Assembly: GCA_026388255.1 (NCBI GenBank)
Contig: JAPLKC010000032.1
Coordinates: 1 to 40,506 of the forward strand
Direction of reading: 5' to 3'
Length of the DNA stretch: 40,506 nucleotides
Source of the DNA: Pseudomonadota bacterium
Lineage (GTDB): Bacteria > Desulfobacterota > Syntrophorhabdia > Syntrophorhabdales > Syntrophorhabdaceae
The notes beneath the pieces were generated by a model. It saw only the letters and a program-made list of their open reading frames with translations, was not told where the DNA came from and did not search any database. The position numbers were made by a program, and so were the translations under genes. This document shows, piece by piece, positions 1-40,506 of this stretch. The stretch's first letter is position 1, and each line of letters opens with the position of its first letter.

Positions 1-2949
1 TGTATCATAAAACTCTATGGCGCCATAGGTACAAGCCGTGATACATGCCCCACAGGATATACAATCACTCTCATTTACCTCGGCAACAGAACCGGAGGCA
101 GTAACTGTGTCATGGGAGAGAAGGGTCAAAACCCGGCCTGCCGCTCCATAAGCCTGGTTAATCGTTTCCGATATATGCTTGGGATAGTGGGCTATGCCAC
201 AGAGGTAAATGCCATCGGTGCCAAACTCCACCGGTCTTAATTTGACATGGGCTTCTTTGAACCAATCATCGGGTCCCAAAGAAACCTTGAACAACAAGGA
301 CATTTCCTTGTTTCCGGCCGAGGGAATAACGGCGGCAGCCAAAGAAAGTAAATCAGCATCGATTGCCAGCTTCTTACCTAAAATATAATCGGTCGCCGTA
401 ACCCTGAGCATGCGCCGCCCCTCTTCCTCAACAGCTTCCACCTGCGGTTTATCCTGTGGCTCATAGCGGATGAACTTTACATCTTTATTTGATGCATCCC
501 GGTAATAATCCTCACTAAACCCATAGGTTCGCATATCCCGGAAGAGAATGGTTATATCCATCCGGGGGTTTATCTCTTTCAGTTTTAAGGCGTTCTTTAC
601 AGAGTTGCTGCAACATATCCGGGCGCAGTAATTTCTGTCCTCATTTCTGCAGCCTACGCATTGGATCATCACCAGGCTCTGGGCGTTCATCACCCTTTCT
701 TCTCCTTGGGCGATCTGCTCCTCCAACTCCAGATTGGTCATTACCCTATCATCTTCCCCATAAAGGTATTCGGTGGGTTTATATTCATCAGCACCGATGG
801 CGATGACGGTTGCCCCATGTTTTATCTCGGTGATCCCCCTGTCCGACTTCACTTTGGTGACAAAATTCCCCACATAACCGGTAGCCTCCGGGATCGTGGC
901 ATCCGTATAAACATGGATGAGGGGGTGCTGGTAAATCTTGCGCACAAGATCACGCAAATAGGCCTGAACATCCATCCCGTCCAGCGTGGAATGAATTCTT
1001 CGCGCCGTTCCCCCCAGATCAGTATCCTTTTCCACCAGACAAACCTCATGCCCCTGCTTCGCTATGGAGAGGGCGCACGTCATGCCGGCGATACCGCCGC
1101 CAACCACCAGCGCCGTCCTGTTGACCGGCAGATCAAATTCCTGCAAGGGCTTCAAACGGCAAACTCGCGCTACCGACATCCTGATGATATCCTTTGCCTT
1201 TTGGGTGGCTTCTTCCTTTTCCTTGGCGTGGACCCAGGAACAATGTTCTCTAATATTCGCCATGTCTAAGTAATATTGATTAATTCCCGCCTCCCGCAGG
1301 GTGTCCCGGAATAGCGGTTCAAGGGTCCTGGGGGAGCAGGCGGCAATAACCACGCGATTGAGCCCTTTTTCCTTTGCCAGATCTGATATTTGTTGGGCAG
1401 AATTGGTAGCACAGGAAAATAGCTGTTCCTGAGCGTAGACAACATTGGGCAAAGTTAAGGCATATTCCACTGTGGAAGGAACTCCTACTATCCTGCCGAT
1501 GTTAGCCCCACAATGACACACAAAGACTCCTATTCTTGGCTCCTCTTGGGAAACATCCCTTTCCGGCGGATATATCCTTTCTTTGGACAGCTCTCCTCGC
1601 CGGTAGTCAAGGAGTTCACCACATTGGGAGCCGGCAGCGCTGGCGGTAAAAACCGACTCGGGAATATCTGTAGGACCCTGGAAGGCTCCGCTTACAAAGA
1701 TCCCAGGCCTGGTGGTCTCCATAGGATTGGAAGGAATTGCTTTACAGAATCCGTGAGCATTGAGTTCGATGCCGAACTTGTTTGCCAGGCCCTGCACATC
1801 AGCAGGTGGGTTCAAGCCAACGGATAGTACCACCATATCGAATTCTTCCTCTTTTACTCCTTCGTCGGGTGTAGAATACCGTATGGTGACACTCTTGGTT
1901 TCCGGGTTCTCTTTTACTATGGATACGTAGCTTCTGAAAAATCGAACGCCGGGAAGGTTCTCTGCTCTTTCGTAGAATCGCTCAAAATCCTTGCCATAGG
2001 AACGAATATCGTTATGGAATACCGTACACTCGGCCTCTGCGTCATGTTCTTTTGTCAAAATCACCTGTTTCTGGGTATAGGTGCAGCATACGGCTGAGCA
2101 ATAGCTGTTTTCGCCCGGAGTAACCCGCCTGGAACCGACGCATTGAAGCCAGGCTACTTTATGGGGATGCTTCATGTCGGAAGCACGCAATATCTCGCCC
2201 TGGTATGGCCCGGTGGCGCATAACAGCCGTTCATAGTCCATACTGGTTACCACGTTTACAAATTGTCCGTATCTATATTCCTCCCTCACCTTGGGATCAA
2301 AGGGCTCAAAGCCGGAAGACAGAATGATGGCCCCTACATTTACTTCTACCTTCTCCAGCGTTTGATTGAAATCTATGGCGTTGTTCTTACATGCTCCTTC
2401 GCAAATCCGACATTTCTTCTCTTTAAGGTAAAGACAGCTTTCATCTATATAGGTGACCAGTGGAATTGCCTGAGCGAAGTATACATGGACGGCTTTATTC
2501 TTCGATATTTCCTGATTATATTGATCAGGATATTTGACCGGGCAATACTCTACACAGGTAGTACAACCCGTGCATTTGTCCTCAAGAATATACCTGGGCT
2601 TTTTAATCAGCGTTACGTTAAAATTTCCTGCTTGCCCTTCTACACTGTCAACTTCAGTATAGGTGAGTACCTCTATATTCGGATGCCGGCCGACCTCGAC
2701 CAGTTTCGGTGCGAGTATTCACATGGAGCAGTCATTGGTGGGAAAGGTCTTGTCAAGCTGGGCCATGTGGCCGCCTATGCTCGGCGCCTTTTCAACCAAA
2801 TAAACCTTAAAACCGGCAGTGGCAAGATCAAGAGAGGCCTGAATACCGCTGATCCCTCCACCGACAACCATTACGTCTCCGAAATTGTTGTCTCCAAAAT
2901 TGTTACAAAGTTGTTGAACATTTTCTTTTAGCGATATTACGTTTTCCAT
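1..2949 (-). CDS. bamE: BamE-like double HdrA flavoprotein, selenocysteine-containing, 3' end outside window
   Basis: HdrA-like electron-transfer subunit of a class II benzoyl-CoA reductase complex, cytoplasmic. The frame runs from ATG 2949 (GAGGGAA upstream) to the left edge, about 983 codons, interrupted only by one UGA at 2721-2719 (codon 77). The first module has the FAD motif [10 protein letters not shown] (about residue 28), then PTNDCSM-UGA-ILAPK, where HdrA proteins have a Cys in CSxCILTPK. Two ferredoxin-like Cys clusters ([15 protein letters not shown]) and QCVGSR follow. A second HdrA-like module starts near 1120 with [10 protein letters not shown], has QCVGCRNE, and ends in a ferredoxin motif CISCGAC at the edge. 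Placement after bamB, bamC and bamD points to BamE; a general HdrA is the alternative. Reading UGA as Sec is inference supported by alignment to the Cys and by the hairpin downstream. The C-terminus is not visible. Confidence 0.85.
2686..2721 (-). promoter_or_regulatory. Sec UGA codon with candidate bacterial SECIS hairpin
   Basis: The UGA occupies 2721-2719. By eye, 2703-2698 (CUGGUC) pairs with 2691-2686 (GGCCGG) in six pairs including two G-U, closing the 6-nt loop GAGGUC. The loop starts 22 nt after the UGA and its first base is G, which fits what is known of bacterial SECIS elements (short stem-loop, G early in the loop, roughly 16-37 nt downstream). An alternative hairpin closer to the UGA (CUCG with CGAG) competes with it. 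No folding program was run. Confidence 0.6.
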
Positions 2950-3012
2950 TTTCTATTCCCTCATAAGGTTCTATGTTCCCGTAGTGTCCGGGTTCGGCTG
3001 TGTTAGCCGTAG

Positions 3013-3792
3013 TTAATTTGTTGAGCAGCCAAGCCTCTCCTCGTGCGAATACACCGACATGTGACTGCCACGTACCTGACCAACCAGGGTAATGCCCAGA
3101 TCATGAGCAAGCGAAATTGCGCTTCCCGTCGGCGTGTGCCGCGAAACAACAAGCGGGGCCTGCATTCTTGCCGCCTTACGCAACATCTCCGTCGAAACGC
3201 GGCCGGTAGTCAGAATCCATTTATCTCTTGTTGATAGTCCCCTCATCAGACATTCACCTTGTATCTTGTCCAGTGTGTTATGCCGTCCGATATCCTCAGT
3301 CACTACGAGCAGGTTCTTGCCATCGGACAGAGCTGAAGTGTGTACACCGCCGCTATACCGATACAACTCCTCCTGACCATGAAAATCTTTCATCACTGAC
3401 AGTAATTTCTCTGGTGTAGTAACAATATCCGAATCAACTCTCTGCCCATAAGTTGTGAAAGTTGCGCCACCTCCGCACCCGGAGGTAAGCGTCCGCTTAG
3501 TCGGTAATTCAAAATTGGGATTGGAGAGCCTCACATCGACTTCCGATTCCGCGTCACAAATATTCATCATCATCACATCACCCATACCTGAGATGATTCC
3601 CTCTGAGTACAGGAATCCGAGGACAAGGAAATTCAGCTTGGTTGGAGTGCACAGGATACTGACCAGGTGCTGAAGATTGACATAGACAATAAGCTCCTTT
3701 TCGAAAGGTGCGTGGCCATTGGTTCTGACCCATCCAGCCTCGGAAAAGCGATTAAAGACTATATCCGTTGCTACACCTTCTATATCCGACAC
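3013..3792 (-). CDS. fdhD: FdhD-type sulfurtransferase for Mo/W cofactor
   Basis: 259 aa. FdhD proteins carry sulfur from a cysteine desulfurase to the bis-pterin Mo or W cofactor of formate dehydrogenases. Family signs are FLYSEGII (about residues 60-67), TSGCGGG around Cys106, VTEDIGRHNTLDKI and TTGRVSTEML. The classical CxxC motif reads CGGG here, so only the first Cys is present; many FdhD homologues vary at this place. The start is the GTG at 3792-3790, 36 nt after bamD; no better in-frame start is seen. The gene sits between bamD and bamE on the same strand, 63 nt before bamE, so it is likely co-transcribed with the reductase genes. No formate dehydrogenase gene is next to it. Candidate clients are BamB or the molybdoenzyme at 8087. 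Confidence 0.9.
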   Translation of the reverse strand: MSDIEGVATDIVFNRFSEAGWVRTNGHAPFEKELIVYVNLQHLVSILCTPTKLNFLVLGFLYSEGIISGMGDVMMMNICDAESEVDVRLSNPNFELPTKRTLTSGCGGGATFTTYGQRVDSDIVTTPEKLLSVMKDFHGQEELYRYSGGVHTSALSDGKNLLVVTEDIGRHNTLDKIQGECLMRGLSTRDKWILTTGRVSTEMLRKAARMQAPLVVSRHTPTGSAISLAHDLGITLVGQVRGSHMSVYSHEERLGCSTN

Positions 3793-3828
3793 GCCAAACG
3801 ATTCTTTAATGTTCAGTTTCTTCGTCCT

Positions 3829-4986
3829 CTAAATCACTTCCTGGAGAATCTCTGTAATATCCATAACTTCTATATCACCGGCATGATTCGTGACTAACCT
3901 GCTATCTTCAAGAGCGGTGACGCAATAGGGACAGGCAGTAGCCAGTACTTCGGCCCCAGCCTCGATAGCTTGCTCTATTCTGATGTTGGAGAATCTTTCA
4001 TGCTTTTCTGTTTCCATCCAAATTCTGCCGCCCCCCATTCCGCAACAAAGACTGTCTTCCCGCGCATCAACCATCTCTGTCAGTTCCAAGCCGGGTATCT
4101 TCTTTAAGACTTCTCGGGGTTCGTCATATACGCCATTATGTCGACCCAGGTAACATGGATCATGATATGTGACTTTCTTTGCGAACTCTTTGGTGATTTT
4201 AAGTCTCCCCTCATTGATCAACTCAAATAAATACTGTGAGATATGAACAATCTCAAAGTTGGCTCTGAATTCGGGATACTCGTTTTTGAAGGTATGAAAA
4301 CAATGAGCGGAAGAAGCAACGATCTTCTTCACCCCGTTGTCAACAAAAGTCTTGATATTTTCTCTGGCAAGGCGTTTGAATAATGCCTCGTTTCCCGTTT
4401 TACGCACACTCTCGCCACAGCATAATTCTTTGGAGCCTAATATGCCAAAATCTACCCCTGCCTTTTTGAGGATATTGGCCGTGGCTTGAGATACCTTCTT
4501 TAATCTCGGGTCATAGCTGGGATAGCAGCAGGGAAAATAGAGTATTTCAGTATTCTCATCAAACTCTTTGATGTCCAGATCTTTCGCCCAGTTTGCCCTG
4601 TCATTCGGTTCCTGTCCCCAGGGGTTACCCACACTGGCAATGCTTGTCATTATACCGCGGAGATTGGGGATGCTGGCAGGGACTACACCGTCCGGCACCA
4701 TTATCCTGCGCATAGCCCGTACAATATCTATTGTGTTTACGCCTCTGGGGCAACGCTGAACACAATTACGGCAACTGACGCACATCCATATGTCTTCGGA
4801 TTCAAAAGGGACCACACCCAATTGTGCCTGATGGTTCAGTTTGCGAACAAAATATTTTCTAACACGATTCCAGGGACAGACAGTCTCACATTTACCGCAG
4901 TGATAGCAGAATTTGAAGTCGTCTCCACCTGCTTCTTTTATGCCATCTATTACTATTTTAAAGGGCTCTAAGGGTAAAATCTCCAT
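3829..4986 (-). CDS. bamD: BamD-like HdrD-type iron-sulfur protein
   Basis: 385 aa, cytoplasmic. The N-terminus holds two ferredoxin-type clusters: Cys27, 30, 33, 37 and Cys69, 72, 75, 79. Then come two CCG domains as in HdrB/HdrD: CCYPSYDPR with ELCCGES and a later Cys (SSAHC), and DPCYLGRHNGVYDEPREVL with SLCCGMGGGR and ACPYC. In heterodisulfide reductases the CCG domains bind unusual [4Fe-4S] clusters where electrons meet a thiol substrate; in the Bam complex the HdrD-like subunit is thought to take part in electron transfer. Position between bamC and bamE matches the bamBCDE order known from Geobacter. Start ATG 4986 with AGAGG upstream. A generic (Fe-S)-binding oxidoreductase is the fallback name. 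Confidence 0.88.
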   Translation of the reverse strand: MEILPLEPFKIVIDGIKEAGGDDFKFCYHCGKCETVCPWNRVRKYFVRKLNHQAQLGVVPFESEDIWMCVSCRNCVQRCPRGVNTIDIVRAMRRIMVPDGVVPASIPNLRGIMTSIASVGNPWGQEPNDRANWAKDLDIKEFDENTEILYFPCCYPSYDPRLKKVSQATANILKKAGVDFGILGSKELCCGESVRKTGNEALFKRLARENIKTFVDNGVKKIVASSAHCFHTFKNEYPEFRANFEIVHISQYLFELINEGRLKITKEFAKKVTYHDPCYLGRHNGVYDEPREVLKKIPGLELTEMVDAREDSLCCGMGGGRIWMETEKHERFSNIRIEQAIEAGAEVLATACPYCVTALEDSRLVTNHAGDIEVMDITEILQEVI

Positions 4987-5021
4987 TATCTTTTTCCAAC
5001 CTCTTCTTTTGCCTTAATGCT

Positions 5022-5552
5022 TTATTCCTTCTTTGACATCCGGGCAACGGTATCTGCTATGTTCTGCAATCCATATTTGTTTGCCAATGATTCCAATCCT
5101 ATTTCCATGTCTCCCAGTTTCTCTTCTTCTTCAACTTCCTCTTCCCTTTCTTCGCAAATCAGTGCATCATTTAAGCACCACTTAACGCACAAAGGCTCTT
5201 CTTCACCTTCACACATATCACATTTGAGAGGAAGACCGGAATCGGGTTCTTTGAAAGCGTCCCTGGATGGGCAAGAAGCCCTGCAGAAGCCGCACTCGGA
5301 GTATTCCTTCCCGTCAATCACATATTTGTCTCTGCCCATACATTCGGCTGCAGTGTATTCACCCGCGTATACGGGAACATATATGTCTCTTATCGGTTCG
5401 CGAATCATCCGAATCCGGGACCTCGCCGGATTGTTGCTGCTATATTTCGGGTTAGCGTGAAAAGCTGAACAGATTACCTCGCATGCCCGGCAACCATTGC
5501 ATTTATCAAGATCGATCTTGATTGTCTTGACTTTCTTCTTAACCTTGCTCAT
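5022..5552 (-). CDS. bamC: BamC-like ferredoxin subunit of benzoyl-CoA reductase
   Basis: 176 aa polyferredoxin that passes electrons to BamB. Cys18, 21, 24 and 28 (CNGCRACEVIC) form a first [4Fe-4S] motif; further clusters are suggested by CGFCRASCP and by CDMC with CVKWC. The tail (about residues 132-145) is very acidic, a run of Glu broken by Val and Lys. The start ATG 5552 overlaps the end of bamB by 14 nt, so the two are probably translationally coupled; this fits the known BamB-BamC heteromer. Length and Cys spacing match the small FeS partner of AOR-family enzymes generally. The BamC name rests on the strong BamB call. Confidence 0.88.
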   Translation of the reverse strand: MSKVKKKVKTIKIDLDKCNGCRACEVICSAFHANPKYSSNNPARSRIRMIREPIRDIYVPVYAGEYTAAECMGRDKYVIDGKEYSECGFCRASCPSRDAFKEPDSGLPLKCDMCEGEEEPLCVKWCLNDALICEEREEEVEEEEKLGDMEIGLESLANKYGLQNIADTVARMSKKE

Positions 5553-7509
5553 TTTTTATTATACCTCTCTGTTCTAAGTCTTCGGCAACATAATCCATAC
5601 CTAATTTGTGCAAGGACTCTTTGGTGGGAATACCATCGTTATCCCACCCCTTAAACTTGTAATAAGCATCCAGGAGCTTTTCTTCAAGCTCGGGGAATCT
5701 TTTCTTCCAATGATCTTCGGGCGGCTTCTCATCAGCCCTCCTCAAACCTCTTCTCACATTAATGGCTCTGAGCAGATTTCGGTTCCTGTTATATACTTCC
5801 GTCAGCCCGTCTTCATCAATGTCGATTCCCGTTGCTGCTGTGATAAATTTCGGGTAATTGTGCATATGATAGGGAGGCTTCAGAGGAAATGACGACAAGC
5901 CTGCACACACTCCAAGGGCATCATCGATATAGTGCATCTTCTCCTGCCAGTCAACAATATCAACGGACATGTCAACAGTAGGATAATACGGATTTGAATG
6001 TTCTCCACGGAAATCCCAGTCAAGAACAATTTGCTTGAACTTATCATCAGGACATTGTATCCAATCACTTATGAATTCCTGTCTCTCCTCCATGGTCGCA
6101 AAAGGCGCCTGGGGGAACTGCCCTTCAATCTGGGTAATATTTATCTTCTCGCCGGTGGCATACATCAGGAAGTAAACAGGGTTCAGCATGCCAAGCTTAA
6201 GAGGCAACTGTTCATGTTTCTTAATAGTGTTATGGTCAAAGGCTTCCGCGCCTTTGCCGATCTTACGGGCTGCCCAGTAAACGCCGTCAGCCAGAATGTC
6301 TCCAATCCCTTCACGCCGCACAATCCTGTCAAGTAACCAGAAAAATTTCCCTTCGTTATCGGACGGGCACCCTTCAAAGTCTGCTTCGGTTAAGATACCG
6401 GCTTCTCTTAACTCAAAGGCGAAGGCCATGATTTGAGGGGTCGAGAATCCGTCCACTCCATACTCCGTAGCACGTTGAGCGATTCTAAAACCGAAATCCA
6501 GGTCGTCTACAAAAGCCGCCATTGTATAGGTAAGTTTCGTGAAGCATTTCATCATGTAGGTTGAAATTCCCGGGACGGAAATTATTGCACCGCATTTTAT
6601 CGGACAGTTATAACAACTTATTAACCGCGTCCGCACGGTTTCCTGAACGTCCTTCCACCTCTCTTCGACTTCCTTGGTCCAGAAGTCTTTTCTCCGGCTG
6701 CGGGCATTTCCCCAGGAGAAATTTTCCGTGTGCCACTGCTCATCAACGTGCAACATCTCCTGCGGTGACCCAAGCCCCTGTAAAATGGTCATTACGTTCG
6801 GAACCGGATTTTCTCCCCGGAATTTTATATATTTCAGCACGTCGTTGCAGAGCCCGATATATTCATCCGGTCGGGCAAGATTGACGTCCTTTGTTCCACG
6901 AACAACTATCGCCTTTACGCCTTTGTCTCCCATCACAGCGCCCATTCCAAGCCGACTGGAACTGGAGCGACCCTGCTCGATGGAGGCTGTAAAAACCCTA
7001 TTTTCACCGGCAAGACCGATGGCAGCCACCTGGGCGTTCGGCTGGTTCAACTCCTGTTTAATTAGTTCTGAAGTCTGAATAGCGCCCTTACCACGGAGAT
7101 GATTGGCATCACGTATTTCCACCTTGTCATTGTTTATCCATATATAGACAAGATCCGGGGACTTGCCGCGAAGGATGATTTTGTCATAACCGGCATACTT
7201 TAACTCCGGTGCAAAAAATCCTCCCATCATTGAATATCCCATTAACAAAGTCTGGGGAGAATAGCTGGTAACAATGGTACGATTAGCGCCTGGAGCAGGT
7301 GTGCCGCATAAAAGACCGGTGCTGAATATCAGTAGATTATCAGGAGAAAAAGGTTCGGTTTCAGGGGGAACCCTATCCCATAATATCTTGGCGTTAGTAC
7401 CTAAACCCCCAAGATGAAGTTCTGTCAATCTTGGGTCAGTTTCAACTCTCTCAATGTTTCCTCGTGATAGATCAATTTCTAAATTAAACCCTGTCTCTCC
7501 GTACCTCAT
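5539..7509 (-). CDS. bamB: Class II benzoyl-CoA reductase, tungsten catalytic subunit BamB
   Basis: 656 aa, aldehyde:ferredoxin oxidoreductase family. BamB reduces benzoyl-CoA to a cyclic dienoyl-CoA at a tungsten-bis-pterin site, the central step of anaerobic aromatic degradation. Residues remembered from the Geobacter metallireducens structure fall at the same numbers: Glu251, Glu257, His260 (EQWHTENF) and the W ligand Cys322 (MKCFTKL). Cys299, Cys302, Cys306 and Cys535 would bind the [4Fe-4S] cluster. The N-terminus (ETGFNLEIDLSRG, LGGLGTNAK) and IEQGRSSSSRLGMGAVMGDKG (about 177-197) are the usual AOR pterin-binding regions. No signal peptide. ATG 7509 is preceded by AGGGGA, and a sigma-70 promoter lies about 40-70 nt upstream. 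Length equals that of known BamB proteins. I see no broken or missing key residue. Confidence 0.95.
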   Translation of the reverse strand: MRYGETGFNLEIDLSRGNIERVETDPRLTELHLGGLGTNAKILWDRVPPETEPFSPDNLLIFSTGLLCGTPAPGANRTIVTSYSPQTLLMGYSMMGGFFAPELKYAGYDKIILRGKSPDLVYIWINNDKVEIRDANHLRGKGAIQTSELIKQELNQPNAQVAAIGLAGENRVFTASIEQGRSSSSRLGMGAVMGDKGVKAIVVRGTKDVNLARPDEYIGLCNDVLKYIKFRGENPVPNVMTILQGLGSPQEMLHVDEQWHTENFSWGNARSRRKDFWTKEVEERWKDVQETVRTRLISCYNCPIKCGAIISVPGISTYMMKCFTKLTYTMAAFVDDLDFGFRIAQRATEYGVDGFSTPQIMAFAFELREAGILTEADFEGCPSDNEGKFFWLLDRIVRREGIGDILADGVYWAARKIGKGAEAFDHNTIKKHEQLPLKLGMLNPVYFLMYATGEKINITQIEGQFPQAPFATMEERQEFISDWIQCPDDKFKQIVLDWDFRGEHSNPYYPTVDMSVDIVDWQEKMHYIDDALGVCAGLSSFPLKPPYHMHNYPKFITAATGIDIDEDGLTEVYNRNRNLLRAINVRRGLRRADEKPPEDHWKKRFPELEEKLLDAYYKFKGWDNDGIPTKESLHKLGMDYVAEDLEQRGIIKNEQG

Positions 7510-7549
7510 GTTTTTATCCCCTATATTTGATCATTTACAACATAAGCGT

Positions 7550-7578
7550 AATTTATCAAATTGAAAAAATCTTGTCAA
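7550..7578 (-). promoter_or_regulatory. Sigma-70 type promoter of the bam operon
   Basis: On the minus strand TTGACA (7578-7573), a 17-nt spacer, and TAAATT (7555-7550). The -35 box is perfect and the -10 differs at two positions. Transcription would start near 7543, giving a leader of about 34 nt that includes the AGGGGA ribosome site of bamB. Confidence 0.75.
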
Positions 7579-8086
7579 TAAAAATAATGAAATATTTCAC
7601 AATGAAAACAAGCGGTTCATCGACCCCCGCATTGGAGATAATTCTAATTAAATGGTATCAAAAATCCTTAATAAGGTATTAATATGGTCTTCTTATGATT
7701 TTTACTAAAGCAAGTCGCAACATAAAGTAACTATTGAACAATATGAAGGCGTTACAGGCAACGAGAACCTGTTCCTTTATTCGGATAAATCACGTTTTGC
7801 CCGGTTTTTGTATTCTTCTTCCTGTTGCCGCTTCAGACGAACTATTGCGCAACTATTATGTGAAATTAAAACTATAAGAGAACCGGGGTGAACAACGCTA
7901 TAGAAAAAAAAGTACAGGGCAGGTATAATTTAATTGTTAAAGTGCATGAAAGAAGCCGTAAATAAATATGCTGTCAGGTGCAACAAAAGCCGTTAAAGAA
8001 AACGGATTTAAAAAATCAGGCATTGTTTGACATGCCGGGAACACCTGTTGAGCGTTGCTGCAAAATTAAGGAGGTCAGGTTAGATT
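7579..8086. other. Divergent intergenic region between bamB and the molybdoenzyme
   Basis: About 500 nt without a convincing gene. It is AT-rich near bamB and holds a small palindrome CCTTAATAAGG (7666-7676) followed by TATTAATA, which could be an operator. A TATAAT lies at about 7932 on the plus strand without a good -35. A strong ribosome site (AAGGAGG near 8070) precedes the ATG at 8087. I see no sigma-54 box and no RNA gene. Confidence 0.5.
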
Positions 8087-10107
8087 ATGGCAGAAAATAT
8101 AAAGAAGGTAATGACAGATTGTACCCTCTGCTATCATAGTTGCGGAACCATTATGACCATTGAAAACGGCAAGGCAGTGAAGGTTGAAGGGTTGCCGTCG
8201 CACCCGCTGAACAAAGGCAGGCTTTGCGAAAAAGGTGAAGCCATGCTTGACAATATCTACGACCCTGACAGACTGAAATACCCGATGAAAAGGGTAAACG
8301 GGAACTGGGATAGGATTTCATGGGATCAGGCCCTGACTGAGATTGCAGAGAAACTCCTGAAACTTAAAAATGAATTCGGCCCGGGTGTACTCGGTGTTTT
8401 CAGCGGCTCTATCGGCGTTGAGAATCTTGAGATGGCGGGGCTGACGCAAAGGGTCAAGGCAGCATTCGGTTCACCCAACTTTTTTTCTGTGGAAAGCATA
8501 TGCTACAGGATGCGTATACGGACAAGGCAGATCACCTTCGGCAAATATCCGACAGAGGAGCTTGATTCAAAACTCTATATCCTGTGGGGACACAACCCTG
8601 AGCAATCCGATTTTCCTCTGAAGCTTGCAATCGATGAAAATCTGGAAAAAGGTGCAAAGCTTGTTGTTGTTGATCCTAAACGCATCGGGCTCGCAGACCG
8701 TGCAGACATGTATTTGAGGATAAGACCGGGTACGGACGGTGCAATGGCCCTTGCCATGATCAATGTGATTGTAAATGAAAAGCTCTGCGATTATGAATTT
8801 ATTGAAAATTATACAACAGGATTCGATGAGCTTGTTCCGCATGTTCAGCAGTATACACCCGAATGGGCAGAGAAGATCACATGGGTGGCTGCCGAAGATA
8901 TCTGCAAACTGGCGCGTCTCTTTGCAACAACAAAAGGCGCGGGCATCTATCAGGGCACCTGCACGCAGGATCAAACGGCAAACGGCACCCAGAACAGCCG
9001 GGCGTTCTCTGTTCTTCAAGCGGCTGGGTTATCAGCCCCAGGCTTCCCCTGGGCAATGTTGGAATGGGCGTTGAAGGCGAACCCCTCGGCGCTGACCAGT
9101 ATCCCCTTTTCTACGAAGTATGGGGAAGAAAAAGCCCTTACGGTGTTGTAACATGCGTGCCGGAGAGTATTCCCGACAAGATAAAAGCCTTCCTTGTGAT
9201 CGGCGGAAACCCCATGCTCTCCATGGCAGATTCAAACGCCTTCAGGGAAGCCTTCAAAAGGCTGGAACTCCTCGTTGTCCATGACCTTTTTATGACCGAG
9301 ACAGCCCGGCTTGCCCATTATGTGCTGCCTGCATGTTCACACCTCGAAAAATGGGGCGTTGCCTATACCTATAATGTATGCCACTGCTTGCCTTATCTCA
9401 TGCTCAGGAAAAAGGCTATTGAACCCTATTATGAAAGCTGGTCGGAATGGAAATTCTTTACCGGACTTGCTAATAAGCTCGGCATAGGCGATAAATTCCC
9501 CTGGAAATCCGAAGAGGAGCTTGTTGCCTTTGAATTGGAGCCGACAGGACTGACGTTTGATGAGCTTCTTTATGAAAAGCCTGAAGGCGCCTTTTATCAG
9601 CAGAAACAATACGGCATCAAAGATGTCCGCTTTGCAACACCGACGAGAAAAATAGAGATATACAGTAAGGCCTTGGCTGATATAGGATTTGATCCTCTCC
9701 CGACTTATCTGGAACCGCACAGAAGCCCCTTGAGTTCTCCCGGACTGCTGGAAAAATATCCATTGATTCTTTCCACCGGCAACAGAAACCTTTATTATAC
9801 GCACGGCCAGTTCAGAAATGTAAAGTCGCTTAAGGAAAAGAATCCTGAACCAATGGCGGAAATAGGGCCGCTGACCGCCGCAAAATACGGGATAGAGGAA
9901 TCCGACGAAGTTATTATTGAAACAAACAGAGGATATGTACGGATGAAGGCCCATGTTGATGAACGGATTGCAGAAGGCGTTTTAATCGTTCCTCACGGGT
10001 GGGCCGGTGAAGCAAATGCAAATCTACTTACGGATACGGAATGCAGGGAGCCCATCATGGGTTATCCTGAGATAAAGTCCCTGCTGTGCTCAATAAGAAA
10101 GGTATGA
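8087..10107 (+). pseudogene. Mo/W-bis-pterin oxidoreductase (DMSO reductase family), frameshifted
   Basis: Two overlapping frames together encode one protein of the formate dehydrogenase/thiosulfate reductase/acetylene hydratase type. The first frame starts at 8087 (354 codons) with Cys12, 15, 19 and 47 for a [4Fe-4S] cluster and Cys139 (ESICYRMRI) as likely metal ligand. The second frame carries GNPMLSMAD, ARLAHYVLPACSHLEKWG and the C-terminal pterin-binding domain, ending at 10107. The switch falls at about 9014-9025: the first frame is right up to SVLQA, the second is right from GWVISPRLPLGN. The family normally has about ten residues between them (a TGN...PGG stretch), so a small deletion not divisible by three is the simplest cause. 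There is no Tat signal, so it would be cytoplasmic. The substrate is not identifiable. A sequencing error is possible. Confidence 0.8.
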
Positions 10108-10232
10108 TTTAGATTTTGGATTGCGTATTTTGGATCCCATGGTAATCGTCCGGAATCACCTGTGAACAAGCCCTTTCAGGATAATATCTTTTTATTCGTA
10201 TTCAGGGCAGCAGGTTTTATATCAAAGGAGAA

Positions 10233-11903
10233 ATGATGCAAATAGATATTTTAAGAAAAAGAAAGTTTGAGCTATATCGGTTAGCAGCAGGACTTATTCT
10301 GCTTTTCCTGGCCGGAACAGCTTTTTCTGAGGAAACATCCTTTGAAAACGTGATTGTCCTGGTAGCCGATGGCATGGGGTCGACACATACAACTGTTGCA
10401 CGTTGGTACAAAGGGTCTCCTCTTGCCCTTGACAGTATGCATCTGGGGGCCGTAAGAACGTATGGGGCCGATTCTATTATTACCGATTCTGCGCCTGCTG
10501 CAACCGCTTTTGCTACAGGACATAAGACATCCGGCAAGCTGATCAGTGTGTTGCCGGGACCTGTCACAGTACCGGGGGTAAACAGGGTGCCCGATAATTT
10601 AATGTATAAACCGGTGGCAACTGTTCTCGAAGGCGCAAAACTCTCAGGCAGGTCTGTCGGGATTATTGCCACATCCAACATCCAGCATGCCACCCCTGCA
10701 GGATTTTCGGCGCATTGGCCGGACAGAGATAACTACAATGAGATCGCCGAACAACAGGTGTACCTGAACATGGACGTTGCATTGGGCGGAGGAAAAAAAT
10801 ATCTGGCGCCGAAAGGAAAAGGCGGGGTCCGTATTGACGGTGAAGACCTTGTAGAGGTCTTGAAGTCAAGGGGTTATGACTTTGTAGAAACAAAGACCGC
10901 CATGCAGAACAGCACTTCGAGAAAATTATGGGGTATGTTCGCCGATGACGATATGGCCTATGAGTTTGACCGGAGAATATTCTGTCCCGGGCAGCCGGCG
11001 CTTTCTGATATGACAAAAAAGGCAATTGAAATACTGTCAAAAAATCCAAAAGGATTTTTTCTCTTTGTTGAAGGAAGCAAGATAGACTGGGCTTCCCATG
11101 CAAACGATCCCATAGGGGTAATAAGCGATGTCCTTGCCTTCGATGATGCAGTGGGGGTTGTCCTGGATTTTGCAAAGGCAAAGGGAAAGACCATGGTCCT
11201 CGCCTTTTCCGACCATGGTACCGGCGGGATGTCCATAGGAGATAAGCCAACCGATGGTATACACCCTAAACTTACCTATGAAGCAATTTTTGGCCCTCTG
11301 AAAAAGGCCCGGTTAACAGGTGAAGGTCTCGAAAGGGTAATAGGAAAGGATCCCTCAGATGAACATATTAGAAAAGTTATGGCACAATACGCCGGAGTGA
11401 ATGATCTCACACAGGACGAGATCGATGCCGTCAAAAAGGCAAGGCCGGAAAAAATGAACTCTACCACGGGGCCCATGATCAGCAGGAGAGCTAATATTGG
11501 TTGGGCAACAAAAGGACATACAGGCGAAGACCTGTTTTTCTATGTATATGGGCTCAACAGGCATATAGGTCTTATTGAAAATACCGATATCGCACGCATA
11601 ATAGCGAAAGGCATGGATTTTGACCTGGCTGTTACTGGCAGAGAGCTTTTTGTAGATGCTGAAGAGGCTTTCGGAAAAATCGGGGCGACAATAAGGACAG
11701 AGCAAAGAGACCCTGCAAATCCTGTACTTATTGTAGAAAAGAAGGGTGGTTATGCAGAGTTACCTTTTAGTAAAGACATTATTCGAGCAGGAACAGATCG
11801 AAAAGAATACAGGATGCAGGGGGTAACGGTCTTCTCTCCGCGGACAAAGAAAGTATATATTCCCCGACAGGCAGTATCAATATTTGAGGGAGAAATACGC
11901 TAA
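10233..11903 (+). CDS. phoA: Alkaline phosphatase, exported
   Basis: 556 aa phosphomonoesterase of the PhoA family that frees phosphate outside the cytoplasmic membrane. A signal peptide is visible (basic start, hydrophobic stretch about residues 17-30, AFS-EE). Active-site signs in order: Asp46 in ADGMG (metal), Ser86 in TDSAPAATAFATGHKT (nucleophile), EGSKIDWASHAND (Glu, Asp and His metal ligands), FSDHGTG and KGHTGEDL. About 100 residues follow the last metal-ligand motif, more than in minimal family members. AAAGGAG precedes the ATG at 10233; a second ATG follows directly and could be used instead. Convergent with mtnA, 14 nt apart, with no obvious terminator. No pho box was recognised in the 125 nt upstream. 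Confidence 0.88.
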   Translation: MMQIDILRKRKFELYRLAAGLILLFLAGTAFSEETSFENVIVLVADGMGSTHTTVARWYKGSPLALDSMHLGAVRTYGADSIITDSAPAATAFATGHKTSGKLISVLPGPVTVPGVNRVPDNLMYKPVATVLEGAKLSGRSVGIIATSNIQHATPAGFSAHWPDRDNYNEIAEQQVYLNMDVALGGGKKYLAPKGKGGVRIDGEDLVEVLKSRGYDFVETKTAMQNSTSRKLWGMFADDDMAYEFDRRIFCPGQPALSDMTKKAIEILSKNPKGFFLFVEGSKIDWASHANDPIGVISDVLAFDDAVGVVLDFAKAKGKTMVLAFSDHGTGGMSIGDKPTDGIHPKLTYEAIFGPLKKARLTGEGLERVIGKDPSDEHIRKVMAQYAGVNDLTQDEIDAVKKARPEKMNSTTGPMISRRANIGWATKGHTGEDLFFYVYGLNRHIGLIENTDIARIIAKGMDFDLAVTGRELFVDAEEAFGKIGATIRTEQRDPANPVLIVEKKGGYAELPFSKDIIRAGTDRKEYRMQGVTVFSPRTKKVYIPRQAVSIFEGEIR

Positions 11904-11917
11904 CCCAACATTAAACA

Positions 11918-12949
11918 TCAGGCGGGAAAAAGCATCTTTATATATTTTTTAAAGGGCCTTTCGATTATGCCCTTTTCAGTTATAAAGTTGGATATGTATT
12001 TCTCCGGTGTGACGTCGAAAGAATAATATTGTGCCTTGATTTTATCAAGCGTTATGAGCTTGTCCCCGGCATACTTCACCTCTGTTCCCTCCCTCTCCTC
12101 TATGGGGATATGAGCCCCGTTTTCAATATTTTTATCAAAGGTAGACACAGGTGCGGCAACAAAGAAAGGGATTTTATGCCGATGCGCACATAGCGATATC
12201 ATGTATGTGCCGATCTTATTTGCGGTGTCCCCGTTTTTGGCAACCCTGTCGGCGCCGACAATGATTTTATCTATCCTCTTACTATAGCAGAGCAGACCGA
12301 CATGGTTATCGGGAACGAGCGTTACATCTATCCCTTCCTCATGCAATTCCCAGGCAGTAAGCCGTGCGCCCTGGAAATAAGGTCTTGTTTCCGTTGCAAT
12401 GACCTTGATCTTTTTTCCGGCCTCATGTGCTGCGCGTATTACCCCCAGTGCAGTTCCGTACCCGCCTGTTGCAAGGGCGCCTGCATTGCAATGGGTAAGT
12501 ATTGTATCGCCTTCATCAATAAGCTCTGCGCCGTAGAGGGAGAGCATCCTGTTGTTCTCTATATCTTCAACGTGGATTGAGATCGCCTCGTCAAGCATGA
12601 TGTCGGGCATATCGGCATTGTTTCCGCATCGGCTGAAGGCGTCCTTCATCCTTTCCAATGCCCAGAAAAGGTTGACGGCAGTGGGTCGTGTGCTGCCCAA
12701 TTTCTTGCATATCCTGTCCACATCTATATCCTTTATATTACCTTTTGACGCAATAATCTCCTGAATCCCGAGCGTCACGCCATAGGCTGCGACTATCCCG
12801 ATAAGCGGCGCGCCCCTGATGGTCATGTTTTTTATGGAATCCATAACATCTTTCAAGTTTTTGCAGCGGACATAGACCTTTTTAAAAGGCAGCAGCCTCT
12901 GGTCGAGTAAGTATAGTGCGCCATTCTTCCAGTAGATATGGTCTGTCAT
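11918..12949 (-). CDS. mtnA: S-methyl-5-thioribose-1-phosphate isomerase
   Basis: 343 aa, eIF-2B alpha-like family. The enzyme isomerises 5-methylthioribose-1-phosphate to the ribulose form in methionine salvage, in the cytoplasm. Diagnostic stretches are MTIRGAPLIG (about 42-51), THCNAGALATGGYG with catalytic Cys154, ETRPYFQGARLTAWEL and GADRVAKNGDTANKIGTY with Asp234. Length is normal for the family. It follows gatB by 2 nt and its ribosome site (AAGGGG) lies in the gatB tail, so the two are co-transcribed. No other methionine-salvage gene is present in the window. In anaerobes this enzyme can also serve 5'-deoxyadenosine salvage. Confidence 0.93.
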   Translation of the reverse strand: MTDHIYWKNGALYLLDQRLLPFKKVYVRCKNLKDVMDSIKNMTIRGAPLIGIVAAYGVTLGIQEIIASKGNIKDIDVDRICKKLGSTRPTAVNLFWALERMKDAFSRCGNNADMPDIMLDEAISIHVEDIENNRMLSLYGAELIDEGDTILTHCNAGALATGGYGTALGVIRAAHEAGKKIKVIATETRPYFQGARLTAWELHEEGIDVTLVPDNHVGLLCYSKRIDKIIVGADRVAKNGDTANKIGTYMISLCAHRHKIPFFVAAPVSTFDKNIENGAHIPIEEREGTEVKYAGDKLITLDKIKAQYYSFDVTPEKYISNFITEKGIIERPFKKYIKMLFPA

Positions 12950-12951
12950 TA

Positions 12952-14400
12952 TTACCCCTTCAATTTCTTTAACAGAAGTTCATTCAACAGTTTCGGATTT
13001 GCCTTTCCCTTTGTTTCTTTCATAACCTGACCCACAAAGAACCCCAGCAGCTTTTCCTTGCCGCCTCTAAACTCTTCCAGTTCCTTCGGGAAACGGGCAA
13101 TGATTTCATCAATGGTAGAACCGATGGCTGTTTCATCGGATATCTGGATAAGTCCTTTTTTCTCAACAATACTTTTCGGTGAAGCGCCGCTTTTGTATAT
13201 CTCAGGAAAAATCTCTTTCCCGATTTTAATATTTATTGTACCGTCCTTTATGAGCGACAGGAGTTCCGCAAGATGGGCAGGAGAAAGCGGGGAATCTTTC
13301 GGGGATACATTGCCGTCCTTCAGCTCCCGTAGAAGCTCGGTCATGATCCAGTTGCTCACTGTCTTGGGCTCAGGAAAAAGCCCGACAGCATTTTCAAAAT
13401 ATTGTGAAACCCCCGCGCTGGAGGTCAATATTTCCACATCATATTTCGGCAGGTCGTATACATTCATGAATCTTTCCATCTTCTCCATGGGCAGTTCAGG
13501 CAACCCTTTCCTGATATCCTCTATCCATTTATCATCGATTGTAAGCGGGAGAAGATCGGGTTCTGGAAAGTAGCGGTAATCGTGCGCCTCTTCCTTACCT
13601 CTCATTGAATAGGTAATGCCTTCGTCAGCATTGAATAAACGCGTCTCTTGGACTACGGTGCCGCCTTTTCTGATAAGCTCTATCTGTCTTTTTATCTCAT
13701 ATTCAAGGGATTTTTCGACAAATCTGAAGGAATTCAGGTTCTTAAGCTCAGCTCTTGTGCCAAGTTCCTCTTCCCCCTTCTTTCGTACCGATACATTCGC
13801 GTCACAGCGAAAACTCCCTTCCTCCATGTTCCCGTCACAAATTTCAAGGTATAAGAGCACGTCTCTCAACATCTTCAAATATGCCGCTGCCTCCTCGGGC
13901 GAACCTATGTCCGGCTCACTCACGATCTCAAGGAGCGGAATGCTTGACCTGTTGTAGTCTACAAGACTGTATGAACTTGCCTCTATGGCGCCTTCATGGA
14001 CAAGTTTGCCCGCGTCCTCCTCCATGTGCACCCTTTTAATCCTGATTCTCTTCTTTATCTCTCCTACCGTTATATCGAGGTAGCCGTTTTCGCAAACAGG
14101 TTCTTCATACTGGGAAATTTGATAGCCCTTCGGCAGGTCAGGATAAAAATAATTTTTTCTGGCAAAAATACTCCTTTTATTAATGCTGCAGTGAAGGGCA
14201 AGGCCGAGCTTAATGGCAAAATCGACCACCTTTTTATTAAGAACAGGCAGCGCGCCCGGCAGTCCCATGCAGGTAGGGCATGTATGACTATTCGGTTCTG
14301 CTCCGAATTTTGTCGAGCATCCACAAAACAGTTTACTGTCCGTCAGCAGGTGGGCATGGACCTCAAGGCCCATAACACCTTCAAAATCATCATATTCCAC
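12952..14400 (-). CDS. gatB: Asp/Glu-tRNA amidotransferase subunit B
   Basis: 482 aa subunit of the GatCAB complex, which converts Glu-tRNA(Gln) and Asp-tRNA(Asn) to the amidated forms. GatB binds the misacylated tRNA and holds its kinase site. Seen: [19 protein letters not shown] near the N-terminus with a CPTC pair behind it, [24 protein letters not shown], a YRYFPEPDL stretch, and a C-terminal YqeY-like tail ending [13 protein letters not shown]. The start is GTG at 14400-14398, preceded by GAGGTGA at short spacing. Length is typical. gatA and gatC are not next to it, so they must lie elsewhere. Confidence 0.95.
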
Positions 14401-14483
14401 AACTCACCTCATAGAAATCATTGAAAATCAAAGAATGATTGAAATATACAATACATTTGCCGTATTTTCAAAAATATTATCAA

Positions 14484-15473
14484 TTATTGCTGCCAATCGG
14501 CTTTAACAAATTCCAGAATCTTCTTTGCCCGTTCAGAAAAGAGATGAATCCCCTGCCAGTCAGGTTGTGATATGGTTTTTTGCATAAGCAGCCCGTCTTC
14601 TCCAAACCATTGAGGCAGTATTCCGCCAAAGAAATAACCTTTATCCTTGAGTAAACGGACAATACTGCCGACCCAGGGCCATGACAATTTCAGCCAGACC
14701 TGAATTACCTCCGCATTCCGGCCCATGATACGCTGTTCTTCCGAAAGAAAAACCTTCTCAAAATCTGACCCTGCGTCATGGACAGCTACACGGGCTATCC
14801 CCGCATGATCAAATATCTGAGTATCGATTCGGGTTTGCGGAAAAGAAGGAATATCCTCCTTTGATTGTAAAAAAACCCGTCTGTCGTCAAAACCATTATA
14901 AATATATTTGAAATAGTCGGCATATATATCAGGGATATGGACCGTATGAGGATTCGGGGTAATGGTCATGAACATGAGAAGCGTTGATACCCTGCCTGAT
15001 GCACTTTTTTCCTTCTCATATGCCTTGGCCGGCATAAGATTTACTTCAAGGGCTGTCTCCACTACAGGCAAAACGGCAATGGCGGCTTTCTGGATATATA
15101 TATGATTACAGACCGGCTCTCCAAAAAACATATTTACATGGTTCATGCCCGGCAAAATCTTTTTGACGTACTGAAAAATCATACTTATAACACCTGAATT
15201 CCGGTAATCCTGAGAGACCACTCCATTCCCTTTCTCGTATACTCCTTTGTCGGGCGCCGCACGGAATAATGAGCTGTATCCTACTATTCTGTTATCCGGT
15301 GTGCGGACAACAATCGGTATATTATCCCGATTTTCAAATGCGACTATAAGCTCTTCAGGATTATAGACAGCCTTTGCAGGATAACCGTCTCCGTAAATTT
15401 CTCTAAAAAGTTTTGTTACACCTTCTGCATCTTCCGGCTTGAATAAATCAACGGTCAATGTTTCATTGCTCAT
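14484..15473 (-). CDS. GNAT-like acetyltransferase of unknown substrate
   Basis: 329 aa. The first 150 residues look like a GNAT N-acyltransferase fold: an N-terminal strand (TVDLFKPEDAEGVTKLFREIYG), IVVRTPDNRIVGYSSLF as the central beta hairpin, and a region near GNGVVSQDYRNSGVISMIF where acetyl-CoA would bind, although the RxxGxG/A loop is not clean. The second half (about 190-329) is not recognised by me; it could be a second degenerate GNAT-like domain. It ends 83 nt before gatB on the same strand. No signal peptide or membrane segment. The substrate cannot be deduced. Confidence 0.6.
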   Translation of the reverse strand: MSNETLTVDLFKPEDAEGVTKLFREIYGDGYPAKAVYNPEELIVAFENRDNIPIVVRTPDNRIVGYSSLFRAAPDKGVYEKGNGVVSQDYRNSGVISMIFQYVKKILPGMNHVNMFFGEPVCNHIYIQKAAIAVLPVVETALEVNLMPAKAYEKEKSASGRVSTLLMFMTITPNPHTVHIPDIYADYFKYIYNGFDDRRVFLQSKEDIPSFPQTRIDTQIFDHAGIARVAVHDAGSDFEKVFLSEEQRIMGRNAEVIQVWLKLSWPWVGSIVRLLKDKGYFFGGILPQWFGEDGLLMQKTISQPDWQGIHLFSERAKKILEFVKADWQQ

Positions 15474-15625
15474 ATTTACTCCTCTTTGAATTTCGTCAGC
15501 TTTTTGTCCGCTTCACGCCTGTCCTCGCTTGCGGGGGCTTTACCGCTTTCCTCGCTTCCCAAGTCCTCTCATCTCTTCTACTATTGACTATTCACTGTTT
15601 ATACCTGTGGCGTCCTTTTCTTTCC

Positions 15626-16328
15626 CTATGGGATGTTAGGCATCTCCTGCTGGACATGATCACAGAAAACTTGGAGCTCATAGAGGAATTTTTCAACGTC
15701 TTCCCGTATATACGTTCCAAGACCCTTATCAAAATCTGTCTTTATTGATATAAGGCCTTTAACTTGTTTCTTAACGGATTTGGGCTTTGTATTATTCGGG
15801 TCAGGCTTAACCTTCTTGTATGCGGCAAGCATTCTTTCCAGAGTAATATAAGTTACAGGCGTTTTCAAAATGTCGTTAAATATTTTCATAAGATCCGGGC
15901 AATCAAGGTTTGCGGCAAAGAGATACCCCTGAGAAACGGGGAGGTTTCCTGCTGTACGGTTTAATCCCGACAACGGAGGGACAATTGCCGCCTGAATCTC
16001 AGGAGCAAGTTTTAAAAGTGAAATCGTGCGGAACAAGGTAGGATAAGCCTTTCCGGAGATTTGCATGGCGGTGTCCACAGTGGACACCACTGCCTCCGAT
16101 AGAGTGTCGGACTTCCGGTTGTACTTTATAAGGTCGCTCATTACCCCGTCTACATCGTACCTCTTATCGGGATGTTTTGCCGATGCCCTTGTCTTTGATC
16201 GACTGCATAAGCGACTTGAATGAATCTGTTTCGACATTAATATTTAATCTAACCTGTTCCAACACCACGATGTTTACTGTAGGAATGTACAAGAACTCCG
16301 GGCTTGCACTTGTCTTCTTCGTTGCCAT
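15626..16328 (-). pseudogene. Decayed ParB-like gene, paralogue of 38676-39593
   Basis: From ATG 16328 the protein starts MATKKTSASPEFLY and runs to QSIKDKGI, clearly the same family as the intact copy at 38676. It then meets a stop (GIGKTSR*) because about 75 codons, including the ParB core GERRYLAA, are missing with a frame change. The remaining 3' part reads in another frame (open from 16237) with KHPDKRYDVDGVM, TLFRTISLLKLAPEIQAAI, LPVSQGYLFAANLDC and CDHVQQ. That part also carries an extra stretch of about ten residues (VPPLSGLNRTAG) absent in the intact copy. The product would lack the ParB/Srx core and is unlikely to work. It lies beside palindromic repeats, suggesting a once mobile segment. 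Confidence 0.8.
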
Positions 16329-16367
16329 ATTGTCCCCCCCTTTTTTTAAATTTCTTTTCGGGTTGTA

Positions 16368-16390
16368 TTCCCCGCCGCTTGCGGCGTAAA
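16368..16390. repeat. REP-like palindrome A
   Basis: CGCCGC (16373-16378) and GCGGCG (16381-16386) form a perfect hairpin with a 2-nt loop. It shares the ATTCCCCGC..GCTT.CGGCG pattern with palindrome B 145 nt further on, in the same orientation. Such hairpins are typical of REP sequences and of the ends of IS200/IS605-type elements; no transposase gene is present. Confidence 0.55.
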
Positions 16391-16529
16391 GTAGTTATGT
16401 GAGCGAGTATGTACACAAGAGCCATAATGTTACGGTATTGATATACCATTCGGTCTTTCCCGCAAAATCAAACAGCAAGGAAACACATATCGTAAGCTAC
16501 ATGAGGACCGTCAGCTAAGGCTTTTCTAA

Positions 16530-16553
16530 TACCCCGCTGCTTACGGCGGGGTA
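16530..16553. repeat. REP-like palindrome B at the 3' end of the P-loop/CYTH gene
   Basis: TACCCCGC (16530-16537) pairs with GCGGGGTA (16546-16553) in eight base pairs with an 8-nt loop. It begins two bases after the stop codon of the minus-strand gene. It may help end transcription but has no U-run in that direction. Similar in sequence and orientation to palindrome A. Confidence 0.6.
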
Positions 16554-16555
16554 GT

Positions 16556-17698
16556 TTATTTCTTTTTCTGTTTTATTGCCATATAGCGCTCATCATACAG
16601 TGGATTGCCGGTAATATTACCATCAACCTTAATAAAAGGCGGTATATGTATTTTGGCCTCTTTTTTTATTGTTTCAATTGGTTCAATTTTTAATACTGTC
16701 GCCCCCTCATGCCTGCCCTTGTATCTGTCGATTTCAAAGTGCTGGTTGTTCCATAAAAAGCAGGTACGTTCCTTTACAATAACATCGGTTTTAGGGTCTA
16801 TGAGTTTTGTAAGATGAAGATACTCCTGTTCGGTTATAAGCCCTTCTTCTTTAATCGCTGTTCTTCTTGAAAGAAAATACAGGTAGGACCCGTTTTGTCC
16901 GCGTTTTCTAATCCTGATCTCTTCGTGCTTATTTTTTGAGTGCAGGTACATCTGCTCTATCTGTATTATCTGGTGAGCAGGTATTTTTTCGTATTGGACA
17001 TTTTTAACAAGGAACCTTTCTGTTATCTGAAGGGGCGCCGGGAGACCAAGCAAATGAGAAATTGCAGAAAAGGCTCTGCTGATCTTGCCCTCAAAATCGG
17101 TCGTGTTGTCTATAATCTTAAAATGTGGATGGCCAAGCCAGCTCTCACGTATCCTTTGATCAATATTTATAGCTTCTTCAGGTGTTTCAATTCTTGCAGG
17201 ATTATTGTCTCCTGTATAGTACTCAGGCGCCCCATCTGCTGCGGTAACGAGATGAATAACCCCGTTGTACCTGTCTCTCAGTTTGACCTCACTCAGCCTC
17301 TTCCTCTTGATTATCTCTTTAAAATCATCATCGGGCATAAAGGCTTTGATGTCCATGATCCCCCTGTCGAGGAGGATAACCTTTTTGCGTTCCGGGAAGA
17401 CCCGCATCACTGTTTGTTTATAGGTTTCTTCAAAGGCAAGCTGCATATCGAGGATAGCTTCTTCATATACTACCACTTGTTTCGATTTATCCATCTTACG
17501 TCGGTCTATCCCGCTATTCGTGATTAGAGTCGCTGTTTCCGGGATGACAAATATCATAAAACCGTTATCCGACAATTTTTCCGTTAGGTATGCCAACGAA
17601 GAACTTTTACCGGAACAGGGGCCTCCTGTGAGAACAATCATGTAAACAGGCTCGATTAATTGTGACGTATTATGCAATAGATTTCTCCGATAAAACAA
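16556..17698 (-). CDS. P-loop ATPase fused to a CYTH-like domain
   Basis: 380 aa. Residues about 20-220 form a P-loop NTPase of the AAA_28 type: Walker A GGPCSGKSS (about 26-34), PETATLI, and the strand KVILLDRGIMD as Walker B region. Residues about 225-360 look like a CYTH/triphosphate-tunnel domain: ERFLVKN, EIRIRKRG, YFLSRR, VKERTCFLWNNQHFEIDRYKG and ATVLKIE, though the classical ExExK reads IEQMYL. This two-domain layout resembles the eukaryotic TTRAP/TRPL translocation defect protein 14-like family. The true start could be Met20 (MIVLTGGP). CYTH domains usually bind triphosphates or adenylates; the reaction here is unknown. No clear operon partner. Confidence 0.7.
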   Translation of the reverse strand: MFYRRNLLHNTSQLIEPVYMIVLTGGPCSGKSSSLAYLTEKLSDNGFMIFVIPETATLITNSGIDRRKMDKSKQVVVYEEAILDMQLAFEETYKQTVMRVFPERKKVILLDRGIMDIKAFMPDDDFKEIIKRKRLSEVKLRDRYNGVIHLVTAADGAPEYYTGDNNPARIETPEEAINIDQRIRESWLGHPHFKIIDNTTDFEGKISRAFSAISHLLGLPAPLQITERFLVKNVQYEKIPAHQIIQIEQMYLHSKNKHEEIRIRKRGQNGSYLYFLSRRTAIKEEGLITEQEYLHLTKLIDPKTDVIVKERTCFLWNNQHFEIDRYKGRHEGATVLKIEPIETIKKEAKIHIPPFIKVDGNITGNPLYDERYMAIKQKKK

Positions 17699-17759
17699 TT
17701 TCTTTGCTGCAATTTATCCTGTATGGCATGGGGTGTCAATTATTTTGTGGTGTGTTTTG

Positions 17760-17788
17760 TTGACAACATTTCATCTATTGCATAATAT
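17760..17788 (+). promoter_or_regulatory. Sigma-70 promoter of purB
   Basis: TTGACA (17760-17765), a 17-nt spacer, and TAATAT (17783-17788). Start of transcription near 17795 would give a leader of about 114 nt before the purB ATG. The leader contains a GCGGG/CCCGC hairpin near 17866-17882. Confidence 0.75.
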
Positions 17789-17908
17789 ATACCTGTCGAC
17801 GGCACGCTTTCGGCGGCTGCTAACATAAAACTGAGTCTTGCTCTCGGAAGGGCATCTTGGTAGACTGCGGGGAATTTACCCGCTGAGATTAAACACACGG
17901 GGTAAAAT

Positions 17909-19201
17909 ATGATAGAACGTTACACGCTCCAAAGAATGGCCCGGATATGGGAGGAAAAGAACAAGTTTCAAAAATGGCTCGATATAGAGATAGCAATTTG
18001 CGAAGCTTATGGGGAGTTGTCCCTCATTCCGCAGGAAGACCTGAAGAATATTAAAGAAAAAGCTGATTTTGATATCGACAGGATCAACGAGATTGAAAAA
18101 AGGACAAAACACGACGTGGTGGCATTTATTGAATCCATATCAGAGTTTGTCGGTCCTTCCTCGAAATTTATACATATGGGGGCAACATCTTCGGACATAC
18201 TCGATACATCCTTTTCATGTCTCCTGAAGGAATCCGGAGATATTCTGATTGAGGATATCCTGTCCCTTATGGAGGTATTGAAGGAAAAAGCATATAAGTA
18301 CAAAACAACCCCGATGATCGGGAGAACCCACGGCATCCATGCGGAACCCATTACATTCGGTCTTAAAATGGCGCATTTCTATGATGAAATGAGAAGGAAC
18401 CTTGAGCGCATGAGGGCAGCAAAGGACCGTATAAGCCATGGAAAAATTTCCGGTGCTGTTGGAACCTTTGCACATGGCCAACCTTTTATTGAAGAGTATG
18501 TCTGCAAAAAAATGGGCTTAAAACCTGCGCCTGTATCAACACAAATCATACCACGCGATTATTATGCGGAATTTTTTACTACTTTATCCATAATAGGTTC
18601 TTCTGTTGAGAAGATGTCTCTGGAAATCCGCAACCTCCAGCGGACAGAAGTCGGCGAAGCCGAAGAATTTTTCCAGAAAGGCCAGACCGGCTCATCAGCC
18701 ATGCCCCATAAGAGAAACCCCATTGCCTCTGAGAATCTCTGCGGCCTTGCCCGGCTGCTCAGAGGATACGCATTGGCTGCCCTTGAGAACATCCCTTTAT
18801 GGCACGAACGGGATATCAGCCACTCTTCCGTTGAAAGGGTTATTGCACCTGATGCCACCATACTCCTTGATTACATGCTCGAAAGATTAAAAAACATGTA
18901 TAATAATCTTATTGTATACCCCGAAAGGATGCAGAAAAACATGGATATGTCAAAGGGGCTTTACCATTCTGAGGCAATCCTCTTAAGCCTTATAAATAAA
19001 GGACTTACAAGGCAGGAAGCTTACAAGATTACCCAGAGAGTTGCCATGATGTGCTATGAAAACAGTCTCGATTTTACGGCAGAGGTAAAGAAGGACGAAG
19101 AAATCGGAAAGTATCTCAATGAAGCTGAGATTACCGGTATTATGAGCAACGACCATTATTTCAAATATGTGGATACAATTTTTAATCGGGTCTTTAATTA
19201 G
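17909..19201 (+). CDS. purB: Adenylosuccinate lyase
   Basis: 430 aa, fumarase/aspartase superfamily, cytoplasmic. It cleaves SAICAR to AICAR and adenylosuccinate to AMP in purine synthesis, releasing fumarate. Seen: the short N-terminus MIERYTLQRMARIWEEKNKF typical of the bacterial type, TKHDVVAFIESI, MGATSSDILDTS, GRTHGIHAEPITFGLK (catalytic His region), and the signature GSSAMPHKRNPI with the flexible catalytic loop. Length is normal. It has its own promoter and faces the DUF1844 gene convergently. Confidence is high. Confidence 0.96.
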   Translation: MIERYTLQRMARIWEEKNKFQKWLDIEIAICEAYGELSLIPQEDLKNIKEKADFDIDRINEIEKRTKHDVVAFIESISEFVGPSSKFIHMGATSSDILDTSFSCLLKESGDILIEDILSLMEVLKEKAYKYKTTPMIGRTHGIHAEPITFGLKMAHFYDEMRRNLERMRAAKDRISHGKISGAVGTFAHGQPFIEEYVCKKMGLKPAPVSTQIIPRDYYAEFFTTLSIIGSSVEKMSLEIRNLQRTEVGEAEEFFQKGQTGSSAMPHKRNPIASENLCGLARLLRGYALAALENIPLWHERDISHSSVERVIAPDATILLDYMLERLKNMYNNLIVYPERMQKNMDMSKGLYHSEAILLSLINKGLTRQEAYKITQRVAMMCYENSLDFTAEVKKDEEIGKYLNEAEITGIMSNDHYFKYVDTIFNRVFN

Positions 19202-19209
19202 TGAAGTCG

Positions 19210-19366
19210 TCAGTGGATAGTGAATAGCGACACACGGCCCTTCGGGGTGATTTGTACAGGCTAACTCCATACTGAAAGTTAGCCAGAAGTGTATAGTCGA
19301 AAGGATTGGGCTTTACTCAAAAAAGCAGATTACTTATTTTGCTGTCAACTGTTCACTATTCACTGA
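19210..19366. repeat. Inverted heptamer-type repeats bounding the purB-DUF1844 gap
   Basis: The left arm 19210-19227 (TCAGTGGATAGTGAATAG) and the reverse complement of the right arm 19349-19366 (TCAGTGAATAGTGAACAG) agree at 15 of 18 bases. Between them lies a perfect 8-bp hairpin, GGCTAACT (19259-19266) with AGTTAGCC (19277-19284). The right arm runs into the end of the DUF1844 gene. Either a convergent terminator region or a small remnant element. Confidence 0.5.
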
Positions 19367-19614
19367 TGTTTTGAAGCCTCTATATACTTCATTCTCAAGT
19401 CATAAAGCATATTGCCGACAAGCCTGTCCTCTTCCCCGGTAAGATTGCCCTTTGTCTTTTCCAAAAGCATTTCAATCAAACCTATTGTTTGTTTAGCAAG
19501 GGGAAGGTTTACATTTTTTTCATTTGCTGTCGGGTCCGGCAGTTCTCCCAGATTTACAAGCACAGACGTTGACAAAGACAGTATGAACGTACTGAATGTT
19601 AATTGATCCTCCAT
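19360..19614 (-). CDS. DUF1844 family small protein
   Basis: 84 aa. The sequence (FSTFILSLSTSVLVNLGELPDP, LAKQTIGLIEMLLEKTKGNLT, EEDRLVGNMLYDLRMKY) matches the DUF1844 family, common in Deltaproteobacteria and Acidobacteria and of unknown function. It is predicted to be largely helical, without a clear signal peptide. It is the last gene of the long minus-strand block, 67 nt after the degP-like gene. No motif suggests a reaction. Confidence 0.8.
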   Translation of the reverse strand: MEDQLTFSTFILSLSTSVLVNLGELPDPTANEKNVNLPLAKQTIGLIEMLLEKTKGNLTGEEDRLVGNMLYDLRMKYIEASKHQ

Positions 19615-19681
19615 ATCGGCCCCCTAAAATAATTACAGATTTGAGATTTTAAAAGTACAATCCAAAATATTCTACAGCCCC

Positions 19682-21097
19682 CTAAAGCAAGGTATCAAGT
19701 TTCACCGGTAAATAGAAAGTATTTTCATTTCTTTTTACCTGATATAAAATATAGTTCCTTTTTAACCCCTCTATCATAAAAGAATCAAAATCGTTTTTAT
19801 CTGAAACCGTATAATTGTTTATCTTGATTATCACATCGCCGACACGTAGTCCACTTTTGTCGCCTATCCCCGCTTTATATATCTTTGTAACTACTACGCC
19901 GTTTTTATCCTTTAATTTAAATTTCATTTTCGGATAGCCTTTTATGTCCGATACCCTCATGCCACACAATGCTCCATCAAGGGGAGACGGTTGATAATTC
20001 AGCATATCCCCAATACCAGCATTAACCAGATACGCCTTCTGTCCCTTCATGATCTTGAACTGGATTGACTCCATTTTTGAAACGCTCCTCAAAATATTGT
20101 GGAGCTTTATACCTTCTTTTATTTTTTTCTTGTTAAATTCTACAATTCTATCGCCAACCTTTATTCCGTGTCTTTCGGCAGGACTTTTGGGTATCACTTT
20201 ATTTACATAGAAATATGTATTTTTTTCGTCCTTCCTCTTTTCTATAAACAAACCGAAAATGGGTTTCCTTGTCCCGCTTTCGAGGAACTCTGAGACCATA
20301 TTCATAACGTCTTCTATGGGTATGGCAAACCCTATGCCTTTGCCTTCTCCATAAATTGCAGTTACAATCCCCAAAGGGTTCCCGTCTGTATCAAGCAGAG
20401 CGCCGCCGCTGTTGCCGGGATTTATTGAAGCATCTGTCTGTATGAGATTTACATAGACCCTGTTATCGATCTTCAGATTTCTTCCAAGGGCACTCACAAC
20501 CCCCATAGTAACAGAACTCGAAAGTCCGTAGGGGTTTCCGATTACTATAGCCTTTTCGCCAACTTTTATTTTCTTACGCTTGTCTACCTTCAGATAAGGG
20601 AAATCGGTTTTGTCCGTTATCTTTAAGAGGGCCATATCAAACTCGGGATCGCTGCCCAGTACATGCGCATCATACTCTTTCCCGTTTATAAACTTTACCC
20701 TTATACTTATAGCCTTGGAAATCAGATGCTCATTGGTAACTATGATGCCTCTTGGATCAAGCACGACGCCTGAGCCTATATTTTCAAATGTTTCCTCTTC
20801 CTCTTCCTCCTCTCCGGCAATAAACTTCTTAAAAAATGTTGCTTTTTTATCTTCACCAACATTCTTCGACATTTCCTCAGTTTTTATATTCACTATCGTC
20901 CTGCTTACCTTATCCACAACCTCTATGGTTTTATCCTCTTTGGCATGGATTAAGAGCGGAGCCAACAGAATGACAAACAGAAATATGCAAATAAAAAACA
21001 AGGATTTTATAAGATTGAAGGGTAAATTATATGCGATCGGGCTTTTTGTTCCGGTTTCCGGCTTTTGAATTATACGTCCTGATATGTCACTGTTCAC
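19682..21097 (-). CDS. DegP/HtrA-like serine protease with two PDZ domains
   Basis: 471 aa envelope quality-control protease. A membrane segment spans about residues 30-50 (LIKSLFFICIFLFVILLAPLLIHA), either an uncleaved anchor or a signal peptide. The trypsin-like domain has His124 (VTNEHLI), Asp154 (DPEFDMALLKI) and Ser230 (NPGNSGGALL). Two PDZ regions follow: KSPAERHGIKVGDRIVEFN and KSGLRVGDVIIKINN. An acidic run of Glu (about 96-102) lies in the loop before the catalytic core. The start is GTG 21097-21095, which lies inside a 7-bp tandem repeat, 21 nt after coaBC and with no visible ribosome site; an in-frame TTG at the membrane segment is an alternative. Probably read with coaBC. Confidence 0.9.
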   Translation of the reverse strand: MNSDISGRIIQKPETGTKSPIAYNLPFNLIKSLFFICIFLFVILLAPLLIHAKEDKTIEVVDKVSRTIVNIKTEEMSKNVGEDKKATFFKKFIAGEEEEEEETFENIGSGVVLDPRGIIVTNEHLISKAISIRVKFINGKEYDAHVLGSDPEFDMALLKITDKTDFPYLKVDKRKKIKVGEKAIVIGNPYGLSSSVTMGVVSALGRNLKIDNRVYVNLIQTDASINPGNSGGALLDTDGNPLGIVTAIYGEGKGIGFAIPIEDVMNMVSEFLESGTRKPIFGLFIEKRKDEKNTYFYVNKVIPKSPAERHGIKVGDRIVEFNKKKIKEGIKLHNILRSVSKMESIQFKIMKGQKAYLVNAGIGDMLNYQPSPLDGALCGMRVSDIKGYPKMKFKLKDKNGVVVTKIYKAGIGDKSGLRVGDVIIKINNYTVSDKNDFDSFMIEGLKRNYILYQVKRNENTFYLPVKLDTLL

Positions 21098-21111
21098 TGT
21101 TCACTGTTCAC
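21087..21111. repeat. Heptamer tandem repeat overlapping the degP-like start
   Basis: Three full units of TGTTCAC (21091-21111) plus a partial one. On the coding strand the unit is GTGAACA, so each unit offers a GTG, each in a different frame. The annotated start codon is one of them. Confidence 0.85.
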
Positions 21112-21118
21112 GGTTTTT

Positions 21119-22378
21119 TTAGTACCAGTCATCTTCAGCTTTAATTCTTTTTTTCATCAGCCTCTTTACAGCATCGAGAATGATATATCCAATTTCCTCT
21201 TTGTTGCGCATAGGCACCTGTTTTATACGACCTGTTGTCTCGATAATCGTAACTTCGTTGTTGTCGGAGCCAAAACCTATTCCTTTCTTTGCAACATTAT
21301 TAGCCACTATTAAATCCAGATTCTTTTTTTTCAATTTTTCTGTGGCATGTTCTATAAGGTTTTCAGTCTCTGCGGCAAAACCTACGAGTATTCTATTTTC
21401 TTTTACCCTGCCGAGCTCTCCTATTATGTCAGGATTTTTTTCAAGCTCCAGCACCATAGTGTCCTCATTGCCCTTCTTTTTAATCTTCTGGCAGTTTTTA
21501 GCCATACATTTGAAATCAGCTACTGCCGCTGCTTTGATGATAATAGTGCAGCGCTTGAAATGCTGCATTACGGCATCCCTCATCTCCAAAGCAGTAGTAA
21601 CTTCAATGATCTCAATATCACTCCTTGGAGGAGGCAACTGTGTCCTGCCTGTTATGAGAATTACTTCTGCTCCCCTTCTCTTTGCAATCCTTGCTATTGC
21701 AAACCCCATTTTGCCTGAAGACATGTTTGTAATACACCTCACAGGATCAATAAATTCAGTTGTAGGTCCTGTAGTAATAAGTATCCTTTCTCCTATCAAG
21801 TCCTTTACTGTGAATATATCCTCCATCTTTTCAACTATTTCCTCGATTGTAGGCAATCTCCCTTTTCCGACAGTGCCACAGGCAAGGTCACCTGTTCCAG
21901 GCTCCATAAATTCATAACCGGCATCCTTCAGCTTTTCCATATTCATCTGCACTATCTTGCTTTCCCACATCTTTGTATTCATAGACGGCACAAAAAGTAT
22001 TGGCACTATAATCGCCATCACCATGGTTGTCAGAAAATCATCGGCAATGCCGTTGGCAATTTTCCCGATAATATTTGCCGTGGCCGGGACAATCACCATT
22101 TGATCTGCAATATCAGAGAGGGCTATATGCCCTATTTTTGAGCCGGAAAAAAGCTCGAACATCTCATGGATTACAGGGTTACCGGAAATTGTCTGGAAAG
22201 TTAAAGGAGTAACGAATTCCATGGCGTTCTTAGTCATAACCACGTGAACGTTTGCACCCCTTTTTGTCAACTCTCTTACAAGCTCGGCTGTTTTATAGGC
22301 AGCAATGCCGCCTGTAATGCCGACTATAATTTCTTTACCGTTTAACATCGTAAATGCTTTATTCATAATTTTATCCAT
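21119..22378 (-). CDS. coaBC: Phosphopantothenoylcysteine decarboxylase/synthetase
   Basis: 419 aa bifunctional enzyme making 4'-phosphopantetheine for coenzyme A. The N-terminal flavoprotein half (CoaC, to about residue 190) starts with VGITGGIAAYKTAELVRELTKRGA and has the Cys motif ACGTVGKGRLP. The C-terminal half (CoaB) has TTGPTTEFIDPVRCITNMSSGKMG, AAAVADFK and the late NNVAKKGIGFGSDNNEV. Its ATG (22378) overlaps the dacA stop by one base (TAATG), so translation is coupled. Together with coaD at 25651 it places two CoA steps in one transcription block. Length is normal. Confidence 0.95.
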   Translation of the reverse strand: MDKIMNKAFTMLNGKEIIVGITGGIAAYKTAELVRELTKRGANVHVVMTKNAMEFVTPLTFQTISGNPVIHEMFELFSGSKIGHIALSDIADQMVIVPATANIIGKIANGIADDFLTTMVMAIIVPILFVPSMNTKMWESKIVQMNMEKLKDAGYEFMEPGTGDLACGTVGKGRLPTIEEIVEKMEDIFTVKDLIGERILITTGPTTEFIDPVRCITNMSSGKMGFAIARIAKRRGAEVILITGRTQLPPPRSDIEIIEVTTALEMRDAVMQHFKRCTIIIKAAAVADFKCMAKNCQKIKKKGNEDTMVLELEKNPDIIGELGRVKENRILVGFAAETENLIEHATEKLKKKNLDLIVANNVAKKGIGFGSDNNEVTIIETTGRIKQVPMRNKEEIGYIILDAVKRLMKKRIKAEDDWY

Positions 22379-23574
22379 TAAATATTAAAACCTATTTTTC
22401 GTATAAGCCTTGTAAACAGGTTTGCCTTTGGCACATATACAGGCGAAACTATGTCCACCTTGCCGACAATTTCATTATCCAGTTTAACAACAAGCTCACC
22501 AAATTTTTGACCTTCCCGTATCTCACCCTTTATTTTTTCGGGCAAGACTATTTCCTTTTTAATATTTCCTTTTTTGTCATTCGGGACGGTACAGGCAAAA
22601 TCTGCATTCGCTATCCCTTTTATCTTCCTGTATTTCCCGTCTTCCAGAAATATATCTTTATCAATCAATTCCCCTTTTTTTACAACATTCAATGTCTTGT
22701 ATAAAGAAAATGCCTTTTTGAACTTCTCCATGGCAATACCGTCGCGTATATTTGCCGTAGGGCTTCCCATTACAACAACGATGAATCTTAAATCGTTCTT
22801 TTTTCCTGTTGCCGCGACATTAAAACCCGTCTCTCTATAGTACCCTGTTTTTAAACCGTCAACGATGCCCGGCATCTTCACGAGAAGTTTGTTATGGTTA
22901 TTCATGATAAACTTTCCGTCTCTGAAACCCTCGGTCTTTATTGATGTCCATTCAAGTATTTTAGGGTATTTCAGGAGTTCTCTTGCAAGTATGGCAAGAT
23001 CACTACAGGTTGTCAGATCTTCTTCCTGTCCCTTTGAAGGAGGGAGTCCGTGGACAGAACGAAACTGTGTGTCAACCATACCTAATGCCTTGGCCTTCTC
23101 GTTCATCAAAGCAACAAACCCTTCCTTGCCTCCTGCTATATGTTCGGCAATTGCATAGGCAGCGTCGTTACCTGAAGCTACAAGTGTTGCCTTCATCAAA
23201 TCCTCAAGGGAAAATACTTCGCCTTCCTTTAAGTAAACCTGGCTGCCGCCTATCTTTGATGCCTCTTTTGAGGCAGTAATTTTGTCGGTAAGCTGTATCT
23301 CCCCTTTTGTAAGCTTATCCAGGACAATACAGGCAACCATGAGTTTTGTTACACTTGCAGGCGGCCTTTTTGCATTGGCATTTTCGCCTTCGATTACCTT
23401 GCCGCTGCCTGCCTCAACCACAATATACGCTTTATACGGTGCTTCTTTTGCTGCCTGCACTTTTGCATTGGATGCATCGGCGCTTTTTATATGCTTTTTT
23501 TGGGCATGAGGCTTTCCATAAGCTGTATTCGCCCACAGTAAAAGTGTTAATACAATTACAAGCCATTTCTTCAT
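22378..23574 (-). CDS. dacA: D-alanyl-D-alanine carboxypeptidase (PBP5-like)
   Basis: 398 aa exported enzyme that trims the terminal D-Ala from peptidoglycan pentapeptides. The signal peptide covers about residues 1-20 (KKWLVIVLTLLLWANTAYG). The penicillin-binding motifs are complete: SVTK with Ser74 and Lys77, SGN at 134-136, and KTG at 242-244. After about residue 300 comes the PBP5 C-terminal beta domain, ending in a region (NLFTRLIRKIGFNI) that could form the amphipathic membrane anchor. The ATG overlaps the slipin stop by one base. Length agrees with DacA/DacC proteins. Confidence 0.93.
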   Translation of the reverse strand: MKKWLVIVLTLLLWANTAYGKPHAQKKHIKSADASNAKVQAAKEAPYKAYIVVEAGSGKVIEGENANAKRPPASVTKLMVACIVLDKLTKGEIQLTDKITASKEASKIGGSQVYLKEGEVFSLEDLMKATLVASGNDAAYAIAEHIAGGKEGFVALMNEKAKALGMVDTQFRSVHGLPPSKGQEEDLTTCSDLAILARELLKYPKILEWTSIKTEGFRDGKFIMNNHNKLLVKMPGIVDGLKTGYYRETGFNVAATGKKNDLRFIVVVMGSPTANIRDGIAMEKFKKAFSLYKTLNVVKKGELIDKDIFLEDGKYRKIKGIANADFACTVPNDKKGNIKKEIVLPEKIKGEIREGQKFGELVVKLDNEIVGKVDIVSPVYVPKANLFTRLIRKIGFNI

Positions 23575-24320
23575 TATTTTACTTTCTCCATAAACATTTT
23601 TATAAGATCAATCGGTAATGGGAATATTATAGTAGAATTTTTCTCTGTTGAAATTTCAATCAGGGTCTGCATATAACGCAACTGTAAAGCCATCGGATTT
23701 TTTGAGAGTATTTCAGATGCTTCTGAAAGCTTTGTGGCTGCCTGATACTCACCCTCGGCCCCGATGATCTTTGCCCTTCTCTCACGCTCAGCCTCTGCCT
23801 GCCGTGCGATAGCCCTCTGCATCTCCTGCGGCAGATCCACGTTCTTAACCTCCACATTTGACACCTTGATGCCCCAGGACTCGGTGTGTGTATCCAGTAT
23901 CTCCTGCAATCTCTCGTTGATCTTTTCCCTGTGGGCCAGAAGGTCATCGAGTTCGGCCTGTCCCAGAACGCTCCTTAAGGTTGTCTGGGAAAGCTGACTT
24001 GTTGCATAGAGATAATTTTCTACATCGATAATCGCCTTCAAAGAATCTATTACCCTGAAGTACACAACGGCATTCACCTTTATCGACACATTATCCCGTG
24101 TAATGACATCCTGTGGCGGGATATCAAGAACAACAGTCCTCAGGCTTACCTTTACCATTCTGTCAACTATGGGGATAAGAATGATGAGCCCCGGACCCTT
24201 CGGAGTGCCGAGCACCCGTCCGAGCCTGAATATAACACCCCTCTCATACTCATTTAAAATCTTTATTGCACTCGCAAGAAAAAATATTATCAAAGCTATA
24301 ATAAACAGATAAATCGGCAT
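23574..24320 (-). CDS. Slipin (stomatin-like SPFH membrane protein)
   Basis: 248 aa. One membrane segment at the N-terminus (about 2-20, [19 protein letters not shown]) is followed by [28 protein letters not shown], the standard start of bacterial slipins, and the SPFH/band 7 domain ([33 protein letters not shown]). The C-terminal coiled region [20 protein letters not shown] is typical. Slipins form ring-like oligomers in membrane microdomains; the partner is usually an NfeD protein, here encoded just upstream, 2 nt away. The paired genes suggest a membrane integrity role. Confidence 0.93.
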
Positions 24321-24322
24321 TT

Positions 24323-25654
24323 TTAACCTCCTTTTTTCTTAACGATAAGCCCAAGTCCTTCAATGCCTGTCACAACAACCTGTTCTCCTTGCATGATCGA
24401 CTCATCGCTTTTCGCATTCCATAATTCTCCATGAAGAAACACTTTCCCCCTCCCGGATACATCGGTTTTTGCAACACCGGACTCTCCAATAAGCCCCTCG
24501 CTTCCTGTTTTAACCTTTAAAAGCTGGGCCTTTATCGCATACGATAACACACCGAAAAAAAATATGCCAGACAGTATTGCTACAGTAAGTATACTTTTCC
24601 AGGATATGGAAAGCGTACTGTCCGGAAGGTCAACAAGCATTACAGAACCTATTATAATCGATATGATCCCTGCAAACCCGAGCATACCGTGACTTATGAT
24701 TTTCAGCTCAAGAACAAAGAAGACTATACCGAGCAAAATAAGGAATACACCGGCAAAAGTTATCGGTATTGTCTGAAATGCATACAGGGCGAGTATAATG
24801 GAAATTCCGCCCACCACGCCGGGGAATATTGCTCCCGGACTGTAAATTTCAAATAGAATTCCGTAAATACCGAGCATCATAAGTAAGTACGCCACATTCG
24901 GATCGCTTAGATACGACAGGAACTTATACTTGAAGGGCATGTCAATCTCGACCTTGTTCTTGCCCTTCAATTTCAGCGTCAATTTGCCCTTTTTTGTTTC
25001 CACTGTCTTTCCATCTGCCTGTGTCAGAAGGTCATCCATGTTTTTCGCAATAATATCGATAACATGTTTTTCAAGGGCATCGCTTGCTGTTATGGAGGCA
25101 CTCTGGCTGACTGCTTTTGCCGCCCATTCAACGTTGCGGGCTCTTTTGGCTGCAATACTTCTCACATATGCCTCAGCGTCTTTCGTCACCTTTGTCATCA
25201 TCTCTTTATCTACTTTGTCTTTTCCGATAGTGACCGGGTGAGCTGCGCCGGTGTTTGTTCCCGGCGCCATGGCGGCGATGTGGGATGCAAGGAGAATAAT
25301 GCTGCCCGCAGATGCAGCCCTTGCCCCGGAAGGGTAAACATAGACGATAACCGGTATGTTCGCATCCATTATATTCTTAACAATATCCCTCATGGATGTA
25401 TCGAGGCCGCCGGGTGTATCAAGGAGAATGACAAGGGCTTCGCCGCCGTCCTTTTCAGCTTTTGCAACAGATTCTGCTATAAATCCGGCAACGGGCGGCT
25501 GTATGGCCCCTTGTATCCTGATCGTGTAGATCTCATTTGCATGGGCATTAAATGCAACAAGAGAGATTGCTGTAAAAAGGAGGAAGCTGTAGAAGCACAA
25601 TAAAATAGTGAATAGTGAATAGTGAATAGTGAATAATTTCAGATTTATTTTCAC
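24323..25654 (-). CDS. NfeD-family membrane serine protease (stomatin operon partner)
   Basis: 443 aa. An N-terminal signal sequence (about 1-39) leads into a ClpP-like protease domain: [14 protein letters not shown], then [24 protein letters not shown] with likely nucleophile Ser115. Four to five membrane helices (about 255-375) and a C-terminal soluble OB-like NfeD domain ([25 protein letters not shown]) follow. In studied relatives the protease cleaves stomatin C-termini. The first residues after MKINLK are encoded by a 7-bp tandem repeat and read [11 protein letters not shown]. The start ATG 25654 overlaps coaD by 4 nt. This long form matches NfeD1b. Confidence 0.92.
25605..25634. repeat. 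Heptamer tandem repeat inside the nfeD signal sequence
   Basis: Four full units of ATAGTGA plus AT. On the coding strand it is TATTCAC-type repeats, which encode the 7-residue period LFTIHYS. A change by one unit would shift the frame unless three units change together. Confidence 0.9.
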
Positions 25655-26139
25655 TTAATTGAAAATTTCTCCTTTAAGCTATTTTCAACTACTTCCGGGA
25701 CAAAAGCCCCGACAGGTCCTCCGAATGCGGCAACCTCTTTTATGGTTCTTGAGCTGACAAAGAAATAGTCTTTGCTTGTCATCATAAATATTGTATCCAT
25801 ACCCTGATTTAAATTCCTGTTCATTGATGCCATCTGAAATTCATATTCAAAATCACTCATTGCCCGCAGTCCGCGTATCACAAAACGGGCGTTGACCTTC
25901 TTTACATAATCAACCAATAAACCCTCGAAATTATCGATCAGTACATTTTCATTACCTTCAACAGATTTCTTTATCAAGTCCATCCGTTCTTGCACAGTAA
26001 AAAGTGATCTTTTTTCAATATTATGTGCAATTGCAACAATAACCTTGTCAAAAAGCTCAAGACCTCTCATGAGTATATCTATATGACCGTATGTAATGGG
26101 ATCAAAAGAACCGGGATACACTGCAATTCTACGTTTCAT
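25651..26139 (-). CDS. coaD: Phosphopantetheine adenylyltransferase
   Basis: 162 aa, nucleotidyltransferase superfamily. It transfers AMP from ATP to 4'-phosphopantetheine, the penultimate step of coenzyme A synthesis. Seen: YPGSFDPITYGHIDIL (nucleotide-binding GH pair), RGLRAMSDFEYEFQMASMNRNL and VSSRTIKEVAAFGG in place of the usual ISSTxIRE. Length is exactly that of the family. It overlaps the nfeD start by 4 nt and lies 77 nt after rsmD, the usual rsmD-coaD pairing in bacteria. Confidence 0.96.
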   Translation of the reverse strand: MKRRIAVYPGSFDPITYGHIDILMRGLELFDKVIVAIAHNIEKRSLFTVQERMDLIKKSVEGNENVLIDNFEGLLVDYVKKVNARFVIRGLRAMSDFEYEFQMASMNRNLNQGMDTIFMMTSKDYFFVSSRTIKEVAAFGGPVGAFVPEVVENSLKEKFSIK

Positions 26140-26216
26140 TAAAGACTCCTTGTGAAGTTAGTGAAAAGTAATTGATAAAGAACGAAATGTCATATTGTAT
26201 TCCTGAATCCTCATTT

Positions 26217-26789
26217 CTAACTGCATTTATCATCCACCTTGAAGATGCTGATATTTGTGTTTCCATATTGCCTGACAGTTATTTCCTCCAACCCTTTCCA
26301 AAATGTCAGGTCTATCCCTTCTCTCTTTGAATGCTCTACAATAAAAATCGTACCATTATCATATACAACACTATTTTTTAACAACAACATGGTTTCCGTT
26401 ACAAGACCCTTTTTGTACGGAGGGTCCATAAAAATTATATCATAGTTGTACAACCTCTTACAGAGAAAAGGAACTGCATATTTTACATCCATATTCAATA
26501 CAAGGCAATCCTTATCTATGGAGAGCCCGGAAAGATTTTTCTGAAGAATGGCTGCCACATCTCCGTCCCTCTCCACGCATGTTGCAGAAACAGCCCCCCT
26601 GCTCACAGCTTCAATGGTAAATGAGCCTGAACCTGCAAATAAATCCAGGACTTTGCAGCCGCTTATATCTCCAATAAGGTTAAAAATGGCCTCCCTTACT
26701 TTTGAGGATGTATATCGGGCGCTTCCGTTTTTCAATATTGCAATGTTTCTGCCTTTTAAATATCCGCCGGTTATTCTGAGCTTATCCAT
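26217..26789 (-). CDS. rsmD: 16S rRNA (guanine966-N2)-methyltransferase
   Basis: 190 aa Rossmann-fold methyltransferase using S-adenosylmethionine. Seen: the N-terminal RITGGYLKGRNI, then TSSKVREAIFNLIG, VLDLFAGSGSFTIEAVSRGA (SAM site, about 44-63) and the catalytic DPPYKKG (about 121-127). The order and length match RsmD. It is followed by coaD as in many genomes. Start ATG 26789; no alternative start is needed. Confidence 0.95.
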   Translation of the reverse strand: MDKLRITGGYLKGRNIAILKNGSARYTSSKVREAIFNLIGDISGCKVLDLFAGSGSFTIEAVSRGAVSATCVERDGDVAAILQKNLSGLSIDKDCLVLNMDVKYAVPFLCKRLYNYDIIFMDPPYKKGLVTETMLLLKNSVVYDNGTIFIVEHSKREGIDLTFWKGLEEITVRQYGNTNISIFKVDDKCS

Positions 26790-26859
26790 ATCAGGTCGGG
26801 TTCAGGGTTCACAGCTCATGTAAGAGCAAATACTTTTGCTGTGAATAGCAACAGTTCCT

Positions 26860-27804
26860 TTACATAAACAATTCTTCTGCCACATCCATTATCCTTTTTA
26901 TCCCCTTAACCTCATAAGGAGAAAGATAGAGTGTAACGATGTTGATGTCCTTGTATGTATCCTTAATAAAGTCAATATAATGTTGTTGCATACCCTTCCG
27001 GATCCTGTGAAATTCGCAGTCTTCATCTTTTACAGCATGATTGATGATAATATCGTCCACATTAAGCATGTTCTCTCTGAACTCCTCTATGACTCTGGTT
27101 GTCAATTTTACACCGAGGGCTTCAGGGATTGTAACGATGACGTATGCTGTTGTGCTGCCATCCCTTATAAACCGGACAATTTTTTCAGACAGCGCCTCCC
27201 AGCTTCCTATTATCTCAAGGAGCGTCCTTTTTGAGCCTTTTTGTCTGGCCATATCTTTTAATTTTTCTATGTAACTGTACATATTCATGTAAAATTTTGT
27301 TGCAGCCTCGAGATGTTTGAGAAACAGGTGAGGCAGTTGGAGCAGCCTCAGCGTATGTCCTGCCGGGGCCGTATCCCAGACAACAACATCATATTTATCG
27401 CCCTCTACAAGGTCTATGATAAAGCTCAACATATATTCTTCTTCAATTCCAGGGGCTGTTCCGATATAGTCAACGAAGTCATAATCTACATCAGCAAAGG
27501 AGGAGATAACTTCGTATATTTCAGCGCCGAAACGTTCTTTCCACTTTTCCAGTACTACATCAGACGATATTTCAAGGCCAAATAGCGAGTATCCATCAAT
27601 AATTCTTGTTTCTTTGCTTCCAATGGAAGTCTCAAAAATATCGGACAAAGATGGTGCAGGATCGCTTGAAATAACAAGTACCTTCTTCCCTTCAAGGGCA
27701 ATTTTTACAGCTATAGCAGAGGCGCATGTAGTTTTGCCAACCCCTCCCTTTCCACCGACCATGATAAGTTTAATATTCTCAGATAAGGTATTTTTCAGTC
27801 CCAT
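26860..27804 (-). CDS. ArsA-like ATPase (Get3/ArsA family)
   Basis: 314 aa. A deviant Walker A, MVGGKGGVGKTTCASA (about 16-31), with SSDPAPSLSDIF, a DTAPAGHTLRLLQLPH stretch typical for ArsA/Get3, and a late IINHAVKDEDCEFHRIRKGMQQHY. Family members are arsenite-pump ATPases or tail-anchored protein targeting factors. No arsB or arsR is nearby and the metal-binding Cys triad of arsenite ArsA is not evident, so arsenic transport is not supported. It heads the minus-strand block before rsmD, with a 70-nt gap. The cargo is unknown. Confidence 0.85.
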   Translation of the reverse strand: MGLKNTLSENIKLIMVGGKGGVGKTTCASAIAVKIALEGKKVLVISSDPAPSLSDIFETSIGSKETRIIDGYSLFGLEISSDVVLEKWKERFGAEIYEVISSFADVDYDFVDYIGTAPGIEEEYMLSFIIDLVEGDKYDVVVWDTAPAGHTLRLLQLPHLFLKHLEAATKFYMNMYSYIEKLKDMARQKGSKRTLLEIIGSWEALSEKIVRFIRDGSTTAYVIVTIPEALGVKLTTRVIEEFRENMLNVDDIIINHAVKDEDCEFHRIRKGMQQHYIDFIKDTYKDINIVTLYLSPYEVKGIKRIMDVAEELFM

Positions 27805-27955
27805 GTTTTAATACAAACCATAAATTTAAGGAGTTAAGAAGGGAAGAAGGTAAAAAATCATTCAAAAGGCAGCGCCTTATCCCTTCAGCTTCTTATTTTA
27901 TAATGATAACACTATAAATAAGGGGGTAGTCAAGGATTGCAGCAAATATAAACAA

Positions 27956-30673
27956 TTATTTTTTCTCTTCCATGACCTTGTTTATGACATTACTCAATTC
28001 ATGGATCTGGAAAGGTTTGGGAACTATACCGCTAAAACCGTATTCCTTGAATTTACCCATGATCGGGTCATTCGAATAGCCGCTCGATACGATTGCCTTG
28101 ACACAGGGGTCTATTTCGATAAGTTTCTTTACCGTTTCTTCTCCGCCCATACCACCTGGGACGGTCAAGTCGAGTATCACAACATCAAAGGGCTTGCCCG
28201 ATACCATAGCTGTTCTGTACTGACCAATGGCATCCTTGCCGTCTCTTACAGATTCCACATCATACCCAAGGGCAATTAATATTTCACAAATAGTATTCGC
28301 AACGATCTCCTCATCATCCATAAGGAGTACCCTGCCTTTACCTCGAATGGGCTTCTCTCTGTCTTTTGCCGGGGCTTCTGCCTTTTTCTTCGATGCCTTC
28401 AGATATATATAAAATGTTGTCCCCATACCTGGAGTTGAATCAACGGTAATATAACCTTCATGTTTTTTTATAATAGAATAGGTTGTCGCTAACCCGATAC
28501 CGCTCCCCCTTTGTTTTGTTGTAAAATACGGGTCAAATATTTTATCAAGATACTCTTTATGTATACCAATCCCACGGTCTTCAATCGCTATCTTTATATA
28601 CTTCCCTTTTTCCAGCAGAATCCCGCTTACTGCGCTTCCATCTTTGAGCACAATATTCATTGCCCTGATAAATATAATCCCGCCCTGGGGCATAGCCTGT
28701 TCTGCATTAATAACAATATTATTGATTACCTGATGCATAAGCCCCTCATCAATATCAACAGGATATAAATTCTCAGCCAGATCAAATTCGCATCGAACCG
28801 GAGAGCCTGTAAGGGCAAAACGTGCAGAATCTTTTAATATTGCTCCAATCGATAAGGTCTTTTTAATTGGCGACCCTCCTTTAGAGAACGTAAGGAGCTG
28901 CTGGGTCAGATCTTTTGCTCTGAATATTGCTTTCTCGGCATCCGACAATTTTTCATGTACCTTGTCGTCTTCCGGCTTGGTAAACATCTTTGCAATGGAG
29001 ATGTTGCCCAGAATGGCTGCAAGTATGTTGTTAAAATCATGTGCAATTCCACCGGCAAGAACGCCCACCGATTCAATTTTGTTCATTTTAAGAAGCTCTT
29101 TTTCCGCTTTCCTTTTTTCAGTAATGTCGAGTAATACAAACACTGCCCCATAAATTTCTTGGTTTTGACCCATTATAGGCGCTCCACTGCCCGTAATAAC
29201 AGTCTCCCTGTCATCCCTGGAAATAAGTTTTATGCTGTCGGAAAAACCGACTATTCTGCCTATTCTCAACACCTTCTCCGCAGGGTTCTCCATGCGCTCA
29301 CCTGTTTTCTCATTTACAACATGCAGTACCTCATGCAATTTCCGGCCAACAGCCTCTTCCTGGCTCCATCCGGTTAAATCCTCTGCAACTTTGTTTATAA
29401 ACATTATCTTGCCTTCTGTATCAGTGGAAATCACACCATCAACAATTGATTGCAATGTAATTGCCAACCGTTCCTTTTCTTCAGATAATGCTTTGGCGGC
29501 CTGTTTTCTTTCCGTAATATCGCGTGCAAAAAATACAAAATATTCCTTTTCTTTAAAGTTTAAATAATTACCGAGTATCTCTACCGGGAAAACCCTGCCG
29601 TCTTTTGAGCGTTGACGTGTTTCAAATGTAACAGTGCCGAGCTTTTTTGCCGTCTTCCATGCGTTTTTCTTTTCCTGAGCCGAAAGATAATTGTCTAAAT
29701 CATTGACATGCATGGCAAGAAGTTCCTCGCGCGAATACCCGAGCGAACGGCACGAAGCTTCATTGACATAAACGAACTGTCCATCAGGTCCCACCCAGAA
29801 GATATTGTCCGATGCATGATCAACTACAAACTGGGTTTGCAGTAGCATTTCTTCGGTCTTTTTCCGCTCTGCAAGCTCGACCGCCATCTTCTCGTTTAAA
29901 TGAGAGAGGGCTCCCGTGCGTTTTGCCACCTCTTCTTCAAGATATTGACTGTATTTTTCAAGTTCATTGTCGCGTCTTTGGATCTCGGTGAGCATCTCAT
30001 TAAATCCGGCAGCCAGGACGCCTATCTCATCCTTATTCTGTACCAATGCCCTCAAGGAGTAATTTTTATCCTTTGATATGCTGTGCATAAGATTTGATAG
30101 ATCGATTATAGGTTTGGCAATCATATGCTGTAGTTTTGAAAAAAATAATAAGGCAAAAACTATGGTCATGATTGATACGATGGAAAGGATCGCAATATCG
30201 AGTAAAATATTGAAATATACAGTCTTTAAGCTGTATATCATGTAGACGGTACCTACATGTTCGGCTCCTACGAGGATTTGATGTGTGAAAGCAAGATGAT
30301 CAATTGCAAAATGATAACCGTCTTTAAAGGATCTCGGTGGTTCGATATCTTTTTTTTGAAAATCCTCTCTTATAAATGAAACAAATACCTTGTTTTGCCT
30401 GTCGTAGATTGCTGCATATATGATCTTCGGATTCATTCTAAATGTTAGAAGGATCTCTTTTGCTGTTTTATGATCGTTGAAGATCAGTGGTGTTGAGCAG
30501 GTCATCCCCATCCCTTGTGCCTGAATAGTAATTTCTTTTAGGGTAATGAAACGCTGGATATATATTCTGCTCCCGATCATGAATATGCTGCTAAATAATG
30601 CTGTAATGCCGACGATTAAAAAGATTACAATAATCAGCTTTTTTCTGACCGGGGCATCTTTTAGTAGAGACAT
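27956..30673 (-). CDS. Hybrid sensor histidine kinase with receiver domain
   Basis: 905 aa membrane sensor. Helix 1 about 12-35, a periplasmic sensing stretch to about 150, helix 2 about 152-178, a HAMP domain to about 235, a coiled coil (235-278), two PAS domains (about 280-390 and 400-520), the HisKA box with His545 (AGGIAHDFNNIL), the ATPase domain (INNIVINAEQAM, EDRGIGI, GSGIGLATTYSI) and a C-terminal receiver with phospho-acceptor Asp835 (VVILDLTVPGG) and Lys in PKPF. It is similar to the many orphan hybrid kinases of Deltaproteobacteria. No separate response regulator gene is adjacent, so the target is unknown. Start ATG 30673. Confidence 0.93.
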   Translation of the reverse strand: MSLLKDAPVRKKLIIVIFLIVGITALFSSIFMIGSRIYIQRFITLKEITIQAQGMGMTCSTPLIFNDHKTAKEILLTFRMNPKIIYAAIYDRQNKVFVSFIREDFQKKDIEPPRSFKDGYHFAIDHLAFTHQILVGAEHVGTVYMIYSLKTVYFNILLDIAILSIVSIMTIVFALLFFSKLQHMIAKPIIDLSNLMHSISKDKNYSLRALVQNKDEIGVLAAGFNEMLTEIQRRDNELEKYSQYLEEEVAKRTGALSHLNEKMAVELAERKKTEEMLLQTQFVVDHASDNIFWVGPDGQFVYVNEASCRSLGYSREELLAMHVNDLDNYLSAQEKKNAWKTAKKLGTVTFETRQRSKDGRVFPVEILGNYLNFKEKEYFVFFARDITERKQAAKALSEEKERLAITLQSIVDGVISTDTEGKIMFINKVAEDLTGWSQEEAVGRKLHEVLHVVNEKTGERMENPAEKVLRIGRIVGFSDSIKLISRDDRETVITGSGAPIMGQNQEIYGAVFVLLDITEKRKAEKELLKMNKIESVGVLAGGIAHDFNNILAAILGNISIAKMFTKPEDDKVHEKLSDAEKAIFRAKDLTQQLLTFSKGGSPIKKTLSIGAILKDSARFALTGSPVRCEFDLAENLYPVDIDEGLMHQVINNIVINAEQAMPQGGIIFIRAMNIVLKDGSAVSGILLEKGKYIKIAIEDRGIGIHKEYLDKIFDPYFTTKQRGSGIGLATTYSIIKKHEGYITVDSTPGMGTTFYIYLKASKKKAEAPAKDREKPIRGKGRVLLMDDEEIVANTICEILIALGYDVESVRDGKDAIGQYRTAMVSGKPFDVVILDLTVPGGMGGEETVKKLIEIDPCVKAIVSSGYSNDPIMGKFKEYGFSGIVPKPFQIHELSNVINKVMEEKK

Positions 30674-30859
30674 TTAAATTTCTCCCCTGCTGTGCATATC
30701 TCTAACAACTTTCAACAGGCTTAAAAGTCTCGAACTGATTGTCGGGTTTGCCCGTTTTGCAGCATAGACATAACTAATTGTCATTATGAAGTTTAAAGAA
30801 AGGATTAACGGCAGTGAAAATTGTTTCTCAAAAGATATTCTTTTGTTATAATTGGACAT
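30674..30859 (-). CDS. Possible small exported protein leading into the kinase gene
   Basis: 61 codons ending with TAA directly before the ATG of the kinase. It has a basic start, a hydrophobic stretch (about 16-34, LPLILSLNFIMTISYVYA) that looks like a signal peptide, then about 27 residues. No ribosome site is seen and no family is recognised. It overlaps the upstream region of the divergent gene at 30920. It may be a chance frame or a degraded remnant. Confidence 0.25.
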   Translation of the reverse strand: MSNYNKRISFEKQFSLPLILSLNFIMTISYVYAAKRANPTISSRLLSLLKVVRDMHSRGEI

Positions 30860-30919
30860 AATAATATATATGTGTTAATCGCACATTGTTACCAAGACTT
30901 AATTAAAAAGAGGGAAAAT

Positions 30920-32566
30920 ATGAACAGGCTTAAAAAGGAAAAATCTGCCTACCTGCAACATGCAGCAAAACATAAAATAGATTGGTATCCCTGGTCTGAG
31001 GAGGCATTTGAAAGGGCAAAAACAGAGGACAAGCCTGTATTTCTGAGTTCAGGTGCTATCTGGTGTCATTGGTGCCATGTCATGGCAAAAGAAAGCTTTG
31101 AAGACGAAGAGGTGGCAGCTCTGCTGAATGAATATTTTATTGCTGTCAAAATTGACCGGGATGAAAGGCCGGGTTTTAAATCCGTCCTGAAGGCAATCGG
31201 CACCATGTATCAGCAGAAGAAAGAGGTAGTGAATGAGAGTAGCCAGGAAATTCTCCGTCATATGAAGCAGGAGAGCCTTGCACCGGGCAATCTGGATGTG
31301 TCGATGCTCGAAGCTGCGAAAAAAAGCATCCTTTCAGGCTTTGATCCAATTCATGGTGGGTTTGGGGGGGCGCCCAAATTTTCCATGCCCGGGGCAATGG
31401 AGTTTCTCATGGGCAGATATTCTTATGATAAAGACAGCGCCCTTGGAAATGCCATTAAAACAACCCTCATATGTATGGCAAACGGAGGTATTCATGATCA
31501 GCTCGGGGGCGGGTTTCACAGGTACTCAACGGATGAGGCATGGATTATTCCCCATTTTGAGAAGATGGCCGATGATAATGCGTGGCTTTTAAGGAATTAT
31601 GTCCATGCATACGGTATTTTCGGTGATGAATCGTTTAAGGAGGTCTCGGAAGGCATCATTGATTTTTTATTAAATGAGCTTTCCTATCCGGACGGAGGGT
31701 TTTATTCAAGCCAGGATGCAGATATTACGCCTGATGATGAAGGTGGATACTTTATATGGAAGAATGATGATTTCAGGAAAATCCTGAATGATGATGAATA
31801 CAGGGTTTTGTCTCCTTATCTGCTTCACGAAAAGGGCGCCATGCGCCACGATGCTTCAAAAAGGGTGCTTTATATTACAGAAGGGATAGAAGAAATTGCA
31901 GGAAAGAGCGGCATGGATGTTGAAAAAGCAAACAAAATTATCGATATAGGGAAGACAAAACTGCTTTTGGAGAGAAAAAAAAGGGAGAAGCCTTTTGTGG
32001 ACAAAGCTTTATATACGTCTCTCAATGGTATGCTTATTTCAGCTTTTTTTGAAGCATATAAGGCGATTAAAGACGAGGAGATAAAGGAATTTGCATTAAA
32101 AAGTCTCGAAAAGATTCTGGCCGTCAATTTCATCGATGAACGGCTTTTCCATGTTGAGGGCGTAGATGCCCTCCTTGACGATTATGTCAATCTTGTCGGG
32201 GCATTCATAGGGGCTCATGGAGTTACAGGAGATGCCTCGTACCTTAACATGGCAGATAAGTTCATGCGGGCGTGCATCGGCAAATTCTGGGACAATGAAA
32301 ACAATGGTTTTTTTGACACCGAAGAAGATGTGATAGGTACAAGGCTCAAAGTAACGGAAGATGCCCCGCACCCTTCAGCCAATTCAGTGGGCATTATGAA
32401 CCTCATTAAACTTTCCAACATGCCGGGAAGCGAAGAATATCTCAACTATGCGGAAAAGGCCCTGAAATGTTTTTCCTTAATTGCACAACCGATGGGAATT
32501 CACGGGGGTTATTACTATTGCGCGCTGGATGCGTTCTTTCATGAAGGCAAGGGAAATATTTGTTAA
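30920..32566 (+). CDS. DUF255/YyaL-type thioredoxin-fold protein, internally shortened
   Basis: 548 aa. The N-terminal thioredoxin-like domain has SSGAIWCHWCHVMAKESFED (about 43-62) with the CHWC pair, and the C-terminal part is the (alpha/alpha)6-barrel region of the family (GGFGGAPKFSMPGAMEFL, GGIHDQLGGGFHRYSTDEAW, HFEKMADDNAWLLR, FYSSQDAD). Relatives are normally about 670-700 aa. Between IDRDERP and GFKSVLKAIG the usual stretch with GGWPL and GTYFP, about 55-60 residues, is absent although the frame is kept. I chose ATG 30920 (GAGGGAAA before it, first residues match the family) over the longer frame from 30821. The role of the family is uncertain; its N-acylglucosamine 2-epimerase-like fold has no proven substrate here. 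Confidence 0.85.
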   Translation: MNRLKKEKSAYLQHAAKHKIDWYPWSEEAFERAKTEDKPVFLSSGAIWCHWCHVMAKESFEDEEVAALLNEYFIAVKIDRDERPGFKSVLKAIGTMYQQKKEVVNESSQEILRHMKQESLAPGNLDVSMLEAAKKSILSGFDPIHGGFGGAPKFSMPGAMEFLMGRYSYDKDSALGNAIKTTLICMANGGIHDQLGGGFHRYSTDEAWIIPHFEKMADDNAWLLRNYVHAYGIFGDESFKEVSEGIIDFLLNELSYPDGGFYSSQDADITPDDEGGYFIWKNDDFRKILNDDEYRVLSPYLLHEKGAMRHDASKRVLYITEGIEEIAGKSGMDVEKANKIIDIGKTKLLLERKKREKPFVDKALYTSLNGMLISAFFEAYKAIKDEEIKEFALKSLEKILAVNFIDERLFHVEGVDALLDDYVNLVGAFIGAHGVTGDASYLNMADKFMRACIGKFWDNENNGFFDTEEDVIGTRLKVTEDAPHPSANSVGIMNLIKLSNMPGSEEYLNYAEKALKCFSLIAQPMGIHGGYYYCALDAFFHEGKGNIC

Positions 32567-32711
32567 ATCTATCATGAACAGAGCGGGTGTTGAGGGGTTA
32601 GATTACTGCATCAACCCTTACATTCTAAAAACTTGCATATATTGAAAAAAAAACTTATATGTTATACTTGACGTTTGTGATTCCAATATTCAGGAGGTAA
32701 ACAAGACTTTT

Positions 32712-33713
32712 TTGGAAGAAAAAACTGAAGAAGAGTATTTAAGGCTGTCCTTTGAAGATATAAATGTAGCCCGTAATCTGTTTGGCACAAGAGATGAGAA
32801 TATAAAGCACCTGAAAAAGTGTTTTAACATTAAAGTCAGCGTCAGAGGTAACCATCTTACCATCATCGGGAATAAAAGCGACCTCGAAAACGCTAACAAA
32901 GTTATAACAGAAATCCATGGCATAGCAAAAAGAGGGCTTGCCGTAAAACCCTCCGATATAGACCAGGCGGCAAGATATATCGCCCATAGCCATAATAGCG
33001 CCGATGATTTGTACAAAGACCAGATTTATATATTTCCATCTAAAAAGACCATTGCCCCGAAGACAAAAAACCAGAAGACATATGTTGATGCAATAAAAAA
33101 ATTTGACATGGTTATAGGCATAGGCCCAGCCGGTACAGGGAAAACATATCTTGCCATGGCAATGGCTCTCTCATCCTTTTACAAAAAGGAGGTGTCGAGG
33201 ATAATCCTCACCAGGCCGGCTATCGAAGCAGGGGAAAAACTCGGCTATCTTCCCGGAACCATGTATGAAAAGGTAAACCCTTATCTGAGACCGCTTTACG
33301 ATGCGCTCTATGACATGGTAGATATGGAAAGGGCATCCAGGCTTGTAGAAAAGGGTGTTATAGAAATAGCCCCGCTGGCATTCATGAGGGGAAGGACACT
33401 GAACGATGCCTTCGTTATTCTTGACGAAGCACAGAACACCGGATCGGAGCAGATGAAAATGTTCCTCACAAGGCTGGGTTTTTCTTCCAAGACAGTCATT
33501 ACCGGCGATATTACCCAAATTGACCTGCCCGATAAAAAAACAAGCGGTCTTGTGGAAATTCAAGGCATTCTTAAGGGGATAAAGGGAATACAGTTTGTAT
33601 ATTTCACTGAAAAAGATGTTGTAAGACATCCCCTTGTTCAGAAAATCATAAGGGCTTATGAAAAGAAGAAAACAACTACAGAGGGCATAGGCAATGCAGA
33701 ACGGAAAGGATAA
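32712..33713 (+). CDS. ybeZ: PhoH-like ATPase (PhoL/YbeZ)
   Basis: 333 aa. Starts with a KH-like region (about 15-70, SVRGNHLTIIGNKSDLENANKVI), then the PhoH ATPase: Walker A GIGPAGTGKTYLAMAMAL (about 136-153), RPAIEAGEKLGYLPG, AFMRGRTLNDAFVILDEAQNT (Walker B), and TGDITQIDLP. It is thought to act on RNA together with YbeY, encoded two genes on. The start is TTG 32712, the only in-frame start close to AGGAGGT (32692-32698), with a slightly long spacing of 13 nt. It overlaps pgpH by 20 nt. A TATACT with TTGAAA 15 nt before it (32642-32668) may be its promoter. Confidence 0.92.
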   Translation: MEEKTEEEYLRLSFEDINVARNLFGTRDENIKHLKKCFNIKVSVRGNHLTIIGNKSDLENANKVITEIHGIAKRGLAVKPSDIDQAARYIAHSHNSADDLYKDQIYIFPSKKTIAPKTKNQKTYVDAIKKFDMVIGIGPAGTGKTYLAMAMALSSFYKKEVSRIILTRPAIEAGEKLGYLPGTMYEKVNPYLRPLYDALYDMVDMERASRLVEKGVIEIAPLAFMRGRTLNDAFVILDEAQNTGSEQMKMFLTRLGFSSKTVITGDITQIDLPDKKTSGLVEIQGILKGIKGIQFVYFTEKDVVRHPLVQKIIRAYEKKKTTTEGIGNAERKG

Positions 33714-35400
33714 ACCTTCTCCTTATTTAAAGTACGGTAAATTCCTGATATTCCTTTTCCTTTCCATTATCCTGTCGTTGATTATCAGCATTAAAAACCA
33801 ATATGGCATAACCGAATACCAGTATGGTGATATTGCAAAAGAGAATATTAAATCCCCGGTTGATACGTATATACCCAATATGGATATTATTGTTAAAAAA
33901 GGGGAGATTATTATAAGAGAAGGCGAAAGGGTCGGGGAAGATCATTTGAACAAACTATATGCCTTCAAAAATCTTGAAAAAGAAAAATCTCCAAATCTCG
34001 TGAAAGCTTTCTATCTCTCTCTTCTGCTTTTCCTCTTCATGGTAATCATATACGAATATGCAGACAGGAATATTAAAAAATTCTCTCTCTCAGAAAAAGA
34101 CCTGATTTTTGGTGCAGTCCTGCTAACGTTTACAACCGTAATGGTAAAATTGCCCTTTCTTGTTTTCGAGTATTTTACCCAAAAATATGCGCCTGATCTT
34201 TTTTACATTGTGCCGATATTTCTGTTTGGAATAATAATGCGTGTGGCTCTGTTCTCGGAAGCAGCGATTGTCTTCTCCATTTTCTTTGCAACAATTATGG
34301 GTTTTGCCTTTGAAAACAGTATGCTTATATTCATTTACACATTGGTTGGGAATGTCCTCGCATCATATTTTTCAGGAAAATGTGAGAACAGAAATACAAT
34401 ACTCAAGGCAGGTCTGTATACCGCATTTATTATGAGCTTTATCATGCTTCTTTTTAATCTGTTTATTGGCCAGACTCTTTCCAACCTTCCTGTGAAGATA
34501 GCCTTTATTCTGCTCAGCGGTATTGGAAGCAGCTTCATCGCCCTTGGCCTTCTTCCTGTGATAGAGCATATATTCGATTATACTACTGACGTAAAGCTGT
34601 TAGAGCTTGCAAACCTCGAACACCCCCTTCTTGAAGACATGATGGTTAATGCCCCTGGCACATATCACCACAGCATAATTGTGGGTAATTTATCAAAGGC
34701 GGCGGCAGAAAGCATCGAGGCGCATCCATTGCTTACAAGGGTTTCCTCATATTACCATGATATCGGGAAGTTGAAAATGCCCCACTATTTTATCGAGAAC
34801 CAGAAAGGTTTTGAGGATGCCCACAAAACTTTATCCCCGAATATGAGTGCCCTCATCATTCTTTCCCACGTGAAAGAAGGGGTAGAACTTGCTGAAAAAT
34901 ACAGGCTTGGGAAGAAGATAAAAGACATTATAAAAGAACATCACGGAACAAGCCTTGTGAGCTTTTTTTACAGCAGAGCGAAAGAGTTGGAGGATCCCGA
35001 ACTGCACGTAATAGACAAACAGGATTTCAGATACACCGGTCCAAAACCGCAGACAAAAGAAGCCGGCATAGTAATGCTGGCAGATTCAGTGGAAGCGTCT
35101 TCCAGAATGCTCGATGATCCGACACCGAAAAGAATAGAAAACCATGTCCGGGATGTGATAGAGAATATCTTTCTTGATGGACAACTTGATGAGTGCGAGC
35201 TGACGTTAAAAGATTTACATGCGATACAAAAAAGCTTTATAACAATACTCCTGGGTATATTCCATCACAGAATCGAATATCCGGAAAGGGCAGAACATGA
35301 CGGTGCTCATAAAAGACTCACAAAGGTCTCTGAAAACGGACAAACAACGCATAAAAAAAATCACGGAAGATCTGTTGACATCTTTAAAGCTGCAGGATAA
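33694..35400 (+). CDS. pgpH: 7TM-HD membrane phosphodiesterase (PgpH-like)
   Basis: 568 aa. An N-terminal helix (about 13-30), a short outside region, seven helices (about 105-300) and a cytoplasmic HD domain: TYHHSIIVGNLSKAAAE, YYHDIGKLKMPHYF (HD pair), EHHGTSLVSFFY. Relatives hydrolyse cyclic di-AMP. It is shorter than the 700-aa Listeria-type proteins because the outside 7TMR-HDED domain is reduced to about 75 residues. After HHRIEYP, where relatives usually end, about 33 more residues follow and overlap ybeY by 104 nt in another frame. The place between phoH and ybeY is the classical one. Confidence 0.9.
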   Translation: MQNGKDKPSPYLKYGKFLIFLFLSIILSLIISIKNQYGITEYQYGDIAKENIKSPVDTYIPNMDIIVKKGEIIIREGERVGEDHLNKLYAFKNLEKEKSPNLVKAFYLSLLLFLFMVIIYEYADRNIKKFSLSEKDLIFGAVLLTFTTVMVKLPFLVFEYFTQKYAPDLFYIVPIFLFGIIMRVALFSEAAIVFSIFFATIMGFAFENSMLIFIYTLVGNVLASYFSGKCENRNTILKAGLYTAFIMSFIMLLFNLFIGQTLSNLPVKIAFILLSGIGSSFIALGLLPVIEHIFDYTTDVKLLELANLEHPLLEDMMVNAPGTYHHSIIVGNLSKAAAESIEAHPLLTRVSSYYHDIGKLKMPHYFIENQKGFEDAHKTLSPNMSALIILSHVKEGVELAEKYRLGKKIKDIIKEHHGTSLVSFFYSRAKELEDPELHVIDKQDFRYTGPKPQTKEAGIVMLADSVEASSRMLDDPTPKRIENHVRDVIENIFLDGQLDECELTLKDLHAIQKSFITILLGIFHHRIEYPERAEHDGAHKRLTKVSENGQTTHKKNHGRSVDIFKAAG

Positions 35401-35761
35401 AGCCTTAAGCATACTATTCGTCAATAACAATACGATTAAGAAGATGAACAAAAGCTACTTCGGGAAAGACAGACCTACAAACGTTATATCTTTTTCGTAT
35501 ATGGACGGCTTCTCCTGTGAAGTTATAGGTGATATTGCTATTTCTCTGGAAAGGGCAAAAGAGGAAGCCGAAGAAGCGGATTGCCATTTCTACGAAAGGG
35601 TCTTCGCCCTCATTATACACGGTCTCCTTCATATTTCAGGATTTGATCATGAAAGCGGGAAGAATGAATCCCGAAGGATGAAATACAGGGAAAAGAAGCT
35701 TATGGATTATGTATATTCTCACGAGTTATATAAAATACTTGTGCCACAAAACCAGAAATAA
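35297..35761 (+). CDS. ybeY: Endoribonuclease YbeY
   Basis: 154 aa. YbeY is a zinc-dependent ribonuclease for 16S rRNA 3'-end maturation and ribosome quality control. Seen: the typical start MTVLIKDSQR, GKDRPTNVISFSY, GDIAISLERA and the metal motif HGLLHISGFDHESG with three His. Length is normal. The ATG 35297 lies inside pgpH and is preceded by GGAAAGGG; the family needs this N-terminus, so the overlap appears real. Acts with the phoH-type protein two genes upstream. Confidence 0.95.
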   Translation: MTVLIKDSQRSLKTDKQRIKKITEDLLTSLKLQDKALSILFVNNNTIKKMNKSYFGKDRPTNVISFSYMDGFSCEVIGDIAISLERAKEEAEEADCHFYERVFALIIHGLLHISGFDHESGKNESRRMKYREKKLMDYVYSHELYKILVPQNQK

Positions 35762-35771
35762 ACGATAAATC

Positions 35772-37412
35772 ATGAGTAATAAGTTCAAAAATAAAAGTCC
35801 GGCTTTTAAAATAAATTCAACATTCAACATTCAACATTCAACATTTTGGACTAATTGGTTCTTACCGATAGTTTCCGGCATCCTCATAATCCTCAGCCAG
35901 CCCCCTATCTCTCTTACATCTATTGCATATATTGCCCTTATACCGTTGATCTGCTCATTGGAAAAAGATAACATGCGCCGTAACTTCCTTTCAGGTTTTA
36001 TTACGGGAATTGTCTCCTATCTCGGGCTCATTTACTGGGTTGTTGTTGCAATGAACAGATACGGGGGCATAGATATATACACAAGCTTCCTGATACTTAT
36101 CCTGTTTGTTCTGTATCTGGCTTTTTACATTGCAGTCTTTACCTTTACCGTACCCTTTATTGAAAGCAAATTATCAATCCCTTTTTACATATCTGCGCCT
36201 GTTGTCTGGGTACTCCTGGAATACCTGAGAAGCATTGGACTTACCGGCTTCGCCTGGTCGATGATGGCCTATTCCCAGCATAACTTTCTCCCGTTTATAC
36301 AGGTTGTGTCTGTTACGGGCCCATACTTTGTATCATTTCTGATAGTAGCCATAAACTGTATTTTTTCTCAAATTTTCATCGGGAGGGCCGAAAAGATTGT
36401 TGAAATAAAAGATAGAGAGGATAAAAGGATAAGGACAAAACATTTAAGCCCCTCCGGATATACCTTCTTCATCTATATTGGAGTAATAGCAGCGTTTTTT
36501 ACAATAGCGCTTGTATACGGCTATAGCAGGATGAATACGAAAGATGAGGGAAACCTGAAGGTTGCGATTATTCAGGGTAACATATTGCAGGATGTGAAGT
36601 GGGATGAAGCCTTTAAAATGAGGATTGCAAGGACCTATTACCAGAAAACTCTTGAAGCCGGGAAGGGTGCAAATCTTATTATATGGCCGGAGACTGCAAT
36701 GCCTTTCGTTTTTAACGACGAGATATACGCAAAGAACTTCATCAAGGAACTGCCCGCTATCCTTAAGGCTAATCTTCTCTTTGGAACAGTCTCAAAAGAC
36801 AATAAGGGGAAATACAGCAATGCTGCATATGTTTACAATGAGGCTGGTGAATTGACGGGAAATTACAATAAAGTCCATCTTGTTCCCTTTGGAGAATATA
36901 CCCCTCTTATTAAATATTTGCCTTTTCTTGCAAATTTTACTGCAGCCGGGGGCGACTTCATTGCAGGAGAAACACACAAACCGATTGAAACAACGGCCGG
37001 AAAAATCGGCATCCTCATATGTTATGAAGGCACATTCCCTCACATAACAAACGATACGGTAAAGAGAGGCGGCCAGGTACTTGTAAATATTACTAACGAT
37101 GCATGGTTCGGGAAAACCTCGGCTCCTTATCAGCATCTTGCTTTTTATGTCTTCAGGGCAATTGAGACTGACAGGTATGTTCTGAGGGCTGCCAACACCG
37201 GAATAAGCGCAATCATAGACCCGAGAGGGCGTATCAGACAAAAGACGGGCATATTTACCGAAGACGCCATACAGGGCAACTTCTCTTTACGCAACGGGCA
37301 GACATTTTATGTAAGATACGGAGATTATTTTGTCCTCATGGCGTTCCTGCTTCTCGCGTCTCTTTGCGGGATTAATTTTTTAAAATTCAGGATTAAAGGA
37401 GGTAGGGGTTGA
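35772..37412 (+). CDS. lnt: Apolipoprotein N-acyltransferase
   Basis: 546 aa inner-membrane enzyme that adds the third acyl chain to lipoproteins. About six membrane helices (30-260) and a C-terminal one (about 520-540) surround a nitrilase domain with the triad Glu (WPETAMPF), Lys (NKVHLVPFGEY) and Cys (LICYEGTFP). The first 25 residues are unusual: codons 15-25 are written by a 7-bp tandem repeat and read NSTFNIQHSTF; the conserved protein starts after that. The start ATG at 35772 lies 10 nt after ybeY; no other start is better. The gene closes the phoH-pgpH-ybeY-lnt run. Confidence 0.94.
   Translation: MSNKFKNKSPAFKINSTFNIQHSTFWTNWFLPIVSGILIILSQPPISLTSIAYIALIPLICSLEKDNMRRNFLSGFITGIVSYLGLIYWVVVAMNRYGGIDIYTSFLILILFVLYLAFYIAVFTFTVPFIESKLSIPFYISAPVVWVLLEYLRSIGLTGFAWSMMAYSQHNFLPFIQVVSVTGPYFVSFLIVAINCIFSQIFIGRAEKIVEIKDREDKRIRTKHLSPSGYTFFIYIGVIAAFFTIALVYGYSRMNTKDEGNLKVAIIQGNILQDVKWDEAFKMRIARTYYQKTLEAGKGANLIIWPETAMPFVFNDEIYAKNFIKELPAILKANLLFGTVSKDNKGKYSNAAYVYNEAGELTGNYNKVHLVPFGEYTPLIKYLPFLANFTAAGGDFIAGETHKPIETTAGKIGILICYEGTFPHITNDTVKRGGQVLVNITNDAWFGKTSAPYQHLAFYVFRAIETDRYVLRAANTGISAIIDPRGRIRQKTGIFTEDAIQGNFSLRNGQTFYVRYGDYFVLMAFLLLASLCGINFLKFRIKGGRG
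35815..35845. repeat. Heptamer tandem repeat inside the 5' end of lnt
   Basis: Four full units of ATTCAAC plus ATT. Different base content from the GTGAATA repeats, but again 7 bp long and again at a gene start. The unit reads differently in each of three frames. Confidence 0.9.
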
Positions 37413-37451
37413 TCTTCTCACTGCAAGTGAAATGTTAACCTTACACAGACT

Positions 37452-38093
37452 ATGAGTATATTCAGCCTTTTTTCCATTGGATTCATACTCGGACTGACGG
37501 GCGCAATGGCGCCGGGCCCGCTTCTAACGATAACTATCGGCGAATCTGCAAAACGCGGCGGCATAGTCGGGCCCATGGTTGTCCTTGGTCATGGCATTCT
37601 TGAATTTTTATTGCTTATTTTAATCATATTCGGCCTGGGCAGTATTCTCAACAATAAGATCATCTTTTCAATTATAGCCCTTGCCGGGGGCATCATCCTT
37701 ATATACATGGGCTATGGCACCATTAAAGATCTTAAACACTATCAATTGTCGGCAACACCATCAACAACACAGAAGGGAATGCACCCTGTCATTGCCGGCA
37801 TTGTTGTAAGCCTTTCAAATCCATACTGGTTCATCTGGTGGATTACGATAGGTATGGGTTATGTAATGTTCGCAAAGGGCCTGGGCATCAAAGGCGTTCT
37901 CGCTTTTTTCGTCGGTCACATACTTTCCGATTTTGTGTGGTACAGCTTTATTTCATACGGTATCCAATTCGGCGGTAAATTTTTCAGCTTAAAAGTAATC
38001 AAAGCCATCCTGCTGGTATGCAGCATTTTTCTGATATGCTTCGGGGGTTACTTTATTTTTAAAGGCTGCGGCTTTCTATTATACCGGGGCTAA
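37452..38093 (+). CDS. LysE/RhtB-type exporter
   Basis: 213 aa membrane protein of six predicted helices. The N-terminus SIGFILGLTGAMAPGPLLTITIGESAKRGG is diagnostic of LysE-family amino-acid exporters, and SNPYWFIWW with HILSDFVWY are family stretches. The substrate is not predictable, but amino acids or small amines are usual. It starts 39 nt after lnt, and may be co-transcribed. Length is typical. Confidence 0.9.
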   Translation: MSIFSLFSIGFILGLTGAMAPGPLLTITIGESAKRGGIVGPMVVLGHGILEFLLLILIIFGLGSILNNKIIFSIIALAGGIILIYMGYGTIKDLKHYQLSATPSTTQKGMHPVIAGIVVSLSNPYWFIWWITIGMGYVMFAKGLGIKGVLAFFVGHILSDFVWYSFISYGIQFGGKFFSLKVIKAILLVCSIFLICFGGYFIFKGCGFLLYRG

Positions 38094-38179
38094 CATCGCC
38101 CCCTCCACCAGCCAAATCAGATGTTTACAACAAGCAAGATGGCCAGATGTTTCAAGGGCGAGAGGAAGAAAGATCAAAG

Positions 38180-38216
38180 ACATTATCTCTCGCAGAGCCC
38201 GCGGAGGCCGCAGAGA
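38180..38216 (+). repeat. Dispersed CTCTGCG-type repeat, copy 1
   Basis: Contains ATTATCTCTCGCAGAGC followed by a cgcAGAGAAAgg end, matching copy 2 at 38579-38611 over most of its length. Repeats with CTCTGCG blocks are widespread in intergenic DNA of many anaerobes. Confidence 0.6.
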
Positions 38217-38322
38217 AAGGCAAATATATCTGTGAGTAAAATCCTGAGACTGCCCGATCCTGTTAACATACTACACCTCTTCGGGGCAGAAAGTATTGTT
38301 TTACCTGCAGGGTGTGTAGGTT

Positions 38323-38352
38323 GCCGGAATATGTCATTCTCTATATTCCGGC
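38323..38352. repeat. Perfect 10-bp hairpin
   Basis: GCCGGAATAT (38323-38332) is the exact complement of ATATTCCGGC (38343-38352), loop of 10 nt, followed by GAAGTTTGTTTTAA. It could end transcription coming from the LysE gene or be part of a larger RNA fold with the CTACAC/GTGTAG pair just before it. Confidence 0.6.
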
Positions 38353-38578
38353 GAAGTTTGTTTTAACTCTGTGATCTCTGCGTACTCGAACGACCCTAAG
38401 GGAGTGGGCCTGTCCCCGTAAGGGGGCGAGAGGATAAAAAGATCAACGGATGCAACAGACGGGAAGGACGAAATAGTAAAAATATTCTTGCAAAGATTAA
38501 TTAAAATAGTGTATCAATTAATAAACATAATCGGGCGGGGCATCTTACGTTAAATCATAATTATACGGTTTTAAAGGC

Positions 38579-38611
38579 ATTATCTCTCGCAGAGCACGCA
38601 GAGAAAAAGGG
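38579..38611 (+). repeat. Dispersed CTCTGCG-type repeat, copy 2
   Basis: GCATTATCTCTCGCAGAGC is nearly identical to copy 1 (38180-38216) and ends likewise in GCAGAGAAA. The two copies bound about 400 nt of hairpin-rich DNA. Confidence 0.6.
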
Positions 38612-38675
38612 ATGTATACGGTTTTTTATCCGCTTCACGATTAACGCTTCACGGAATTTATTAAGGGGGATTAAG

Positions 38676-39593
38676 ATGGCAACAAAGAAAACAGTGGAGA
38701 ATCCGGAGTTTTTATACTTGTCTTTAGGTGACATACTTATTGAAGAACAGGTTCGTTCAGGCATTGATACAGAGGGTGAGTCCTTCAAATCCCTCATGGA
38801 ATCGATCAAAGACCGGGGCATCCTTGAACCTGTGCTTGTGACGCCAAAAGACGGCAAATATCTCCTGCTTTGCGGAGAACGCCGTTATCTGGCAGCACAG
38901 AAACTTGAACTCCCATCTGTCCCGGCACGAGTTGTGGATGCAATAACTCAAAAAGACGAGATACTTGCCTTCCAATTGACGGAAAACCTCCAGAGGGAGG
39001 ACTTAAATCCCATAGACCAGGCAAAGGGCATATTGGCCTATATTCAGGCAAGACATCCGGATAATGGGTACGATGTAACCGGTGTTATGAATGAGTTGGT
39101 GAACTATGATAGAAGACCTGAGGACCTATCCAAAGAAATTGCAGACACTGTGTCTGCAATTTCTGAAATCTCTGGAAAGTCAATACGGACGCTGTCTCGC
39201 ACAATTTCACTCTTAAAACTCTCCGATGAGATTCAAGCCGCTATCCGGGAGGGAAAACTACCTGTTTCTCAGGGTTACATCTTTGCCTCCCACCTTGATT
39301 GTGTCGATCTCAAAAAGGTATTCGACAGCATCATGGCACAACCTGTGACCAACTCCACCCTTGAAAGAATGCTCACCCGGAAATCAGAACCGCCAAAGAA
39401 ACCTGCGCACCCCACGCTCTCACGACAGAGGACAAGCGTTAAAAGCATAAGGACCGCTATCGAAGAAAATGCGGGCAAATATAAAAAAGAAGACCTTGAG
39501 GAGCTCTTTAATGATCTATGCGTCCTCTGTGACTATGTTCAGCAGCAGGCCGCTGCCACAGTATCGACAAAGCCGCGCAAACCGCAGTTATGA
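38676..39593 (+). CDS. ParB-like protein, intact copy
   Basis: 305 aa. Residues about 11-105 form a ParB/Srx (ParBc) domain with LLCGERRYLAAQKL (about 64-77) and TENLQREDLNPIDQAKGI; a KorB/ParB-type helix-turn-helix follows (SGKSIRTLSRTISLLKLSDEIQAAIREGKLPVSQGY). The C-terminus (LFNDLCVLCDYVQQQ) is shared with the broken copy at 15626. ParB proteins bind DNA and, in partition systems, use CTP; no parA is next to it, so a chromosome-partition role is doubtful. Good ribosome site (AAGGGGG). Solitary ParB-like genes of this kind often sit on mobile or defence-related DNA, which fits the neighbours to the right. Confidence 0.85.
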   Translation: MATKKTVENPEFLYLSLGDILIEEQVRSGIDTEGESFKSLMESIKDRGILEPVLVTPKDGKYLLLCGERRYLAAQKLELPSVPARVVDAITQKDEILAFQLTENLQREDLNPIDQAKGILAYIQARHPDNGYDVTGVMNELVNYDRRPEDLSKEIADTVSAISEISGKSIRTLSRTISLLKLSDEIQAAIREGKLPVSQGYIFASHLDCVDLKKVFDSIMAQPVTNSTLERMLTRKSEPPKKPAHPTLSRQRTSVKSIRTAIEENAGKYKKEDLEELFNDLCVLCDYVQQQAAATVSTKPRKPQL

Positions 39594-39777
39594 AAGGTGA
39601 AGATGGCAGGGGTTGTGAGGGTGGGGTGAATACGGTTTTTGAACCCCATTTTGCAACCAATATTTCATCATCAATAACCATTGACACTTCTCAATTCGTT
39701 TGATAACATTAGGGAAAACCAATCGGGATTGGGGGAAAATATTATTTCAAGGCCTAAATTAAAAGTTTTCCCGTTAA

Positions 39778-39924
39778 AACTGGAATGAGATTGCCGACGA
39801 TGATGTACCCTTCAATAAGAAGATGAAAACCCTTACGACAAAACTGGCTGAGCAGTTTGCCAAGAGCGGAGAATTGGAAAAGACCATTCAGGATAATCTG
39901 AAGGGAATCGGATATGAGTTTTAG
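39778..39924 (+). pseudogene. 3' remnant of a type I restriction methylase gene (hsdM)
   Basis: A frame open from just after a TAA at 39775 reads NWNEIADDDVPF, KLAEQFAKSGELE and DNLKGIGYEF, the standard C-terminal tail of HsdM-type N6-adenine methylases. About 48 codons are left; the catalytic domain (NPPF motif) is gone and no start is seen. Its stop overlaps the next gene by 11 nt, as in an intact hsdM-AlbA_2 operon. The upstream break lies in the 185 nt after the ParB-like gene. Confidence 0.7.
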
Positions 39925-40506
39925 TGAAGGCGAAACGATTGAACTTAAGAAAAGCCTTGCCTCCCTCAAGGAAGGTTTGGTTTCAATCTCTGCAATTCTC
40001 AATAAACACGGCGCAGGCGAGTTGTGGTTCGGTGTCGCCCCTGACGGCGGGCCGACAGGTCTTGTTATAAATGAAAAAACACTCCGTGATATTTCGCAAT
40101 CCATTGCAGCGCTCATTGAGCCCAGGATTTACCCCCAGATTACCCCGGAAACACTCAACGGCAAGACCTGTATTAAGATAACCTTTTCAGGGAAGGAAAA
40201 ACCCTATTTTTCATACGGCAGGGCTTACATGCGCGTGGCCGATGAGGATAGACACCTCACCGCAAAAGAACTTGAAAACCTTATCCTTGCCAGAAACCGC
40301 GAGGCGCTCCGCTGGGATAATGAACCCTGCAAAACCTCCATCAAAGAACTTAATGAAAGGAAAATCAGGGCCTTTGTGAAGCGGGCCGGTCTGGTATGGG
40401 ACAATGCCTCCAATGTACTGGAGAAACTGAGCCTTATGCAGGATGGACAATTGCTCAATGCGGCTCCTCTCTTTTTTGCCAAAAAACCTACGCTTCAACT
40501 GCGCTG
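39914..40506 (+). CDS. AlbA_2/Schlafen-type ATP-binding protein, 3' end outside window
   Basis: At least 197 residues. Starts MSFSEGETIELKKSLASLKEG, then ISAILNKHGAGELWFGVAPDGGPTGL, the typical start of AlbA_2 (Slfn) domain proteins, with PRIYPQITPETLNGKTCIKITFSG and the RAYMRVADEDRHLT segment that follows in relatives; a winged-helix-like part begins near 150. Such genes occur within type I restriction-modification operons, between hsdM and hsdS. The ATG overlaps the hsdM remnant. The exact role in these operons is not settled. Confidence 0.85.
   Translation, partial: MSFSEGETIELKKSLASLKEGLVSISAILNKHGAGELWFGVAPDGGPTGLVINEKTLRDISQSIAALIEPRIYPQITPETLNGKTCIKITFSGKEKPYFSYGRAYMRVADEDRHLTAKELENLILARNREALRWDNEPCKTSIKELNERKIRAFVKRAGLVWDNASNVLEKLSLMQDGQLLNAAPLFFAKKPTLQLR

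Follow-up and report, generated by a model that had tools for sequence, protein, structure and literature searches.

A subfamily of FdhD encoded between bamD and bamE in class II benzoyl-CoA reductase operons and its probable role in BamB maturation

Described FdhD systems and the bam operon of the window

The closest described counterparts of the gene analyzed in this study are E. coli FdhD (4pde) and R. capsulatus FdsC. A further set comprises the single-Cys and Cys-less FdhDs ('group III', D. psychrophila 2pw9, M. maripaludis), whose loop contains one or no Cys (SGCGG in 2pw9); in the accessible text of PMC6239281 and PMC10609526 they are described and treated as factors for formate dehydrogenase (FDH), whereas the clade examined here is tied to bam. 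FDH1 of M. extorquens has a tungsten set of MoeA1, MobB and FdhD (PMC13197769, accessible part), and the same kinds of genes precede bamB in one locus of the window's genus (L033); however, FDH1 is a DMSO-reductase-family FDH with W-bis-MGD, whereas the client here would be a member of the aldehyde oxidoreductase (AOR) family with W-bis-MPT. In C. somerae, genes for FdhD and MoeA are located downstream of the AOR-family enzyme WOR41 (class V), and a role of FdhD in its activation was suggested, although this concerns one locus and another AOR clade (PMC13328260, accessible part).

An fdhD gene within a bam cluster has been listed before. In the benzene degrader ORM2a, BamB, C, D, FdhD, E to I and R form one cluster, and FdhD, named 'an FdhD chaperone', was seen by proteomics with 6 spectra (PMC13101534, 2026). 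In a 2018 study (PMC5852087), genes 6 to 2 of a contig are bamB, C, D, 'Sulfur carrier protein FdhD' and bamE, the FdhD row being labelled bamI. Transcript and protein of a bam-cluster FdhD are reported across these two papers, and the accessible text of neither discusses a role for it. Its recurrence, its clade and the split between bam and FDH were not found in the literature searched, which mostly excluded subscription papers.

We analyzed a window of 40,506 nucleotides, the whole stretch of DNA from contig JAPLKC010000032.1 of a Syntrophorhabdaceae genome (GCA_026388255.1, hereafter G000). Its relevant features are:

3013..3792, minus strand: fdhD of the bam-operon subfamily, 259 aa, GTG start (ORF, profile and model matches)
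3475..3477, minus strand: codon of FdhD Cys106 (SGC106GGG), in loop 99-112 of low model confidence
5539..7509, minus strand: bamB, AOR-family W-bis-MPT subunit and likely FdhD client (AFOR_N and AFOR_C)
6544..6546, minus strand: codon of BamB Cys322, protein ligand of W (G. metallireducens BamB numbering, PMC12096430, accessible part)
5022..5552, minus strand: bamC, polyferredoxin subunit (domains and tblastn orthologues)
3829..4986, minus strand: bamD, HdrBC-like with CCG domains (domains; tblastn orthologues)
1..2949, minus strand: HdrA-like bamE, truncated at the window edge (frame and tblastn orthologues)
2719..2721, minus strand: in-frame TGA of bamE, probable selenocysteine at residue 77 (CSM-U-IL)
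8087..10107, plus strand: MoA, a divergent DMSO-reductase-family oxidoreductase, FDH/PhsA-like, in two frames with a frameshift near 9001-9043

The order bamB-bamC-bamD-fdhD-bamE on the minus strand, in one direction, together with a BamB that has Cys322 at the same residue number as the reference (the residue is present in all 129 BamB rows), identifies a class II bam operon. The spacers of 36 bp (bamD-fdhD) and 63 bp (fdhD-bamE) make a single operon likely. BamB is the sole pterin subunit of Bam. Its cofactor type, W-bis-MPT, was taken from G. metallireducens BamB (accessible part of PMC12096430). In addition, G000 contains 12 AOR-family matches to BamB, so several candidate tungsten enzymes may compete for the same cofactor. 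Because of the in-frame TGA, ordinary ORF calling shortens BamE to 76 aa. This codon was TGA in all 24 scored fdhD-bearing bam loci, versus 52 TGA and 25 Cys in loci without fdhD; since tree-independent BamB pairs gave no power (8 pairs, the trait differing in 0-1), we make no claim on a link between selenocysteine and fdhD.

The full-length fdhD between bamD and bamE reported in the first-pass annotation was confirmed by ORF, profiles, fold and gene order. The protein matched PF02634 (FdhD-NarQ; E 1.3e-67, 228 bits, cut-off 27.2) and TIGR00129 (168 bits, cut-off 140.9) and did not reach NF001943 (164.5, below 269). Its AlphaFold (AF2) model had a pLDDT of 85.5 overall and below 50 in loop 99-112. 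The best PDB matches were 2pw9 and 4pde with TM values of 0.76-0.88 (0.77/0.81 to 4pde in Foldseek), indicating an FdhD fold; each remaining match had E >0.001, and the next TM was 0.34 by query. Thus, both profiles, the fold and a Cys at the equivalent loop position are common to this protein and E. coli FdhD/FdsC, and the core residues EDxGRHN, R, S, E and K are conserved in bam-type FdhDs (25 rows) as in the canonical FdhDs surveyed (44 rows; L162, L171, L203, L069 and L212 left out). In contrast with E. coli FdhD/FdsC, the window protein has Gly for the second Cys, is encoded between bamD and bamE in an operon without FDH, and falls into a clade of its own among the treed FdhDs (4pde not being in the tree).

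The loop SGCGGG retains the first Cys of the CxxC motif, Cys106, and has Gly in place of the second. This reduction to CGGG had been pointed out before; there is indeed one Cys only, but CGGG is not remarkable among FdhDs. It carries little weight because FdhDs with a single Cys or none are on record and one study found FDH maturation to proceed without either Cys, although earlier E. coli work reported there found both to be needed; CxxC is not conserved across the family and hence is no membership requirement (PMC6239281, accessible text).

Recurrence and ancestry of fdhD in bam operons

The search for BamB covered G000 with 59 relatives and, separately, 84,980 species, each represented by a single genome; the latter set contributed the best 80 of 562 loci. 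Fetched loci were mapped for BamB-E, FdhD and MoA, and adjacency was counted by script. This survey of bam clusters, which the first-pass annotation had named as a check on its reading, revealed fdhD directly 3' of bamD in at least 28 distinct loci of at least 27 genomes from two phyla (L162, a repeat of L035, left out). The next gene was bamE in 26 of these loci, and L077 and L203 end before bamE. The window's phylum accounted for 23 of the loci (22 genomes, window included); in a survey of 395 genomes of this phylum, which supplied 2 of the loci, 10 genomes had an FdhD near that of the window (E<=1e-75). The other 5 loci were from Bacillota: Peptococcaceae BRH_c8a, Dethiobacter, two Bacillota MAGs and one Syntrophomonadaceae MAG, whose fdhD copy is broken. 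On the other hand, bamD and bamE were adjacent with no fdhD between them in 75 sampled loci (73 distinct, L130 among them; the sample includes the best 80 of 562), including MAGs of Geobacteraceae, Desulfobacteraceae, Chloroflexi and Ramlibacter. Two bam fdhD copies are decaying: L230:4177-4700 is broken into frames, and L069:1667-2464(-) has lost the motif. Both genomes contain another intact FdhD, which in the case of L069 is a second, intact bam FdhD.

Phylogenetic analysis of 72 FdhD rows placed the 25 copies adjoining bamD, together with those of L130 (~1.1 kb after bamE) and L135 (located elsewhere, with moeA- and mobB-like neighbours), in one clade (27 rows, SH-aLRT 96); the repeats L162 and L171, as well as L230, L262, L263 and the second Bacillota FdhDs L264-L267, were left out. 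All CxxC FdhDs in the tree fell outside this clade. The first Cys was kept in 24 of the 27 members and the second was absent in all of them; L061 and L064 have Leu in place of the first Cys, with their other motifs unchanged, and L069 no longer has the motif. Of 11 pairs, 9 yielded a dN/dS value, and these values were 0.05-0.40, which indicates purifying selection, and mean identity was 57% (15 loci).

On the BamB tree, the label 'fdhD present' required 12 changes over 90 scored rows (17 with and 73 without fdhD; 39 of the 129 BamB rows were unscored, mostly because of contig ends, and five second paralogues were left out of the tree). Thus, fdhD either is old in the operon and has been lost many times, or it travels together with parts of the operon. 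No BamB position separated the 17 rows from the 73 (best difference 0.58). FdhD distances correlated with those of BamB, C, D and E (r 0.46-0.68, Mantel p <=0.0075, 15 loci); without three fast-evolving copies, r was 0.51, 0.38, 0.16 and 0.21, respectively, and distance correlation is weak evidence for co-inheritance of FdhD and Bam.

FdhDs of other descent were also observed near bam. Among 74 bam loci without fdhD in the operon, 11 had another FdhD in the fetched flank, compared with 0.45 expected from genome density (the list was made by eye and holds the repeat L041/L165, second-type bam operons whose BamB is ~55% identical, and two loci where bamD was not seen, L215 and L226); here as in the other counts of this study, phylogeny is ignored. 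At least two further FdhD lineages with good support are represented among these 11; FDH, MoA and PhsA-type queries gave no match in any of the 11 loci. Some of these FdhD genes immediately follow bamF (L229) or bamI (L181), and others precede bamB (L167, L219). In L033 (3302-8259), the order is fdhD(CxxC type)-moeA-moeA(PBP)-mobB-bamB-C-D-E. The two moeA genes of this cassette are the only moeA matches of their genome (G001), so the cassette may be general. Of the 139 bam loci fetched, 7 were repeats; 17 of the remaining 132 contained moeA, against a background of ~2 moeA per genome (80 matches, 40 genomes), and linkage of moeA to bam appears wider than that of fdhD near bam outside the D/E site. 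Two moeA matches each were found within the bam loci L059, L066, L067, L072, L074, L076 and L182.

Because fdhD recurs inside bam in two phyla, it probably aids maturation of the BamB tungsten site. Judging from gene content and sequence, we consider it fairly probable that the bam FdhD is a bam-dedicated maturation factor for the BamB tungsten cofactor.

FdhD, bam and formate dehydrogenase across genomes

A different reading is that the gene encodes a general FdhD serving the FDH of the host, which in syntrophic aromatic degradation would let electrons out as formate, and that co-expression with bam is a regulatory convenience. Its core residues are intact, and E. coli FdhD serves three FDHs and is exchangeable between species (PMC6239281, accessible text). 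In our data, the bam FdhD is the sole FdhD in at least 10 genomes with an FDH over the cut-off (G008, G012, G014, G016, G017, G025, G027, G029, G033 and G038) and therefore could serve FDH too; in G019, an FDH is located ~7 kb from the bam-linked FdhD on the same contig. We nevertheless judge this general role unlikely, given how FdhD is distributed.

G000 (98.3% complete) has two FdhDs, one with CGGG on C32 (the window) and one with CGIC on C80, and its selenocysteine-containing (Sec) FDH (874 bits) is on contig C101, apart from the window contig; the genome thus departs from the single-FdhD situation that would have spoken against the first-pass reading. First, among the 59 relatives, FdhD was present in 40 of 44 genomes with bam versus 7 of 15 without (p=0.0008), and within the window's family in 31 of 31 versus 2 of 5 (p=0.0014), phylogeny being ignored in both tests. 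FdhD presence did not track FDH in the same 59 relatives (39 of 48 with FDH over the cut-off versus 8 of 11 without; p=0.68, phylogeny likewise ignored). In this table, G029 was counted as having bam although BamB was not found (bamC-bamD-fdhD-bamE lie on one contig), G012, G025 and G048 were counted from BamB fragments, and G026 was counted as lacking FDH despite two FDH pieces at contig ends; gaps in MAGs can mimic gene absence in such counts. Since loss of bam removes the fdhD inside it, part of the co-occurrence is trivial, and its weight comes from FDH staying behind without FdhD. This is the case in G002, G007 and G010, which keep Sec-FDH and in which neither bam nor FdhD was found; congeners of G002 and G007 (G014 and G016/G022) have bam with fdhD inside, and G010 likewise has congeners with bam and FdhD.

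Second, four genomes (G013, G020, G022 and G207) have no FdhD other than the bam-operon copy, and none of them has an FDH over the cut-off. The molybdopterin enzymes examined in the first three were of the MoA, NuoG, NuoG/GltD and PhsA types; a PF04879 match was present in 59 of 60 genomes, so that complete lack of DMSO-reductase-family enzymes offered no clean test. Finally, a second FdhD occurs in 4 of the 5 Bacillota hosts and in several relatives; it lies 4 kb from FDH in G423 and beside an FDH-like gene just under the cut-off in G426. An FDH-type gene was not found in 29 of the 30 loci with bam-type FdhD, as far as the fetched stretches extend. That FdhD follows bam rather than FDH among the relatives, together with its recurrence, supports assigning the gene to the Bam system, in line with the first-pass reading, rather than viewing it as a random guest.

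Nine genomes have an FDH over the cut-off, each with one in-frame TGA, in which FdhD was not found (G002, G007, G010, G039, G044, G046, G050, G052 and G055). In these genomes, FDH must mature with no help from FdhD, unless the MAG has failed to capture the gene.

Proposed role of the bam FdhD and its meaning

As a bam-dedicated maturation factor, this FdhD subfamily would act as a cofactor chaperone co-expressed with class II benzoyl-CoA reductase. The protein would be a dimer, if it resembles other FdhDs, and would act between the MoeA/MobB steps and apo-BamB: it may bind the late-stage tungsten-pyranopterin cofactor and pass it to apo-BamB, the putative client as the only pterin subunit of Bam. 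It may also adjust the sulfur ligation of the metal via Cys106, which is the weakest step of the scheme; sulfur transfer by this residue is possible and is not required by the data.

Several observations argue against a bam-dedicated role. Most sampled bam operons, including those of Geobacteraceae, have no fdhD between bamD and bamE. BamB is present in G050 (97% complete) and G055 (94%), in which FdhD was not found; the same holds, less surely, for G039 and G052, which have bam. FdhD binds bis-MGD/GDP. The bis-MPT of BamB is without nucleotides; YdhV, a related enzyme with bis-MPT, does not accept bis-MGD (PMC9103625, accessible part), and the core residues common to FdhDs are unchanged in the bam type.

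A more specific version had been suggested in the first pass, namely that FdhD sets a sulfido ligand on BamB. The bam FdhD would then install a terminal S on the W of BamB, giving a working site W(dithiolene)2(Cys)(S/SH) similar to the FDH site; the water seen in the crystal would represent a desulfurated state, and the clade would have shifted from bis-MGD to bis-MPT. This is weaker than the maturation-factor reading, and we regard it as quite unlikely. Leu replaces the Cys in two operon FdhDs and a third has lost the motif; fdhD is absent after bamD in 73 distinct sampled loci versus at least 28 that have it, and BamB rows with and without fdhD are inseparable at any position. The sixth ligand of the BamB W is given as water in a 2025 review (PMC12096430, accessible part), which also weighs against a sulfido ligand.

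The client of FdhD might also be MoA, which is encoded upstream of bamB and perhaps serves the Bam cluster as a subunit for electron output. The first-pass annotation had noted no FDH adjoining the operon; this is strictly true, but it missed the frameshifted FDH/PhsA-like gene, which starts 577 bp from bamB on the opposite strand and whose halves score 203 and 138 bits, far below the FDH cut-off of 666. MoA-like genes recur beside bam, after bamBC in L060 and, in second-type operons, before bamB in L250 and after bamGHI-like genes (named by resemblance to L181) in L249 and L251; they may represent an overlooked subunit through which Bam clusters pass electrons on. Moreover, MoA homologues occur near canonical CxxC FdhDs in L129, L134 and L138. 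However, such a gene was present in only 1 of the 30 fetched stretches with bam-type FdhD, the window itself, where it is frameshifted, and G050 has an unbroken MoA frame with FdhD not found. On the first of these grounds MoA was downgraded as the client, and we consider this possibility highly unlikely.

Finally, a chance insertion that came along when the operon was transferred, and that was not selected for any function in Bam, would fit the 12 changes on the BamB tree, which imply that fdhD was often lost or moved, and the decayed (L069) and broken (L230) copies, but it is barely credible: a single clade keeps its place across two phyla under purifying selection, other FdhD lineages occupy other places of bam loci, and chance placement is excluded by the number of distinct loci and the grouping of all 25 treed copies in one clade.

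In the accessible text of a 2023 review, no enzyme-specific chaperone had been found for AOR-family enzymes (PMC10609526), and none was identified for the bis-MPT enzyme YdhV in 2022 (PMC9103625, accessible part). If the bam-dedicated role is true, this FdhD would fill the chaperone gap for the AOR family and would partly explain how the tungsten site is assembled in an enzyme whose reduction of aromatic rings lies at the edge of the redox potentials accessible to biology. It would also make the sixth ligand of BamB directly amenable to study; if the sulfido reading were true, FdhD would amount to a sulfurating chaperone dedicated to an AOR-family enzyme. The bam-dedicated reading corrects annotations that name the bam fdhD a formate dehydrogenase factor or 'bamI', and the gene could aid heterologous production of class II benzoyl-CoA reductase.
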